Shown here one piece after another: positions 1 through 64,000 of a DNA stretch of 64,000 bases (its first letter is position 1; every line of letters starts with the position of its first letter). The notes under the pieces were generated by a model that saw only the letters and a list, made by a program, of their open reading frames with translations, ran no database searches and was not told the origin of the DNA. Both the position numbers and the translations under genes were made by a program. The DNA comes from Acidithiobacillus ferruginosus (GTDB lineage Bacteria; Pseudomonadota; Gammaproteobacteria; Acidithiobacillales; Acidithiobacillaceae), in assembly GCF_018854495.1 (NCBI RefSeq), contig NZ_JABBDR010000010.1, forward strand, positions 19,862-83,861, written 5' to 3'.

Positions 1-1162
1 AAAGCGCACCCTCCATCTGCCGGAATTGGCGCCTGACCACATAGTCCCGGCTCTTGTCATTGCCGGTGATCTCGATACGGCGGATATAGACCTTGCGACC
101 GGGATCCACCTCGAAGTTCAGCGCCACCTCGTGCGTTTTTTCATTCACCTTGGGCACCGGTGTGGTATTGGCAAAAGCATAACCCAGGTTTCCGAGCTTA
201 TCCGCAATGGCACTATTGGTGTCGTTGATTTTGGCCCGGGAAAACACTTCGCCAGGTTTGATCTCCACCAGTTTTTCCAGTTCGGGCCTCGGCACGATCA
301 GGTTACCCGTCAGGCCCACCGACTGGATATGATAGAGATTACCCTCATGCACATTAACGGTGATATACACAAAGCGGCGATCCGGCGTCACCTGCACCTG
401 GGTGGATTCAACATCGAAGTTGAGATAGCCCCGGTCCAGATAAAAATTATGCAGCTTCTCCAGACCCTTCATGAGTTTTTCACGCGAGTAACGATCATTT
501 TTGGTGAAGAAGGAAAAGGCATCCGGCGCACCGATACTGAAAAGACCACGCAGACGGCTTTCACTGAAGGCATGATTACCGACAATGGTCACTTGCTTGA
601 TGGTCGCCTGCTCGCCTTCCTTGGCGTCGATATGGATGGCTACCCGATTGCGCGGCAATTTTTCCACCCGCGCATGAATCCGGGCGTTGTAATAGCCCAT
701 ACCCTCATATTGTTCCTGCAGACCATGAATCACCTGATCCAGGATCGAATGATTAAAGATGTGCCTGTCCACCAGACCGACGCCCTTAAGCGTGCCGCTC
801 ACTTCGCTTTTGGAAAAAGCCTTGATGCCCGTCATCTTGATGCTGGAGATGATGGGCCGCTCCTGCACGATGACCAGCAGATTGTTGTCAGAACGGGCGA
901 TGGTCACATCCTTGAAGAATCCCGTGGAATAGAGATCCTTGATGGCCTGCTGTGCCTTCTGATCATCCACCTGCTCGCCGATGTGAATGGGCAGGTAGTT
1001 GTAGACCGTGCCCGGTGCGATATGCTCCAGACCACGAATTTCTATATTCTTGACCGTAAAGGGCGTAAATGCCCAGGCTGGTGCTGCCCATGCGGCGGTG
1101 ACACAAGCCACTCCGGCAGAAAGGAGGATGAGGGGGGCAGAGCTGAGGCTGAATTTTTTCAC
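1..1162 (-). CDS. bamA: BamA outer-membrane assembly factor, N-terminal part (runs off left edge)
   Basis: BamA (YaeT) is the core of the BAM complex that folds beta-barrel proteins into the outer membrane. Reading the minus strand from a GTG at 1162 gives a signal peptide ending near AWA, then periplasmic POTRA-type repeats (for example FTVKNIEIRGLEHI and IYITVNVHEGNLYHIQ-like strands). The first 387 codons are present; the rest of the POTRA region and the barrel lie outside the window. The GTG overlaps the rseP stop as GTGA, which supports this start and translational coupling. It is the last visible gene of the rpsB-bamA series. Family assignment is from my own translation and is secure. 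Confidence 0.93.
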   Translation of the reverse strand, partial: MKKFSLSSAPLILLSAGVACVTAAWAAPAWAFTPFTVKNIEIRGLEHIAPGTVYNYLPIHIGEQVDDQKAQQAIKDLYSTGFFKDVTIARSDNNLLVIVQERPIISSIKMTGIKAFSKSEVSGTLKGVGLVDRHIFNHSILDQVIHGLQEQYEGMGYYNARIHARVEKLPRNRVAIHIDAKEGEQATIKQVTIVGNHAFSESRLRGLFSIGAPDAFSFFTKNDRYSREKLMKGLEKLHNFYLDRGYLNFDVESTQVQVTPDRRFVYITVNVHEGNLYHIQSVGLTGNLIVPRPELEKLVEIKPGEVFSRAKINDTNSAIADKLGNLGYAFANTTPVPKVNEKTHEVALNFEVDPGRKVYIRRIEITGNDKSRDYVVRRQFRQMEGAL

Positions 1163-2517
1163 GGTGTTAGCAGTCTCATAATATCATTGTAGAAGGCGAA
1201 GGACATGAGCATCAGAAGCAGCACTATACCGATCTGCTGCGCTTTTTGCACCACTACCGCAGGGAGCGCTTTGCCGCGCACCATCTCCACGGCGTAAAAC
1301 ATCAGATGTCCGCCATCCAGAATCGGAATGGGGAGAAGATTGAGCACCCCCAGACTGATACTGACCAACCCGAGAAAGGATAAAAACGGCGCGAGACCGG
1401 CATGCGCCGACTGCCCGGCATACTCCGCGATGGTGATTGGACCACTGATATTGTCCGGAGAAACAAAACCCTGGACCATTCGCACGATCATCACGATAGT
1501 CATCAGCGACATTTGCCAGGTCGTTCGCACCCCGTAGATGAATCCCTCCAGAGGACCGCGTTGCCGCAGAACGATCAGGTTTCCGGGCAACGGCGCCATG
1601 AGGATGCCAATACGGCCAACGGGCTTTCCAGACTTGTCGAGAAACATCTGCGGAGTAAGATGCACCGTTTTCGCGAGCCCCTGCACAGTCCGATAACGCA
1701 ACTGGATGGTCTTACCAGGGTGGGACTCGACCTGCCGCGCCAGCTCCTCCCAACTGGAAATCTCGTGCGCATCAACGGCAAGGATGCGATCTCCCACCGC
1801 CAACCCGGCCTGCTGCGCCGGACTATGGGGCTGCACGGCACCGATGACCGCCGGCAGGTATGGCTCCATGCCAATGACTTTACTGACAAAATCCGGTCCG
1901 ACGCTATCTGCGGCAAGGGTCTGCAAGCGCAGCACATGGTTTAGCCGGGCCTCGTTGTTACCTATCGTCTGCAGGGTCACCGGGGTACGCGTAATGGCCG
2001 CAGACAGCAATCCCAAACGCACATCCTCCCAGGTATGTACGGCCTGTCCGTTGAGCATCGTGATGCGTTCGCCGGGCTGCAACTGCGCGTGGGCCGCCGG
2101 AGAATGATCCTGTACCAGACCGACGATGGGCGCCAACCCCGGAATGCCGAGCCACGCCACACCCGCATACGCCACCACAGCAAAAAGCAGATTGGCCAAC
2201 GGTCCCGCCAGTGCAATCAGAAAACGTTTGCCGGGAGCAAGGTTGACAAAGGCCCGTTTGCTGTCCTCCGCCGAAGCCGGTTCATCACTCTGCTCACCGA
2301 GCATTTTGACGTAGCCACCGAGGGGAAGCGCGGCAATCACATACTCCGTCTGATCCCGTCCCCAGCGACGGCTAATCAGCGCCGGTCCAAAACCGATGCT
2401 GAACCTGAGCACCTTGACGCCCATTGTTTTGGCGACGATGAAATGGCCCGACTCGTGAATCAGCACAAGGATGCCGATAGCCAGAATAAAGGCCCCTATG
2501 GTCTCAAGAATCTGCAT
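1159..2517 (-). CDS. rseP: RseP site-2 intramembrane zinc protease
   Basis: RseP (YaeL) cleaves the transmembrane segment of the anti-sigma factor RseA after DegS has cut it, which frees sigma-E. The 452-residue protein has the zinc motif HESGH at residues 21-25 inside the first membrane helix, two central PDZ domains, and a C-terminal helix with the LDG motif in the stretch PIPILDGGHLMFY. Length is normal for the family. It sits between dxr and bamA, its usual place. Its probable substrate, RseA, is encoded at 41455-42117 in this window. Overlap with bamA is 4 bp. Confidence 0.96.
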   Translation of the reverse strand: MQILETIGAFILAIGILVLIHESGHFIVAKTMGVKVLRFSIGFGPALISRRWGRDQTEYVIAALPLGGYVKMLGEQSDEPASAEDSKRAFVNLAPGKRFLIALAGPLANLLFAVVAYAGVAWLGIPGLAPIVGLVQDHSPAAHAQLQPGERITMLNGQAVHTWEDVRLGLLSAAITRTPVTLQTIGNNEARLNHVLRLQTLAADSVGPDFVSKVIGMEPYLPAVIGAVQPHSPAQQAGLAVGDRILAVDAHEISSWEELARQVESHPGKTIQLRYRTVQGLAKTVHLTPQMFLDKSGKPVGRIGILMAPLPGNLIVLRQRGPLEGFIYGVRTTWQMSLMTIVMIVRMVQGFVSPDNISGPITIAEYAGQSAHAGLAPFLSFLGLVSISLGVLNLLPIPILDGGHLMFYAVEMVRGKALPAVVVQKAQQIGIVLLLMLMSFAFYNDIMRLLTP

Positions 2518-2532
2518 GCGCGGTCAGAAGAA

Positions 2533-3708
2533 TCACTGCATACCCGATCCATGCCGGGCCAGGTGGCGGAGAGCCACTTCCCGCGCCAATTGGTCGATAG
2601 CCAGCACACCGTCCAGATGGTCCGGGGCGGCGGGCTGCAATTCACCAAGGGTATCTTCAACGACGGCTGCAATTCGCGGAAATGGCAGGTTCCCTTCCAG
2701 GAAGGCCTGTACGGCAATCTCATTTGCCGCGTTCAGCACCGTCGCCGCTGCTCCCCCTGCCTGCAGGGCATCAAAAGCGAGGGCCAGGCAAGGGAACCGC
2801 TGCAAGTCGGGTTCCTCGAACTGAAGGTCCGGCCCATGCGCCAGATCCAGAGACGAAACCCCACTTTCCATGCGCTCTGGAAAAGCCAGAGCATGGGCAA
2901 TGGGGGTGCGCATATCGGGGTTGCCCAGTTGCGCCAGCACGGAGCCATCCACATATTCCACCATGGAATGGATAATGCTCTGGGGATGAATCAGCACGTC
3001 GATCCGGGAGGCGGGGAGGTCAAAGAGCCAATGCGCCTCGATAACCTCCAGCCCCTTATTCATCATGGTTGCAGAGTCTACGGAGATTTTTCGGCCCATG
3101 ACCCAGTTGGGGTGGGCACAGGCCTGATCCGGCGTCACCGCCGCCAGATGCTCCACCGGCCAGGTCCGGAACGGTCCTCCGGAAGCCGTCAGCAGAATAC
3201 GGCGCACGCCCTTGCCATCTGCAAAGCACTGGAATACTGCATTGTGTTCACTATCGATGGGAAGCAGCGTCACCTGATGCTGTCGCACGCGCTCCATGAA
3301 GAGGTTGCCCGCCATCACCAGACATTCCTTGTTGGCCAAATAGACCTTTTTCCCGGCTTCTACGGCGGCCAGGGTCGGTAACAGGCCAGCGGCGCCCACA
3401 ATGGCCGCCATCACCTCATCGACGCCGGCCATACTTGCCGCTTCGGCAAGTGCCTTCGGGCCACTCTCCACCTGGATATTCTTGAGGCCCGCATCGCGTA
3501 GCAGCACCCGCAACTGCTGCGCCGCTTCTGGGGCAGCCATAACCACAAACTCGGGATGATGTTGCTGACAAAGCAACAGCATCTCTGCCACACGATGATT
3601 GCCGGTAAGCGCGACGATCCGGAATTGGTCGGGGTGGCGCGACACCACATCCAGTGTGCTTTTGCCGATGGAGCCCGTAGCCCCAAGTATGCAGATGCCT
3701 CGTGTCAT
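2533..3708 (-). CDS. dxr: 1-deoxy-D-xylulose 5-phosphate reductoisomerase
   Basis: Dxr carries out the committed NADPH-dependent step of the MEP isoprenoid pathway, converting DXP to MEP. The N-terminus has the nucleotide-binding motif [10 protein letters not shown], and the middle has the catalytic/metal region SGGPFRTW and [13 protein letters not shown]. At 391 residues it has the usual length. I chose the ATG at 3708, which overlaps the cdsA stop as ATGA and has GGTGG just upstream, over a TTG three codons earlier. Isoprenoid synthesis fits with the neighbour uppS, which uses the product chain. Confidence 0.96.
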
Positions 3709-4520
3709 TTCCACCAATCCAGATAATAAAGCCCGGCGACAAACACCGGGATGCCTGCGCTCATGCTGTCCAAGCGATCCAGCAGGCCGCCATGCCCCGG
3801 CAACAGCTGTCCACTATCCTTGCAATCGGCGCGGCGTTTCAAAAAGCTCTCGGAAAGATCTCCCAAGACCGCGAAAGCACCCGTGATCAGCCCCAAGAAG
3901 GCGCCGGAAAGGAGTGTCGGCGTGGCCGCACCTACCCATATCCATGCGCCCAGTGTGCCCATAATGGCGCTGGCAAGCAAGCCACCCAACAGTCCCTCCC
4001 AGGTCTTGCCGGGGCTGATGCGCGGTACCAACTGGTGGCGTCCACAGATTTTACCGGAAGCCATCGCGCCTACGTCGCCAGCACTGATCACTAGAATTAC
4101 CCACAATAAAAACTGCGGGGCGTAGCGCTGCAAAGACACGCTGAAGAGCAGGGCAGGCAATAGTACAGGGAAAGCCGTAATGGCGCTCAACGGGCGCTGC
4201 CAGGCCGGCGCATCGCGTAACAGGGAGGGGGACATCAGCACCAGCCCTATGGCGAGAAGCAGCCACCAGATCACGCTGCCCAGCGCCATGGACGCCCAGG
4301 GAAGATGCTGCGAGAGCATGAATACCGAAGGAATCAGCGCTGCGAGTACCAGACCCAACCCGTCCGGCCATACTATCAGGCTGAGGCGGCCCCATTCCCG
4401 CCCCCCCAGAAATGCCACCAGCATGAGGAAAACGGCAAAAATCCAGAATGGTGCCCGAAAAATCAGCACAAGGGTCAGCAGGAATAACAGAAATGCGGTG
4501 ATCAGTCGCTGACGGAGCAA
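3705..4520 (-). CDS. cdsA: Phosphatidate cytidylyltransferase (CDP-diglyceride synthase)
   Basis: CdsA makes CDP-diacylglycerol from phosphatidate and CTP in the inner membrane, the branch point of phospholipid synthesis. The protein is strongly hydrophobic with several membrane segments and carries the family signature region [16 protein letters not shown] followed by [12 protein letters not shown] near the C-terminus. The open frame runs upstream to 4664 within uppS, but a TTG at 4520 preceded by GGAGGG gives 271 residues, the expected size, with a short overlap with uppS. The start codon is therefore inferred. Confidence 0.93.
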
Positions 4521-5263
4521 TCGCCCTCCAGCACCTGATCGCCCGTACGTCCGAAGCGCCGTTGCCGATGCGCGAAAGACTGCAGCGCATGCTCCAGAGC
4601 TGCGCGGTTGAAATCCGGCCACAGCGTATCGCTGAAATAAAACTCGGTATAAGCCAACTGCCAAACCAGGAAGTTACTGATACGCTCCTCGCCACCGGTA
4701 CGGATCAGCAGATCGGGCTCAGGGATGTCTGCCAGACAGAGATGCCGGGCAATATGTGCGGCGGAGAAGTCTTCAAGGGCGAGGTCCCCCGCCTGTACCG
4801 CCGCCATCGCGGCCCGTGCGGCCTGTGCAATGTCCCAACGTCCGCCATAATTCACTGCCAGATTGAGCTGGAGTCGCTGATTGTCGCGGGTGAGCGTCTC
4901 CGCCTCATCGATGAGCTGGCATATCTCCGGATCCAGTGCACCGCGATCACCGATGATACGCAGACGAACGCCATTCTCATGCAACTTGCGTGCTTCCCGC
5001 CGCAGCAAGAGACGGAACAGATTCATCAGCAAACGAACTTCAATGGCTGGACGTCGCCAGTTCTCCGTGCTGAAAGCGAAAAGCGTCAAGTAGGGAATGC
5101 CGAGATCCACGCAGGACTGCACCATCTCCCGGACCACCTCGGCACCGCGGCGATGGCCGGCCACCCGTGGCAAGTGCCGACGGTACGCCCACCGGCCATT
5201 GCCATCCATGATGACGGCAATGTGGCGGGGCATGGCAGGCGTGGGCAGGTCGGCGGAAGGCAT
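4502..5263 (-). CDS. uppS: Undecaprenyl diphosphate synthase (cis-prenyltransferase)
   Basis: UppS builds the C55 lipid carrier for peptidoglycan and LPS from FPP and IPP. The 253-residue protein has the diagnostic motif HIAVIMDGNGRWA (catalytic Asp about residue 20), the FSTENW motif and the C-terminal RTGGEERISNFLVWQ block. It lies three bases after frr and overlaps cdsA, as is common in proteobacteria. Confidence 0.97.
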   Translation of the reverse strand: MPSADLPTPAMPRHIAVIMDGNGRWAYRRHLPRVAGHRRGAEVVREMVQSCVDLGIPYLTLFAFSTENWRRPAIEVRLLMNLFRLLLRREARKLHENGVRLRIIGDRGALDPEICQLIDEAETLTRDNQRLQLNLAVNYGGRWDIAQAARAAMAAVQAGDLALEDFSAAHIARHLCLADIPEPDLLIRTGGEERISNFLVWQLAYTEFYFSDTLWPDFNRAALEHALQSFAHRQRRFGRTGDQVLEGDCSVSD

Positions 5264-5266
5264 GGC

Positions 5267-6549
<1,283 letters not shown>

Positions 6550-7428
6550 TCAGGACCCCCGGACTTGCGCCATGACCTCGGTCGCGAAATCCGCGGTGGG
6601 GGCCTTTTCTATCCCCTCCCCCACCTCAAAACGGACGAACTCCAGCACCTCGACGCCAGGAAAGCCCTGTATCAACTGGCCGACACTGCGGTCAGGGTCT
6701 TTGACAAAAGGCTGTCCGGTAAGGGCGATTTCGTTGAGCAGTTTGTTCAGACGTCCGGAGATCATCTTTTCAATGATGTCTGCCGGCTTGCCGCTATCTG
6801 CCGCCTGGGTGATCAAAATTTCCTTTTCACGATTCAGACGTTCCGGGGATACTTCGCCGGGATGAATCACTTCGGGGCGCGCCGCAGCCACATGCATGGC
6901 CACATCGCGGCCAAGTTCACTGGTGGCCGCCTGGCCTTCCAGGGCCACGAGCACACCGATGCGGCTGCCGTGAACATAGGCGCCGATCACACCATCCATG
7001 ACCTGTAGGTGCTGCAGGCGACGCAGACTGATATTCTCGCCCAGTTTGCTGACCAGACCTTTACGCCGCTCTTCCACTCCGGCATCCGCCAGCAGGGCTT
7101 CGGCATCTTTAAGCCCCTGCGCCAGGGCCTGCTCGGCGCAGTCCTTCGCCAGCGCCAGGAAATCTTCATTTTTGGCGACAAAATCGGTTTCGCAGTTGAC
7201 CTCGAGAACGACGCCCCGCTTTTGGTCCCCGCTGAGGGCTGTGACGATGACGCCCTCTGCGGCCACCCGGCTCGCCTTTTTATCCGCCTTGGCCAGACCG
7301 CGCGCGCGCAAAAGGTCGATAGCCACCTCCATATCGCCTTCGGCTTCGGTCAGCACCGTTTTACATTCCATCATGCCGGCGCCGCTGCGCTCACGCAGTT
7401 CCTTGACTTGTTGTGCACTGATAGCCAT
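6550..7428 (-). CDS. tsf: Translation elongation factor Ts
   Basis: EF-Ts exchanges GDP for GTP on EF-Tu. The 292-residue protein begins with a UBA-like domain (VKELRERSGAGMMECKTVL) and has the signature NCETDFVAKNEDF. It starts 27 bases downstream of rpsB and ends directly before pyrH, the classic rpsB-tsf arrangement. Confidence 0.97.
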   Translation of the reverse strand: MAISAQQVKELRERSGAGMMECKTVLTEAEGDMEVAIDLLRARGLAKADKKASRVAAEGVIVTALSGDQKRGVVLEVNCETDFVAKNEDFLALAKDCAEQALAQGLKDAEALLADAGVEERRKGLVSKLGENISLRRLQHLQVMDGVIGAYVHGSRIGVLVALEGQAATSELGRDVAMHVAAARPEVIHPGEVSPERLNREKEILITQAADSGKPADIIEKMISGRLNKLLNEIALTGQPFVKDPDRSVGQLIQGFPGVEVLEFVRFEVGEGIEKAPTADFATEVMAQVRGS

Positions 7429-7455
7429 GAATGCTCCTTGGTTATGATGAATGGG

Positions 7456-8208
7456 TTAGTCTGCGTCGATTTCGATGGTCTCTTCGTCCACCTCGACAAA
7501 CTCGTCGAGCAGCCCAGACTCTCCACCCTGACGACCATCGAGAATGGCATCGGCTACCAGCGAGGCGTACAGGCGAATGGCGCGGGTGGCATCATCATTA
7601 CCGGGGATGGGGAAGTCGATGAGCAACGGATCACAGTTACTATCCACCACACCGATCACCGGGATACCCAGCTTTCGGGCTTCCAGAACTGCGATATTTT
7701 CATGGCCAACATCGATGACGAAGATGGCATCCGGCAGACCGTTCATATCCTTGATGCCACCGAGGCTGCGCTCCAGCTTGTCGCGCTCGCGGGTCAGGGT
7801 GAGCCCTTCTTTTTTGGTGAGTTTTTCCATGGTGCCATCAGCCGTCATCTGATCCAGTTCATCGAGACGGCGAATGGACTGACGGATGGTCTTAAAATTG
7901 GTCAGGGTACCACCCAACCAGCGCTGATTCACGAAGAAGGCGCCGCTGCGGCGAGCTTCCTGCTCGACGGCCTCGCGCGCCTGGCGTTTGGTACCGACAA
8001 AAAGGATGCGGCCATGCTTGCGGGAAACCTGTTCGACAAAGCTGAGCGCCGTGCGCAGCATAGGCAAAGTGTGTTCGAGATTGATGATGTGAATGCGATT
8101 ACGTTCACCGAAAAGGTACGGTGCCATTTTCGGGTGCCAGTAACGGGATTGGTGACCAAAGTGGACGCCGGCTTCCAACAGGGCGCGCATGGTAACATTG
8201 CTGCTCAT
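7456..8208 (-). CDS. rpsB: 30S ribosomal protein S2
   Basis: S2 is a late-assembly protein of the small ribosomal subunit. The 250-residue protein starts [19 protein letters not shown] and contains NLEHTLPML and the conserved [12 protein letters not shown] block. The frame is open upstream to 8295, but the ATG at 8208 is preceded by GGAGAA and matches normal S2 length, so I use it. First gene of the operon; promoter at 8324-8353. Many bacteria autoregulate rpsB-tsf by S2 binding the leader; that is known for the family and is not demonstrated here. Confidence 0.97.
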
Positions 8209-8323
8209 AGGGTTTTCTCCAGTATTCAGGGTTATGATCCGCCACGCGCCCCATGCAGCCATCCTTGCGGACACCCGGCTGCCCTGTATCGGCACGTGTG
8301 AGTATTAGGCCTAAGCCCAGCGC

Positions 8324-8353
8324 TTTTTAGCACAAAACCGGGGGCTCTGGCAA
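8324..8353 (-). promoter_or_regulatory. Promoter of the rpsB operon
   Basis: On the minus strand TTGCCA (8353-8348) is followed after 18 bases by TGC-TAAAAA, an extended -10 (TAAAAA at 8329-8324). It would give a leader of about 110 nt before rpsB. Prediction only. Confidence 0.55.
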
Positions 8354-8412
8354 ATCATCCGAGGCATGCGAATCCGGCATCTGCCCTGCCCTGCTGGTAC
8401 GACCGCGGCGCT

Positions 8413-9015
8413 TCAGTCACCATGGCGCCGATGCCACCACCAGTACGCCAACGCTACGGCGATCAACAGCAGCAGGAGCACAATCTGCACATGTTGAACA
8501 CTTTTCAGCAGACTCCGCAGCGAGGCGCCAAGGGCATACCCGATCCCGGCGATGGCGGCCGCCCACACCGCTGCGGCAGCCGGGTTCATCCACAGATAAC
8601 GCTGCGCTGGATAGCGATGCACCCCTAGCAGGATGGGGGTAATGGTGCGGGTGCCATAGATAAAACGGAAGAACAGCGTCACCCAGTCACCAAAACGGCG
8701 GATCAAACCCTCGGCCTGGCCCACGTGGCGGCGCAGAAAGCGCGGCAACATATTCAGCAGGCGTTCGCCATAACGGTAACCAAGCTGGTAAAGCACCTGA
8801 TCATTGAGAGTACTGCCCAACCAGGAGACGAATATCACCAGGGGGAGATCCAGTACTCCGGCATGGGCCAGGGCACCGGCAACAATCACGACAGCCTCCC
8901 CCTCGAGCAGCGTGCCAATGAAGAGAATCCAGTACCCGTACTGGCGCAGAAAGGTGACGATCATCTCCAGGGTAATGGGTTGAAGACGCAGCCAGCTCAG
9001 CATCTCGTTGATCAC
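8413..9015 (-). CDS. DedA family membrane protein
   Basis: DedA/VTT-superfamily inner-membrane proteins are linked to lipid-carrier flipping and membrane homeostasis. The 200-residue protein has a family-typical N-terminus (YGYWILFIGTLLEGEAVVIVAG), the internal GSTLNDQVLYQLGYRYG stretch, the FFRFIYGTRTITPILLG block with the conserved Arg, and a C-terminal membrane helix ending in WWWHRRHGD. The start is a GTG at 9015 with no well-spaced ribosome site, so it is uncertain by a few codons. It follows ppx on the same strand after 109 bases. Confidence 0.87.
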   Translation of the reverse strand: MINEMLSWLRLQPITLEMIVTFLRQYGYWILFIGTLLEGEAVVIVAGALAHAGVLDLPLVIFVSWLGSTLNDQVLYQLGYRYGERLLNMLPRFLRRHVGQAEGLIRRFGDWVTLFFRFIYGTRTITPILLGVHRYPAQRYLWMNPAAAAVWAAAIAGIGYALGASLRSLLKSVQHVQIVLLLLLIAVALAYWWWHRRHGD

Positions 9016-9124
9016 ATCAATGGTTGCATCCTCCCCGATCGTAGGCCGGTACCGGCAAGGTGCTGGCCATAGCCTCCCGCGAAAGACTCGCCAATTGCCG
9101 CTGGGTCAGGCTTGCCACCAGCGG

Positions 9125-10636
9125 TTACCACTGCAGGTGAAAATCCGGCGTGATCCATTCCTGCTCCTGCTCGAGATCAGCGGCCAGTAGCGGCATGTCC
9201 GTCAGCCAGCGCGCTGGCACCTGCAGAACGACATGCCGGCCAGTCACCGTCAAATCCGGCGGCGCCACCAGCGGGAGCGCGCCCCGATGAAAAAGGATGG
9301 CCAGACGGAGCAGGATCGCCAGCTGCTGAAGAGGCACCACATCCTCTGCAGCGACTCCCAAAGAGCGCAACTGGGCAAGACTAGGCAAGCGTTTACGCTG
9401 GGCACGCAGCAACGCCGCAACGACACCCTGCTCACGACGCGAAAAACCCGCGATATCCGCGTTCCGCCAGACATATTCACCATGCTTGTGAAATCCTGAA
9501 TGGGCGATGTCCAGACCGATATCGTGGGTTAAGGCCGCCCAGTGCAGCCATTGCTGATGCCCTCCGTGGAGCGGCCAGGCCCCGGTCGCAGAGGTAAAAA
9601 AGCGTTCCGCCCACCGCGCCACGCTCTGATTACGCAATACCTGACTGTGAAAACGTTCCTGCAGGCTGCAGATGCTCATCTCTCGGGTATCTTCCTGATG
9701 GATGCGGCCAAGCAGGTCGTAAATGGCCCCCTCGCGCAATGCTCCCTCGGAAAAGCGCATTTCCTGCAGGCCCAATGACTCGAAGAGCGCAAAAAGGATG
9801 ATGAAGCCGCCCGGGAAGACTGCAGCACGATCGGGCTTCAGGCCTTTCAGCCGGGTCAGCGCGCGCACCGAACCAAGACGCATCATCTGTTCACGCAGCC
9901 AGTGCATGCCTGCGCGGGTGATGCGCGGGCCCTGACCACCCTCGGCAAGGATACGGGCAATCGACTTGATCGTGCCAGATGAACCCACCGCCTGATCCCA
10001 GCCGTGACTGGCAAAATCCTCCAGCATGGGTTCCACCGCCATGCGTACCCGCTTTTCCAGGCGCTCAGAGGCAGGCGCCGTAATCTGCTCATCGGGGAAA
10101 TAGGCACGGGTGGAGGCCACGCAGCCGAAATGCAGACTCTCCCGCAGGTCAGGGATAAACCCTTGGCCCGCGATCAATTCGGTGCTGCCTCCTCCGATAT
10201 CCACTACCAGACGCCGTTCACGGGCGTCCACCGCAAGACTGTGCGCAACGCCCAGATAGACCAGGCGGGCTTCTTCACGGCCGGCCACGATTTCCAGCGG
10301 ATAACCGAGGGTGTTTTCAATGGCACGGACGAAGCCTTCCGTAGCGCTCGCCTGACGCAGGGTATTGGTGCCGATTACCCGCACCCGCTCCGGACGGATG
10401 CCTCGTAGACGCTGCCCGAAGCGTGCCAGACAATCCAGCGCGCGTTTTTCGACTTCCGGATCGAGACTGCCGTCGTCGCGTAAGCCCTCCGCCAGCCGAA
10501 CGCCTTCGCGCAAACGATCATGCAGACGGATATCAGAGCCGACCTCTTCTGCTACCACCATATGAAAAGAGTTGGAACCCAGGTCCACCGCCGCCAGAAA
10601 ATTTTCGAGCCCTGCTGTGGCTGTGGATTCTGCCAC
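9125..10636 (-). CDS. ppx: Exopolyphosphatase (Ppx/GppA family)
   Basis: Ppx releases phosphate from polyphosphate chains; GppA homologues act on pppGpp. The 503-residue length and C-terminal HD-like domain (ALTHDIGLDIAHSGFHKHGEY) resemble both. The N-terminal actin-like fold is clear: AAVDLGSNSFHMVVAE, VVDIGGGSTELIAGQG and GSSGTIKSI. The GTG start at 10636 is preceded by GGGG at suitable distance and sits 2 bases after the phoU stop. Its place at the end of pstSCAB-phoU points to polyphosphate turnover in phosphate control. Confidence 0.9.
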   Translation of the reverse strand: MAESTATAGLENFLAAVDLGSNSFHMVVAEEVGSDIRLHDRLREGVRLAEGLRDDGSLDPEVEKRALDCLARFGQRLRGIRPERVRVIGTNTLRQASATEGFVRAIENTLGYPLEIVAGREEARLVYLGVAHSLAVDARERRLVVDIGGGSTELIAGQGFIPDLRESLHFGCVASTRAYFPDEQITAPASERLEKRVRMAVEPMLEDFASHGWDQAVGSSGTIKSIARILAEGGQGPRITRAGMHWLREQMMRLGSVRALTRLKGLKPDRAAVFPGGFIILFALFESLGLQEMRFSEGALREGAIYDLLGRIHQEDTREMSICSLQERFHSQVLRNQSVARWAERFFTSATGAWPLHGGHQQWLHWAALTHDIGLDIAHSGFHKHGEYVWRNADIAGFSRREQGVVAALLRAQRKRLPSLAQLRSLGVAAEDVVPLQQLAILLRLAILFHRGALPLVAPPDLTVTGRHVVLQVPARWLTDMPLLAADLEQEQEWITPDFHLQW

Positions 10637-10638
10637 CG

Positions 10639-11352
10639 CTATTTCCCCTGGATGCTTTGTTCTACCTCGTCCAACGGAAGATGCCGGACACTTTTCCCTT
10701 TCGCAAGATAAATGACGTATTCGCAGATGTTCCGGGCATGATCTCCAATACGCTCGATGGCTTTGGCGATAAAGAGCGCATCAATAGCCGGGGTGATGGT
10801 GCGCGGATCTTCCATCATGTAGGTAATCAGACGGCGCAGGGCAGAGCGGTATTCCTGATTGAGCACCTCATCGCCTTTGGCGACGGCAATGGCTTCCTCC
10901 GCATCCGCACGGGCCAGGGCATCCATGGCGCGGCGCAACATATTCAGGGCATAGTCGGCCATGACGCCCACGTCTCTGAGAAAGGCCGGATTGTCGTTAC
11001 GCGCGCCATGTCCCATAGCCAAGGCCATATCGGCAATTTTGCTGGCCTTGTCGCCCATCCGCTCCAGATCCGCGATGGTCTTGATCAGGGTCATCACCAG
11101 ACGCAGATCGCTGGCGGCAGGCTGACGCGTAGCTAGAATGTTGATGCACTCCTCTTCAATACGCACCTCGTAACCATTCACCTCGTGGTCACGCCCGATC
11201 ACTTCACGGGCCAGTTCGGCATCTGACTCCTGCAGTGCCTTGATAGCATTCGTGATCTGCTCCTCCACCACACCGCCCATGGCGAGCACCAGGGCGTGGA
11301 CCTCATGGAGTTCTTCATCAAAACGCTGGGAAATATGTGGTTCTTTGTCCAT
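10639..11352 (-). CDS. phoU: Phosphate signalling regulator PhoU
   Basis: PhoU couples the Pst transporter to the PhoR kinase and represses the Pho response when phosphate is plentiful. The 237-residue all-helical protein has two PhoU repeats, each with the metal-binding E/DxxxD pattern (TIADLERMGDKASKIAD and AIERIGDHARNICEY). It lies 11 bases after pstB, the standard arrangement. Confidence 0.97.
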   Translation of the reverse strand: MDKEPHISQRFDEELHEVHALVLAMGGVVEEQITNAIKALQESDAELAREVIGRDHEVNGYEVRIEEECINILATRQPAASDLRLVMTLIKTIADLERMGDKASKIADMALAMGHGARNDNPAFLRDVGVMADYALNMLRRAMDALARADAEEAIAVAKGDEVLNQEYRSALRRLITYMMEDPRTITPAIDALFIAKAIERIGDHARNICEYVIYLAKGKSVRHLPLDEVEQSIQGK

Positions 11353-11363
11353 AGCTGTGCTCC

Positions 11364-12131
11364 TTAACCGTAGCGACCCGTGATGTAGTCTTCAGTCTGC
11401 TTCTTGCCGGGATTAGTGAATAACTGGTGGGTGGAATCAAATTCCACCATCTCGCCCATATACATAAATGCCGTATAATCAGATACTCGCGCCGCCTGTT
11501 GCATGTTGTGGGTGACGATCAGGATCGTAAACTGATTCCGCAGTTCGCTCACCAGCTCTTCAATCTTGAGGGTGGCGATGGGGTCCAGTGCGGAGGTCGG
11601 TTCATCGAGCAGGATTACCTCCGGTTTCACCGCCACCGCCCGCGCGATACACAGGCGTTGCTGCTGCCCGCCGGACAACCCCAGCCCACTCGTCTTGAGT
11701 TTGTCCTTCACCTCTTCCCAGAGGGCAGCATGGCGCAACGCCTGCTCCACCCGCTCGTCCATCTCCACCTTGCGTAATTTTTCATAGAGCTTGATGCCAA
11801 AGGCAATATTGTCATAGATGGACATGGGGAAAGGCGTTGGCTTCTGAAATACCATGCCGATTTTAGCGCGCAGCATATTCACATCCATGCCGGGAGCGAG
11901 AATATCCTCACCATCCAGCAGGACCTCGCCGGTCGCGCGTTGCCCGGGGTACAGGGAATACATGCGATTGAATACCCGCAGAAGCGTCGACTTGCCGCAA
12001 CCCGACGGCCCGATGAACGCGGTCACCTGATTCTCGGGTATTTCCAGATTGATATCTATGAGGGCCTTGTTGCTCCCGTAAAAAAAATCCAGGTGGCGGA
12101 CGGATATTTTGGTTTTCTGGGGTTCCGACAT
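11364..12131 (-). CDS. pstB: Phosphate ABC transporter ATP-binding protein
   Basis: PstB is the ATPase of the high-affinity phosphate importer. The 255-residue protein has Walker [12 protein letters not shown], the ABC signature [14 protein letters not shown], Walker [13 protein letters not shown] and the switch His in IVTHNMQQA. The frame is open further upstream inside pstA; the ATG at 12131 shares one base with the pstA stop (TAATG) and gives normal length. Confidence 0.97.
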
Positions 12132-12985
12132 TAACGCGGGCTCCTGTCTTTGATAAGGAAGCGGGAAACAAGGCTCAAGACTAGCACAGCCATGGCAGCT
12201 ATCAACGCGCCCGCCCAGGCCAGATGCTGCCATTCCGGATAAGGACTCATGGCAAATTGAAAAATGACTACAGGGACATTGGCGATCGGTTTGTCCAGGT
12301 TCGTGCTGAAAAACTGATTACTGAGCGCCGTGAACAGCAGTGGTGCGGTCTCGCCACTGATTCTCGCCACCGCCAGCAGAACCCCGGTGAGTATACCAGA
12401 ACGTGCGGCCCGATAACTCACCTGAACGATCATCTTCCAGTGGGGCGCCCCCAGGGCCAGAGCCGCCTCGCGCATGGTCCCTGGTACCATACCCAGCATC
12501 TCATCCGTAGTGCGCAGGACGACCGGTAAAAGCAAAATAGCCAGTGACAAAGCCCCGGCAAGACCCGAGAAGCTCCCCATGGGCACCACCACGACTGCGT
12601 AAATAAACAGACCGATCACGATGGACGGTGCGCTGAGCAGAATATCATTAAAAAAACGAATGACTGCCGCAAGTCGGCTGCCTTGCGCAAACTCAGCGAG
12701 ATAGGTGCCGGCCAGGATTCCCACAGGGGTACCGATCATCACCGCCACGCCGATCATCAGCAGGCTGCCCACGAAGGCGTTGCGCAAGCCCCCGATACTG
12801 CCAGGCGCCGGCGTGTCACCTGTAAACAGTTCCATGTTGAGGGCGGTAGCACCATAAGAGAGGGTGGTCCAAAGAATCCAGACCAGCCAGAAGAGGCCAA
12901 ACAGCGTCGTTGCCATGGCCATACCCAGATTAAAGACATTCCAGAAGCGACGGCGCAGATAACGGGCGTTCTTGGCCGTATTCAT
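12131..12985 (-). CDS. pstA: Phosphate ABC transporter permease PstA
   Basis: PstA is one of two membrane subunits of the Pst importer. The 284-residue protein has about six membrane helices and the EAA-loop-like segment [16 protein letters not shown] that contacts PstB. Its ATG overlaps the pstC stop as ATGA. Confidence 0.96.
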
Positions 12986-14004
12986 AAACCCACCTTCCCT
13001 TGCCCCTGACCGAGACGCCAGAGCATCAGTTTGGCCAGCACCAGCACCACGAAGGTAATGATGAAGAGAATGAAACCCAAGGCCATGAGCGCCGACTTGT
13101 ACATGGGTGAAAAGGCCTCGGCAAACTCGTTCGCCAGCGCGGCGGCGATGGAGTTTCCGGCGTCGAGCAAAGAGATATGGAGGTCGTGGGCATTACCGAT
13201 CACAAAGGTTACCGCCATGGTTTCGCCAAGGGCACGGCCCAGACCGAGGAACACCCCGCCGACTACCGCCGTACGGGTATAAGGGAGAACCACATGGCGT
13301 GCCACTTCCCAAGTCGTGGCACCCAGGCCATAGGCCGACTCTTTGAGCATCGCTGGCACGACCAGAAAAACATCGCGCATGATCGCGGAAATAAAGGGGA
13401 TCACCATGATGGCCAGAATGATACCGGCAGTCAGCATACCAATGCCCATCGGCGGGCCGCGAAACAACGCACCGATACCGGGCAGAGCACCCAGATGATC
13501 ATTGAGCCAAGGCTCTGCGCTACCCAAAACCGGCGCAAAGACGAAAAGACCCCACATGCCGAAGATGATACTGGGGATACCCGCCAGCAGTTCAATGGCG
13601 CTGCCGATCGGTTGGCGCAACCATTCTGGCGCGAGTTCACTGATAAATAAGGCGATACCGAAACTGATGGGCACGGCGATCAGCAGGGCGGTCAGGGAGC
13701 TGACCAAAGTCCCGTAAATCGGTACCAGAGCGCCGAAGTTCTCCGTAACCGGATCCCAGGCATCGCTCCAGAAAAAAGCGAAGCCAAAATGATGAAAAGC
13801 TTCCCACCCGCGCAAAAAGAGGGACAACGCCACCCCGACCAGCAGGAGCAGGACCAAAAAGGCGAGCCCACCCGTCAGCCAGCGGAATCTCCGATCCATG
13901 GCATGTAGGCGCCGTGATCGGGCGGGGCTGATGCGAGATGGCACAGCGGGGGACGGCACCGCCACCATCCGCATTTCCAACTCTGCGTCGCGGGTATCGT
14001 CCAT
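12982..14004 (-). CDS. pstC: Phosphate ABC transporter permease PstC
   Basis: PstC pairs with PstA to form the channel. The 340-residue protein carries a hydrophilic N-terminal tail of about 45 residues, a first helix (GGLAFLVLLLLVGVALSLFL), and the EAA-like segment KESAYGLGATTWEVARHVV. It starts 8 bases after the pstS stop. Confidence 0.96.
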   Translation of the reverse strand: MDDTRDAELEMRMVAVPSPAVPSRISPARSRRLHAMDRRFRWLTGGLAFLVLLLLVGVALSLFLRGWEAFHHFGFAFFWSDAWDPVTENFGALVPIYGTLVSSLTALLIAVPISFGIALFISELAPEWLRQPIGSAIELLAGIPSIIFGMWGLFVFAPVLGSAEPWLNDHLGALPGIGALFRGPPMGIGMLTAGIILAIMVIPFISAIMRDVFLVVPAMLKESAYGLGATTWEVARHVVLPYTRTAVVGGVFLGLGRALGETMAVTFVIGNAHDLHISLLDAGNSIAAALANEFAEAFSPMYKSALMALGFILFIITFVVLVLAKLMLWRLGQGQGKVGL

Positions 14005-14012
14005 ATCTTAGC

Positions 14013-15032
14013 TCACTGGCCCAGATTCCTTTTCCAGTATGCCTCGATCTGCGTCACCGTAGTTTTTGGTAATGGCACATAATCCAGGCTCCTGGCTTCC
14101 GCTTGCGCCTGCGGGGCTGTCAGGAACCAGCGTGCAAATTTCAGGACTCCGGCATTAACCGTCTTATCGACGTCCTGGCGCATAAGGATGTAAGTCGCAG
14201 CGGAAATGGGCCAACTCTGGGCACCCGGCTGGTTGGTGAGAATCATGTAGAAATCCTCTACCTTGGTAAAGTCCGCATTCGCCGCGGCGGCCTGGAAAGT
14301 AGCCAGATCAGGGGCCACCACCTTGCCCGCGGCATTGATCATTTTGCCGTAAGCCATGTGATTTTCCTTGGCGTAGGCATATTCCACGTAGCCGATGGCA
14401 CCAGGAATCCGCTGTACATATGCAGCGACGCCCGCATTACCCTTGCCGCCCACACCGACGGGCCAGGAAACAGCCGTGTTATCGCCCACCCGTTGCTTCC
14501 ATTCCGGGCTGACCTTGGCCAGATAATTGGTAAAGTTGAAGGTAGTGCCGGAACCGTCAGAACGATGGACCACCGTGATATTCATATCCGGCAGCTTAAC
14601 GCCCTTATTGAGGTCGGCAATGGCCGCGTCGTTCCATTTCTTGATCTTACCCAGGTAAATACCGGTGAGTACGGTGCCGTTGAAGGTCAGTTCACCGGGC
14701 TTTATACCGGGGACATTCACAACAGGGGTAATGCCAATAATCACTGCCGGAAACTGGACGAGATGGTCTTTGTTGAGATATTCAGGCTTGAGAGGCATGT
14801 CGCTGTTGGCGAAAGCGACGGTTTTGGCCTTGATTTGGGCAATCCCGCCACCAGAACCGATGGCCTGATAATTCACCATGGTGCCGGTTTTTTGTTGGTA
14901 AGTTTCCGCCCATTTGGACAGGACGGGATAAATGGCCGTGCCGCCTGCGGCGGAAATGGTTTCCGCCTGCACCAGCCCTGCTACACCCAGGCTCATCACG
15001 CCCAACACAAAAGCCACACCCTTGGTCTTCAT
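14013..15032 (-). CDS. pstS: Periplasmic phosphate-binding protein
   Basis: PstS captures phosphate in the periplasm for PstCAB. The 339-residue protein has a signal peptide ending VQA before ETISAAGGTAIYPVL, and the phosphate-binding motifs GSGGGIAQI and HRSDGSGTTFNFTNYL. The start codon follows GGGAGC. It is first in pstSCAB-phoU-ppx and lies behind a Pho box. Confidence 0.97.
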   Translation of the reverse strand: MKTKGVAFVLGVMSLGVAGLVQAETISAAGGTAIYPVLSKWAETYQQKTGTMVNYQAIGSGGGIAQIKAKTVAFANSDMPLKPEYLNKDHLVQFPAVIIGITPVVNVPGIKPGELTFNGTVLTGIYLGKIKKWNDAAIADLNKGVKLPDMNITVVHRSDGSGTTFNFTNYLAKVSPEWKQRVGDNTAVSWPVGVGGKGNAGVAAYVQRIPGAIGYVEYAYAKENHMAYGKMINAAGKVVAPDLATFQAAAANADFTKVEDFYMILTNQPGAQSWPISAATYILMRQDVDKTVNAGVLKFARWFLTAPQAQAEARSLDYVPLPKTTVTQIEAYWKRNLGQ

Positions 15033-15076
15033 GATGTCACGCTCCCTATACAGGTTTAGTGAAAAGCTGCACAGAG

Positions 15077-15110
15077 ACTATAGCAAGGTTTTATTACCGT
15101 TTTATGACAC
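15077..15110 (-). promoter_or_regulatory. Pho box and -10 element for pstS
   Basis: On the minus strand two 11-base direct repeats, GTGTCATAAAA and CGGTAATAAAA (15110-15089), match the PhoB box pattern of tandem CTGTCAT-like repeats. A TATAGT -10 (15082-15077) lies six bases further on. The box overlaps the last codons of phoR. PhoB is encoded at 16492-17223, so autonomous phosphate control of pst is very likely. Confidence 0.8.
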
Positions 15111-16430
15111 TGCGGAGTCGGAGGAAAAACTGCGGGCGAGATGGAGCGGAAAATGCGCAGTAAAAGTGGTTCCCTTACCCACTTCACTCGCCACTTCCAG
15201 ATGCCCCTGATAACGCTCGACAGCGTGACGGACAATGGCCAGTCCCAACCCTGTACCCCCCATGCGTCGGGAGCGGCCTTTATCCACCCGATAAAAACGC
15301 TCGGTGATACGCTGCAAGTGCTCGGTAGCGATACCATCGCCGGTATCCTGCACCACCAAACGCAGATCGCCCGAGCGACGCTCCCAGCGCACGCTGACGG
15401 TGCGGTCTGCCGGGGTATATTTGATGGCGTTTTCCAATAAATTTCGGATGATACTGGTCAGATCGATGGTTTCTGCGAAAATGCCCAAGCCGCCATCCAG
15501 CGCCGTGTCGATCTGCAAACGTTTTTGCACTATGGCGGGCGCCAGGGTGTCCAGCGTGTTGTGTATCATATCCGCGAGCATGAGCGTTTCGCAGTGTTCC
15601 GGATTCGCCTCGGCGGCCTCCATACGTGCCAGAGACAGCAAGTCTTCGACCAAAGACTGCATGCGCAGCGTCTGCTGTTCCATGAGACGAAGTTGACTAC
15701 CCACCTCATCGTCGGCAGCGATGGGACTGTCCAGCATGTTTTCCAGGAAACCGCGTACCACCGTCAGCGGGCTGCGCAACTCATGGGAGACGTTGGCTAC
15801 GAAGTCCTGACGGACCTGTTCAAGCTGACGGATACGGGTCACGTCCCGGAAGATGACCAAAGCACCCGCATCGGCGAGGGGATAGCGCATGCCTTCCAAA
15901 ATCTGTTGTGCATCTGCCGGGGCCGGGAGCTGCAGGCTGGGCGGACCTTCGCCGGCGAGAAAGGCGCGCAGATGCGGAGTTCGCAGCCAGAAGGCCAGCG
16001 GCTTGCCCGCGTCATCGGGCCATTGCAGTTGCAGCAAGCGGATACCCGAAGGATTCACCCAGAGCAATTGGCCACGCTCGTCCATCAATACCACAACATC
16101 GGGCATTGCCTGCAAGGCGTCACGCAACTGTACGATCTGGGCACTGAGCTGGCGGTGCTGCGCCTCCTGATCACGCCGCCAGTGGTAACCCTCGGCAAAC
16201 GTCTCCTCCCACATTCCCCCCGCCAGCGGGGGTAACAAGGTATACGGGTTACGGAACCAAGCGCTGAAGCTCTGGGATTGCTGGCGATGCCATCCGACCC
16301 AGAGCGCCAGCAAGAAAGCGATGATCACCAGCGGGAGGTAGGACCAGGCGTGCAGATCATCGGCGGCCAGAAAAATCGGAATCAGCGCCCAGACCGCTAC
16401 GGGGTAAAACCAGGCACGGAGGTACTTCAC
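15102..16430 (-). CDS. phoR: Phosphate-regulon sensor histidine kinase PhoR
   Basis: PhoR phosphorylates PhoB when phosphate is low. It has two N-terminal membrane helices, a PAS-like domain (ALQAMPDVVVLMDERGQLLWVN region), the HisKA box with FVANVSHELRSPLTVV (catalytic His), and an HATPase domain with the N box NLLENAIKYTP, DTGDGI and GGTGLGLAIV. The frame is open to a GTG at 16532 overlapping phoB, but the GTG at 16430 puts the first helix near the N-terminus as in other PhoR proteins (442 residues). The start is thus uncertain. Confidence 0.93.
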   Translation of the reverse strand: MKYLRAWFYPVAVWALIPIFLAADDLHAWSYLPLVIIAFLLALWVGWHRQQSQSFSAWFRNPYTLLPPLAGGMWEETFAEGYHWRRDQEAQHRQLSAQIVQLRDALQAMPDVVVLMDERGQLLWVNPSGIRLLQLQWPDDAGKPLAFWLRTPHLRAFLAGEGPPSLQLPAPADAQQILEGMRYPLADAGALVIFRDVTRIRQLEQVRQDFVANVSHELRSPLTVVRGFLENMLDSPIAADDEVGSQLRLMEQQTLRMQSLVEDLLSLARMEAAEANPEHCETLMLADMIHNTLDTLAPAIVQKRLQIDTALDGGLGIFAETIDLTSIIRNLLENAIKYTPADRTVSVRWERRSGDLRLVVQDTGDGIATEHLQRITERFYRVDKGRSRRMGGTGLGLAIVRHAVERYQGHLEVASEVGKGTTFTAHFPLHLARSFSSDSAVS

Positions 16431-16491
16431 GCCGGAAAGATATCCCGGTGTGTGCTGCGGCCTGCTGAACGCGCAAAAGCTGGCACACCAG

Positions 16492-17223
16492 TCATCGCTC
16501 GTCCACCACTTCCCGCTGGAAACCCAAGGCACTGCAGCGATAGCCTTCGCCCCTGACAGTTTCGATGATCTGGGCGTAACCGTGGTGTTCCAGCCCCCGA
16601 CGCAAACGGCGAATGTGGACGTCGACCGTGCGCTCTTCGATAAAACTCTGCCGTCCCCAGATCTGATCGAGCAGCATATCCCGCGAAAAGACCCGTTCCG
16701 GGTTGGTCACAAAAAGACGCAAAAGACGAAACTCGGTAGGCCCGAGATGAACCTGTACCTCACCGGCGTAGACCCGATGCGCGCGCAGATCCACATGCAG
16801 GTCGCCAAGCCGTACCCGGCCCGCCGCCGTACCGCCGTAACTGCGCCGCAGCAGGGCATTGACCCGCGCCACCAGTTCCCGCGGAGAAAAGGGTTTGGCC
16901 AGATAATCATCCGCACCTGATTCCAGACCATGCACCCTGTCACCCTCCTCACCGCGCGCGGTAAGGAGAATGATGGGCAGCTTCCGGGTCTCTTCACGAC
17001 GGCGCAGCATACGGCACCATGCCAGGCCATTTTCGCCCGGAAGCATCCAGTCAAGCACCAGCAACTGCGGCCCCCAGGTCTGGAGTACCGCTTCCGCCGA
17101 TTCGACGCTGCCCTCACAGCGGACGTCAAAGCCATTACGCTGCAGGGTAACGCGCAGGAGTTCCTGAATGCCTTCCTCATCCTCCACTACCAGGACACGG
17201 GAGGATACCTTGTCTTCGTCCAT
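16492..17223 (-). CDS. phoB: Phosphate-regulon response regulator PhoB
   Basis: PhoB binds Pho boxes when phosphorylated. The 243-residue protein has a receiver domain (VLVVEDEEGI, phosphoacceptor Asp in LLVLDWMLPGENG, Lys in LAKPFSPRELVARV) and a winged-helix DNA-binding domain (LGPTEFRLLRLFV, RTVDVHIRRLRRGLE, IETVRGEGYRC). I chose the ATG at 17223, which has AGGCAGG in place, over upstream in-frame starts. phoR follows on the same strand. Confidence 0.95.
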   Translation of the reverse strand: MDEDKVSSRVLVVEDEEGIQELLRVTLQRNGFDVRCEGSVESAEAVLQTWGPQLLVLDWMLPGENGLAWCRMLRRREETRKLPIILLTARGEEGDRVHGLESGADDYLAKPFSPRELVARVNALLRRSYGGTAAGRVRLGDLHVDLRAHRVYAGEVQVHLGPTEFRLLRLFVTNPERVFSRDMLLDQIWGRQSFIEERTVDVHIRRLRRGLEHHGYAQIIETVRGEGYRCSALGFQREVVDER

Positions 17224-17342
17224 ACCTGCCTTTTGCCCGGATACGCCCATCGTTCGCTTATTGTGGCGCAAGCCCTGGCGGAATGCCAAGACGTTGCACA
17301 CCAAAATAACCCCGTCAGTACAGGATGGGAAGGGTCATGTTC

Positions 17343-18599
<1,257 letters not shown>

Positions 18600-18802
18600 A
18601 AGTTTTGCTCCGAAAACACCGGCCTCGCCACAAGGGCGCCAGTCTATGGCAGACGCTTCATCAAGGTGGGGACCAGTGCGACGCGCGTCATGCAGACTGA
18701 GGCATGACGGCAAGCGCACTCTAACAGAACAGATTACCCATTACGAGTGATAAATGGTGACGGCCATATCCAGACGAAAGCGCTGGAGTGCCCAGGAAGC
18801 AA

Positions 18803-19300
18803 TCAGGGACCGCGCTGTGGCTGCCGCGACTTGTCCGGAGGACGCCGATCTGGATGCTGCCCGGGGCGCTGCGGAGGTGGCGCGAAGCGTGGCCGCTGCC
18901 CTTCCGGAGCCTGCGCCCCGTAGCCCGGGAAAACCTGCGGAGGTGAAACGAATCGCCCCGGCGCACCCATGGGCGCGCGCGGTGGTGGCGGCAAAGGTAC
19001 ACCCACGGGCGGTCTGGGCGGCAGCGGTATCCCGCGGCGCATGGGCGGCGGCGGCGCCGCAAAATAACGGTAATAATAGGACCGCGGATAGTAGTTCCAC
19101 AGTTGGGTCTGAAAATACAATTGCGGGGTGTAATACCGGGCGTAAGCACTGGGTGGATACCAGTAGCCAACCGCAGGATAGCCGCTGTAATACCCCTGGC
19201 TCCCATAAGCATAATAATCATAGCCGGTGGGGTATACGGCGCAACCCGCACCCGCCCCGAGCAGCAAGCCGGCCATGACCACGAATCGTGATTTTTTCAT
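18803..19300 (-). CDS. Tyr/Pro-rich putative lipoprotein, unknown function
   Basis: The 165-residue protein starts with a short basic stretch and hydrophobic segment (MKKSRFVVMAGLLLGAGAGC) that ends in a lipobox-like AGC, so it is probably a lipoprotein although position -3 is Gly. After that come about 55 residues very rich in Tyr and Gly (YDYYAYGSQGYYSGY, YYPRSYYYRYF), then a Pro/Arg-rich tail with repeated PPPP and PRPP runs. GGAGGGAGAC before the ATG is an excellent ribosome site. I do not recognise a domain; extracytoplasmic low-complexity protein is all that can be said. It is divergent from the CDF exporter. Confidence 0.72.
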   Translation of the reverse strand: MKKSRFVVMAGLLLGAGAGCAVYPTGYDYYAYGSQGYYSGYPAVGYWYPPSAYARYYTPQLYFQTQLWNYYPRSYYYRYFAAPPPPMRRGIPLPPRPPVGVPLPPPPRAPMGAPGRFVSPPQVFPGYGAQAPEGQRPRFAPPPQRPGQHPDRRPPDKSRQPQRGP

Positions 19301-19444
19301 ACGTCTCCCTCCAATTCGCAGCGATGCCACGTGGCATACGCAGTTCTCGCCCTGAGCCGCAGCCACCAATTCGTGAAGAACACCGCGGAGTGGCGCCAGG
19401 GGTTTTAATGAGTCATATTCTACCAAAATGCTGAGGAGCGCCAT

Positions 19445-20413
19445 ATGGCACACGGCCACACCGATCATACAGAATCCCCGCATACCCATGCGCCCCCTCA
19501 TGATCACGGACACAGCCATGGAGCGCATGGTCACGCCCCCGTGAATGGCCGTGCTTTTGCGATCGGCATTGGACTCAATCTGAGCTTCGTACTGACCGAG
19601 GCGGTGTTCGGAGTGCTTGGACATTCCCTCGCGTTGCTCGCAGACGCCGGCCATAATCTCAGCGACGTTCTGGGGCTGCTCATGGCTTGGGGAGCGAGTG
19701 CCCTTGCCAACCGCCCCCCTTCGGGGCGATTTACCTATGGACTACGCAGCTCGTCCATTCTCGCCGCGCTGGCGAACGCCGTCTTTCTGCTGGTGGTCAC
19801 CGGCGGCATCGCCTGGGAAGCCATTGAGCGGCTGCTGCACCCGGCCTCTGTAGCAAGCTTCATCGTCATCGGTGTGGCGGCCTTCGGGGTAGTGATCAAC
19901 ACGGGAACGGCCCTGCTCTTCATGTCGGGGCGAAAAGGCGACTTGAATATCCGTGCGGCGTTTTTGCACATGGCAGGCGACGCAGCCATCTCTTTTGGCG
20001 TAGTCGTTGCGGGGATCGTGATGCTGTTCACCCACTGGTTCTGGCTAGACTCTGCGGCCAGCCTGCTGATCAGCGCGTTGATTGTGATGGCCACCTGGGG
20101 TTTATTGCGTGACTCCGCCCATCTGGCGCTGCACGGCGTCCCCCCGGGTATCGACACCGACGCAGTACGGGTTTATTTGCTTGGGTTACCCAACGTCACG
20201 GCCGTGCATGACCTGCACATCTGGGCCATGAGCACCACCGAAACCGCGCTGACTGCGCATCTGGTCATGCCCGACGGCTATCCCGGCGATGCGCTGCTCC
20301 ATGAAATTGGTGAGGAATTGCGTGCGCATTTTCAGATCGTCCATCCTACCTTGCAAGTGGAAACAGGCGATCCGGGCCATCCCTGCAAGCTGGCCGGGGA
20401 GCATCTGGTATAA
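19445..20413 (+). CDS. Cation diffusion facilitator metal exporter (CzcD/ZitB type)
   Basis: CDF proteins export Zn, Co, Cd or similar ions in exchange for protons. The 322-residue protein has a His-rich cytosolic N-tail (about 12 His in the first 31 residues), six membrane helices, the metal-site pattern HSLALLADAGHNLSDVLGL with HxxxD, a second HMAGDAAISFG site, and a C-terminal ferredoxin-like domain (VHDLHIWAMSTTETALTAHL). GAGGAG precedes the ATG. The His-rich tail and HD sites suggest zinc, but the substrate is not proven. Confidence 0.93.
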   Translation: MAHGHTDHTESPHTHAPPHDHGHSHGAHGHAPVNGRAFAIGIGLNLSFVLTEAVFGVLGHSLALLADAGHNLSDVLGLLMAWGASALANRPPSGRFTYGLRSSSILAALANAVFLLVVTGGIAWEAIERLLHPASVASFIVIGVAAFGVVINTGTALLFMSGRKGDLNIRAAFLHMAGDAAISFGVVVAGIVMLFTHWFWLDSAASLLISALIVMATWGLLRDSAHLALHGVPPGIDTDAVRVYLLGLPNVTAVHDLHIWAMSTTETALTAHLVMPDGYPGDALLHEIGEELRAHFQIVHPTLQVETGDPGHPCKLAGEHLV

Positions 20414-20484
20414 GATGGCGGCAGACCTGACATGGCCCCTACCGGGCGTGCCAGAATCTGCGCCTCCACCGCATATCATTGATC

Positions 20485-21126
20485 TCAATGCAGACCGGAC
20501 AGATAAGCCGCCACGTCCTGCATTTGCCGGTTTGTCAGCTTTTCTGCCACAGGCTGCATGATGGGATTCACCCGGTTTCCATCATGCAGATAGGTTAGCT
20601 GCTGAACGATATATCCATATCGCTGCCCGGCCAACCGCGGAAATATCCCTCGACCTGTCGCGTTTACGGCGTGGCAGGCCATACACGCGGGAACACCCTG
20701 TGCAGCGATGCCCTGCAGGAATATCTGCTTACCCGCGGACACCCCGGGACGTGGCGAGGACGCGCTGTGCATGGGCGATTGCGCCGCATAATACTTCGCA
20801 ACCAACTGGATTTCCTGCTGAGTCATGGCCTGGGCGACAGGCCACATGTAAATCTGCGCATTTTGATCCGCACGGGTATGCGATTTGAACTGCTTCAGTT
20901 GCCATGCCAGATATTGCACCTGCTGACCACCCAGGCGCGGAACCATCGGATAGATGGTATTTTCGCCGGTCTGCCCGTGGCAGATCATGCATGACTGATG
21001 GACAGATTGTGGCACCTGCGCCAGTGCCGGACTTGCGCCCAATATCGCCAACACTATGGCGGCACTGCAGATAACTCCCTTCTTTTTGGAAGAAGCGAAA
21101 CGGTTCGATGATAATACAGGATACAT
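20485..21126 (-). CDS. Diheme c4-type cytochrome c, partner of the Cyc2-like protein
   Basis: This is a periplasmic electron carrier. The 213-residue protein has a signal peptide ending ALA and two c4-like halves, each with one heme site: CMICH (near residue 46) and CMACH (near residue 146), with candidate Met ligands later in each half (for example IYMWPVAQ and NPIMQPVAEKL). The ATG at 21126 is eight bases from AGGAGG; an upstream in-frame GTG is less well placed. It starts 13 bases after the Cyc2-like gene stop, so the two are surely co-transcribed. The pair has the same order as cyc2-cyc1 of the rus operon of Acidithiobacillus ferrooxidans, but no oxidase follows. The role in iron or sulfur electron transfer is inference. 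Confidence 0.92.
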   Translation of the reverse strand: MYPVLSSNRFASSKKKGVICSAAIVLAILGASPALAQVPQSVHQSCMICHGQTGENTIYPMVPRLGGQQVQYLAWQLKQFKSHTRADQNAQIYMWPVAQAMTQQEIQLVAKYYAAQSPMHSASSPRPGVSAGKQIFLQGIAAQGVPACMACHAVNATGRGIFPRLAGQRYGYIVQQLTYLHDGNRVNPIMQPVAEKLTNRQMQDVAAYLSGLH

Positions 21127-21139
21127 AGCCACCCCCTCC

Positions 21140-22585
21140 TTAAAATGATATCCAGGTCAGCAGCTCAAGCGTATTGTATGCCGAAGCGCCGAAACTCGTG
21201 GCCGTACTGTTCGTCAGCCCGCGAAATTGGTTAAACATGGTATACCGCAACGAGAATCTGGTGTTCCACCAGGGCAAATAAGACGCCTCGATCCATTCTC
21301 CATTGGTATCCGGAGATCCGTTCGCGGAATAGCTCGTTCCCCAGAGATTAGGGTTGGCAGAACCCCAGGTATCCAGATATCCACCAGATACACCGTAATG
21401 ATCATGGTACCAGTAGGAACCATTTATATTGAGGGAATTGAGACTTCCAGTTGCCGTACTTGAAAGATTACTGGTTGGACCAAAGGCGCCAAAGCCCTGA
21501 TCCTCGTGTATCCAGTCCGCGTGCAACGTGACATTGCTGTTGTCCGCCGTATCCAGCCATTGCAATTGGCTATCCAGATCATAATCATCGAAGCTGTCTA
21601 CAGGGCCGCCTTTCGTGTTGGGACTATCATACAGGCGACTCCACATCCCATAGGTACCGACTTCCCAGTTCCAGTTACCCCAGTCGCGCTGATAGGCCAG
21701 GCGAACATAGGGGGCGACACCCTGCAATCTGCCGTCATTAGCATATCCGAATGCCCCCCCGGAGTTCGACTGTACGCCAATACCGTCCGCGTTGGTGTAT
21801 CCGTCAGCCTCGAAGTAGAGCCAGTTGGCCTTATCCTGCCCAAAAATATAGGCTTCGTAAGTGCCGATACCTGCAAGAGGATAACCGGCGCCATGCGCCC
21901 CTTCGATGAAGGTGGTGGGTATCTGTCGGATGGCACTGTATTTGGAACTCGAGAACGGCGCGTACCAGTCCGGTACCGTGTTGTAGATATCCGGCTCGGT
22001 CGGCGTATTATTCACTTCGACACCGGTGATCAGCAGTTGGTTGGGACCCAGGTTCCATGGATGCGCCCAACGGATGTCGCTGTCGTCCATACCGAAACCG
22101 CCTCGGCCGCTGTATGTCAGATGCAGGAATGCACCGATATGGGGGGTGATTTCCCCCGCATAGAACAAACTCACCTGTTGCGGAAATTGAATGTCATTCT
22201 GGTTACCCGGCGGGTTGGATACTCCCGCCCCATTAAAGGCCGCCTGGCCTCCGGCTACGTTGGCATAGCTCGCCTGAAAAAAAATCGAAAACTGTGATAC
22301 GCGCATCAGCAGAAGTGCGGTGCTTTTTCCAAACTTTGCTTCCAGCTTCTGCTGCCGCTGAACATTATTACTGGTATATCCCAGCAGCTTGAACATACGA
22401 CCCATGGGCGTGAGCTGAGGATATGATGTATGGCACGTTGCGCACGACCAGCCGGTCTGACGAGCGAATGTCGGCAATGCCCACGCATTGCCCGAACATG
22501 CGGCCGCCCCAATCATAAATGTAGCGCATGTAGCCCAACGAATTTTGTGCTTCCACTGCGTGCTGCTCCGCGACTCAATTTTCAT
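21140..22585 (-). CDS. Cyc2-like fused monoheme cytochrome / outer-membrane porin
   Basis: The 481-residue protein has a signal peptide (cleavage likely after AWA, residue 36), one heme-binding site CATCH at residues 48-52 within FARQTGWSCATCHTSYPQLTPMGRMFK, and then about 400 residues of alternating, aromatic-rich, Gly/Asn-rich strands typical of a beta-barrel, ending in Phe (LELLTWISF), the usual outer-membrane signature. This architecture is that of Cyc2, the outer-membrane cytochrome-porin that takes electrons from Fe(II). ATG at 22585 follows AGGAGA. The diheme c4 gene follows at once. Whether the donor is iron or another extracellular reductant cannot be told from sequence. Confidence 0.85.
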   Translation of the reverse strand: MKIESRSSTQWKHKIRWATCATFMIGAAACSGNAWALPTFARQTGWSCATCHTSYPQLTPMGRMFKLLGYTSNNVQRQQKLEAKFGKSTALLLMRVSQFSIFFQASYANVAGGQAAFNGAGVSNPPGNQNDIQFPQQVSLFYAGEITPHIGAFLHLTYSGRGGFGMDDSDIRWAHPWNLGPNQLLITGVEVNNTPTEPDIYNTVPDWYAPFSSSKYSAIRQIPTTFIEGAHGAGYPLAGIGTYEAYIFGQDKANWLYFEADGYTNADGIGVQSNSGGAFGYANDGRLQGVAPYVRLAYQRDWGNWNWEVGTYGMWSRLYDSPNTKGGPVDSFDDYDLDSQLQWLDTADNSNVTLHADWIHEDQGFGAFGPTSNLSSTATGSLNSLNINGSYWYHDHYGVSGGYLDTWGSANPNLWGTSYSANGSPDTNGEWIEASYLPWWNTRFSLRYTMFNQFRGLTNSTATSFGASAYNTLELLTWISF

Positions 22586-22705
22586 ATTTGATCTCCTTTT
22601 TTTGATGTTTCTTCCTTTCCTGGGCTGAAAACCCACACCTGCCTTTGTTGCCACTTCGTTAACAATTCGCGCCGAAAGACAAATCCCCGATTACCTTGTT
22701 AGCAT

Positions 22706-22720
22706 TCACCAACATGGTGA
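22706..22720. promoter_or_regulatory. Inverted repeat TCACCA-3-TGGTGA before the Cyc2-like gene
   Basis: Six-base perfect arms at 22706-22711 and 22715-22720 are separated by three bases and lie 121 bases upstream of the start codon. This looks like a dimeric regulator site or a small leader hairpin. No regulator can be named. Confidence 0.35.
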
Positions 22721-22886
22721 TTCACTGATACAGATTCACAAAAGAACCCCGGCCATCGCGCAGATCGCCTTTGACCGGAATACGCAGCCCTGCGACCACC
22801 GCACAGGCACTCCGCCTGATTGGGACCAGGAGCGTATGGGAAACCCATCTCCACCACTCGATGCCGAACAGATGCACGTAACAAAT

Positions 22887-22896
22887 ATGTTAACAT
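22887..22896. promoter_or_regulatory. Palindrome ATGTTAACAT near the predicted start of transcription
   Basis: A perfect 10-base palindrome lies about 25 bases downstream of the predicted -10 element, where an operator would act. Function is inferred from position only. Confidence 0.3.
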
Positions 22897-22920
22897 GCGT
22901 TTATAGTTTTGTACGATACA

Positions 22921-22949
22921 GGTTTAATTCTTTTTCAGCTGAATGTCAA
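22921..22949 (-). promoter_or_regulatory. Candidate promoter for the Cyc2-like/c4 operon
   Basis: On the minus strand a perfect TTGACA (22949-22944) is followed after 17 bases by TAAACC (22926-22921), a weak -10. It would give a leader of about 330 nt. A weak -10 beside a consensus -35 may indicate activator control; this is a prediction. Confidence 0.4.
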
Positions 22950-23182
22950 CCAATCGACGGGGCATATCCGCGACAGATTCGCCATGTTATTAAATAAGAT
23001 AATAATCAATCAGATAAATGATCAATAAATTATTCTATGTGCGCATTATTGGATATTGGGGATCGTGCTTGGGCGTCCACTTGGAAAACCGTTAAGTACG
23101 GTACATCGATGATGGTGTCATGCACCAACCATGATGAGGACTGGAGGGAGAACTGCACGGTTCCGGTTGCGTATCTGGATGA

Positions 23183-24397
23183 TCATCCGGAGCTGGTACG
23201 ATGAGGGGCGGATGATTTACCCGCGGGGTTCGAAGCAGACTCGCCGCCCGCGACGGCAACAGCGTAAAACGCCTGCAGACGTTCAGCCATGGCCGGTTCG
23301 GCCCATTGGGTGGCCAGTTGTCTGGCTTCCTGCGCCATCCGCGCGCGCAGCGTGTCATTGGATAAAATGCCGGCACAGACTTCGGCGAAACCGGACGCTT
23401 GGGCCGGTGCGGGCCTTGTGCCGCGGCCACTGGTCACAAAGTCCGCCGCACCCATGGCCGCAACGGCGACGAGAGGTAGTCCCGCCGCCAGGGCTTCAAG
23501 CAAGACCATGCCCTGCGTCTCGGTTTCCGAGGCGAACACCAGAAGATCGGCGGCGGCATAGGCATCCCGCAAGGCCGTATCATGGTCCAGATAGCCGAGA
23601 AAGCGAACCTGCTCCGTCAGATCCTTTTCGACGACCTGCTGTTCCAGGGGTTCCCTGAAAGGGCCGTCGCCGGCGAGAAGCAAGAGGATATCCGGAAAAA
23701 TCGCGCGCAGGTACCCGACCACTTCCAACAGCAGGGCGATGTTCTTTTCGGGAGCGATCCGCCCGGCATAAAGCAGCACCAACCGGTCTGCCGCGATGCC
23801 GTGGCGATCGCGAAAAGCGGACCGATCCCCCGTTGTCTGCGCAGTCAGATCAATACCGGTGGGGATGACCCGGATCGGGGCACTGACGCCGTAGCCCCAG
23901 AGCACCGTCGCCATGGCCATGGAGGGCACGATCACACCGCCCACCGCCTGGCACTGCTGACGTGAGGGGATCCGCGCCAGGGCCATGCGCAGGATTTTGG
24001 GTATGCCCGCATAATAGTGACCGATGTAGGCCTCAAAATAGGTGTGGTAGGAACTCAGGACCGGTATCTCCAGCCTACGGGCGAGATGGGTGCCCATATA
24101 ATGGGCGGCAAAGGGGGTTTGGACATGCAACAGGTCATAGCGACGGGAAGCCAGCTCACGCGTCATGCGCAGAAGTGCCCAAGGCCTCATCAATCGCTCT
24201 TCGGGATAAAAACCGGTTTTCCAAGCCGGCACGCGCATGATGCCGGAATCATCACTTGGCACGGAAGACCCATAATCGGGGACCAGCAGATCCACCGTGT
24301 GTCCAAGTCCCTGCAGCCCCCTACGAAAGCTGCGAATCGAGGTGGCGACACCGCTGATGCGGGGGAAATAGGTATCGGAGAGCATCAGTATGCGCAT
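23183..24397 (-). CDS. GT4-family glycosyltransferase (diacylglycerol glycosyltransferase-like)
   Basis: The 404-residue protein has a GT-B fold: N-terminal MRILMLSDTYFPRISGVATS, LLHVQTPFAAHYMG, SYHTYFEAYIGHYY, the UDP-sugar region VLLYAGRIAPEKNIALLLEV and a C-terminal ETETQGMVLLEALAAGLPLV with the E-x7-E motif. The SYHTYFEAY block resembles lipid glucosyltransferases acting on diacylglycerol. The ATG at 24397 has AAGGAT at proper spacing. It starts 33 bases after the next glycosyltransferase ends, so both form one unit. The sugar and acceptor are unknown; lipid glycosylation is inference. Confidence 0.88.
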   Translation of the reverse strand: MRILMLSDTYFPRISGVATSIRSFRRGLQGLGHTVDLLVPDYGSSVPSDDSGIMRVPAWKTGFYPEERLMRPWALLRMTRELASRRYDLLHVQTPFAAHYMGTHLARRLEIPVLSSYHTYFEAYIGHYYAGIPKILRMALARIPSRQQCQAVGGVIVPSMAMATVLWGYGVSAPIRVIPTGIDLTAQTTGDRSAFRDRHGIAADRLVLLYAGRIAPEKNIALLLEVVGYLRAIFPDILLLLAGDGPFREPLEQQVVEKDLTEQVRFLGYLDHDTALRDAYAAADLLVFASETETQGMVLLEALAAGLPLVAVAAMGAADFVTSGRGTRPAPAQASGFAEVCAGILSNDTLRARMAQEARQLATQWAEPAMAERLQAFYAVAVAGGESASNPAGKSSAPHRTSSG

Positions 24398-24430
24398 CGG
24401 GGTATCCTTGCGAAAGTGATTCAAGTGTCA

Positions 24431-25567
24431 TCACGGCGGAGCAGGTTTGGATCCTAGTTGTTCGCGATAGGCGGCTTCGAGCACGTCGAAACTGTGCATC
24501 CAGCTCTGGGATTCGGCCCGCAGGCGACCGGCCGCACCGAACTTTTGGCGGAGACCGGAATCCTTGCTGAGGAGTTGTAACATGGGGGCCCAGTCACTGC
24601 CCGGAGGCAGGAGCAATCCATGAACCGCATCACTCACCTGTTCGTTCACCCCAGGGCAATCATAAGCGAGGATCGGCAGGCCGCTGGCTTCGGCTTCGAG
24701 CACCACATTCCCGAAGGTTTCACTGCAGGAGGGGAAGCAGAACAGATCGGCGCTGGCATACCAGCGCGCCAGATCCATGCCCTGCTGCATGCCGACACAG
24801 AGAATGCCTTCCTGGGAGAGGCGGCTGAACCCTGGGCGCAAGGGACCGTCGCCCACCAGCACGAGTACCGCTGTGAGACCGTTCCTGCGCAGCGTGCGAA
24901 AGGCGGTGATGAGCGGTGTGAGATTCTTTTCGGGGGCCAGTCGCCCCACATACAGCAAGAGTCGGCCCTCCGGCCCCAGGCCCAAGCTTTCCCGCAGCGT
25001 ATCGTCCCGCCATTGGGGATGAAAACGTACGGTATCCACGCCTCTACCCCAACGGCGTAATTGCTGAAATCCTTGCATCCGCAGACGATCCAAGGTGCCC
25101 TGGCTGGGAACCAGCGTGAGTTTGCCCGCATTATGAAAGGCGCGCAGATAAATTCTCGCCCCGTGGCCCAGCAGGGATAACCCGTAATGTGCGGCATACT
25201 GATCAAAATTGGTATGAAAGCTGGTCACCACGGGAATGTGCAGACGCCGTGCAGCGATGAGGGCGGCGAGTCCCAAAGGACCTTCCGTAGCGATATGGAC
25301 GATCTCGCTGCCCCAATCCCGCAACCAGCGCTGCAGGGTGATAGGGGTGGCATACCCGAGGCGCACCTGGCGGTAAAAAAAGAGGGGCAGTGCGGGCATG
25401 AGGCCCGGATTCGGGGATTCCCCCGCCTGTCGTGGACGGATGAGGGTGACCTCGTGACCTCGGGCCTGCAAGGCCTCGACGGCGCGCCCCAGGGTGATGG
25501 CCACCCCATTGATCTCGGGCGGGTAGGTCTCCGTAACCAGGGTGACCCGCATCGCGGTTTTCGTCAT
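24431..25567 (-). CDS. GT4-family glycosyltransferase (MgtA/PimB-like)
   Basis: The 378-residue GT-B protein begins MRVTLVTETYPPEINGVAITLG after a few residues and has VVTSFHTNFDQYAAHYG, GVDTVRFHP, LLLYVGRLAPEKNLTPLITA and the E-x7-E motif in CSETFGNVVLEAEASGLPIL. These are typical of mannosyl- or glucosyltransferases acting on lipids at the inner face of the membrane. It precedes the related gene at 23183 on the same strand; the two share fold but are clearly different paralogues, suggesting two successive sugar additions. The acceptor is not known. Confidence 0.88.
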   Translation of the reverse strand: MTKTAMRVTLVTETYPPEINGVAITLGRAVEALQARGHEVTLIRPRQAGESPNPGLMPALPLFFYRQVRLGYATPITLQRWLRDWGSEIVHIATEGPLGLAALIAARRLHIPVVTSFHTNFDQYAAHYGLSLLGHGARIYLRAFHNAGKLTLVPSQGTLDRLRMQGFQQLRRWGRGVDTVRFHPQWRDDTLRESLGLGPEGRLLLYVGRLAPEKNLTPLITAFRTLRRNGLTAVLVLVGDGPLRPGFSRLSQEGILCVGMQQGMDLARWYASADLFCFPSCSETFGNVVLEAEASGLPILAYDCPGVNEQVSDAVHGLLLPPGSDWAPMLQLLSKDSGLRQKFGAAGRLRAESQSWMHSFDVLEAAYREQLGSKPAPP

Positions 25568-25763
25568 GCGCCACTAGTCTCGGGCGAGAACCGGACAGCC
25601 GCCATCCGCGTACCCACCAGCATCTCCAGCAGAGCTGCTCCCGCCATTCCATGCGATACGGCCATATTCAGTACCTGCCCATACCCCAGCGCAAGGTGTG
25701 CCCCCCAAGCCACTCTGAGAAAGGTTTCTTGCCCAAGGACGGGCGCTGTTGAGCGTTACCACC

Positions 25764-26009
25764 CTACTGCTCTGCGACAAGCCCTTCCCGGTCTATGTCC
25801 TGTTCGGCGGCGAACCAGCAGGCTTCCGCCTGGTCGATCGGAAATCCCTTCTGTTCCGCCAAAAAATAGGCGGCCTCGGCGATCCGGTGGTGCCGTAGCT
25901 CAGGGTCACTCACCATCGGTGCGGCTACGGAAGCAGGCGTTTCGGGGAGCGGGACGGGACTGAACGGGACTTGTTCCTGGCTATCCGGTGTTTCGTGCAT
26001 GGAGGTCAT
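25764..26009 (-). CDS. Small DUF2934-type protein
   Basis: The 81-residue acidic protein has a Pro-rich N-terminal half and a C-terminal segment RHHRIAEAAYFLAEQKGFPI followed by an Ala/Trp/Glu-rich helix (CWFAAEQDI) that looks like the DUF2934 family. No function is established for this family. GGAGAATGCC before the ATG at 26009 is a good ribosome site; an upstream in-frame start adds 15 unlikely residues. It is transcribed toward the two glycosyltransferases, 196 bases away, and divergently from the metallophosphoesterase. Confidence 0.7.
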   Translation of the reverse strand: MTSMHETPDSQEQVPFSPVPLPETPASVAAPMVSDPELRHHRIAEAAYFLAEQKGFPIDQAEACWFAAEQDIDREGLVAEQ

Positions 26010-26199
26010 GGCATTCTCCTGAATATCCGCAGATGGGCGATACCAAAGTGTCATCGTGAATCATACAGATCGAATGTGACAGTTTCGTGAACGTCTGCGG
26101 AATACCTGACCTGCGCATAGGCGTGAGCCATTCAGAAAGGCTGGGAGGGTTCCCGCTGGTCTGATCTTGACCTAGTGCATCTCTTCCCAGGTTTGCGGC

Positions 26200-26205
26200 T
26201 ATACT
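26200..26205 (+). promoter_or_regulatory. Candidate -10 for the metallophosphoesterase gene
   Basis: TATACT lies 46 bases before the start codon at 26251. No good -35 is visible at 17 bases upstream, so this promoter is weak or needs an activator. Confidence 0.3.
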
Positions 26206-26250
26206 ACCGGGGCAAAAAATCCTCAACCTCGACCTGACCATGGGGGTCCC

Positions 26251-27072
26251 ATGCCGCCGCACACTGCGCCGAAGAATGCCGAGGAGCCGCTCGGTGTCTC
26301 CTGCCGCACCATTTTTATTTCCGATGTTCATTTGGGCACTCGAGGCTGCCAGGCGGAGGCTTTGCTCTCCTTTCTGCGTCATTATCACTGCGAATACCTG
26401 TATCTGGTGGGAGACATCCTCGACCTCTGGCAACTCAAGCGCCGCTGGTACTGGCCGACCGCGCACAATACGGTGGTACAAAAGATCCTTCGTCTCGCCC
26501 GGCATGGGGTGCAGGTACGCTATGTACGAGGCAACCATGACCCGGTGTTTGAAATGCTTTCCGATCTCGTCCCTGTAGAGGGGGAGCGTATCCTGCTGGG
26601 AGATATCCAGATCGTGGACAGCTGCGTTCACGAGACCGCCGACGGCCGCCGCCTATGGGTGATCCATGGGGATCAATTCGATGTGACGATGCGGTATGCC
26701 CCCTGGCTTACCCGGCTCGGGGATCACGGCTATACGCTGCTCCTTTTCATCAATCGCCGATATCAGTGGGCAGTACGTCGCATCGGTCTGCATAGCCGCT
26801 GGTCCCTGAGCGCGACCATCAAACGCCGCGTCAAACAGGCGGTGCAGTTCATTGGCGACTATGAACAGGTCCTGGCGCAGGCATGCCGCCGGGAGGGCTA
26901 CGAGGGGGTCATCTGCGGCCATATCCATCATGCGGAGATCAAGGAAATCGAAGGCATCCTGTATCACAACGACGGCGACTGGGTGGAGAGTTGCACGGCG
27001 CTCGTGGAACACGCAACGGGGCGCCTGGAACTGGTGCACTGGGATGGGGAATCCCAGGTCTCCCCGCATTGA
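26251..27072 (+). CDS. LpxH/PlcP-like metallophosphoesterase
   Basis: The 273-residue calcineurin-type phosphoesterase has all metal motifs: SDVHLG (about residue 25), GDILDLW, RGNHDPVFE, VIHGDQFD and CGHIHHAEI. The N-terminal run SDVHLGTRGCQAEALLSFL and YLVGDILDLWQLKRRWYWP are typical of the COG2908 branch annotated as UDP-2,3-diacylglucosamine diphosphatase, which also includes the phospholipase PlcP of rhizobia and marine bacteria. E. coli-type LpxH has a different N-terminus. Neighbouring lipid-type glycosyltransferases favour a PlcP-like role in replacing phospholipids, but an LpxH role in lipid A synthesis cannot be excluded. Confidence 0.88.
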   Translation: MPPHTAPKNAEEPLGVSCRTIFISDVHLGTRGCQAEALLSFLRHYHCEYLYLVGDILDLWQLKRRWYWPTAHNTVVQKILRLARHGVQVRYVRGNHDPVFEMLSDLVPVEGERILLGDIQIVDSCVHETADGRRLWVIHGDQFDVTMRYAPWLTRLGDHGYTLLLFINRRYQWAVRRIGLHSRWSLSATIKRRVKQAVQFIGDYEQVLAQACRREGYEGVICGHIHHAEIKEIEGILYHNDGDWVESCTALVEHATGRLELVHWDGESQVSPH

Positions 27073-27084
27073 GGTACCCTGCCA

Positions 27085-27100
27085 CCCCGTGACGACGGGG
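27085..27100 (+). terminator. Short hairpin after the metallophosphoesterase gene
   Basis: CCCCGT and ACGGGG form a perfect six-pair stem with a four-base loop, followed by GCATTCCTTTT. The T-run is poor, so this is a weak candidate terminator. Confidence 0.4.
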
Positions 27101-27143
27101 GCATTCCTTTTGCTGCCGGTCGATATCTTGCGCGGTGAATAAC

Positions 27144-27172
27144 TTGCCCATGCGGAGAATGCGCCTCATAAT
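27144..27172 (+). promoter_or_regulatory. Promoter of fic, leaderless configuration
   Basis: TTGCCC (27144-27149), a 17-base spacer and CATAAT (27167-27172) form a good sigma-70 promoter. The start codon is at 27179, only six bases past the -10, so transcription should begin at or next to the A of the ATG. Confidence 0.5.
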
Positions 27173-27178
27173 CACCGC

Positions 27179-28303
27179 ATGAATAGCGGCGATTACAGGT
27201 ACATCTGGCAGGCCAGTGACTGGCCGAACTGGCGCTTCGATCTGGCAGTGCTGGCCGGCCCAATGGCTGAGGTCAGTCGCGCCCAGGGGCTTTTGATGGG
27301 CCGTCTGGCCGACGTGGGCATGGCGCTGCGGGATCAGGCCAGCTTGGCCGCGCTTACCGAGGATGTGGTCAAGACCAGCGAGATCGAGGGTGAGCAGCTC
27401 AATGTCGAATCGGTGCGTTCGTCCATCGCCCGCAGGCTGGGCGTAGACATCGGTGCCCTGGCTCCGGTCGATCGCCACGTCGAGGGCGTGGTCGATATGG
27501 TGCTCGATGCCACCGCCAACTGCCGTGCGCCGGTGTCGCGGGAGCGACTGTTCGGCTGGCATGCCGCGCTGTTTCCCACCGGCTACTCCGGCCTTGCCAA
27601 GATCAAGGTCCGCGGCTGGCGCGACGATGCCAGTGGCCCCATGCAAGTGGTGTCTGGACCCATTGGCCGACAGCGGGTGCATTTCGAGGCACCGCCCGCC
27701 GAGCGTCTGGAATCCGAAACCAGCCGATTCTTGGGCTGGCTGAATGGCGCATCGAACGACCCGTCGTTGCTCAAGGCCGGCCTCGGCCATTTGTGGTTCG
27801 TCACCTTGCACCCGTTCGACGATGGTAATGGCCGTATCGCCCGGGCCATCTGCGATCTGCTGCTGGCCCGCGCCGATGGCAGCCCGCGACGCTTCTACAG
27901 CTTGTCGGCGCAGATCCAGCGCGAACGCAGGGCGTACTACGACATCCTGGAACGGACCCAGAAGAGATCGATGGATGTCACCGAGTGGCTCGCCTGGTTC
28001 CTCGACACGCTCCATCGCGCCGTCGATCAGGCACGGCACACGCTCGACGCCGTGCTGACGAAGGCCCGCTTCTGGCAGCGCTGGGCGACCATGCCGTTGA
28101 ACGGGCGACAGGTGAAGTTGCTCAACCAGCTGATCGACGGCTTCGAGGGCAAGCTCACCAGCAGCAAGTGGGCGGCCATCGCCAAGTGCTCGCCGGACAC
28201 CGCCCTGCGCGACATCAACGATCTGCTTGCGCGGGGTGTGCTGCGGAAAACGGATGCGGGTGGGCGCAGCACCAGCTACGAACTGAACGATCTGCCGGAG
28301 TAG
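27179..28303 (+). CDS. Fic-domain protein with N-terminal DUF4172 and inhibitory motif
   Basis: Fic enzymes transfer AMP or another nucleotide part to target proteins. The 374-residue protein has an N-terminal DUF4172-type start (YIWQASDWPNWRFD), an internal inhibitory motif of the (S/T)xxxE(G/N) type at T66-G71 (TSEIEG), the complete catalytic motif HPFDDGNGRIAR at residues 211-222, and a C-terminal winged-helix-like part (KWAAIAKCSPDTALRDINDL). All key residues are intact. It has no obvious ribosome site. Lines sampled by eye are 62-70 percent G+C against about 58 next door, suggesting transfer. No antitoxin gene is adjacent, which fits self-inhibited class II Fic proteins. The target is unknown. 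Confidence 0.92.
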   Translation: MNSGDYRYIWQASDWPNWRFDLAVLAGPMAEVSRAQGLLMGRLADVGMALRDQASLAALTEDVVKTSEIEGEQLNVESVRSSIARRLGVDIGALAPVDRHVEGVVDMVLDATANCRAPVSRERLFGWHAALFPTGYSGLAKIKVRGWRDDASGPMQVVSGPIGRQRVHFEAPPAERLESETSRFLGWLNGASNDPSLLKAGLGHLWFVTLHPFDDGNGRIARAICDLLLARADGSPRRFYSLSAQIQRERRAYYDILERTQKRSMDVTEWLAWFLDTLHRAVDQARHTLDAVLTKARFWQRWATMPLNGRQVKLLNQLIDGFEGKLTSSKWAAIAKCSPDTALRDINDLLARGVLRKTDAGGRSTSYELNDLPE

Positions 28304-28639
28304 CAGCGTCCGGAGATGTTGTCGGCGATCTCATCATGTGGAAGCGGCCATCCTCCGGATGACTGGAACCAGTTCCTGGCCGAGGCACGCGCCGAGGGGC
28401 AGCGACTGACTACAGCGATTCGCTGCTGGCATTGCACCGTAAGGCCTGGCTTCTGCGGCAAACAGCGTTGTCATGGGGTCAGTTCCAGATGCAGGCCAAA
28501 AGGCTGTGGCTACATTTGGTCTGATGGACAGGGAAGATTCCGATGGTGTCCCTCTGGGAAGGAAAAGGGCGGCTAAGCCCGGCAAAAATGCTGGCGTAAT
28601 GTTAGCGAACTGGCGCCAAAACAGCCCAAAAAAACACCC
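28304..28639. other. 336-base stretch between fic and the tmRNA terminator with no recognisable gene
   Basis: Short frames of 60-110 codons exist on both strands (for example 28316-28576 on the plus strand), but none has a ribosome site or a recognisable protein, and the frames overlap each other. It may be the decayed end of the segment that brought in fic. No copy of the tmRNA 3' end that would mark an attachment site was seen. Confidence 0.5.
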
Positions 28640-28663
28640 AAAAAAAGCCAGCATGCGCTGGCT
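28640..28663 (-). terminator. Rho-independent terminator of ssrA
   Basis: On the minus strand AGCCAGC and GCTGGCT form a seven-pair stem with a four-base loop and are followed by TTTTTT. It begins 26 bases after the tmRNA 3' end. Confidence 0.85.
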
Positions 28664-28688
28664 CTTTCCTTACAACTCAACAGGTTAT

Positions 28689-29052
28689 TGGTGGAGGCGG
28701 CGGGAATTGAACCCGCGTCCGCAGTACCTAGACCACCGGATCTACATGCGTAGTTTGTCTTTTGGCTTTAACCGCACCGCCCTCCGACAGACAGGATGAC
28801 GACATGGCGATTCTGCTTTAATTTAGCACGCATCCCACAGACTAGAATGCGCACGATTCCGTGTTTCATGACCCTCCGCGCGCCTTTCGGCTCCGGATCC
28901 ACAGACAAATCCGGGCAGAGGGCTCACTGCTTAAGCAGCGAGGGCGTAATTGCTGTCGTTGGCAATTATGAATCTGCGACCAGTTTTAAGAGCGAACCGC
29001 AGCTCTGCATGCACCGAAGGCTTCGCGACCTGCGTCGAAGCCGGTCGCCCCC
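28689..29052 (-). ncRNA. ssrA: tmRNA (trans-translation), tag ANDSNYALAA
   Basis: tmRNA rescues stalled ribosomes and tags the unfinished protein for proteolysis. On the minus strand the gene starts GGGGGCGACCGGCTTCGACG at 29052 and ends with a tRNA-like T arm (GGGTTCAATTCCCGCC in RNA sense) and CCGCCTCCACCA at 28689. The tag frame begins with the resume codon GCC at 28963 and encodes ANDSNYALAA followed by TAA at 28933-28931. The length of 364 nt and the encoded CCA are normal for one-piece tmRNA. Confidence 0.96.
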
Positions 29053-29070
29053 TATTCACTTTGTTGGACA

Positions 29071-29100
29071 AGAATACGGCCCAAAAGTTGCGCAAGCCAA
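29071..29100 (-). promoter_or_regulatory. Candidate promoter of ssrA
   Basis: On the minus strand TTGGCT (29100-29095) is 18 bases from TATTCT (29076-29071). The RNA 5' end is later matured by RNase P, so a start some 12 bases upstream of the mature end is acceptable. Confidence 0.4.
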
Positions 29101-29160
29101 ACCTCTCGTCTACAGCCCGATATTACAGGAGAAGCACCCGCCTGACTATGCCACAAACCG

Positions 29161-30003
29161 CTAGTGCAGCGGTTCGCCCGCAGCAAACAGCAGCGCGATA
29201 TCCGTATCCGCAAAACGATAGACCTCATGGCAGTATTCACAGGTGACGATGACTGCACCTTCTGTGGCCAACGTTTCCTCCGCTTCCGCTTGCCCCAGTG
29301 ACACCAGCATCCGCTCCACCCCCTTACGGGAACAGGAACAGGAAAAGGTCAAAGGCTGCTCCGTATGCAAACGCACCGATTCTTCCGGGAAAATCTCCGG
29401 AAGAAACTGCTCGGGCTGCGCCTTCAGCAGAGACTGGTCCGATCCGATGGCGATGAACTGGGTAGCCACCCGCCAATCCTCGACACGGAGTATACCCGGT
29501 AGCCGTTGCAAGAAATAACCTCCGGCCTGCTGCGCCGCCACGTCTACCGCCAATCGGAAATAGGCGGGCGACTGCACCGACTCTGTAAAATAGGCGTTCA
29601 GGGATGCCGTCAGTGTTTCCCGTAATGCCACCAAACCCTGATAGCGATCCCGATCCATTCCCATGTCCACAGTGATGGCGAGCAGGGCATCGGGCAGGTT
29701 CGAGAAATCCATCGTAGCGCCCTCCTCCCAACGACCGTAAGCACGCATGCCACCCGCCGCCGTCATCTCCGCCACCAGCAGCTTCAACGGACCTTTGCTC
29801 TGTGCCTGCATGATCAGGCGTTCATAGTTTTTCTGGGTAGTAGCCAGCAGTGCTAGGCCCACCAGCACCTCACCCAGCAGCTTAGCCACGCCTTCGGGTC
29901 CGGAGAAATCCCGCAGCACCCGCGCGTAGATGACGTCCAGGCGGCAGCGTGCCCCCCGCAAGGGCAGCGTCTCCCAATAAAAACCCTGTGAAAAATCAGT
30001 CAT
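29161..30003 (-). CDS. hslO: Hsp33 redox-regulated chaperonin
   Basis: Hsp33 is activated by oxidation and heat to hold unfolding proteins. The 280-residue protein has the N-terminal Hsp33 domain (DVIYARVLRD, MIDMGMD-like region) and the zinc site formed by CSCS (near residue 228) and CEYC (near residue 260), giving the four redox Cys. The ATG at 30003 overlaps the ttcA end by eight bases; upstream in-frame starts lie inside ttcA. Confidence 0.95.
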   Translation of the reverse strand: MTDFSQGFYWETLPLRGARCRLDVIYARVLRDFSGPEGVAKLLGEVLVGLALLATTQKNYERLIMQAQSKGPLKLLVAEMTAAGGMRAYGRWEEGATMDFSNLPDALLAITVDMGMDRDRYQGLVALRETLTASLNAYFTESVQSPAYFRLAVDVAAQQAGGYFLQRLPGILRVEDWRVATQFIAIGSDQSLLKAQPEQFLPEIFPEESVRLHTEQPLTFSCSCSRKGVERMLVSLGQAEAEETLATEGAVIVTCEYCHEVYRFADTDIALLFAAGEPLH

Positions 30004-30766
30004 GCGCTTCCTCAAATTCCAAACCATCTAGCCCTTGCCCCATCAGCGGCAGCAAAGCACGCTGGAGTTGTTTGAACAGACGGGGATCGTATGCTTCCTG
30101 CGTGGCAAGGAGTTCTTTCATGTGCTGGCGCTCCGTCGGTTTGCCGAAACAGGCCGGACAATTTTCATGAATCACCGGCAGGGCTTGCTCCGTCGCGAAC
30201 TGGCGCGTTTGCCTTTCCCGGCAGTACACCAGAGGGCGAATCACCCGCAAGTCGCCTTCCCGCACTCGGTAATGGGCCTTCATGGTGCGCAACTCGCCAT
30301 TATAAAACATGGACATGAAGAAGCTTTCGGCGAAATCGTCGAGATGTTGCCCCAACGCCAGGACCTGATAGCCTTCGCGCCGCGCGCAGCGATACAAAAC
30401 ACCTCGCCGCATGCGCGCACAAAAACTGCAATAAGAGGGCCGTAGAAGGTGCTTTTGTGCCCGCTCGTAAATATTCTGTCGCTCCAGAAAATACGGGATA
30501 CCCAGCTCCCGCAGATAAGGTACCAGCGGCTGTGGGTCATAATCCGGACTCATGGGATCGACGGTGGCGACGCCCAGGTCGAATGGCACCGGGGATTGCC
30601 GTTGCATGGCCCGCAACAGGTGCAGCAGGGTCAGCGAGTCCTTTCCACCAGACAGGCCAAGCAGGACACGATCCCCCGGCTGAATCATGCGAAAATCGGC
30701 AACCGCCCGGCCGATCCTGCGCTGTAAAAGCTTCGGTACGGGTAGTCGCGGCAGAGTCGTTACCAT
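29996..30766 (-). CDS. ttcA: tRNA 2-thiocytidine(32) synthetase TtcA family
   Basis: TtcA adds sulfur to C32 of certain tRNAs, using ATP and a [4Fe-4S] cluster. The 256-residue protein has the PP-loop LLGLSGGKDSLTLLHLL, the CSFCARMRRGVLY cysteines, ALGQHLDDFAESFF and VIRPLVYCRE. It is shorter than the 311-residue E. coli protein, mostly at the C-terminus. I chose the ATG at 30766; a GTG four codons upstream overlaps hldE1. Confidence 0.88.
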   Translation of the reverse strand: MVTTLPRLPVPKLLQRRIGRAVADFRMIQPGDRVLLGLSGGKDSLTLLHLLRAMQRQSPVPFDLGVATVDPMSPDYDPQPLVPYLRELGIPYFLERQNIYERAQKHLLRPSYCSFCARMRRGVLYRCARREGYQVLALGQHLDDFAESFFMSMFYNGELRTMKAHYRVREGDLRVIRPLVYCRERQTRQFATEQALPVIHENCPACFGKPTERQHMKELLATQEAYDPRLFKQLQRALLPLMGQGLDGLEFEEAHD

Positions 30767-30767
30767 C

Positions 30768-31718
30768 TCAGCCTTCACGCATGGATTCCGTCGCGGCCAA
30801 CTCTTCCACCGTCACGACGGCCGCCCCCAGCTTGCCAACGACGATTCCTGCGGCGCGGTTGGCCAACTCCACCGCACGATCCATCGCCCAGCCTGCCGCG
30901 AGGGCCGTAGCCAGGGTTGCGATGACCGTGTCTCCGGCACCCGTTACATCAAAGACCTCCCGGGCCTGAGCCGGATGGTGATGGATGGCATTCTCCATAA
31001 AAAGGGTCATGCCTTCTTCACCGCGCGTCACCAGCAGTGCCTCCAGTTGCAGAGATGCCCGCCACTGCTCACCCAGCGCGCGGAACTGCGCCTCATTCGC
31101 CCAGGTGCCCGCCACTGCCTGAAACTCGCCGAGATTGGGGGTGATGATGGTCGCCCCCTGGTATGGGCGATAATCCCTGCCCTTGGGATCGATCAGCACT
31201 GGAATACCCAGACTGCGCCCCAGTGCCACCAGGTGTTCCACTTCCCGCAAGGCACCCTTGCCGTAATCAGACAGCAGCAGCGCCTTGGCGTTGATCAGCA
31301 AGGCTGGCGCCTGCTGACGCACGGCGTCGCTGTGGGCCTGGCTGGGCTGCGCTTCAAAATCCATGCGCAGGAGCTGCTGCTGGTGACCAATGACGCGCAA
31401 CTTCACCGTCGTTGGACAGGCCTTGTCAGGAATCAGCACCGCCTTGACCCCGGCATCCGTCAGCAGCGTGCCCAAACGCTCACCCGCTCCGTCATCCCCT
31501 ACCGGGGCCAGCAAGCGCGCCTGCGCCCCCAGCGCCAGCACATTCAGGGCGACGTTGGCGGCGCCGCCGGGACGTTCTTCCTCTCGCCGCACCTGCACCA
31601 CCGGCACCGGCGCTTCCGGGGAGATACGTTCGACCTTGCCAAACCAGTAACGATCGAGCATCACATCACCGACGATAGCCACCTGCGCCCGCGCCAGACT
31701 GTGCAAATCCCCGGCCAT
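30768..31718 (-). CDS. hldE1: D-glycero-beta-D-manno-heptose-7-phosphate kinase
   Basis: This is the kinase half of HldE (RfaE domain I), which phosphorylates heptose 7-phosphate for the LPS inner core. The 316-residue PfkB-family protein has VAIVGDVMLDRYWFGKVERISPEAP-type start, PGGAANVALNV, SDYGKGAL and the GAGDT-containing FDVTGAGDTVIATLA. The adenylyltransferase half is absent, so it is encoded elsewhere as a separate gene (hldE2). The ATG at 31718, just past the ugd stop, matches the usual N-terminus; an ATG at 31739 would overlap ugd. Confidence 0.93.
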   Translation of the reverse strand: MAGDLHSLARAQVAIVGDVMLDRYWFGKVERISPEAPVPVVQVRREEERPGGAANVALNVLALGAQARLLAPVGDDGAGERLGTLLTDAGVKAVLIPDKACPTTVKLRVIGHQQQLLRMDFEAQPSQAHSDAVRQQAPALLINAKALLLSDYGKGALREVEHLVALGRSLGIPVLIDPKGRDYRPYQGATIITPNLGEFQAVAGTWANEAQFRALGEQWRASLQLEALLVTRGEEGMTLFMENAIHHHPAQAREVFDVTGAGDTVIATLATALAAGWAMDRAVELANRAAGIVVGKLGAAVVTVEELAATESMREG

Positions 31719-31719
31719 A

Positions 31720-33042
31720 TCAGGGGCGTCCGATGGCATGATAAGCAAACCCTTCGGCACGCACGACCGCCGGATCGTAAATATTGCGCCCATCAATGAT
31801 GAGAGACTGACGGAGCAGGCTGTGCATCCGTACAAAATCGGGGCTGCGGAATTGCTGCCACTCGGTACAGATCACCAGCGCTTCGGCCCCTTCACAGGCC
31901 ATGTAAGGGTCCGAGCAGAGCCGCAAGGCGCGTTCTCCTCCATAGATCCGTCGTGCTTCCTCCATGGCCACCGGGTCATAGGCCTGCACCTGCGCACCGC
32001 GCCGCCACAAGGCTTCCATGAGCACCCGGCTGGGGGCCTCGCGCATGTCATCGGTGTTGGGTTTGAAAGCCAGGCCCCACACGGCAATGGTTTTGCCCGT
32101 AAGATCCTCGCCCAAAGCGCTCACCACTTTCTGCTCCAGAAGCCCCTTCTGACGATCGTTCACCTTCTCCACCGCAGCCAGGAGAGGCGCATCAAAATCA
32201 TACTGCCGCGCACTGTGTTCCAATGCCCGCACGTCTTTGGGGAAACACGATCCGCCATAGCCGCAACCCGGATATATGAAGGCATAACCGATGCGGGGAT
32301 CGGCGCCAATTCCGCGCCGCACCTGTTCGATATCCGCACCCATCCGCTCCGCCAGTCCCGCCAGTTCGTTCATCAGCGATATTTTGGTGGCGAGCATGAC
32401 ATTGGCGGCATATTTGGTGAGCTCCGCGGAAGGCGGGTCCATGATGATCAGGCGGTCATGATTGCGGTTGAATGGGGCATAGAGGACGCGCATCCGCTCC
32501 GCTGCCGCCACGTTATCCGCACCAATGATAATCCGGTCCGGCTTCATGAAATCCGCCACCGCCGCTCCTTCCTTCAGGAACTCGGGATTGGAGACCACAT
32601 CGAAGACAATATCCGCCGCCCGGTCCTGCAAAACAGCAGCGATTCGGGCGCGAACTTTTTGTGCAGTGCCTACCGGTACCGTGGATTTATTGATAACCGT
32701 GACCGGCCGTTGCATATGTCGGCCAATGTCGCCGGCCACCGCCAACACATGACGCAAGTCGGCAGAACCATCTTCATCGGGCGGTGTCCCCACGGCAATG
32801 AAAAGGAAATCCCCATGGGCTACGCCCTCGGCAACCTCCGTAGTGAAGCGCAAGCGCCCGCCGGCAATACCCTCCTGTACCATGGCGGGCAAATCCGGTT
32901 CGTGAATGGGCACATCTCCGGTCTGCAACCGCGCCACCTTGTCGGCGTCCACATCCACGCACAGCACCTGATTACCCACCTGCGCCAGACAGGCGCCAGT
33001 GACCAGCCCCACGTACCCGGTTCCCACCACCGTTACCTTCAT
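31720..33042 (-). CDS. ugd: UDP-glucose 6-dehydrogenase
   Basis: Ugd oxidises UDP-glucose to UDP-glucuronate, used for exopolysaccharide, LPS sugars or glucuronolipids. The 440-residue protein has the NAD motif [18 protein letters not shown], the substrate helix [19 protein letters not shown], the catalytic Cys in [12 protein letters not shown] and the C-terminal [15 protein letters not shown] block. It is placed between acpS and hldE1, pointing to envelope polysaccharide supply. Confidence 0.96.
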
Positions 33043-33045
33043 CGC

Positions 33046-33435
33046 CTATCCTCCCCGTTCCAGCACCACGACCGCCATGGCATAGCGACGTTCATCGCTG
33101 ATGGACAGCCAACTGCGCACGCCATCCCCGAGCCCCTGCAGGAGCTGTTGCGCGCGACCGCCCAGCACCAATTGCGGACGCCCGCCCGAATCGTGGCCCA
33201 CCTGCACGTCCATCCAGCGCACCCCATTAGTCATGCCACTACCCAAGGCTTTGAAAGTGGCCTCCTTGGCCGCGAAACGCCGCGCCAGAAAAGCGGCGCC
33301 GGCCGCCGCTTCCGCCGGCATGTCCGCCACCTCCAAAGGTCCCAGCAGACGCTCGGCCAGACGTTCTCCAAAACGGGCATGGAGACGGGCCATCCGCTCG
33401 ACGGCAACGATATCCGTCCCCATTCCCACGATCAT
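33046..33435 (-). CDS. acpS: Holo-ACP synthase
   Basis: AcpS attaches the phosphopantetheine arm of CoA to acyl carrier protein. The 129-residue protein has the two metal motifs [10 protein letters not shown] (Asp8) and [12 protein letters not shown] (Glu and Lys). Its ATG overlaps the pdxJ stop as ATGA; pdxJ-acpS is a common pair. Confidence 0.96.
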
Positions 33436-34157
33436 CCACGCGCCTCGAGCATGAGTCGCTTCATATCCGCCACCGCCGTCGCCATACCGACAAATACGGC
33501 ATGGGCGACGATGGCATGGCCGATATTCAACTCCCGGATATGGGGGATCGCTGCCACTGCCTGCACGTTGTGGTAATCGAGCCCATGCCCGGCATTCACC
33601 TGCAGGCCGAGGCTATCGGCAAAGCTTACTGCGCTGGTGATCTGGCCCAGTTCTTCAGCACGCGTCGCCGTATCAGCGGCATTGGCATAACGGCCCGTAT
33701 GCAGCTCGACCACGGGCGCTCCGGTTTCCATCGCCGCCTCCAACTGAAAAGGATCGGGGTCGACAAACAGCGATACCCTGACCTTGGCAGCGGCCAGACG
33801 CTGGCAGGCCTCTTTGATACGAGACAATTGTCCGGCAACGTCCAGTCCACCTTCGGTGGTCAGCTCCGCACGGCGTTCCGGCACCAGACAGCAGTCGCTA
33901 GGAGATAGGCGCTCCGCCACACGCAAGACACCTTCCTCAACGGCCATTTCGAGATTGAGGCGGGTACGCAGGGTCTGGCTGAGAATTTCCACATCCCGCT
34001 CCACGATGTGCCGTCGATCCTCACGCAGATGCGCGGTAATGGCGTCGGCGCCAGCACGTTCGGCGACGAAGGCCGCCTCCACCGGGTCCGGATAACGGGT
34101 GCCGCGCGCCTGCCGCAACGTCGCGACGTGGTCGATATTCACCCCCAAGGCAATCAT
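33432..34157 (-). CDS. pdxJ: Pyridoxine 5'-phosphate synthase
   Basis: PdxJ joins 1-deoxyxylulose 5-phosphate and 3-amino-2-oxopropyl phosphate to make vitamin B6 phosphate. The 241-residue TIM-barrel protein starts [19 protein letters not shown] and has [24 protein letters not shown] and [11 protein letters not shown]. The frame is open far upstream, but the ATG at 34157 overlaps the recO stop as ATGA and gives the normal length. Confidence 0.96.
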
Positions 34158-34921
34158 TCGCTGTGCTCCTCCCTTTTCTGTATCGTCATCGCAGGCTGTG
34201 TTCTGCGCAAGTATGCCGTAAGGAGGCGGCGACTCTCCAGTGGGCGTCCACCCAGATGGATCAGTAACTCCTGTTCCAGACAACGCCGTAGGGAGGAATT
34301 CCAGACTGGCGTATTGCGTGTCTGCATCGCCCCCCGTAACCAGGCCAGGGCCGCCGCCTCTATAGGCACCGCCGCATCGGACGCATGGGCCGGACAAAAT
34401 ACACCACGTGCGGCCTGGTATAACCAGCGTTCTGAAGATGCCGCATCGGGAGACCGGCCACACTCCACGCAACGCGCCAGATCAGGTGCCCAACCCAGAT
34501 TTTCCAGCAGGCGCCGTTCGAAACGCCGCAGATACCAGCCTTCCCCCGGTTCACTGCGCAACGCGCCGATGGTTTCTTCATAGACTTGAAAGAGATCGGG
34601 GAAGGGGTCTCTACGCTGCGTCAGCCGCAACAGCAGTTCGTTGACATAAAAAAGGCTGAGATTCTGTAGGGGATTGAGTGGCAGAAACGGACCCAGTTCT
34701 TCCGCCTGCGCCAGTACCGGTAACTCACCCCGCCCCAGCCAGCGCACCCACAAGGGGCGCCCCGCCTCGATCCGCGCCAGCGCAGAACGCGCGCGTCGGG
34801 CACCTTTGGCCAGCACCCCCAGCCGACCTTGTGTCCGCGTAAACAATTCCACTATCAGGCTGGTATCTCCGTAAGGGTAGTGATGCAGCACCCAGGCGCG
34901 ATCACCGGGTTCAGTCGTCAT
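34154..34921 (-). CDS. recO: DNA repair protein RecO
   Basis: RecO, with RecR, loads RecA onto SSB-coated gaps. The 255-residue protein has an N-terminal OB fold ([29 protein letters not shown]) and a helical domain with a partial zinc-type pattern (CVECGRSP and a later CPAHA), the YVNELLLRL helix being family typical. It overlaps era by a few codons, as usual in era-recO-pdxJ. Confidence 0.93.
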
Positions 34922-35825
34922 ACCCCAGCTCGCGCAGGATATGATGGTCTTCCGACCACTGTTCCTTCTGCTTGACCCATAATCCCAGCCAGACCCGCTC
35001 TTCGGTCAACTGCTGCAGTGCCTCCCGCGCCCGGCTGCCGATCACCCGCAGACGGTTGCCGCCGTCGCCCAGAATAATGGCTTTCTGCCCCGGCCTCCGG
35101 CAATAAATGGTCGCCTCTATGCGCTGCTGGCCACCTTCCACCTGATAGCTTTCAATGGCAACGGCCGTGTCGTAGGGTAGTTCCGCACCGAGTTGCCGGA
35201 ATATCTGCTCGCGAATGATTTCTGCCGCCATAAACCGCAGATTGCGATCGGTGACCTGATCCTCCGGGAAAGCCGCCGGAGCCGGTGGCAATAGTGGCAC
35301 CAGCACATCCGCCAGACGCTCCACGTCCGACGCCCTGCGCGCCGAGAGCGGTATGACCGCCGCGAATTCTCCACGCTCCGCCAATGCCTGTATATAGGGA
35401 AACAGACGCGCCTTGCTCGCCACCCGATCCACCTTGTTTACCACGGCCACCAGCGGAATACCGGTTCGCTGCAACCAGCGCAGGGCCTCCGCGTCGTCAT
35501 GGGTCCACAGCAGCGCCTCTACTACCAGCACGCCCAGATCCGCGGATTCCAGCGCCCCCCGGGTGGCCCGCAGCAGGTGCCGGTTCAGGCTGCGATAGCC
35601 ACTATGCACGCCCGGCGTATCCAGAAAGAGCAGTTGTCCGTCGGGGCGGGTCAGTATCCCGAGAATCTGATCCCTGGTAGTCTGCGGACGCGGCGCCGTG
35701 ATGCTGATTTTCTGACCGACCAGATGATTCAGCAGGGTGGATTTACCGACATTGGGGCGCCCGAGCAGCGCCACATATCCGCTGCGGTACCCTTCGTCAG
35801 GAACGCCGCTCTTGATCTCATCCAT
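34911..35825 (-). CDS. era: GTPase Era
   Basis: Era helps mature 16S rRNA and the 30S subunit. The 304-residue protein has G1 [13 protein letters not shown]3 DTPGVHSG, G4 NKVDRV and G5-like SARRASD, followed by a C-terminal KH domain ([19 protein letters not shown]). The ATG at 35825 overlaps the rnc end by eight bases; a TTG three codons earlier is less likely. Confidence 0.96.
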
Positions 35826-36498
35826 GCACGGCAACCTGCAGTTGTGCCAGCATCAGCGCCGCCGCCTGCTGTTCGGCTTTCCGCCGGCTGCCATCCTCCG
35901 CTTCGGTAGGCTCGGCGCCAGGCACGCTGCAACGCGCCACGAAACGCCGCTCATGGGCCTGTCCTTTTTCCGCCACCATCGTATAGACGGGAACAGGGCG
36001 TCCCTGTCCCTGCAGGAATTCCTGCAGGCGCGTTTTGGGATCGCGTAACTCTTCGCCACCCAGGTCATCGGTCATCAAGGGCTCGACCAGTTGCGCAACG
36101 ATACGCTCCGCCGCGCCAAAGCCGCCATCCAGGAAAGCCGCACCGATCACCGCCTCCAAGGCATCGGCGCGGATGGAGTCTCGCCGGGCGCCACCGCTGC
36201 GTATTTCTCCGGGGCCCAGGATCAGGGAATCGGCCAGGGCGATTTTTCCGGCGATCTCCGCCAGAGTTTCTTCCCGAACCAGCCGTGCCCGCATCCGCGA
36301 CAGATCCCCCTCACTCACCTTGGGAAAGCGGGCGAAGAGCTTTGCCGCTACTACAAAATTCAGTGCCGCATCCCCCAAAAACTCCAGCCGTTCATTGTGC
36401 CGGGCGCCCGCACTTCGATGTGTCAGCGCCTGCAACAGCAGGGACTGTTCACGGAAACGATAGCCGACCGACTGTTGCAGAGATTCTAAAACATCCAT
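35818..36498 (-). CDS. rnc: Ribonuclease III
   Basis: RNase III cuts double-stranded RNA, including rRNA precursors. The 226-residue protein has the signature HNERLEFLGDAALNF, the second catalytic site ADALEAVIGAAFLDGG, and a C-terminal double-stranded-RNA-binding domain (DPKTRLQEFLQGQG, ...AEQQAAALMLAQL). It follows lepB and the DUF4845 gene, the usual series. Confidence 0.97.
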   Translation of the reverse strand: MDVLESLQQSVGYRFREQSLLLQALTHRSAGARHNERLEFLGDAALNFVVAAKLFARFPKVSEGDLSRMRARLVREETLAEIAGKIALADSLILGPGEIRSGGARRDSIRADALEAVIGAAFLDGGFGAAERIVAQLVEPLMTDDLGGEELRDPKTRLQEFLQGQGRPVPVYTMVAEKGQAHERRFVARCSVPGAEPTEAEDGSRRKAEQQAAALMLAQLQVAVHG

Positions 36499-36561
36499 AA
36501 ACGCATCGACTCAGTCATTAAAATGATGAAGAAAAACTGCACCGTATACCAAAAAACCTTT

Positions 36562-36996
36562 TCAATGCCCCGCGGCATCAAAATGCAGTAATAAACTGAC
36601 ATTGCCAACCAATGGCACGATCTTGTCATAATGGACGGTGATCAGCACCGGTCCGGCACCCGCTTTTTCGATCTGGATGCCTTTCTGCGGGATATGGATC
36701 ATCGCCACCTCCAGGCGAGCATCGAGATCGCGGCGAATCTGGGCAGCAGACTCTTCCGGCGTGGACTGCTGCGCCTGCTGGCTAACGATATTTTTCAGAG
36801 ACCAGTAATCATAATAGGACGGCATCACCTTCACTACAAAGGCAACGACAAAGACCAGGATCAACAGCCAGAAGATCGCACCGACAAATGAAAGTCCTGC
36901 CTCACCCGAATGCCGCGTGATCAGGGACCGCGCGCACCCGCTACGCTGGCCCGAATAAATCCTTATGGCTTGTTCGTCTGACATTGGGTTACACAT
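36562..36996 (-). CDS. DUF4845 single-span membrane protein
   Basis: The 144-residue protein has one membrane helix (GAIFWLLILVFVVAFVVKVM) after a basic N-terminus with a GEAGLSFVGAI start that recalls a type IV pilin-like N-terminus, then a periplasmic domain. Members of this family lie between lepB and rnc in many proteobacteria but have no assigned function. GGGAGGG precedes the ATG at 36996. Confidence 0.85.
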   Translation of the reverse strand: MCNPMSDEQAIRIYSGQRSGCARSLITRHSGEAGLSFVGAIFWLLILVFVVAFVVKVMPSYYDYWSLKNIVSQQAQQSTPEESAAQIRRDLDARLEVAMIHIPQKGIQIEKAGAGPVLITVHYDKIVPLVGNVSLLLHFDAAGH

Positions 36997-37079
36997 TCCG
37001 AACCCTCCCGGCGCTCTGGATTCATCCCTATCCCTTACTTAGCCTTGAACAGGGATTTTGCAAGTGCAGCCTCCGGACT

Positions 37080-37871
37080 TCAGGAAGCCCCGTCCAGTGC
37101 GCGGCCGATCTGGTTCCAGCGAATGGACCAATTCTCGGCATCCCAGGAGAACCACACGAACATTGCCTTCCCAACGATATTGCGTTCCGGCACCACGCCC
37201 CAGAAACGGCTGTCGTTACTGTTGTCCCGGTCATCCCCCATCATGAAATAAGAATGAGGCGGCACCTTGTAGGGACCGAAATTCATCTGGGCTTCGGACG
37301 TGGCAAATTCAATAATATGGAATTTGTGGCCACCGAGTTCCTGCTCATACTCTTTGGTAGGGATAACCATACCCTCGGCGCCCTGTCCTTCCGGCCGATA
37401 ATTAAAGGTACCGATAAATTTTTGTGGCACTAGCTTGTTGTTGATGTAGAGTGCATCTCCCCTCACCTCAATCGTGTCGCCGGGCAGGCCGATGACCCGC
37501 TTGATGTAGTCCACACGCGGATTTTTGGGATAACGGAACACCATGACATCACCCGCTTCCACCGGACTGCCCCGGGTAATGGGTGTGTGGATCAGCGGTA
37601 GCCGCAATCCCCACTGGAATTTATTGACCAACACGAAATCGCCCACCCGCAGGGTCGGTATCATGGATCCGGAAGGTATCTGGAAGGGTTCAAACAGAAA
37701 TGCACGGATCAAAAAAACAATAAGCAATACCGGAAAAAAACTCCGGGCATACTCGACAACGACGGATTCCCTGGCTCCCAAAGGCCGTTTCCTTCGCAAA
37801 AACAGCAGATCGCCCAGCCAGATCAGGCCGGAAAGCACAACCGCCAGAAATAATCCCAGGGTAAAATCCAT
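37080..37871 (-). CDS. lepB: Signal peptidase I
   Basis: LepB removes signal peptides from exported proteins. The 263-residue protein has two N-terminal membrane helices, the catalytic Ser motif FQIPSGSMIPTLRVGD, the catalytic Lys in VDYIKRVIGLPGD, and the C-terminal box MMGDDRDNSNDSRFWG. It follows lepA, the standard pair. Confidence 0.97.
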   Translation of the reverse strand: MDFTLGLFLAVVLSGLIWLGDLLFLRRKRPLGARESVVVEYARSFFPVLLIVFLIRAFLFEPFQIPSGSMIPTLRVGDFVLVNKFQWGLRLPLIHTPITRGSPVEAGDVMVFRYPKNPRVDYIKRVIGLPGDTIEVRGDALYINNKLVPQKFIGTFNYRPEGQGAEGMVIPTKEYEQELGGHKFHIIEFATSEAQMNFGPYKVPPHSYFMMGDDRDNSNDSRFWGVVPERNIVGKAMFVWFSWDAENWSIRWNQIGRALDGAS

Positions 37872-37937
37872 CAGTACCTGTCCTTCATTGTGAATGCGCC
37901 CAAAATCAGCCTCCGCGCAAGTTGCACGGTGCGCGTT

Positions 37938-39740
37938 TTATCTCTTGTCACTTTTCAGCACCGCCAGAAAAGCTTCCTGGGGAATCTCCACATGACCGAC
38001 CTGCTTCATGCGTTTTTTGCCCTCTTTCTGCTTCTCCAGCAGTTTACGTTTGCGCGAAATATCGCCACCATAACACTTGGCCAGCACATTCTTGCGCAGG
38101 GCCTTGACCGACTCCCGGGCGATGACCCTGGCGCCGATCGCTGCCTGGATAGCCACCTCGAACATCTGTCGGGGAATCAGATCACGCAAACGGACCACCA
38201 GTTCCCTGCCGCGCCGTTCGGACACATCACGGTGCACGATCCAGGACAGCGCATCCAGTTTTTCCCCGTTGATGAGAATGTCCATTTTCACCAGCGGCCC
38301 ACTCTCAAAACGCGCAAATTCATAGTCCATGGAGGCATAACCCCGGCTCACCGATTTGAGACGATCAAAAAAATCCAGGACCACTTCATTGTGCGGCAAC
38401 TCATAGCGCAGCATTACCTGCCCGCCGGTGAACTGCATATTCTTCTGTCGCCCACGCCGCTCTTCACAAAGAGCGATTACCGGGCCGAGATACGTTTCCG
38501 GTACCAGAATGTTCGCCGTAATCACCGGCTCGCGAATATCCGCAATCTTCTGTGCCGGGGGCAATTCGGCGGGATTGGAAATCTTCAGCACCTGGCCGTC
38601 GGTGGTGAGCACCTCATAGATCACGGTGGGTGCCGTACTGATCAGTTCCAGTTGGTACTCGCGTTCGAGACGCTCCTGCACGATTTCCATATGCAAAAGC
38701 CCCAAAAATCCGCACCGGAAACCAAAACCCAGGGCTTGTGAAGTCTCCGGCTCAAACTGCAGGGCCGCGTCATTCAGGCGCAACTTCTGCAGCGCCTCGC
38801 GAAAGTTTTCGTAATCCGCCGAGTCCACCGGATAGAGCCCGGTAAATACCTGTGGCTGCACCTCGCGAAAACCTGGCAGAGGCGCGCTGGCGGGGCGGTC
38901 CTGCTCGGTCAGGGTATCTCCCACCCGGGCGCCTTCAATGGTCCGCACGCCCGCAATGACAAAGCCCACCGCACCCGTTTCCAGGGCGGGGACCATCAGG
39001 GATTTTGGGGTAAAAACACCAACCTTTTCGACCACATAAGGTTTCTGACCCACCATCGTCAGGATGCGCTGACCGGGACGGATGGAACCGTTCATCACCC
39101 GCACCAACACCACCGTCCCCAGATAATTGTCGAACCAGGAGTCGATGATGAGGGCTTGCAGCGCAGCTTCCGGGTCACCCTGGGGAGGCGGGATGCGTTC
39201 CACCACCCGCTCCAGAATCTCCCGAATACCGGTACCTTCTTTGGCACTGGCCTCTACGGCATCGTCAGCAGGCAGCCCGACTATTGCTTCAATCTCCCTG
39301 CGCACCCGCTCCGGATCGGCAGCCGGCAGATCGATTTTGTTCAGGACCGGCAGGATCTCCAGGTTGTGTTCCAGCGCCGTGTAACAGTTGGCTACGCTTT
39401 GCGCTTCCACCCCCTGCGATGCATCCACTACCAGCAACGCGCCTTCACAGGCAGCCAGGGAACGGCTCACTTCGTAAGAAAAATCCACATGGCCCGGCGT
39501 ATCGATGAGGTTGAACTGGTACTCCTGCCCATCTGCGGCGCGAAACTGCAGGCGCACGCTCTGCGCCTTGATGGTAATGCCGCGTTCGCGTTCGATATCC
39601 ATCGTATCCAGTACCTGACTGGACATTTCACGCTCGGTCAACCCCCCGCAAAGACGGATGAACTGATCCGCCAGAGTGGACTTTCCGTGATCCACATGGG
39701 CAATAATGGAAAAATTGCGAATATGTTGCTGTTCAGTCAT
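37938..39740 (-). CDS. lepA: Elongation factor 4 (LepA)
   Basis: LepA is a ribosomal GTPase that acts under stress and during initiation. The 600-residue protein has [30 protein letters not shown] and NKIDLP, plus the family-specific C-terminal domain ([27 protein letters not shown]). The ATG at 39740 was preferred to a TTG four codons earlier. Confidence 0.97.
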
Positions 39741-39796
39741 CTGGCCTGTCAATCCATGGGCGCCGGGCGGGCGCTACCACCCCGCCGGATGCAATA

Positions 39797-39827
39797 ACAA
39801 AAGGGCTGGTACAAACGCCCAGCCCTT
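39797..39827 (-). terminator. Terminator between degQ and lepA
   Basis: On the minus strand AAGGGCTGG and CCAGCCCTT form a nine-pair stem with a nine-base loop followed by TTGTTATTG. The T-run is imperfect, so termination may be partial, allowing some read-through into lepA. Confidence 0.65.
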
Positions 39828-39844
39828 CGCGGCGATCGCCTGCT

Positions 39845-41320
39845 TCAATGCGGCAGCGAAAGCACCAGATAGAAACTCCCCTCACCACGTCGCACCAGCA
39901 CCGGGATCGGCTGACCCGCCGGCAAGGCAGCCACCAGCTTCTGCAAGTCGGCGGCACTGGTAATCTGCTGTTGTGCCGCCTGCAAGATCACATCACCGGG
40001 ACGAATACCGGCTTCTGCCGCCGGCCCCACACCAACCCCGAGGACCAGGACACCAGTATTCACGTGCAGTTGCTTACGTGCCTCCGCGGTCAGCGGACCC
40101 ACCTGCACATTCAGTCGTTTGACTTCACCTTCCTGCGCCGGACCGCCGGATGCGGCGGATTCCACCGTATTCTCCAGGTTGCCGGGCAGGCTCTCTACCA
40201 CGATGTTGAGGCTCATGGGCTTGCCATCACGAATAACCCCCAGCTTCGCCTTGAAACCGGCGGGCAATACCCCCACCAGCGGCGGTAGTTGACCAGAGTT
40301 ATAGATGGCCTGACCGTTAAAGGAGACAATGACATCTCCCGGACGTAATCCCGCCTTGGCAGCCGGGCCGTCAGGCACAACCTGTGACACCAGCGCACCC
40401 ACCGGCTCTTTCATGTGGAAGGACTTGGCGAGATCCATGCTGACGTCCTGAATCATGACCCCGAGCCAGCCAAAATGCACTTTCTGATGTAGTTTTAACT
40501 GCTTGACCGCATCCATGGCGACATTGATGGGAATGGAGAAAGACAACCCCATGTAGCCACCGCTATTGGTATAGATCTGGTCGTTGATACCAATGACCTG
40601 ACCGCGCATATTGAATAGCGGGCCACCGGAGTTGCCAGGGTTGATCGGCACATCCGTTTGAACGAACGGGATGTAGGGATCATCCGGCAAAGGCCGCGAG
40701 GTCGCACTGACCACACCCTGGGTGACGCTGTTCTCAAAGCCGAAGGGCGAACCCACCGCCAGCACCCACTGTCCGACTTCCAGTTTGCTGGAGTCACCAA
40801 TCTGTACCACCGGCAGATTCTTCGCGTCAATCTTGAGCAACGCCACATCCATCCGCGCCGACAGGCCCACCAGGTGAGCTGCGTATTGATGATGATTGGT
40901 GAGACTGACAATGATCTTCTGAGCCCCTTTCACTACATGCGCCGCAGTCACGATATAGCCGTCGGAGCTGACGACAAAACCGGAACCCAGGGATTGCACC
41001 TGATATTTCTGTCCGGCTCCGCCACCAGGTGCTCCAGGTTGCCCCGGTGCGCCAAAGAAGGGGGCGAAAAACTGATTCAGGGGAGAGTTCGGCGGGAAGG
41101 GGGAAGCCGCACCACGCGCCACCCTGGTCTCCGTCGTGCTGATGTTCACTACTGCAGGTCCATACTGTTTGACGATGGGCGTAAAATCAGGCAGCCCCAC
41201 CAACGCCTGACCGCTGGCACCGGAATCCGCCCAAGCAGGCGTCATCGCCCCTATACTCAATCCCAAACCCATACAAAGCGCCACCACAAGGCGCTGTCTA
41301 CCCAGCACACAATTTTTCAA
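39845..41320 (-). CDS. degQ: Periplasmic Do-type serine protease (DegP/DegQ family)
   Basis: Do proteases degrade or refold damaged periplasmic proteins. The 491-residue protein has a signal peptide ending AWA, the catalytic triad His in VTAAHVV, Asp in ARMDVALLKI and Ser in GNSGGPLFN, and two C-terminal PDZ domains. A GAPGQPGAPGGGAG insert enlarges the loop before the protease core. The start is probably the TTG at 41320, four to five bases from GGGAGGGG. It follows rpoE-rseA, as mucD/degQ often does. Whether it is functionally DegP or DegQ cannot be told. Confidence 0.93.
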   Translation of the reverse strand: MKNCVLGRQRLVVALCMGLGLSIGAMTPAWADSGASGQALVGLPDFTPIVKQYGPAVVNISTTETRVARGAASPFPPNSPLNQFFAPFFGAPGQPGAPGGGAGQKYQVQSLGSGFVVSSDGYIVTAAHVVKGAQKIIVSLTNHHQYAAHLVGLSARMDVALLKIDAKNLPVVQIGDSSKLEVGQWVLAVGSPFGFENSVTQGVVSATSRPLPDDPYIPFVQTDVPINPGNSGGPLFNMRGQVIGINDQIYTNSGGYMGLSFSIPINVAMDAVKQLKLHQKVHFGWLGVMIQDVSMDLAKSFHMKEPVGALVSQVVPDGPAAKAGLRPGDVIVSFNGQAIYNSGQLPPLVGVLPAGFKAKLGVIRDGKPMSLNIVVESLPGNLENTVESAASGGPAQEGEVKRLNVQVGPLTAEARKQLHVNTGVLVLGVGVGPAAEAGIRPGDVILQAAQQQITSAADLQKLVAALPAGQPIPVLVRRGEGSFYLVLSLPH

Positions 41321-41368
41321 GACCCCTCCCAACCATCCGATTTGCTGCTTAATTCAAGACCGTACCTT

Positions 41369-41397
41369 ATCATCTCGGTATCTGCAGCACTTGGCAA
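41369..41397 (-). promoter_or_regulatory. Candidate promoter of degQ
   Basis: On the minus strand TTGCCA (41397-41392) is 17 bases from GATGAT (41374-41369). It lies just downstream of the 22-base palindrome at 41413-41434 and about 45 bases before the start codon. Confidence 0.35.
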
Positions 41398-41412
41398 CAG
41401 GTATCGCGCCAC

Positions 41413-41434
41413 CGTGCCGATACGTATCGGCACG
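41413..41434. repeat. Perfect 22-base palindrome between rseA and degQ
   Basis: CGTGCCGATAC is followed directly by its exact reverse complement. There is no T-run on either side, so it is not a standard terminator. It lies 15 bases upstream of the candidate degQ -35, where an activator or repressor dimer would bind. Confidence 0.7.
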
Positions 41435-41454
41435 CATTCTGACCAACGCTGATT

Positions 41455-42117
41455 CTAGGGATAACCTGCGGGAAAAGCCATGGAAGCCGCACTGATCCCC
41501 TCCGCGGGCGTATAGGCCGCACTTTCCAGACCAGACTGCCCCGAAGCATAGGCGGATGAAACCCGCGAGGAAACGAGGTAGTTACCACCACCGGGCACCC
41601 ACAGCCGTTGAATATCTCTCTGGATAACCACGTTTGTGCCGACAGGCGGCGACGCAAAATCCGCTACGGGGCTCAGATGAAATTCTTCGCCGCGGGTGGA
41701 AAACCCCCTCAGCATGGCGGTCTGCGCATAATGACCAGATCCGCCGCCAGCAACGGACGGCCCCACCCCAGGATGGGGCAGAAGACCTACCAGGGTCACC
41801 GATACCACCAGCACCGCAGCCACAGAACCCGTCTTCACCCAGAAACTTCTTGAACTGCCCTGCCGCTGCGGGCGTTGCGGCGCCAGGATACCGGGTTCGT
41901 TCACGATCGCCCAGGCTACCCGATCGGCGAAACCAGCCGATGCCAGACGAACCCCTTTCCCGTCATTTTGCAGAAGAAAAGAAACGCGGTACTGAGACTC
42001 CCAAGCCTCACGCAAACCGCTCTCACGCTGCATACGTGCGGCAAGACGGCTGGCGCGCAGCCCACTGAGCTCGCCCTCCATGAACGCCATCAGTTCTTTT
42101 TGCGTTTCATCGTTCAT
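41455..42117 (-). CDS. rseA: Anti-sigma-E factor RseA
   Basis: RseA holds sigma-E at the membrane until proteases destroy it. The 220-residue protein has the N-terminal sigma-binding domain (LMAFMEGELSGLRASRLAARM, REAWESQYRVSFLL), one membrane helix (TGSVAAVLVVSVTLVGLL) near residue 100 and a periplasmic tail. The ATG overlaps the rpoE stop as ATGA. RseP, which would cleave it, is encoded at 1159-2517. Confidence 0.9.
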   Translation of the reverse strand: MNDETQKELMAFMEGELSGLRASRLAARMQRESGLREAWESQYRVSFLLQNDGKGVRLASAGFADRVAWAIVNEPGILAPQRPQRQGSSRSFWVKTGSVAAVLVVSVTLVGLLPHPGVGPSVAGGGSGHYAQTAMLRGFSTRGEEFHLSPVADFASPPVGTNVVIQRDIQRLWVPGGGNYLVSSRVSSAYASGQSGLESAAYTPAEGISAASMAFPAGYP

Positions 42118-42740
42118 GACTTTTCCTGCTCCAACAAAGGGGCCAGAACCCTGGCAATTGCTTCACGCGCCCGAAAAATCCGGGACCTCACCGTCCCCAC
42201 CGGACACTCCATGACCTGGGCAATTTCATCGTAACTCAAGCCTTCAAACTCCCGCAAGGTGACCGCCATGCGCAAATCCTCCGGCAACGCCGTCAATGCC
42301 TTGTTGATATATTCCGCCAACTCCCTACTGAGTAATAACCCTTCCGGAGTATCGTACTCTCTTAGTCCATCGGCGCTGGCAAATTGTTCCGCATCTTCTG
42401 TTTCCACATCCACAATGGAAACCTGCCGGCCTTGGGCCACGAGGTGATTTTTTGCCGTATTGACGGCGATACGATACAGCCAGGTGTAAAACGCGCTATC
42501 GCCGCGAAAATTGGCAAGCGCGCGATAGGCTTTGACAAAAGCCTCCTGGGCCACATCTTCGGCCTCCTCTGGCGTGCGCACAAAACGCCCGACCAGGGAA
42601 ACCACCTTGTGCTGGTATTTGCGTACCAGGAGATCAAATGCCCCCTTTTCTCCCTTTTGTACGCGCTGGACGAGGAGCAGGTCGCTGGGTGCGCCGTGTT
42701 CCTGACCACCCGCCGTGCTGCGTCCCATGATTTTACCCAT
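42114..42740 (-). CDS. rpoE: RNA polymerase sigma-E (ECF) factor
   Basis: Sigma-E directs the envelope stress response. The 208-residue protein has region 2 (FDLLVRKYQHKVVSLVGRFV, AEDVAQEAFVKAYRAL, FYTWLYRIAVNTAKNHL) and region 4 (LPEDLRMAVTLREFEGLSYD, CPVGTVRSRIFRARE). It heads rpoE-rseA-degQ. AGGAAA precedes the ATG at suitable distance. Confidence 0.95.
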   Translation of the reverse strand: MGKIMGRSTAGGQEHGAPSDLLLVQRVQKGEKGAFDLLVRKYQHKVVSLVGRFVRTPEEAEDVAQEAFVKAYRALANFRGDSAFYTWLYRIAVNTAKNHLVAQGRQVSIVDVETEDAEQFASADGLREYDTPEGLLLSRELAEYINKALTALPEDLRMAVTLREFEGLSYDEIAQVMECPVGTVRSRIFRAREAIARVLAPLLEQEKS

Positions 42741-42773
42741 TCGGCCGTTTCCTTTCTTCTTGGGGTGCCGTTA

Positions 42774-42802
42774 TTCACCTTATCCGTCGACCATCGTATC
42801 AT
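42774..42802 (+). promoter_or_regulatory. Candidate promoter of nadB
   Basis: TTCACC (42774-42779), a 17-base spacer and TATCAT (42797-42802) lie about 55 bases before the nadB start. Confidence 0.4.
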
Positions 42803-42844
42803 GACCCATTCCAATTCTCGCAACGCGTGCACCCGACACCCTTC

Positions 42845-42856
42845 TTAGGATCCTAA
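42845..42856. promoter_or_regulatory. 12-base palindrome covering the nadB ribosome-binding site
   Basis: TTAGGATCCTAA is a perfect palindrome that contains the AGGA ribosome site and ends at the base before the ATG. It could be an operator or simply chance; position makes it worth noting. Confidence 0.4.
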
Positions 42857-44446
42857 ATGCCTTCTTTCGACTTTCTGGTTATCGGCTCCGGCACTGCCGG
42901 ACTCAGCACGGCCCTGGGGCTCAGCCGCCTCGGCCGTGTCGGCCTCGTGAGCAAAGGGCGGGCGGATGATTCCGCCAGTGACAGGGCGCAGGGCGGCATC
43001 GCAGCGGTCATGGATATGGACCACGACAGCATTGCCCTGCATGTCGAAGATACCCTGGGAGCCGGAGCGGGACTATGTCATCCGCAGGCAGTCCGGCAGA
43101 TCATCGGTCGGGGCCCGGACGCCGTGCGCCAATTGATCGACTGGGGGGTACCCTTTGACCGCCAGCCGGATGGAAGCTGGCATCTCACCCGTGAAGGTGG
43201 ACACCAGGCCCGTCGGGTACTGCACAGTGCCGATACCACGGGCCACGTTATCGAGAGCACCCTGCTGCGCCGGGTGCTGGCGGAGCCCGCCATCCAGATG
43301 GCCGAAGGACACTATGCCAGCGATCTCTGGCTCACCGAGGACCGTTGCCAGGGCGCCTGGGTGCTCCCCCCAAAGGGCGACCATCCCGAGTTGTGGACGG
43401 CACGGGCAGTAGTGCTCGCCAGCGGCGGGGCGGGACAGTTGTATCTGCACACCAGCAATCCGCTGGTGGCTACCGGAGACGGCATCGCGCTGGCCTGGCG
43501 GGCGGGCGCGGAAATTGCCAATCTGGAATTTATTCAGTTTCATCCCACGACGCTTTACCAGCCGGGTAGCCAGCCTTTCTTGTTGTCTGAAGCCTTACGG
43601 GGCGAGGGTGCCATCCTGCGTCTACCGGATGGCAGCGCTTTTCTGGAGCGTTACGACCCGCGTGCCGAGCTGGCGCCGCGGGATATCGTCGCGCGCGCCA
43701 TCGATGCGGAGATGAAGCAACATCGACTCGACTATGTCACGCTGGATATCAGCGCGCAGCCGGCCACCTTGGTGCGTCGGCATTTCCCCGCCATCTTTGC
43801 ACACTGCCGCGCACAAGGCTATGATCTGACAAGAGAATCCATTCCGGTGGTTCCTGCTGCCCATTACACCTGCGGTGGCGTGGTCGTGAATGAGGCGGGG
43901 CGCAGCACCATTCCGGGCCTTTATGCGGCAGGCGAGGTCAGTTCTACCGGACTGCACGGCGCCAATCGCCTCGCCAGCAACTCACTGCTGGAATGTGTGG
44001 TGGGTGCGGCGGCCATTGTTGCGGACCTGGAAGGGCAAGTGCGTCTGCCCGACAGGCCGCGGCAAACGCCTGGGCGATCGCCGGGGCGACCAGCCACTGC
44101 CGCACAGCGGACGGACATCAGCGCCCTGCGGCAGAAGCTGCAGGCAAATATGTGGCAGGCGGCGGGCATCGTCCGCAACGACGAGGGCTTGCGCGCCGCC
44201 TGCGCGTATTGGGGTGAACTGGGTACGCGCATCAGCGACAGTCTGTGCGGACCGCAGCCGTATCAGGAACTGCGCAACCTCTGCCAATGCGCGGAAATCC
44301 TCACCTGTGCCGCGCTGCTGCGAGAAGAATCCCGCGGCTGTCATTTCAACAGTGATCACCCGCAACGCCGTGCCGTCGCGGCGGACAGCATCAGCCAGCG
44401 GGATCAGCAGTCTCAGTTTTTGCGTCCCATTCCTGGCGCAGCCTGA
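42857..44446 (+). CDS. nadB: L-aspartate oxidase
   Basis: NadB oxidises aspartate to iminoaspartate, the first step of NAD synthesis. The 529-residue flavoprotein has FLVIGSGTAGLSTALGL, DRAQGGIAAV, HSADTTGHVI, the substrate region FIQFHPTTLY, PAAHYTCGGV and GLYAAGEVSSTGLHGANRLASNSLLE. It is divergent from rpoE, a common proteobacterial arrangement, and its 3' end overlaps the convergent ygfX-like gene by 56 bases. Confidence 0.96.
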   Translation: MPSFDFLVIGSGTAGLSTALGLSRLGRVGLVSKGRADDSASDRAQGGIAAVMDMDHDSIALHVEDTLGAGAGLCHPQAVRQIIGRGPDAVRQLIDWGVPFDRQPDGSWHLTREGGHQARRVLHSADTTGHVIESTLLRRVLAEPAIQMAEGHYASDLWLTEDRCQGAWVLPPKGDHPELWTARAVVLASGGAGQLYLHTSNPLVATGDGIALAWRAGAEIANLEFIQFHPTTLYQPGSQPFLLSEALRGEGAILRLPDGSAFLERYDPRAELAPRDIVARAIDAEMKQHRLDYVTLDISAQPATLVRRHFPAIFAHCRAQGYDLTRESIPVVPAAHYTCGGVVVNEAGRSTIPGLYAAGEVSSTGLHGANRLASNSLLECVVGAAAIVADLEGQVRLPDRPRQTPGRSPGRPATAAQRTDISALRQKLQANMWQAAGIVRNDEGLRAACAYWGELGTRISDSLCGPQPYQELRNLCQCAEILTCAALLREESRGCHFNSDHPQRRAVAADSISQRDQQSQFLRPIPGAA

Positions 44447-44855
44447 GGCGCCAGCGTCGCCAGGGATCGTCTCCGGCGGCAAACAGACCAATCAGCACCG
44501 CGCGACGGCCATCGCCGATCCGCAGGGGGATCATGCCGAGGCGCGGGTGCAGAAATGGCCGGGCGCGCAGATGAACGGGCAGCACGCTGCCGCCGTCCAT
44601 CCGTACCTGCAGACCGCCGTCCCTGCCGGACAACAGGGCCTCCGCCACTTCCCGATTCGTGCGCGGGCTCCAGGGGCAGCGCCAGACCGCCCATGCCAGC
44701 AGCGCGACCAGCAGCACCAGGCCCCAGCGCCAGTCCTGCGGCATCGTAAAGCCCGCGCAGAGCAAGGCCAGGATGCAGGGAATACTTTGCAGCCAGCGTT
44801 GTCGCCCGGCACTGCCGAAGAATAGATCTGGCAGGACTTTGTCGCCGTCGGCCAT
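44391..44855 (-). CDS. YgfX-like membrane protein
   Basis: The 154-residue protein has two adjacent membrane helices (SIPCILALLCAGFTM, WGLVLLVALLAWAVW) and a C-terminal cytosolic part ending in a basic helix (DDPWRRWRLRLRQEW), the layout of YgfX (DUF1434). YgfX is encoded with SdhE and close to ygfZ in enterobacteria and has been reported as a toxin-like partner; here ygfZ is divergently next to it but no sdhE is seen. I use the ATG at 44855; a longer frame would overlap the ygfZ start. Assignment is from topology and context. Confidence 0.65.
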   Translation of the reverse strand: MADGDKVLPDLFFGSAGRQRWLQSIPCILALLCAGFTMPQDWRWGLVLLVALLAWAVWRCPWSPRTNREVAEALLSGRDGGLQVRMDGGSVLPVHLRARPFLHPRLGMIPLRIGDGRRAVLIGLFAAGDDPWRRWRLRLRQEWDAKTETADPAG

Positions 44856-44904
44856 GCGGGTATGATCGGGGCCATGCTGTTTCTGCAAACGGGAGTCGAT
44901 CCGC

Positions 44905-45870
44905 ATGTCTTCAGCCGTCATTACCTTTGTCCCCCTGCATACGGAACTGGGCCTGATTCACGCCAGTGGCGTGGATGCCGAAAAGTTTTTACAGGGGCAA
45001 TTCTCCAACGATCTGCGTGCCCTGGCCAGTGGTCACGGACAATGGAGTAGCTACAGCACGGCCAAAGGACGCATGATCGCCAATTTTTACGTGCAGCGCG
45101 ACGGCAGCGGCTTTTGGCTGAGTCTGGCCGACGATATGGCCGATACCGTCATCGAGCGCCTACGCAAGTTCCGGATGATGGCCAAACTGGAGATCAAACG
45201 GGGGGAACCGGAATTCACATTGCTGGCCGTCCATGGCAACGGTGCGGGGGAACTGCTCGGCCGTACCCTCGGTGTCGCGTTGGGGAATAGCGGCAACAGC
45301 GGGGTGGTTCGTGACGACAGCATCATTACCCGCCTGCCCTGGGCGGATGCAGAGGCCTTCCTAATCATTTTGCCCGCATCCCGTGTGGAGGCCCTGAGCG
45401 CCAAGCTGGCGGCAGCGGGTGCGCGGGCCGGCGCTGCGGAGGACTGGCGCCTGTGGGCCATACAGGCGGGTGTCGGCATGATCAGCCGCGCCACCACGGA
45501 AAAAGTCATTCCCCAGGAACTGAACCTGGAGGTGCTGGGAGGCATCAATTTCAAGAAGGGCTGCTATCCTGGGCAGGAGATCGTCGCCCGCTCCCACTAT
45601 CTCGGCAAGCTCAAGAACCAGACCTACCTGGTCGCGGCGTCGGCGCCACTGCAGGTGGGCGAAGAAATCTTTTGCACCAGCATGGGTGCGCAGAGTATCG
45701 GCATCGTTATCAACGCCGCACCAGATCCCCGGTGCGGTTTTGCCGCCTTGGCCGTTTTACGTGCCGCCAACGCCGGGGAGTCGCTGATGGCCGGGGCGCC
45801 GGGCGGCACGCCGCTGAGTCTGAGGAAACTTCCCTACACCCTGCCTCTGGACATCGCGAGCGAGGGATAG
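44905..45870 (+). CDS. ygfZ: YgfZ folate-binding Fe-S cluster repair/assembly protein
   Basis: YgfZ (GcvT-like fold) binds tetrahydrofolate and supports Fe-S enzymes such as MiaB. The 321-residue protein has the diagnostic motif KKGCYPGQEIVARSHYLGK with the conserved Cys, and the N-terminal GVDAEKFLQGQFSNDL block. A small membrane-protein gene follows after three bases. Confidence 0.95.
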   Translation: MSSAVITFVPLHTELGLIHASGVDAEKFLQGQFSNDLRALASGHGQWSSYSTAKGRMIANFYVQRDGSGFWLSLADDMADTVIERLRKFRMMAKLEIKRGEPEFTLLAVHGNGAGELLGRTLGVALGNSGNSGVVRDDSIITRLPWADAEAFLIILPASRVEALSAKLAAAGARAGAAEDWRLWAIQAGVGMISRATTEKVIPQELNLEVLGGINFKKGCYPGQEIVARSHYLGKLKNQTYLVAASAPLQVGEEIFCTSMGAQSIGIVINAAPDPRCGFAALAVLRAANAGESLMAGAPGGTPLSLRKLPYTLPLDIASEG

Positions 45871-45873
45871 CCT

Positions 45874-46221
45874 ATGTGGGGGCTAATCGCGGGCACTGTC
45901 AGTTATCCGCTATTCGCTTGGTACGGCAGGCGTTACTTTGACGAGCAGGGGCTAGAACGCGGTTTTACCCGTATGATGCTGGTGTTTCTGCTGGCTACAC
46001 TGCTCTCTTCGGCGCTCGGTTACGGGGTGTCGTGGGTAACCAGCACCCCCCGGAGTCGCAGCAGCCAGGCACAGTTGCAAAAAGCGGGCACGGCGGTGCT
46101 GGATGACGAGTTGAAGTGCGTACGGAACCCCTCCGGCGCGGCCTGCCAGTCCAGCGTGCAGCAAGCTGAGGCCACGGAACGAAAACTGCTCTCCGGCTTC
46201 CGCGGCGGCCGCCAGAATTAG
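45874..46221 (+). CDS. Small membrane protein of unknown function
   Basis: The 115-residue protein has two hydrophobic segments (MWGLIAGTVSYPLFAWYG and MMLVFLLATLLSSALGYGV) and a soluble C-terminal half with two Cys. GAGGGAT precedes the ATG, which lies three bases after ygfZ, so the two are probably co-transcribed. I recognise no family. Its end overlaps the convergent cydC end by 4 bases. Confidence 0.7.
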   Translation: MWGLIAGTVSYPLFAWYGRRYFDEQGLERGFTRMMLVFLLATLLSSALGYGVSWVTSTPRSRSSQAQLQKAGTAVLDDELKCVRNPSGAACQSSVQQAEATERKLLSGFRGGRQN

Positions 46222-47975
46222 CGAATCTCCGGAATAGCCTGCCGGAACGTGGCGAAATGGCTGAGTTGTCCGTCCCGCTGTAAAAGCTCCCCAAAGGTCC
46301 CCGACTCCACGATCCGCCCCTCATCGAGAATATGAACGCAGTCCATGTGCTCCAGACCCACCAGACGATGGGTAATATAGAGCACGGTGCGACCTTCCAT
46401 GATCTGGCGCAGGTCTTTGAGGAACTCCATCTCGGTCACCGGATCGAGCCCTTCGGTGGGTTCGTCCAGAATCAGCCACGGAGCGTCCTTGAGAATCGCC
46501 CGGGCAATGGCCACTCTCCGGCCCTGACCACCGGAGAGTTTCACCCCACCTTCGCCGACAATGGTATCCAGGCCCTGGGGCTGACTGCGCACGAACTCCG
46601 CAAGCTGTGCCGTGGCCAGCGCCGCCCAGAGTTCATCCTCCTCCGCCTCGCCCTTGGCCACCAGCAGATTGTCGCGGATCGTACTGTGAAAGAGATAAGA
46701 GCGCTGAGATACGACAGCGAAATATTCGCGCAGGTTGTCTGCCGGGAAATCCCGCAACTCATGGCCACCCAGACACGCGCTGCCCGACTGATAGTCATAG
46801 AAACGCAGCAGCAGGTTGGCTAGGCTGCTCTTGCCAGCCCCGGTCGCCCCCAGGATCGCAACCCGTGTACCCGCCGGGACGCGGAGGTCCACGCCTGCCA
46901 GGGCGTCGCGATTGGCGCCGGGATAGCGCAGGTGCAGCCCCTTGAGCTCCAGATCCGGCCGGTCCACCCGCGGTGCGGGTCCCGATGCATCCGGAAAAGG
47001 CAGGGGCGTATCCGCCACCTCAAAAATACGGCGCGCGGCCGCGCGGGTTTGCCCCAGAAACTGAAAGGCCAGCGGCAAGGCGGCGATGGCCTCGAAGGAA
47101 CCCATCACGCCGAGGGCCAGGAGGGGCAGATCCGAATCGCCCAGGACCCTGCCATGAACCAGGGGAATAGCCAGCACCACGATAACCCAAATCGCCAGGT
47201 TGCCCATGAATCCCATGCCGGCGCTGCCGAAACCGGCGATCTGCGCCATGCTGGCCTGCCGCCGGAGCAGCGCATCGTTGAGCGTGCCCGTGCGTCGCAG
47301 AATCTCCGGCCCGGCATTGTAGGTCAACAGTTCGGCCATGCCCTGCATGCCGTCCACCACCTGTACCCGGTAATCCGACTGGATGCCGGTCATCTCAGCG
47401 CCGCTGCGCGCACCCAGCCGCTCCGTGAGGAGCGGTAAAAGCAGTCCGGTACCGGCGAGGAAAAGAAAGAGTGCAATGGCCAACCGCCAGGAGAAAAAAG
47501 CGAAGACGCCCGCCATCGTGAGCGTCGCCACCCCGGCCACCAGAAACGGCGTAAACACCCGCAGGTAAAAATTATTCAGGGTGTCGATATCGGCGACGAG
47601 GCGCGAAAGAATATCGCCGGAACGATAGCCTTGCAGCCCGGCGGGCGCGAGCGGCTCGAGGCGGGTGTAGAACCAGGTGCGCAACTGGGCCAGCAGGCGG
47701 AACGTCGCCTCATGGGTGACAATGCGCTCCAGCCAGCGCGAGATGACCCGGATCGTCGCAAAAGCGCGCACCCCGGCCGCCGGCAGGAAGAAGTTATACA
47801 GATTCATGGTGGCGTAACCACCCAGTCCGGCCAGCGCCGCACTCGCCAGAAACCAGCCGGAAAGGGCCAGCAGCCCGAAATTGGAAAGAATGGTCAGCAG
47901 GGCCAGAAAGGCGCCTCCCAGCATCCAGAACTTAAAGGGCCCAAACAGTTTCAGCAGCCGGTAAAGATCACGCAT
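46218..47975 (-). CDS. cydC: Thiol reductant ABC exporter subunit CydC
   Basis: CydDC exports cysteine and glutathione and is needed to assemble cytochrome bd. The 585-residue protein has an N-terminal membrane domain of six helices and a C-terminal ATPase with GATGAGKSSLAN, LSGGQGRRVAIARA and WLILDEPTEGLD. The frame is open into cydD, but the ATG at 47975, overlapping the cydD end by eight bases, gives the normal start MRDLYRLLKLF. Confidence 0.93.
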   Translation of the reverse strand: MRDLYRLLKLFGPFKFWMLGGAFLALLTILSNFGLLALSGWFLASAALAGLGGYATMNLYNFFLPAAGVRAFATIRVISRWLERIVTHEATFRLLAQLRTWFYTRLEPLAPAGLQGYRSGDILSRLVADIDTLNNFYLRVFTPFLVAGVATLTMAGVFAFFSWRLAIALFLFLAGTGLLLPLLTERLGARSGAEMTGIQSDYRVQVVDGMQGMAELLTYNAGPEILRRTGTLNDALLRRQASMAQIAGFGSAGMGFMGNLAIWVIVVLAIPLVHGRVLGDSDLPLLALGVMGSFEAIAALPLAFQFLGQTRAAARRIFEVADTPLPFPDASGPAPRVDRPDLELKGLHLRYPGANRDALAGVDLRVPAGTRVAILGATGAGKSSLANLLLRFYDYQSGSACLGGHELRDFPADNLREYFAVVSQRSYLFHSTIRDNLLVAKGEAEEDELWAALATAQLAEFVRSQPQGLDTIVGEGGVKLSGGQGRRVAIARAILKDAPWLILDEPTEGLDPVTEMEFLKDLRQIMEGRTVLYITHRLVGLEHMDCVHILDEGRIVESGTFGELLQRDGQLSHFATFRQAIPEIR

Positions 47976-49725
47976 GGTTCCCCCGATAGGCTGCCGCCAG
48001 CCTTGCGTAGACTCCGCCAGCCGCCAAAAGTGCATCATGGGTGCCGGCTTCGACCACTTTCCCGGCGTCCATGACCAGGATGTGATCGGCGCGCTCTGCC
48101 ATCGCCAGGCGATGCGCAATGACGATCGCCGTTCGTCCCTGGATCAGTCGCTGCATGGCGTCCAGGACGAGCGATTCATTCTCCATGTCCAGACTCGCCG
48201 TAGCCTCATCCAGAATGAAGAGCGGTGGGTTTTTGATAAAGGCGCGGGCCAAGGCGACGCGCTGAATCTGGCCGCCGGAAAGGCCCTGCCCCAGATCACC
48301 CACCGGGGTATCGAAACCCTGGGGCAAAGCGTCGATGAATTCCAGCGCGTGAGCGTTTTTCGCAGCCTCCCGCAGAGCGGCCATATCCGCATCAGGGCGA
48401 CCGATGCGGATATTTTCGGCGATGGTACCGTGAAACAGGCGGGGATTCTGCGGCACCCAGGCCAGTTGCCGCCACCAGCTTTCCCGATCCAGGACGGCCA
48501 AAGGGATCCGGCCATTGATCAGGATTTCTCCCGAATCCGGTTGCACAAAGCCGAGCAACGCATTGGCGAGGGTACTCTTGCCCGCCCCGCTGGCGCCCAC
48601 CAGCGCGGTGACCTTGCCCGCCGGGAACTCGGCATTGATTCCCGCCAGTGCCACCCGGCCCTCCTCATAGGAGAAATGCAGGTCGCGCACCGAGAGACTG
48701 ACGGATTGGGTGTCGGTGGACGCCATCGTCTGCGTACCCTGTGCCGGCAGCGGCATGTCGAGGATCTCGAAGATGCGTCTGGCCGCGGCAATGGCGCTCA
48801 TCCGCGCATGATAATGCGTGGCGAGACCACGCAGAGGGTTGAAATACTCCGGTGCCAGTAAAAGGACAAAGAAGGCGGTATAAAACGTGACCGGGGAAGG
48901 GACCTCCAGCAGACGCGCTCCCAGCGATACGGCCACCAGCGCGATGGACACGCTCGCAAAAAATTCCAGCACCGCCGACGTCAGGAAGGCCACCCGCAAC
49001 CCGGCCATGGTGGTGCGCCGGTAGTCATCCGAAATACGTGCGACGATCTCGATCTCGTCCTTGGCGCGACCGAAGATTTTCAGCGTGGTCAAGCCCTGCA
49101 CCATGTCCAGAAAATGGGCACTCATCAACAGCATCTTGCGCCACTGACGCTGGTTGATGGCCTCCGCCTTGTAGCCCACCAGCACCATGAAGAAGGGTAC
49201 AAGCGGCCCGGCAATGAGGAGAATCAGGCCGCTGATCCAGTCTGCGGGGAAGACGAACACGAGGATGGCCAGCGGTATGAGGCTGACCAAGGCCATTTGC
49301 GGCAGATAACGCGAAAAGTAAGGCTCCAGCGCCTCAACACCTTCCATCATGGTACTGGCGATGTCGGCGCTGCGCTCACCCGCCACGGCCACCGGCCCCA
49401 GGCTCAGAAGGTGGGAAAGCAGGCGCTCGCGCAGGTAGGTCTTGATACGCGCGCTGGCGCGAAAGGCGACCAGTTCGCTCGCCCAGGAAAACCCCGCACG
49501 CACGACGAAAAGAGCGAGCATGGCCCAGAGCAGCGGCATCACCGCCGCCAGATTCCAGCCATGAAAAGAGACATCATCGACGATGTGCGCCAATAGAAAG
49601 GCCTGGAGAATGATCAGCAGGCCAGCCGCCAGCCCCAGTCCGATGCCGAAATAGAGCGTACCCCGGGTACGCCGCCCTTCCTGCATCAACCGCTGATCCA
49701 TCCGCTGCGCCTGTATCTGTGCCAT
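47968..49725 (-). CDS. cydD: Thiol reductant ABC exporter subunit CydD
   Basis: CydD is the partner half-transporter of CydC. The 585-residue protein has six membrane helices and an ATPase with GASGAGKSTLANALLG, LSGGQIQRVALARAF and LFILDEATASLD. AGAGG is six bases from the ATG at 49725. No cydAB is in the window, so the oxidase that would depend on it must be elsewhere. Confidence 0.93.
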   Translation of the reverse strand: MAQIQAQRMDQRLMQEGRRTRGTLYFGIGLGLAAGLLIILQAFLLAHIVDDVSFHGWNLAAVMPLLWAMLALFVVRAGFSWASELVAFRASARIKTYLRERLLSHLLSLGPVAVAGERSADIASTMMEGVEALEPYFSRYLPQMALVSLIPLAILVFVFPADWISGLILLIAGPLVPFFMVLVGYKAEAINQRQWRKMLLMSAHFLDMVQGLTTLKIFGRAKDEIEIVARISDDYRRTTMAGLRVAFLTSAVLEFFASVSIALVAVSLGARLLEVPSPVTFYTAFFVLLLAPEYFNPLRGLATHYHARMSAIAAARRIFEILDMPLPAQGTQTMASTDTQSVSLSVRDLHFSYEEGRVALAGINAEFPAGKVTALVGASGAGKSTLANALLGFVQPDSGEILINGRIPLAVLDRESWWRQLAWVPQNPRLFHGTIAENIRIGRPDADMAALREAAKNAHALEFIDALPQGFDTPVGDLGQGLSGGQIQRVALARAFIKNPPLFILDEATASLDMENESLVLDAMQRLIQGRTAIVIAHRLAMAERADHILVMDAGKVVEAGTHDALLAAGGVYARLAAAYRGNHA

Positions 49726-49803
49726 TATCAACCTCTAATATAAGCCGTGTACTCTAGCACAGAGCGGGTGCCTGCTCACCATAGCTGAAAGTCAACCGAC
49801 GGT

Positions 49804-50940
49804 TCAGGAAGCGGGTGCATCCAGAAACAGGGTAAGCACCCCTGTATAACCATATATTTTATCATGAGAAATCTCGGCATTGGCAAAAAATCCCACCAAC
49901 GGGAAGTCGCCCAGACCGTCCCGGATCATCCGCAATTCCGCAGAATCGGGGCCAAACAGGTTCTGGCCGCGCCACACACAGGTGAAATAGAGACCCCCAC
50001 GGATCCTTCTTCCGTCCGCCAGGCGGCCGATGTCCGAGAGCATACGTTCGAGGTCCTCGCGCGCCGTGCCGCTATCCCGCTTGCAGAACATCAGGGACTG
50101 ACCGGCCTCTGCATATTCGCCGATCGCCAGCAGCTTGCGCTCGATGTCAATGCCCACCAGGGTACGCACCATGTAGTCGCCACGGTCGTCATTCTTAACC
50201 GGCATCGCAACAAAAATGAAGCCCGCCGCCAGCTGCAAATCCCGGGAGAGGATGTCGCTGGTCTCGTCATTAAACACATCCAGCGCCGGGCGGTCATCCA
50301 GACGGAAGATTACATTGTTGCGGGCTTCGTTGATGTGATGGGTCGGACCGATGGGACTGCAGCCCTGGGTCAGACGGGTGGCAACGGCGATATTTTCGCT
50401 GAACGTCACCCCGCTCAGTCCGCCATGCACGACTTCATCCACCAGTTGCGCACCGTCGGTGCGACTGCTGCATATTCCCCCGGTAATGAAACCGCTGCCC
50501 ATCTTCCCGGCAAAATCACGGACCAGATCAGGCAGATCCGGCGTCTGGGAGTCACCATGAACAATCGCAAAGTAGGGCGGACGACCCGCTCCGGTCGGCC
50601 CACTCTTGCCGGTCCGGTAAGGGTCCATACCGGCAAAGAGGTGAAATTCCGTTTCCGGAAAATCCGTCACCATAAAAGCCAGTGCCGGTTCGTCCAGGTA
50701 TTCCTGCGCGGTCGCACAGATGCCGGCCCCCACGCATCCCGTCCAGTGGGGCACCCCCGTCTGTTCCCGCACAGCGCTCAGGATATCCGGCAAATCGGAC
50801 TCAAAGCTGTCGGTGACGTAGAGAAAGCCCAGCGTACCACCCCGGACCCGCGGACCAGCCATCTCCAAAGCGCGGAACAATGCCTCGCGCCAATCCGCAT
50901 CGCGGGCATGGCCATAGGGAAAAAGCCGATCATCCTGCAA
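49804..50940 (-). CDS. FIST-domain sensory protein
   Basis: FIST domains are thought to sense small ligands such as amino acids. The 378-residue protein has FIST N (GGTLGFLYVTDSFESDLPDIL, WTGCVGAGICATAQEYLD) and FIST C (YMVRTLVGIDIERKLLAIG, GGLYFTCVWRGQNLFGPDSAE, PLVGFFANAEI). No kinase, receiver or membrane segment is fused. The start is a TTG at 50940 with GAGG seven bases upstream. It lies ahead of cydD on the same strand, 78 bases away. Its ligand and output are unknown. Confidence 0.88.
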   Translation of the reverse strand: MQDDRLFPYGHARDADWREALFRALEMAGPRVRGGTLGFLYVTDSFESDLPDILSAVREQTGVPHWTGCVGAGICATAQEYLDEPALAFMVTDFPETEFHLFAGMDPYRTGKSGPTGAGRPPYFAIVHGDSQTPDLPDLVRDFAGKMGSGFITGGICSSRTDGAQLVDEVVHGGLSGVTFSENIAVATRLTQGCSPIGPTHHINEARNNVIFRLDDRPALDVFNDETSDILSRDLQLAAGFIFVAMPVKNDDRGDYMVRTLVGIDIERKLLAIGEYAEAGQSLMFCKRDSGTAREDLERMLSDIGRLADGRRIRGGLYFTCVWRGQNLFGPDSAELRMIRDGLGDFPLVGFFANAEISHDKIYGYTGVLTLFLDAPAS

Positions 50941-51050
50941 GGGAAAACCTCGTCAGCAAAGGAATCAGCCACCATATCGCCATCAGTTTTACCTGTAAGA
51001 ATTGCGTCCTGTCAGGAACAGGTGAGATGCATGCTTTGCGTTTCGGGGAG

Positions 51051-51073
51051 AAAAAAAGGCTGGTCAGCCCTTT
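51051..51073 (-). terminator. Terminator after tRNA-Ala
   Basis: On the minus strand GGCT and AGCC with flanking A/T and G-T pairs form a stem of about eight pairs with a GACC loop, followed by TTTTTTT. Confidence 0.75.
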
Positions 51074-51077
51074 GATT

Positions 51078-51153
<76 letters not shown>

Positions 51154-51163
51154 GATGCGGCGT

Positions 51164-51192
51164 AATATATGGATTCATGCGGGTGATGTCAA
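51164..51192 (-). promoter_or_regulatory. Promoter of tRNA-Ala
   Basis: On the minus strand consensus TTGACA (51192-51187), a 17-base spacer and TATATT (51169-51164) lie ten bases before the mature tRNA 5' end. This is one of the best sigma-70 promoters in the window. Confidence 0.75.
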
Positions 51193-51241
51193 ACCTTTTC
51201 TGGGTGCCTTTTTGCACGCGCCGGTCCTGCAAATGCCGATG

Positions 51242-52000
51242 CTAAAGGTCCAGGACCATACCATCGCTGGCGGGAATGACGCCCTCCGGCAACTCCGTCG
51301 CCAATGTCGCGTAATCCACGTCATGGGTCATGTGGGTAAGAATGGTCCGTTCCGCGCCAATCCGACGCGCCCAGTACCGAGCCTCTTCGACATGCAGATG
51401 GGTGGGGTGATATTCATAACGCAGGCAATCCAGGATCAACACTTTCAAACCCCGCAGCAGCTCTAGGCTGGCGTCCGGAATCGTTTTCAGATCCGTCAGA
51501 TACGCCACATCATTAAAACGGTAGCCGAGTATGGGTAGATCGCCGTGCAGCACCGGTATGGGCGTCACCCGAACCCCGCCAAAAGTCTGCGGCGATACGA
51601 TCCGGTGCATGGACAGGGAAGGTTTCGCCCAGGCCGGATCCGGCGGCAGAAAACAGTAGCGGAAACGGCTCTCCAGCTCCGCTGCCGTGCGCTCATCCGC
51701 ATAGCAGGGGATCACGACCTCCTGTGCAAAATTGAAGGCGCGCAGATCGTCAACCCCATTGATATGATCGGCGTGAAAATGGGTATAGAGCACGGCCGTC
51801 AGCGACTGCACGCCGGCACGCAGCATCTGCTGACGCAGGTCAGGACCCGTATCCACCAGCAGATCAATGCCTTCATCCCGCACCAGGATACTGGCCCGCA
51901 GGCGGTGATTGCGCGGGTCGTCGCTACAACAAACCGGGCAGTGGCAGGCAATCACGGGGGTTCCGGCACTGGATCCCGTACCGAGGAAGACCACCTTCAT
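51242..52000 (-). CDS. MBL-fold metal hydrolase (PhnP-like)
   Basis: The 252-residue protein has the metallo-beta-lactamase motif THFHADH, LLVDTGPDLRQQ, YLTDLKTIP and a C-terminal LTHMTHD, and the N-terminal VFLGTGSSAGTPVIACHCPVCCSDDPRNHRLRASI-type pattern with Cys pairs seen in PhnP-like phosphodiesterases. Its ATG overlaps the tatD stop as ATGA, so both are co-translated. The true substrate (a cyclic phosphodiester or similar) is not known. Confidence 0.9.
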   Translation of the reverse strand: MKVVFLGTGSSAGTPVIACHCPVCCSDDPRNHRLRASILVRDEGIDLLVDTGPDLRQQMLRAGVQSLTAVLYTHFHADHINGVDDLRAFNFAQEVVIPCYADERTAAELESRFRYCFLPPDPAWAKPSLSMHRIVSPQTFGGVRVTPIPVLHGDLPILGYRFNDVAYLTDLKTIPDASLELLRGLKVLILDCLRYEYHPTHLHVEEARYWARRIGAERTILTHMTHDVDYATLATELPEGVIPASDGMVLDL

Positions 52001-52770
52001 GGCGCTACCGTGTGTCTGAACAGGGCGTGGAAATTGGCGGTGGTCTGCGTGGCGACCGCCTCCGGCGCCTCGCCCCGCAACGCTGCGAGAAAGGCCGCGA
52101 CATGGGCCACGAAAGCCGGCTCGTTGCGCCTGCCGCGCTGCGGCTCGGGAGCCAGATAAGGTGCATCCGTCTCCACCAGCAGGCGATCCGCCGGCAGCAT
52201 CTTGGCCACCGCCTGCAATTCGACGGACTTCCTGAACGTCACGATGCCGGAAAAGGAGATATAAAAACCCATATCCAGGGCCGCCCGCGCAAAATCTCGG
52301 TTTTCGGTGAAGCAATGGATGACACCGCCGGCTGCCGCGGCATCTTCACTGCGCAGCATGGCAAGGGTGTCTGCCGCCGCCGCACGGGTGTGCACGATCA
52401 ACGGCTTTCCTGTGGCCTTGGCCGCCGCTATATGCTGGGCAAACCGTTCCCGTTGCCAGGACAAGTCCCCTTCGCTGCGGTAATAATCCAGGCCGGTCTC
52501 CCCGACGGCAACCACCTTATCGGCGGCCAGCGCGACCAGCAGACGCTCCCATTCCGGCCCTGCCCCAGCCGGTTCGTTGGGGTGTACCCCCACTGCCGCC
52601 CATACGCCGACGTGCCCGGCGGCAAGGGCCTGCACCCGCGGCCAGTGCGCCTCGACGACGGCAGCGATCAGCATTTCCCCCACGCCCGCCGCCCGGGCAC
52701 GGGCCAGAATCTCAGTTCGGTCTGCGTCAAAATCTTCGAAATCCAGATGACAGTGCGAATCTACCAGCAT
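51997..52770 (-). CDS. tatD: TatD-family metal-dependent hydrolase
   Basis: TatD proteins are 3'-5' exonucleases and DNases. The 257-residue TIM-barrel protein has the HxH metal motif MLVDSHCHLDF, AAVGVHPNEP, VVAVGETGLDYYR, PLIVHTRAAAADT, GVIHCFTEN and the C-terminal LLVETDAPYLAPEPQRGRRN. The frame is open upstream into rlmB, but the ATG at 52770 with GGAAGG upstream gives normal length. Confidence 0.94.
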   Translation of the reverse strand: MLVDSHCHLDFEDFDADRTEILARARAAGVGEMLIAAVVEAHWPRVQALAAGHVGVWAAVGVHPNEPAGAGPEWERLLVALAADKVVAVGETGLDYYRSEGDLSWQRERFAQHIAAAKATGKPLIVHTRAAAADTLAMLRSEDAAAAGGVIHCFTENRDFARAALDMGFYISFSGIVTFRKSVELQAVAKMLPADRLLVETDAPYLAPEPQRGRRNEPAFVAHVAAFLAALRGEAPEAVATQTTANFHALFRHTVAP

Positions 52771-52793
52771 ATAGGAATGGCCTTCCAGCGGGT

Positions 52794-53561
52794 TCAAGCG
52801 GATTTTTCCTGCCCGGCAGGCCGCGCGGGAGACAGATTCCGCCTCTGCCGGGCCGCCTCGAAGAGGCAGATCCCGGTAGCTACGGACACGTTCAGGCTTT
52901 CGATGGCTCCCATCATGGGAATATGCGCCAGGTAATCGCAATGCTCCCGGGTAAGGCGGCGCAAGCCCTTCTCCTCGCCCCCCATCACCATCACCAGCGG
53001 CATATCGAGGTCCAGCGCATAAAGACTCCGGGAACCCTCCCCCGCCATCCCGACCAGCCAGAATCCCGCCTCCTGCAGCAACGACAGGGTGCGCGACAGA
53101 TTGGTCACGGTACAGACCGGAACGCGTGACGCCGATCCGGCGGACGCCTTGCGCACGGTAGCATTGACCGGGCAGGCATTATCCCCGGGCAGAATCACCG
53201 CGTCGACCCCCGCCGCCTCCGCACTGCGCAGGCATGCCCCAAGGTTATGGGGATCAAGCACACCGTCCAGCACCAGCAAAAAACCACGGCCGTTCAGTTG
53301 CGCGAGGATCGTCTCCAAATCTTGTCCGGGAAAGGCGCGCAGCAAGCCGCCCACGCCCTGGTGCCGGTCGGTGTTCAGTTTCCGGCCGAGCGCCACACTC
53401 CGCCATTCCTGCACCGGCAGACGCTGTTCTGCAGCCTTCTGCACCAAAGGCGCAATGCGCTCATCAGCCCGCCGCTCGACGGCAACCCAGAGTTCCAGCA
53501 ACTCCTCCGCATCCAGTGCCGCGCTGACCGCATGGATACCATAAAGGGATTCTTTAGTCAC
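52794..53561 (-). CDS. rlmB: 23S rRNA (guanosine2251-2'-O)-methyltransferase
   Basis: RlmB methylates the ribose of G2251 in 23S rRNA. The 255-residue SPOUT protein has an N-terminal L30-like substrate domain (LYGIHAVSAAL) and the catalytic motifs VLDGVLDPHNLGACLRSAEA, VMGGEEKGLRRL and IPMMGAIESLNVSVATGICL. The start is a GTG at 53561 six bases from GGAG; it overlaps the end of the upstream gene by eight bases. Confidence 0.94.
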   Translation of the reverse strand: MTKESLYGIHAVSAALDAEELLELWVAVERRADERIAPLVQKAAEQRLPVQEWRSVALGRKLNTDRHQGVGGLLRAFPGQDLETILAQLNGRGFLLVLDGVLDPHNLGACLRSAEAAGVDAVILPGDNACPVNATVRKASAGSASRVPVCTVTNLSRTLSLLQEAGFWLVGMAGEGSRSLYALDLDMPLVMVMGGEEKGLRRLTREHCDYLAHIPMMGAIESLNVSVATGICLFEAARQRRNLSPARPAGQEKSA

Positions 53562-54021
53562 ACGCAGCTCCAGGCAATATCGCGAGCCCTTCCAGAGGAC
53601 GCCGGGAGGGTGGTATATAAGGCAGTCCGACGCGAGCAAACGCAGTCACCTCGTCGGGTGCCGGTGCCTCATCCCAGCCGGGCAAGCGGCGACAGGCAGC
53701 GACAAACCCGGCCGGTCCGGTATGGGCGATCTGCGCAAACCCCAAAAACTCGGTCGGGGCCTGATAAAATTTCACCCTGATGCCTTCATGACTCCATGCC
53801 TCCCGTTGCCCGGAGGCAGCCCTCGCGAACAGAGGACAGGCAGCCAACGCGACGTCCCACTCGTCCGCTGCCAACCCCCCCTCGCGCAGAAACTCCAGGC
53901 GCGGCAGCGGCCATTCATCCCGCCGCAAAGGGCCGGTACGCTGCAACCGCCACCCCTGCCCCGCAGCCCAGGCAAGAACCCGCGACTCCAGATCCAGATA
54001 GACCGGCAACGGTAGCATCAT
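53554..54021 (-). CDS. Conserved-looking protein of unknown function upstream of rlmB
   Basis: The 155-residue soluble protein has no membrane segment and no motif I can name; it is rich in Ala, Arg, Pro and Trp and contains EFLGFAQIAHTGPAGFVAACRR. It reads straight into rlmB with an eight-base overlap, and its codon use matches its neighbours, which supports a real gene. The double ATG at 54021-54016 has no good ribosome site, and it sits inside a 43-bp tandem duplication, so the start is uncertain. Confidence 0.6.
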   Translation of the reverse strand: MMLPLPVYLDLESRVLAWAAGQGWRLQRTGPLRRDEWPLPRLEFLREGGLAADEWDVALAACPLFARAASGQREAWSHEGIRVKFYQAPTEFLGFAQIAHTGPAGFVAACRRLPGWDEAPAPDEVTAFARVGLPYIPPSRRPLEGLAILPGAACD

Positions 54022-54092
54022 GGGCAGCGCACAATTTGCAGAACACCGTCAACGGTAGCATCATGGGCAGCGCACAATTTGCAGAACACCGT
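54007..54092. repeat. 43-bp perfect tandem duplication
   Basis: The unit running from CAACGGTAGC to GAACACCGT occurs at 54007-54049 and again at 54050-54092, with four further matching bases. It includes the ATGATG start of the gene at 53554-54021, so the second copy creates an upstream start that is out of frame. Confidence 0.93.
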
Positions 54093-54117
54093 CAACACGA
54101 GCGATCCACATTTCGAC

Positions 54118-54540
54118 CTAGAAGCTGTCGAAAATATCATCAACGATATTGTCCGCCACCGCGAAGCCGGCACCCAGCCCCAAACCGGTCATGACATTAC
54201 CCAGGAAACCGCTACCCATACTTGGCTGCCCCTGCATGGGTGCATTCCAGGGACGCTGCTGTCCCATATTGGGGTTCATTCCACCCTGCGCCATCCCCTG
54301 CATCTGCATTTCCAGTTGCTGGATATGCTGCGCCATCTGCTGCAGCATCATCCCTACATTCTGCTGCTGTTGCTGCAAATTCATGGCTAGGCCGCGCAAT
54401 TCCATACTGATCTCGCGCCCGGTCATATTGTCGGGCGCCATGGCGCTCACCCGTCCAGCCACCTGCTGCAAGGCCTGCAGGTTATTCTGGGTCTGTTGCT
54501 GCAACTGATTGTATTGTTGATCCAACATTGAGTAGTCCAT
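54118..54540 (-). CDS. Gln/Met-rich coiled-coil protein with C-terminal Gly-rich hydrophobic segment
   Basis: The 140-residue protein begins MDYSMLDQQYNQLQQQTQ and has a long Gln-rich helical region (QQQQQNVGMMLQQMAQHIQQ) with 16 or more Met, then a Gly/Pro/Met linker and a hydrophobic C-terminus (GFLGNVMTGLGLGAGFAVAD) ending in an acidic tail. AGGAGCGG precedes the ATG at 54540. The layout slightly recalls DUF2076-type proteins but the match is not convincing. No signal peptide is seen. Function unknown. Confidence 0.72.
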   Translation of the reverse strand: MDYSMLDQQYNQLQQQTQNNLQALQQVAGRVSAMAPDNMTGREISMELRGLAMNLQQQQQNVGMMLQQMAQHIQQLEMQMQGMAQGGMNPNMGQQRPWNAPMQGQPSMGSGFLGNVMTGLGLGAGFAVADNIVDDIFDSF

Positions 54541-54654
54541 GATCCGCTCCTGATGTAATTGCAATGATATCCATCGCAAAGATAATACCCACTGGTTGGA
54601 TAGACGGGAAGCCTGTACAGTTCCCTAATCACCCCAATCACCCAGATCGGCCAG

Positions 54655-55695
54655 CTACTCCTGAAGGCGAACGCGCCGCTCCCATGCGCGCCACACACCA
54701 CGCGCCAGCAGCACCAGAATGGGTCCGATAATCAGGCCAATCAGACCGAACGCCTCGGCGCCACCAAGGATGCTGAAGAACACCAGAAAGAAAGGGGCTT
54801 GCGTCTGCGACCCGGTGAGCAGCGGGCGAACCACCAAGTCCGCCACGGTAATGACGATCAGCCCCCAGATCAGGACGAGCAGACCGGCAAACCAATGCCC
54901 CGTAAAGGCGAGCCACAGGGTGGCAGCGCCGACTACCGCCGTCGCCCCGAAAGGGATAGGCGATATCAGCGCCGTGGCGACCAGCCAGAGGGGCCACATA
55001 CCCAGTCCGGCAATGGCGTAGGCGATGCCGATAAACATGCCCTCCACCACACCTACACCGATGAGGCCGATCAGCACCGAGCGCGCAGCATCCCGACTGG
55101 CGGCCAAAAAACGATCGCCGCGATCACTGCCCCATATTTGTCCGGCCCCAAGGCGCAACGCCTCCGTCAGACGTTCACCATGGAGGGCCAGCGCAAACAC
55201 CGTCAGTGCGGCAAAAAACGTGTGCAGGGTGAATATCCAGAGTTGGCTCAGAGAATCGGTGATGATGCCGGAATGTGTGCTCACCAGCGCGGAGAGGTAG
55301 GGACCGTTCAGCCCGTGCAGGTGGCTGAGCAACCAGTGTCCCACATAGGGAATTTTCATCACCTCCGGCGGCACAACGACAAGGGGACCACCCGACTGCC
55401 AGCGGGAAATCAGCAGTGCCACCTGGGGCAGGACCGAATCTACAATAATGACCGCCGGAATGATGATGATCGCCACCCACACCAGGGCATGGACAAGGGA
55501 ACCCAGCCAGCGCGGCATGTGGAAGGCACGCTCCAGACGCAATTGCCAGGGCCAGCCCACCGTCGTCAGCACCGCCCCCATCAGCAGGGGACCTGCGAAG
55601 GGGCTGAGGGTGTATGCGGCGCCAGCGTAGACCAGCAGCAACACGAACGTGCCCAAATTGGCGTAGCTGGTTGACTTTTGACTGTTTTGCACCAT
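54655..55695 (-). CDS. AI-2E family transporter (PerM/YdiK type)
   Basis: The 346-residue polytopic membrane protein has about seven helices, the family-typical N-terminal LSPFAGPLLMGAVLTTVGWP, a periplasmic/soluble section in the middle, and the C-terminal VRPLLTGSQTQAPFFLVFFSILGGAEAFGLIGLIIGPI block. Members export or translocate diverse substrates; autoinducer-2 export is shown for only a few. AGGGG lies just before the ATG at 55695; an ATG at 55719 lacks a ribosome site. Confidence 0.88.
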   Translation of the reverse strand: MVQNSQKSTSYANLGTFVLLLVYAGAAYTLSPFAGPLLMGAVLTTVGWPWQLRLERAFHMPRWLGSLVHALVWVAIIIIPAVIIVDSVLPQVALLISRWQSGGPLVVVPPEVMKIPYVGHWLLSHLHGLNGPYLSALVSTHSGIITDSLSQLWIFTLHTFFAALTVFALALHGERLTEALRLGAGQIWGSDRGDRFLAASRDAARSVLIGLIGVGVVEGMFIGIAYAIAGLGMWPLWLVATALISPIPFGATAVVGAATLWLAFTGHWFAGLLVLIWGLIVITVADLVVRPLLTGSQTQAPFFLVFFSILGGAEAFGLIGLIIGPILVLLARGVWRAWERRVRLQE

Positions 55696-55794
55696 CTTCC
55701 CCTGATGTGAATACGCCATGGAGAGCAAAGCTACCACAGCGCCCTGCCGTTGAAAATGCGCGGAAGCGCCAAAAAAACCTGCAGGATTGGCTGG

Positions 55795-56655
55795 TTAGTA
55801 AAGGTGAATACCGGCGCGCTCCCAGACTGGCTCCACGCCGTCGGGCAGGGGTAGCAGATGGCCGATGGCCGCGTGACCGGCGTCCGGACCATGAAAGTCG
55901 GAACCCACAGAACCGGCCATGCCCAACTGCTGTGCGAGGCGCCCCAGATGTTCACGATCACCGGCTGCCTGACTGCCGGTACAGACCTCGAGACCGACGC
56001 CCCCCGCGTCGCGAAATGTGGTGAGCAGAGCGCGCAATCGGGTTCCACTGAGCTTATAGCGACCGGGGTGGGCGAGTACGGCATATCCGCCCGCTGCATG
56101 GATCCAGCCGACCACCTCGGTCATGGGAATCCAGTCACTGGGCACATAGGCCTTGCAACCACGCCCCAAATATTTGCCAAAGGCCTCGTTCGCATCTGCA
56201 CAGTACCCCTCGCGCACCAGCCAGCGCCCAAAGTGGCTGCGCCCCACCATCCGGCTGCCCGCCATCGCCCGCGCTCCGGCTTCTGCGCCGGGAATACCGG
56301 CATTTGCCAGCAAGCGGTCGATCTCCATGGCGCGCCAGTCGCGGAACGCCATGATCCGGCTCAGTCCTTCCTGTAAGACGCTGTTTTTGGGATCAACGAA
56401 AAGACCGACGATATGGATGCCCTGGGTTTCCCATTCGCTGGAGATTTCCACGCCGGGGATGAGTCGGATATCCAGTGCCTCAGCCTGTACCGCGGCCTCC
56501 TCCAACCCCGCCGTGTTGTCATGGTCCGTCAGTGCCATGATACGCACCCCCGCCCCATGCACCCGCTGCACCAAGCCAGCCGGCGTCATGGTGCCATCGG
56601 AGGCCATGGAGTGCATATGCAAATCGACTGGAGAAACAGGATATTGCTGCGCCAT
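55795..56655 (-). CDS. PHP-domain phosphoesterase (YciV/RNase AM type)
   Basis: The 286-residue protein has the PHP metal motifs VDLHMHSMASDGT, IMALTDHDNTAG, GVEISSEWE, YAVLAHPGRYK and VGSDFHGPD. Homologues hydrolyse 3',5'-nucleoside bisphosphates and trim 5' ends of RNA. The ATG at 56655 is eight bases from AGGAAC. It is divergent from the uncharacterised gene at 56759. Confidence 0.9.
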   Translation of the reverse strand: MAQQYPVSPVDLHMHSMASDGTMTPAGLVQRVHGAGVRIMALTDHDNTAGLEEAAVQAEALDIRLIPGVEISSEWETQGIHIVGLFVDPKNSVLQEGLSRIMAFRDWRAMEIDRLLANAGIPGAEAGARAMAGSRMVGRSHFGRWLVREGYCADANEAFGKYLGRGCKAYVPSDWIPMTEVVGWIHAAGGYAVLAHPGRYKLSGTRLRALLTTFRDAGGVGLEVCTGSQAAGDREHLGRLAQQLGMAGSVGSDFHGPDAGHAAIGHLLPLPDGVEPVWERAGIHLY

Positions 56656-56758
56656 GAGAAAGTTCCTGGATAAAAAGGGAGCCGCCCTTTGCAAAACCCG
56701 GCGACATTCCGTGCTAGCATAACATGCTCAACTTCATCGGGGCATATCGGAGGCAGCA

Positions 56759-57484
56759 GTGGCTCTCATCCTGGACATAGCGGGCGCACAACAGCGCTTT
56801 GAACAATACGCCAAACCCGTTCTCGGTGCCTTTGCCGCGAGCGGCATTGCCACCGGAGAACAGATCACCCCGCCGCTCATCGTGGACGCCCTGCGCCAGC
56901 TTTTCAAGGTGCTGACGACGGATGTGGCCTCCTGGGACCCTACCCTGCCCGACGACGAAGCGGAGCGCATCGGTGACCTTGCCATCGGTTTGCTGATGGA
57001 CCTCGCCACCTGGGCCGACCGTCTGGGTGAACGTCCGGCGAAAACCGCCCTGGAAATGATCACCGTCAGTATCGCCGCGTGGGTATGCAATCAACACGGC
57101 CTCATCCACACTCTGGAACCGGTGGTCAACGGTCTGGCCATTCTGGCCAACAGTCGCGCCGAGCCCGCCGAACTGCGGCCCCTTGCCCGCTTGGCGGGCG
57201 AGGTGAAAGACGCCGCTGCAGCAGACTACGCTGCCGATCTGGAAGGCGCAGACCCGCACCGCCCCTGGCGCATCCTGCTACTGAACTGGGGGATTACCGC
57301 GACGCGCGCCCATGACCCTGTGGAAATGCGCAAGGCTTTTGCGGCGATCATTCACCACTTGCCAGCCGATGCCCCCCGCTTCTTTCAGGAGGGAACACAG
57401 CAGATGGCAGAGGGGGATTTCCCCGACGCGGTAAGGGCGGTGATGATGGAAGCGGCGGAAGGGGCCGGACACGGCCTGCACTGA
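56759..57484 (+). CDS. Uncharacterised helical protein
   Basis: The 241-residue acidic protein appears all-helical, with no signal peptide or membrane helix. Recognisable patches are LILDIAGAQQRFEQYAKPVL, LGERPAKTALEMITVSIAAW and ADAPRFFQEGTQQMAEGDFP. The GTG start is five bases from GGAGG. Good codon use, a clean terminator and an intact frame support a real gene, but I do not recognise the family. Confidence 0.8.
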   Translation: MALILDIAGAQQRFEQYAKPVLGAFAASGIATGEQITPPLIVDALRQLFKVLTTDVASWDPTLPDDEAERIGDLAIGLLMDLATWADRLGERPAKTALEMITVSIAAWVCNQHGLIHTLEPVVNGLAILANSRAEPAELRPLARLAGEVKDAAAADYAADLEGADPHRPWRILLLNWGITATRAHDPVEMRKAFAAIIHHLPADAPRFFQEGTQQMAEGDFPDAVRAVMMEAAEGAGHGLH

Positions 57485-57491
57485 GACCCGG

Positions 57492-57526
57492 AAAAAGGCC
57501 CGGACGACTGGCGCCCGGGCCCTTTT
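57492..57526. terminator. Bidirectional terminator between 56759-57484 gene and ahpC
   Basis: GGCCCGG (57497-57503) pairs with CCGGGCC (57515-57521). A TTTT run follows on the plus strand, and AAAAA before the stem gives TTTTT on the minus strand, so it can serve both convergent genes. Confidence 0.8.
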
Positions 57527-57582
57527 CACTTCGGCATATCCCCGCGTCCGTCCAGACAGGGGACCTCAGCGGTGACCGGCAG

Positions 57583-58185
57583 TCAGAGCTCTTTGCCGTG
57601 ATGCGCCAGGAAGTCGGCGACACCTTCGCTGGTCGGCTTCATGCCTGCCTTACCCTTCTGCCACTGGGCAGGGCAAACTTCGCCGTGTTCTTCCGAGAAC
57701 TGCAGTGCGTCCACCATCCGGATCATTTCGTCGATGTTGCGGCCCAGAGGCAGGTCATTGACCACCTCGTGACGCACGATGCCTTCACGGTCGATCAAAA
57801 AGGAACCACGCAGGGCAACTTCATCGTTGATCAGGACATCGTAATTGCGGGCGATGCTCTTGGAGAGGTCGGCGACCATGGGCAACTGGATATGGCCGAT
57901 ACCGCCCTTCTCTTCCGGTGTGTTCTTCCAGGCCAGATGGGTGAAATGGGAGTCCACGCTGCAGGCGATGACCTCGGTATTGCGGGATTTGAACTCGTTC
58001 AGGCGGTGATTGAACGCCAGAATTTCCGACGGGCAGACAAAGGTAAAATCGAGGGGATAAAAGAACAGAACCGCATACTTTCCCTTAATATGCTGAGAAA
58101 ACTGGAACTTTTCGTTGATGCTGTTATCTGGCATGACTGCGGGGGCTACAAAATCGGGGGCAGCTTTTCCTACTAATACGGCCAT
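57583..58185 (-). CDS. ahpC: 2-Cys peroxiredoxin (AhpC type)
   Basis: AhpC reduces hydrogen peroxide and organic peroxides. The 200-residue protein has the peroxidatic Cys51 in FYPLDFTFVCPSE and the resolving Cys near residue 171 in HGEVCPAQW. No ahpF is adjacent, so reduction is by thioredoxin or another partner. AGGAGAAA precedes the ATG. Confidence 0.95.
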   Translation of the reverse strand: MAVLVGKAAPDFVAPAVMPDNSINEKFQFSQHIKGKYAVLFFYPLDFTFVCPSEILAFNHRLNEFKSRNTEVIACSVDSHFTHLAWKNTPEEKGGIGHIQLPMVADLSKSIARNYDVLINDEVALRGSFLIDREGIVRHEVVNDLPLGRNIDEMIRMVDALQFSEEHGEVCPAQWQKGKAGMKPTSEGVADFLAHHGKEL

Positions 58186-58229
58186 TGGGTTTCTCCTGTG
58201 TTGAAACGACGGGACAAGTCTGAATTTTC

Positions 58230-58260
58230 ACTATAGCAGAAGTTTTTCGCACCCTGCCAA
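58230..58260 (-). promoter_or_regulatory. Candidate promoter of ahpC
   Basis: On the minus strand TTGGCA (58260-58255) is 19 bases from an extended -10, TGC-TATAGT (58235-58230). The spacer is long, so the -10 is the surer part. ATTAGTCTAAT, an 11-base palindrome at 58289-58299, lies about 30 bases further upstream in an A+T-rich patch and could bind a peroxide regulator. Confidence 0.45.
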
Positions 58261-58373
58261 ACGCCCTTAGCCTGCGACGCCATGTAATATTAGTCTAATT
58301 TTATCTAATTTCCAACCCACCCCGAGGCAGCCATTCCTGCTGGGCTGCCTTTCCCGAATCCGCCCCCAACTAG

Positions 58374-58402
58374 TGGGCAGCACTGCCGCCTTAGGCTAGA
58401 AT
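58374..58402 (+). promoter_or_regulatory. Candidate promoter of fdxA-msbA
   Basis: TGGGCA (58374-58379), a 17-base spacer and TAGAAT (58397-58402) lie 67 bases before fdxA. A second, perfect -10 (TATAAT at 58430-58435) has no good -35. Confidence 0.45.
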
Positions 58403-58469
58403 AGACCCGCAATCCGCCGGCACACCCGGCTATAATCCATCAGACTCAACCGTGAGGAGCTCCGCCCCC

Positions 58470-58793
58470 ATGACTTATGTGGTGACTGAATCTTGTATCA
58501 AGTGCAAATACACCGACTGTGTAGACGTCTGCCCGGTGGACTGTTTCCGCGAAGGGCCGAATTTCCTGGTCATCGACCCCGATGAGTGCATCGATTGCAC
58601 CCTCTGTGAACCGGAATGTCCTGCCGGCGCCATTTTCCGCGATGACGACATGCCGGATGGTCAGAAAGTATTCGAAGAAATCAACGCCCGTCTTGCCAAG
58701 ATCTGGCCGGCCATCATTCAAAAGAAAGCCGCGCCGGAAGATGCCGATGCCTGGCTGCACGTCAAGGATAAGCGGGGACTGCTCGAAGAGTGA
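58470..58793 (+). CDS. fdxA: 7Fe ferredoxin (FdxA family)
   Basis: This low-potential electron carrier has two cluster motifs: [14 protein letters not shown] (residues 9-22, [3Fe-4S]/[4Fe-4S] type with an extended spacer) and [12 protein letters not shown] for the second cluster, followed by a helical tail. At 107 residues it matches FdxA. The ATG at 58470 has GAGGAG upstream. Its TGA overlaps the next start as GTGA. Confidence 0.95.
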
Positions 58794-60478
58794 GTGACGC
58801 CGGCGCGCGCGCCGCGCTCCGTTCTCCCAGCTTTTACCGCCTGCTCAGGCTGGTTCGCGCGTACCGGGGACGCGTCGCCATCGCCATGCTGTTCATGGTG
58901 ATTTCGGGCGCAGCCACCGGCGGAGTGGCCTACATGATCAAGCCGGTCCTCGACCGGATATTCATCGACCGCAACGCCGACATGCTGATCTGGCTGCCCT
59001 TGGGTGTCATCGCGATCTACGCGGTCAAAGGGAGCGCCGACTACCTGCAGGCCATCACCCTCGCCCGGGTGGAAGAAGACATTCTGCGCCTCCTGCGCGA
59101 ACGTCTGTTCGCCCACACCCTGCGTCTGCCCCTCGGCGTCCTGATCGATAACAGTCACGGCAGCACCCTGTCCCGGATGAGTCTGGACCTGACCTTGCTG
59201 CAGCAGGGGCTGTCGGTGCTGGCGCGCTTCTTTCTATCCACCTTCCAGATCATCGCGCTGATGGCGGTGGTGTTTTACATGAGCTGGAAGCTGGCGCTCA
59301 TCAGCTTCGTCACCCTGCCCATCGCGTTTTATCCCCTGATTCGTTTCGGGCAGAAATTGCGCCGGCGCGGCGAGCGCCAGCAGGAGCAGATGGGCCAGAT
59401 CATGGATCAGTTCTCCCAGAGCCTGCGTGGCGCCGAGGTCATCAAAAGTCAGGGCAGTGAAGCCTTCGAGGCGCAACGGTTCGGTGTTCAGGCGCGGCGC
59501 TATTTCGACCTGATGATGCAGATCGCCCGTATTCAGAAGGCGACCGTCCCTATCATGGAAATGATCGCCGCGCTGGGCATCGGGGTCATCATCTATCTGG
59601 GCGGCAGTCAGGTGGTGAACGGCGGCATGACGACCGGGGCCTTTTTCAGCTTCCTGACGGCGCTCGGGATGGTCTACGAGCCGCTGCGCCAGCTTTCCTC
59701 GGCCAACAATCAACTGCAGCAGGGACTCTCGGCCGCAGACCGTCTTTTCGCCTGGCTGGATCAGCCCGCAGAATCCGGTACCCGTTCCGCCGTCCCGCGC
59801 CCCTGGGGCACCTGGCAGTGCCACGACCTCCAACTGCAGATGAGCGGTGAGGCGATTTTGCGCGGACTCCAGTTCACCATACCGCCGTTGAGCACGACCG
59901 CCATAGTCGGTTCCAGCGGTGGTGGAAAAACCAGCCTGGCGCGGGTGATGCTCGGCCTTCTGCCGCCCAGTGGGGGAGACATCACCGTGGCGGGACAATC
60001 CATCCGCGAACTTCCTTCCGGCGATTACCGCAGCTATTTCGCCTTTGTCGCGCAGGAGCCTGTACTTTTCACCGGCAGCGCCCTTAGCAATATCGCCTAC
60101 GCCGACGCGCAACCCGATCGCCAACGCGCCGAGGCCGCCGCGCGGCAGGCCCACACCTGGGATTTTCTGGCCACGACCGGCGGACTGGACACGCTGATCA
60201 AGGGTAATGGCGGCAATCTTTCCGGGGGACAGCGCCAGCGGCTCGCCATCGCCCGCGCGCTCTATCTGGATCGCCCCGTACTGGTCCTCGACGAGGCCAC
60301 CAGCAACCTCGACAGCGAAAGTGAAGAACACATCGCGGAGACCCTCAGCGCTCTCCACGGCCGCAAAACCATCATCATCATCGCACACCGGCCGCGCACC
60401 ACCCGCCTTGCCGATCAGATCATCCGCCTCGAACGCGGCCGGATCGTGGCGGATGACCAGGAGCACGGGGCCGCATAG
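58790..60478 (+). CDS. msbA: MsbA-type lipid/multidrug ABC exporter
   Basis: MsbA flips the lipid A-core across the inner membrane. The 562-residue half-transporter has six membrane helices ([16 protein letters not shown] after helix 1 is typical of MsbA), then an ATPase with [49 protein letters not shown] and IIIAHRPRT. The GTG start overlaps the fdxA stop. Other ABC exporters are possible, but the N-terminal pattern favours MsbA. Confidence 0.88.
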
Positions 60479-60490
60479 CGGTTCAGACGG

Positions 60491-61921
60491 TCACAAGCCT
60501 CCCGCGACATCCAGACGCCGCGCCGCCAGGGCTTCATCCAGACGACCCACCGGCAGATGGTGGGGCGCTTCCCGCAAGAGTTCCGGCTGCTCCAAGGCCT
60601 CCCGGCGAATCTGCGCCATCACCGTCACGAAACGATCCAGGGTCGCCTTGCTTTCGGTCTCCGTAGGTTCGATCAGCAGGCACTCCGGCACCAGTTGGGG
60701 AAAGTAAACGGTCGGCGCGTGAATCCCGAAATCCAGCAGGCGCTTGGCCACATCCAGCGCCCGTATGCCTGTCGCCTTCTGCAGATCGCTGACACTCAGG
60801 ATGAACTCGTGACTGGCCCGCCGCTCCGGGAAGGCCGCCTGATAGCCCACCCGCTGCAGCTCCCTGAGCAGATAATTGGCATTGAGCGCGGCATAAGCCG
60901 ACACCCGGCCCACCCCCGCCCGCCCCAGGCGCCGCAGGTAGGCATGGGCGCGCAGCAGTACGCCGATATTTCCGCCATGGGCGCTGAGCCGACCAATGCT
61001 CCGGGGCAAATCCCCTTCATCCAGCCAGCGCAGCGCGCCTGCCGCTTCCCGTGCGACTACTGGCAGGGGCAGAAAAGGCCGCAGGCGTTCCTGTACCGCC
61101 ACCGCACCCGCACCCGGCCCGCCGCCGCCATGAGGCGTGGCAAAAGTCTTGTGCAGGTTCAGATGCATCGCATCAAAACCCATCTGCCCCGGCCGCACCC
61201 GCCCGAGAATGGCATTGAGATTGGCGCCATCATAGTAGAGCAGCCCCCCTGCCCCGTGAACGCGTGCCGCAATTTCGGTAATCCGACGCTCAAACACCCC
61301 CAGGGTGGAGGGATTGGTCAACATGATCCCCGCGATATCCGGCCCCAGATGCTGATCCAGAAAGGCCATATCCAGGTCACCGTCGGCCAGATTAGGGATT
61401 TCCACCACGTCAAACCCCGCCATCTGGGCGCTGGCCGGATTGGTGCCGTGCGCCGCCGTGGGAATCAGCATCTTCCGCCGTCCATGGTCGCCGTGCGCCG
61501 CATGATAGGCGCGGATCATGGCGACACCGGCCAGTTCGCCCTGGGCGCCCGCCGCCGGGGTCAGGCTCACCGCGGCCATGCCCGTCGTCGCCGCCAGCCA
61601 TTCCTGCAACTCCCAGAGCACCTGCAACAGTCCCTGCATACCCTGCGCCGGCGTATCCGGATGCAGGCGCGCGAAGCCCGGCAGCGCGGCCATGGTATGG
61701 GCAATCCGCGGATTATATTTCATGGTGCAGGAACCCAGCGGATAAAACTGGGTATCGATGGAAAAATTCTTCTGGGATAACCGGGTGTAGTGGCGCAGCA
61801 CCTCCAGTTCGGCCGGATTGGGCAAATTCAGGGGTGTCTTCCGCAGTAGCGCCGCCGGAATATCGGAGGGCAACGCCACCGCCGGAACATGATGATCGTG
61901 GTCGAAAATGGAATCGCTCAT
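60491..61921 (-). CDS. gcvPB: Glycine dehydrogenase (decarboxylating) subunit 2
   Basis: This is the PLP-bearing half of the two-subunit P-protein that decarboxylates glycine and transfers the aminomethyl group to GcvH. The 476-residue protein has YPLGSCTMKYNPR, PAAGAQGELAGV, YYDGANLNAILG and the PLP Lys in LNLHKTFATPHGGGGPG. The ATG at 61921 overlaps the gcvPA stop as ATGA. Confidence 0.95.
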   Translation of the reverse strand: MSDSIFDHDHHVPAVALPSDIPAALLRKTPLNLPNPAELEVLRHYTRLSQKNFSIDTQFYPLGSCTMKYNPRIAHTMAALPGFARLHPDTPAQGMQGLLQVLWELQEWLAATTGMAAVSLTPAAGAQGELAGVAMIRAYHAAHGDHGRRKMLIPTAAHGTNPASAQMAGFDVVEIPNLADGDLDMAFLDQHLGPDIAGIMLTNPSTLGVFERRITEIAARVHGAGGLLYYDGANLNAILGRVRPGQMGFDAMHLNLHKTFATPHGGGGPGAGAVAVQERLRPFLPLPVVAREAAGALRWLDEGDLPRSIGRLSAHGGNIGVLLRAHAYLRRLGRAGVGRVSAYAALNANYLLRELQRVGYQAAFPERRASHEFILSVSDLQKATGIRALDVAKRLLDFGIHAPTVYFPQLVPECLLIEPTETESKATLDRFVTVMAQIRREALEQPELLREAPHHLPVGRLDEALAARRLDVAGGL

Positions 61922-63261
61922 AAAGTCTCCAGCACCGAGGTCAGGGCACCGCGATACGCCAGCAGATCCGCCTCTTCCAGCAGTTCCGTGGCGCATACCA
62001 GCAGATCGCCCGCTTCGCCCATCCCCCAATCCGAGAGGGGGAGCCCCGCCAGCAAACCATAGCCCAGCAGCGCATCCCGCACCGCCACGGCAGCATGAGG
62101 CAAGCGCACGACAAATTCATGGAAAAAGGCCCCGCCATAAGGCAGGCTCACCCCCGGCACCCCCGCCAACAGTTCCCGCAGCCGCACGGCACGCTCATGG
62201 CACAGCACCGCCGTCTGCTGCAAGCCGTACCCGCCCAGCGCCGCCATATGAATGGTCGCCGCCGTCACCATCAGGCCCTGATTGGTGCAGATGTTGCTCG
62301 TCGCTTTGCCGCGGCGAATATGCTGCTCCCGCGCCTGCAGGGTCAGACAAAAACCCTCGCGGCCTTGGCCATCCACGGTTTTCGCCACCAGGCGTCCCGG
62401 CAACTGGCGCACTTGGGCCTTGCGGCAGGCGAGAAAACCAAAGTACGGCCCGCCGCCGCTCAAAGGAATCCCCAGCGGCTGCCCTTCACCCACCGCCATA
62501 TCCGCGCCCTGTGTGCCCCAAACCCCCGGCGCCTTCAGCAACGCCAGCGCCAGCGGATTGACCACGGCTATGGCGAGCAGGCCATGGGCGTGGGCCCAGT
62601 CGGTCAGCGCATCCACCGGCTCCAGCAGACCCAGGGCGTTGCTCTGGGGAATAATCAGCGCCGCCGCATCCCCCGCATCTGCGGGCAATATCAGGGTGCC
62701 CGTAGCGCGGTCATAAGGCACGCTCACCAAGCGGATGTCTTGCAAACCAAGCACGCTGTCCAGCACCCGCCGCCAGCCCGGCAGCAGGTTCTCCGGCACC
62801 AGGATGGATTTGTCGCCGCCCTGAATACGCAACGCCATCAGGCAGGCCTCGGCCAACCCCGAAGCTCCGTCATAGAGGGAGGCATTACTCACCTCCAGCC
62901 CGGTCAGCCGGGTGATGAAGCTCTGATACTCGTAGATGACCTGCAGTGTACCCTGGCTGGCTTCCGCCTGATACGGCGTATAAGCGGAATAAAACTCGCC
63001 GCGCCCGGCAATTTCCCAGACGATGGCCGGGATATGATGGGCATAAGCCCCGCCCCCCGCAAAGCAGCGCAGCGGCGCGTTGGCCAGCGCCCTTCCCTCC
63101 AGTTCACGCTGCAGCGCCATTTCCGACAGTCCTTCCGGCAAGGCCATATCCTGCACCTGCAGGACTGGAGGAATTTCATCGAAAAGCTGGTCGAGGCGCT
63201 CAACGCCGACGGCGGCCAACATCGCCGCCGTCTCCGCTGCGTCGTGGGCAATATAGGGCAT
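61918..63261 (-). CDS. gcvPA: Glycine dehydrogenase (decarboxylating) subunit 1
   Basis: This is the other half of the split P-protein. The 447-residue protein has FAGGGAYAHHIPAIV, the YTPYQAEASQGTLQVIYEYQ block, NASLYDGASGLAEA and GEGQPLGIPLSGGGPYFG. It follows gcvH by five bases. Confidence 0.95.
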   Translation of the reverse strand: MPYIAHDAAETAAMLAAVGVERLDQLFDEIPPVLQVQDMALPEGLSEMALQRELEGRALANAPLRCFAGGGAYAHHIPAIVWEIAGRGEFYSAYTPYQAEASQGTLQVIYEYQSFITRLTGLEVSNASLYDGASGLAEACLMALRIQGGDKSILVPENLLPGWRRVLDSVLGLQDIRLVSVPYDRATGTLILPADAGDAAALIIPQSNALGLLEPVDALTDWAHAHGLLAIAVVNPLALALLKAPGVWGTQGADMAVGEGQPLGIPLSGGGPYFGFLACRKAQVRQLPGRLVAKTVDGQGREGFCLTLQAREQHIRRGKATSNICTNQGLMVTAATIHMAALGGYGLQQTAVLCHERAVRLRELLAGVPGVSLPYGGAFFHEFVVRLPHAAVAVRDALLGYGLLAGLPLSDWGMGEAGDLLVCATELLEEADLLAYRGALTSVLETL

Positions 63262-63266
63262 AACGA

Positions 63267-63650
63267 TCAGACCTCCGCGATCTTGGCGTAGGCCGCCGCA
63301 TCCATCAGCCCGTCACCAGCGGACGCATCCGCTTCCACCACCATGATCCAGCCCTGGCCATAAGGGTCTTCATTGAGCCACTGCGGGTTATCCCCCAGCC
63401 CGTCGTTACGCTCCACCACCGTGCCGTCGAGTGGCGCATACAAATCCGCCGCCGCCTTGACCGACTCCAGCACACCGCAGACTGCACCAGCGCGAATCGC
63501 CTTATCCGCCTCCGGGGCCTCTACGAATACCAGATCCCCCAGCAATTCCTGGGCGTGATCGGTAATTCCCACCCGGTAGCGTCCGCCTCCCAGGTCTTCC
63601 ACCCACTCATGGGTATCACTGTAACGCAAGGTCTCCGGAATTTTGCTCAT
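63267..63650 (-). CDS. gcvH: Glycine cleavage system H protein
   Basis: GcvH carries the lipoyl arm between the P, T and L proteins. The 127-residue protein has YSDTHEWVE at the start and the lipoylation Lys65 in LESVKAAADLYAP. Its ATG overlaps the gcvT stop as ATGA. Confidence 0.96.
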   Translation of the reverse strand: MSKIPETLRYSDTHEWVEDLGGGRYRVGITDHAQELLGDLVFVEAPEADKAIRAGAVCGVLESVKAAADLYAPLDGTVVERNDGLGDNPQWLNEDPYGQGWIMVVEADASAGDGLMDAAAYAKIAEV

Positions 63651-64000
63651 ATTTCATGCTCCTCAGAAAAGGAAAAGGTTGCCGCCCCGTTGCGCCAGAA
63701 GGGCGGTTTTATCACCAGCGCCGGACGCCGCACCCCACGCACCAGCACCGCAGCTAGTGCCCCCGGCGCCAGAACCGCATCCACCCGGGCCAGGGCAATA
63801 CCGCACTGCAAACTGGGCGAAAAAATACCGCTGGTGACCACCCCGCAAGGCTGTCCAGCGGCATTTTCGACGACATAGCCATGGCGGGGAATCCCCTCGC
63901 GCAGGGCCAGACCGACGAGCCTGGCACCGTCACCAGCCGCCGACTCCGCCTCCAGTGCCGCCCGGCCCAGAAAATCCCGGTCTGCGGCCCGCAAGTCCAC
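63647..64000 (-). CDS. gcvT: Aminomethyltransferase GcvT, C-terminal part (runs off right edge)
   Basis: GcvT transfers the one-carbon unit from GcvH-bound intermediate to tetrahydrofolate. Only the last 117 codons are in the window; they include LVGLALREGIPRHGYVV, GVVTSGIFSPSLQCGIALARV and the C-terminal RPALVIKPPFWR, typical of GcvT. The N-terminal folate-binding part lies outside. It leads gcvT-gcvH-gcvPA-gcvPB. Confidence 0.93.
   Translation of the reverse strand: MDLRAADRDFLGRAALEAESAAGDGARLVGLALREGIPRHGYVVENAAGQPCGVVTSGIFSPSLQCGIALARVDAVLAPGALAAVLVRGVRRPALVIKPPFWRNGAATFSFSEEHEI

Follow-up and report, generated by a model that had tools for sequence, protein, structure and literature searches.

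A second cyc2-cyc1 gene pair of Acidithiobacillus ferruginosus and its probable link with bc1 complex II

The analyzed stretch of the Acidithiobacillus ferruginosus genome, 64,000 nucleotides in length (hereafter, the window), contains a gene pair that repeats the two front genes of the Acidithiobacillus rus operon (cyc2-cyc1-cup-coxBACD-rus) in the same order. The cup-coxBACD-rus genes are not found downstream of it; a convergent CDF gene is located there instead. The question is with which inner-membrane partner such a pair works and in which direction it carries electrons. The original prediction proposed a second electron entry route that either feeds a different terminal acceptor or takes electrons from another extracellular donor, such as sulfur species or other metals.

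The first gene, cyc2B (21140..22585, minus strand; start ATG at 22585, stop at 21140), was assigned by ORF, motif and homology to the Cyc2-type fusions of a monoheme cytochrome and an outer-membrane porin. The 481-aa protein has a single CxxCH motif (CATCH, inside ALPTFARQTGWSCATCHTSYPQL) and the C-terminus ...LLTWISF with a terminal Phe, as had been predicted; the ribosome-binding site AAAGGAGATCAAAT precedes its ATG. The Cyc2 signature, as given in the available text of PMC8406198, consists of AxPxFAR[Q/K][T/Y] before and PxL after a single N-terminal CxxCH. It is present in Cyc2B as ALPTFARQT-GWS-CATCH-TSY-PQL, where PxL starts 4 residues past CxxCH, as published, whereas the first motif is separated from CxxCH by 3 residues in Cyc2B and the other aligned rows versus 5 in the published signature. 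No Pfam model matches Cyc2B, and an NCBIfam CrcB match (E 0.12) was dismissed as chance. Searching PDB sequences with the Cyc2B profile in hmmsearch gave three matches, all at chance level, and thus no relative by sequence, and no relative was found in the viral contigs searched. The AlphaFold2 model, obtained from a shallow alignment (10 rows), has a mean pLDDT of 33.8 and did not show the barrel. The 16-stranded outer-membrane barrel is presumed from homology, the mature part of Cyc2B being ~67% identical to the Cyc2 encoded by the rus operon of this genome.

The second gene, cyc1B (20485..21126, minus strand), encodes a diheme c4-type cytochrome of 213 aa. Its probable start is the ATG at 21126, located after AAGGAGG, which leaves a gap of exactly 13 bases to cyc2B; in the mechanical ORF list the gene starts two codons upstream, at the GTG at 21132 (215 aa). 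The c4 assignment is in agreement with the two CxxCH motifs, the Pfam Cytochrom_C match (1.5e-14) and the closest solved chain, PDB 1h1o (cytochrome c-552 of A. ferrooxidans), which aligns over approximately the entire mature length (E 9e-64). Thus, the anticipated Cyc1-like diheme gene 13 bases on was found as described. A cyc2B gene with 98% identity and the same neighbours is present in the complete genome G007, and dN/dS values between species (0.07–0.25) indicate purifying selection on the pair; for these reasons, the pair is considered real and beyond chance. Promoter and terminator scans of the locus gave results near the shuffled level.

As expected, the unit ends at the convergent CDF exporter gene (19445-20413, plus strand; TIGR01297, 1.3e-71), with no rus-type operon at the locus. 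The exporter was rejected as a functional partner: it occurs in 16 of 17 genus genomes and, among the loci read, adjoins the pair only in G000 (the window genome), G003 and G007, where the pair lies between a glycosyltransferase gene and the CDF gene. The G011 contig (locus L079) ends next to its glycosyltransferase gene, which places this site outside the comparison of CDF neighbours. Comparison with G007 shows that 1-base deletions disrupt cyc2B and the adjacent CDF gene in G003 (locus L040, 8583-11805); the clustering of the breaks may reflect decay or an assembly error. A phosphate-type cluster (window 12982-17304, minus strand) encoding a PBP-like binding protein, a PhoR-like sensor kinase and a response regulator also accompanies the pair in G007 and G003. 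Elsewhere in the window, a tmRNA gene (28689-29052, minus strand; tag ANDSNYALAA) lies close to a gene encoding a Fic/DOC-family protein with an N-terminal DUF4172 (27179-28303, plus strand; Pfam 9.9e-14 and 6.4e-31).

The window genome (3.0 Mb in 309 contigs, listed as 100% complete) was searched for the rus operon, which was detected on contig C8. Since the pair is located on another contig, C2, it represents a second copy. In this rus operon, rus (copper protein), CoxA and CoxB are backed by Pfam; coxC, cup and ctaA have no Pfam match and were named by gene order and size in comparison with the published operon, and coxD was not called at the ORF length cut used. The mature window proteins are ~67% identical to Cyc2A and ~55% identical to Cyc1A of the rus operon, from which the pair differs in the absence of cup, cox and rus genes after it, in its leader and in Ala in place of Glu121 in Cyc1. 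The petII operon (cycA2-sdrA2-petA2B2C2-hip) was found on contig C48, with cytochrome b, Rieske, c1 and diheme c proteins recognized by Pfam. The pair is thus not directly upstream of petII in this genome, in contrast to five other genomes described below; the two loci have a leader block in common. In locus L005 of contig C8 (12587-14546), genes for a ParA-like ATPase and replication initiator protein A (RPA, 2.2e-82) lie between the rus operon and petI, and a ParA-like ORF also occurs near the rus operon of locus L009; the presence of ParA-like and RPA genes beside iron genes suggests an integrated plasmid-like element.

The window pair is probably the orthologue of Cyc2B/Cyc1B of A. ferrooxidans, because G007, which we take to be ATCC 23270, has just two Cyc2 places: the rus copy beside the CoxA and Rus matches, and the 98% orthologue with the window's neighbours. 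This orthology is based on elimination in G007. The Cyc2B/Cyc1B pair itself is already known. According to the accessible parts of the published accounts, Cyc2B (ACK78881) takes part in extracellular ferric iron reduction. In anaerobic S0/Fe(III) cells of the A. ferrooxidans type strain, Cyc2B and Cyc1B were found in amounts exceeding those of the rus copies (Norris et al. 2018, via PMC8790237 and PMC7735108); during H2/Fe(III) growth, they were raised, yet less abundant than the A copies, and petII was strongly induced (PMC7735108). The rise of Cyc2B/Cyc1B in anaerobic Fe(III) growth is published, in these parts, for A. ferrooxidans strains only. In strain CCM 4253, cyc2B and cyc1B form a two-gene cluster (DN052_01245-DN052_01250); similarly to the window pair, the A. 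ferrooxidans cluster lies outside rus in genomes that possess rus as well. Stand-alone cyc2 and cyc1 genes of Acidithiobacillus, likewise without cox or rus, are mentioned in PMC10654088 (Fig. 2d); its available text neither assigns them a function nor connects them with petII. The available descriptions of A. ferrooxidans Cyc2B/Cyc1B contain no mention of a petII linkage, a shared leader or a split at Glu121, and a limited literature search, with most subscription papers outside its scope, found no report of cyc2-cyc1 heading petII or of the other two features. What may be new is the petII linkage.

This linkage was detected in a survey of 29 genomes of the family. Cyc2 was found in 11 of them, rusticyanin and rus-type CoxA in 8 each (the latter defined by an identity of at least 72%, the remaining matches all being at or below 34%), petII-type cytochrome b in 12 and petI-type in 6. 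In 5 of the 11 Cyc2-bearing genomes (G011, G012, G014, G023 and G024), cyc2-cyc1 is located directly upstream of cycA2-sdrA2-petA2-petB2, and petC2 follows in the four loci whose contig continues; the bc1 subunits were checked by Pfam in G000, G012, G023 and G024. These loci span two genera, G023 and G024 belonging to another genus than G011, G012 and G014. In the latter three genomes, approximately 253 bases separate cyc1 and cycA2, and with such a gap, cycA2 may have its own promoter. No rusticyanin, rus-type CoxA or petI cytochrome b match was found in G012, G014 and G023 (85, 90 and 91% complete), with a small chance that they lie in missing sequence. G024 (61% complete) has a cup-coxB-coxA-coxC-rus cluster (locus L086, contig C30, 5353-10529) without cyc2-cyc1 before it, and its sole Cyc2 heads petII. 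Only rus copies of cyc2, and no B pair, were found in G002, G004 and G005, and G013 contains petII and no Cyc2. Outside the family, 14 stretches from 13 of 21 other matching genomes were read (8 left out), covering up to five genes before and eight after cyc2. None of these stretches has a pet gene near cyc2; cup-coxBAC is near cyc2 in one of them (G291), and a Cyc1-like gene adjoins cyc2 in three (G262, G146 and G161). Within the stretches read, the petII linkage of cyc2 is seen in the family only. One of the stretches (locus L131 of G184, 9014-14695) carries two Cyc2 homologues ~3 kb apart on opposite strands, one of them immediately following an AcrB-type efflux gene.

At petII loci that lack the pair, remnants of its former presence were found. 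In genus g1, the genes flanking petII match across the genomes read. In G005, ~135 bases of the cyc1 end are retained in the space before cycA2 (388-base alignment, 82%), and this relic is also visible as a short ORF (locus L074, 11338-11541; genome matched to A. ferrivorans). In the corresponding space of G004, the leader from upstream runs directly into the final 8 bases of cyc1. The pair is also absent at petII in G000, G002, G003, G007 and G013. In view of the cyc1 remnants and the matching flanks, the sequences argue that the pair at petII is an old state in genus g1 and was lost in several lines.

The leader block that the window pair has in common with the petII operon of its genome is located at 22696..22746 (minus strand). 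A 61-base window query containing it matched, in the whole genome, only itself and the petII leader (81%, E 5.9e-10), where the block lies ~425 bases before cycA2. Homology to the petII-headed pair of G011 extends from upstream of cyc2 through the cyc1 stop (84% over 2192 columns), and a separate 48-base block further upstream also matches G011 (79%). A composite 51-base probe gave a score of 42 for the leaders of the pair in G000, G003 and G007, 47–48 for the petII leaders with the pair in G011, G012 and G014, and 38–40 for petII leaders without the pair, except for that of G002 (29); G023 and G024 (26 and 25) are at background. In the window genome, the same probe scored 26 at rus, 26 at petI and 22 at the CDF gene, the next best place in the window being 26. 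The block far upstream of cycA2 in pairless petII loci may be a relic. The block includes a 15-bp dyad, TCACCA-N3-TGGTGA (22706..22720), which is a possible operator. It has four sites in the genome versus none for the backwards control: two are the window-pair leader and the petII leader, and the other two lie inside ORFs, so the dyad was ruled out as a regulon marker.

The Cyc1 proteins of the two operons differ at a residue of functional interest. According to the available text of PMC3561395, E121 of Cyc1 is crucial for rusticyanin recognition, and transfer to the oxidase seems to depend on Y63. At position 121 of 1h1o, Glu was found in all seven rus-type and Ala in all eight petII-type Cyc1 sequences, the window Cyc1B included, and Tyr63 is present in all 15. 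Neither CycA protein has Glu at this position, nor do the three Cyc1-like outgroup sequences, which suggests that the rus type acquired Glu121. The phylogenetic tree of Cyc1 constructed without outgroups separated the rus type (7) from the petII type (8) with a support of 100/100; with outgroups, the petII type was neither resolved nor rejected as one clade (p-AU 0.565). In the Cyc2 tree, 14 sequences of acidithiobacilli formed one clade (100/100) relative to eight class-level outgroups with long branches, and Cyc2B grouped with the canonical Acidithiobacillus Cyc2 (100/100). The G003 Cyc2 fragment and the L014 Cyc1 were left out of the trees; in the outgroup tree, the Cyc2 of L014 (the G262 contig) and L015 were replaced by class-level rows, and the second G184 copy was left out.

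In G012 (locus L048) and G014 (locus L047), in which no rus operon was found, the pair heading petII combines an A-type Cyc2 with a petII-type Cyc1, and grouping of their Cyc2 with B was rejected (p-AU 3.6e-6). The most fitting reading is that a rus-type copy took the place of cyc2 inside the petII cluster; judging by these sequences, the association with petII is looser for Cyc2 than for Cyc1. In the rooted Cyc2 tree, the B clade lies outside genus g4 and the A type (92/88). The idea that the petII forms are older than the rus forms remains weak, because a common clade of B and g4 Cyc2 was not rejected (p-AU 0.146).

Taken as a whole, we consider it probable that Cyc2B/Cyc1B, a paralogue of the rus Cyc2A/Cyc1A, works with bc1 complex II and directs electrons outward to Fe(III). 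The petII link of the pair is well supported: bc1 complex II is proposed as the partner because of the five petII-headed loci, the loss traces, the shared leader and the Glu121 split. The original expectation of a different terminal acceptor is thereby borne out in part of its meaning, in that the rus aa3 oxidase is likely not the inner-membrane partner, a role for which the evidence favors bc1 complex II. Gene linkage is silent on direction; outward flow is suggested by the published proteomics of anaerobic Fe(III)-reducing cells. The proposed second Cyc2-type route is upheld by the motif and the tree, and it is probably an exit, rather than the entry that had been supposed. Electrons would pass from quinol through bc1 complex II, CycA2, Cyc1B and Cyc2B to extracellular Fe(III) during anaerobic growth on sulfur or hydrogen. 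The pair would be controlled jointly with bc1 complex II and CycA2, Cyc1B would exchange electrons with CycA2 and not with rusticyanin, and neither rusticyanin nor the aa3 oxidase would take part in connecting the quinol pool with the cell surface.

The same linkage to a bc1 operon would be seen if the pair served uphill Fe(II) oxidation, with Cyc2B/Cyc1B passing Fe(II) electrons to a reversed bc1 complex for NADH, as the available text of PMC2754497 describes for the A copies and bc1 complex I of A. ferrooxidans. This is rather unlikely: the operon concerned is petII, which the same text reports as higher on sulfur and which PMC7735108, in its accessible part, reports as strongly induced in anaerobic H2/Fe(III) growth. 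The sulfur-growth report (PMC2754497) and the lack of rus or cox genes at the window locus could also be taken in favor of an entry route for another extracellular donor, such as sulfur species or other metals. Nothing pointing to such a donor was found, however; a gene specific to such a donor accompanies the pair in none of the five petII-headed loci, and the CDF exporter is an ordinary neighbour, which makes this part of the original prediction highly improbable.

It is also improbable that the pair is a redundant copy that duplicates the function of Cyc2A/Cyc1A for both directions of flow and feeds rusticyanin and the aa3 oxidase when these are present. The identity to Cyc2A (~67%) and Cyc1A (55%) fits such redundancy, as do the seemingly exchangeable porins of G012 and G014, with A-type Cyc2 beside petII-type Cyc1, and the case of G024, where cup-cox-rus genes are present and yet the sole Cyc2 heads petII. 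On the other hand, Glu121 is absent from 8/8 petII-type Cyc1, the leader is separate from the rus leader, and the pair is retained in G012, G014 and G023, where rusticyanin and rus-type CoxA were not found.

Several findings count against the preferred model of outward flow through bc1 complex II: the low block score of G002 (29/51), the background scores of G023 and G024, the possible relic nature of the block before petII in the window genome, the ~253-base gap before cycA2 in G011, G012 and G014, the A-type Cyc2 at petII in G012 and G014, the lower abundance of the B than of the A proteins on H2/Fe(III), and the presence of petII without Cyc2 in G013. In addition, A. ferrianus, A. ferriphilus and A. 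ferrivorans, to which the pairless genomes G002, G004 and G005 were matched, are listed as Fe(III) reducers in the table available from PMC8790237. The B pair is therefore not needed for Fe(III) reduction in the genus. In A. ferridurans, according to the accessible part of PMC7735108, rus inactivation abolished Fe(III) reduction; together with the pairless reducers, this leaves B as at most one of two routes.

A broader proposal, which we put forward tentatively and regard as somewhat doubtful, is that cyc2-cyc1-petII connects quinol with extracellular iron on its own, without rusticyanin or the rus aa3 oxidase, and that it represents the earlier arrangement in Acidithiobacillaceae; the rus operon would later have copied its two front genes, and the rus Cyc1 would have gained Glu121. 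If this is true, organisms similar to G012, G014 and G023 would represent acidithiobacilli that respire iron but lack the textbook iron-oxidation chain. In the available text of a 2022 review, ferric iron reduction by way of bc1 II / CycA2 / Hip ends in "a still unknown reductase" (PMC8790237), although Cyc2B had already been detected in proteomes. Cyc2B/Cyc1B would be the first candidate for this reductase because of the operon order in two genera, the loss traces, the leader found at the pair and petII only, and the Cyc1 residue split. The results also suggest that, in this family, the presence of cyc2 by itself does not safely indicate a rus-type iron-oxidation chain.
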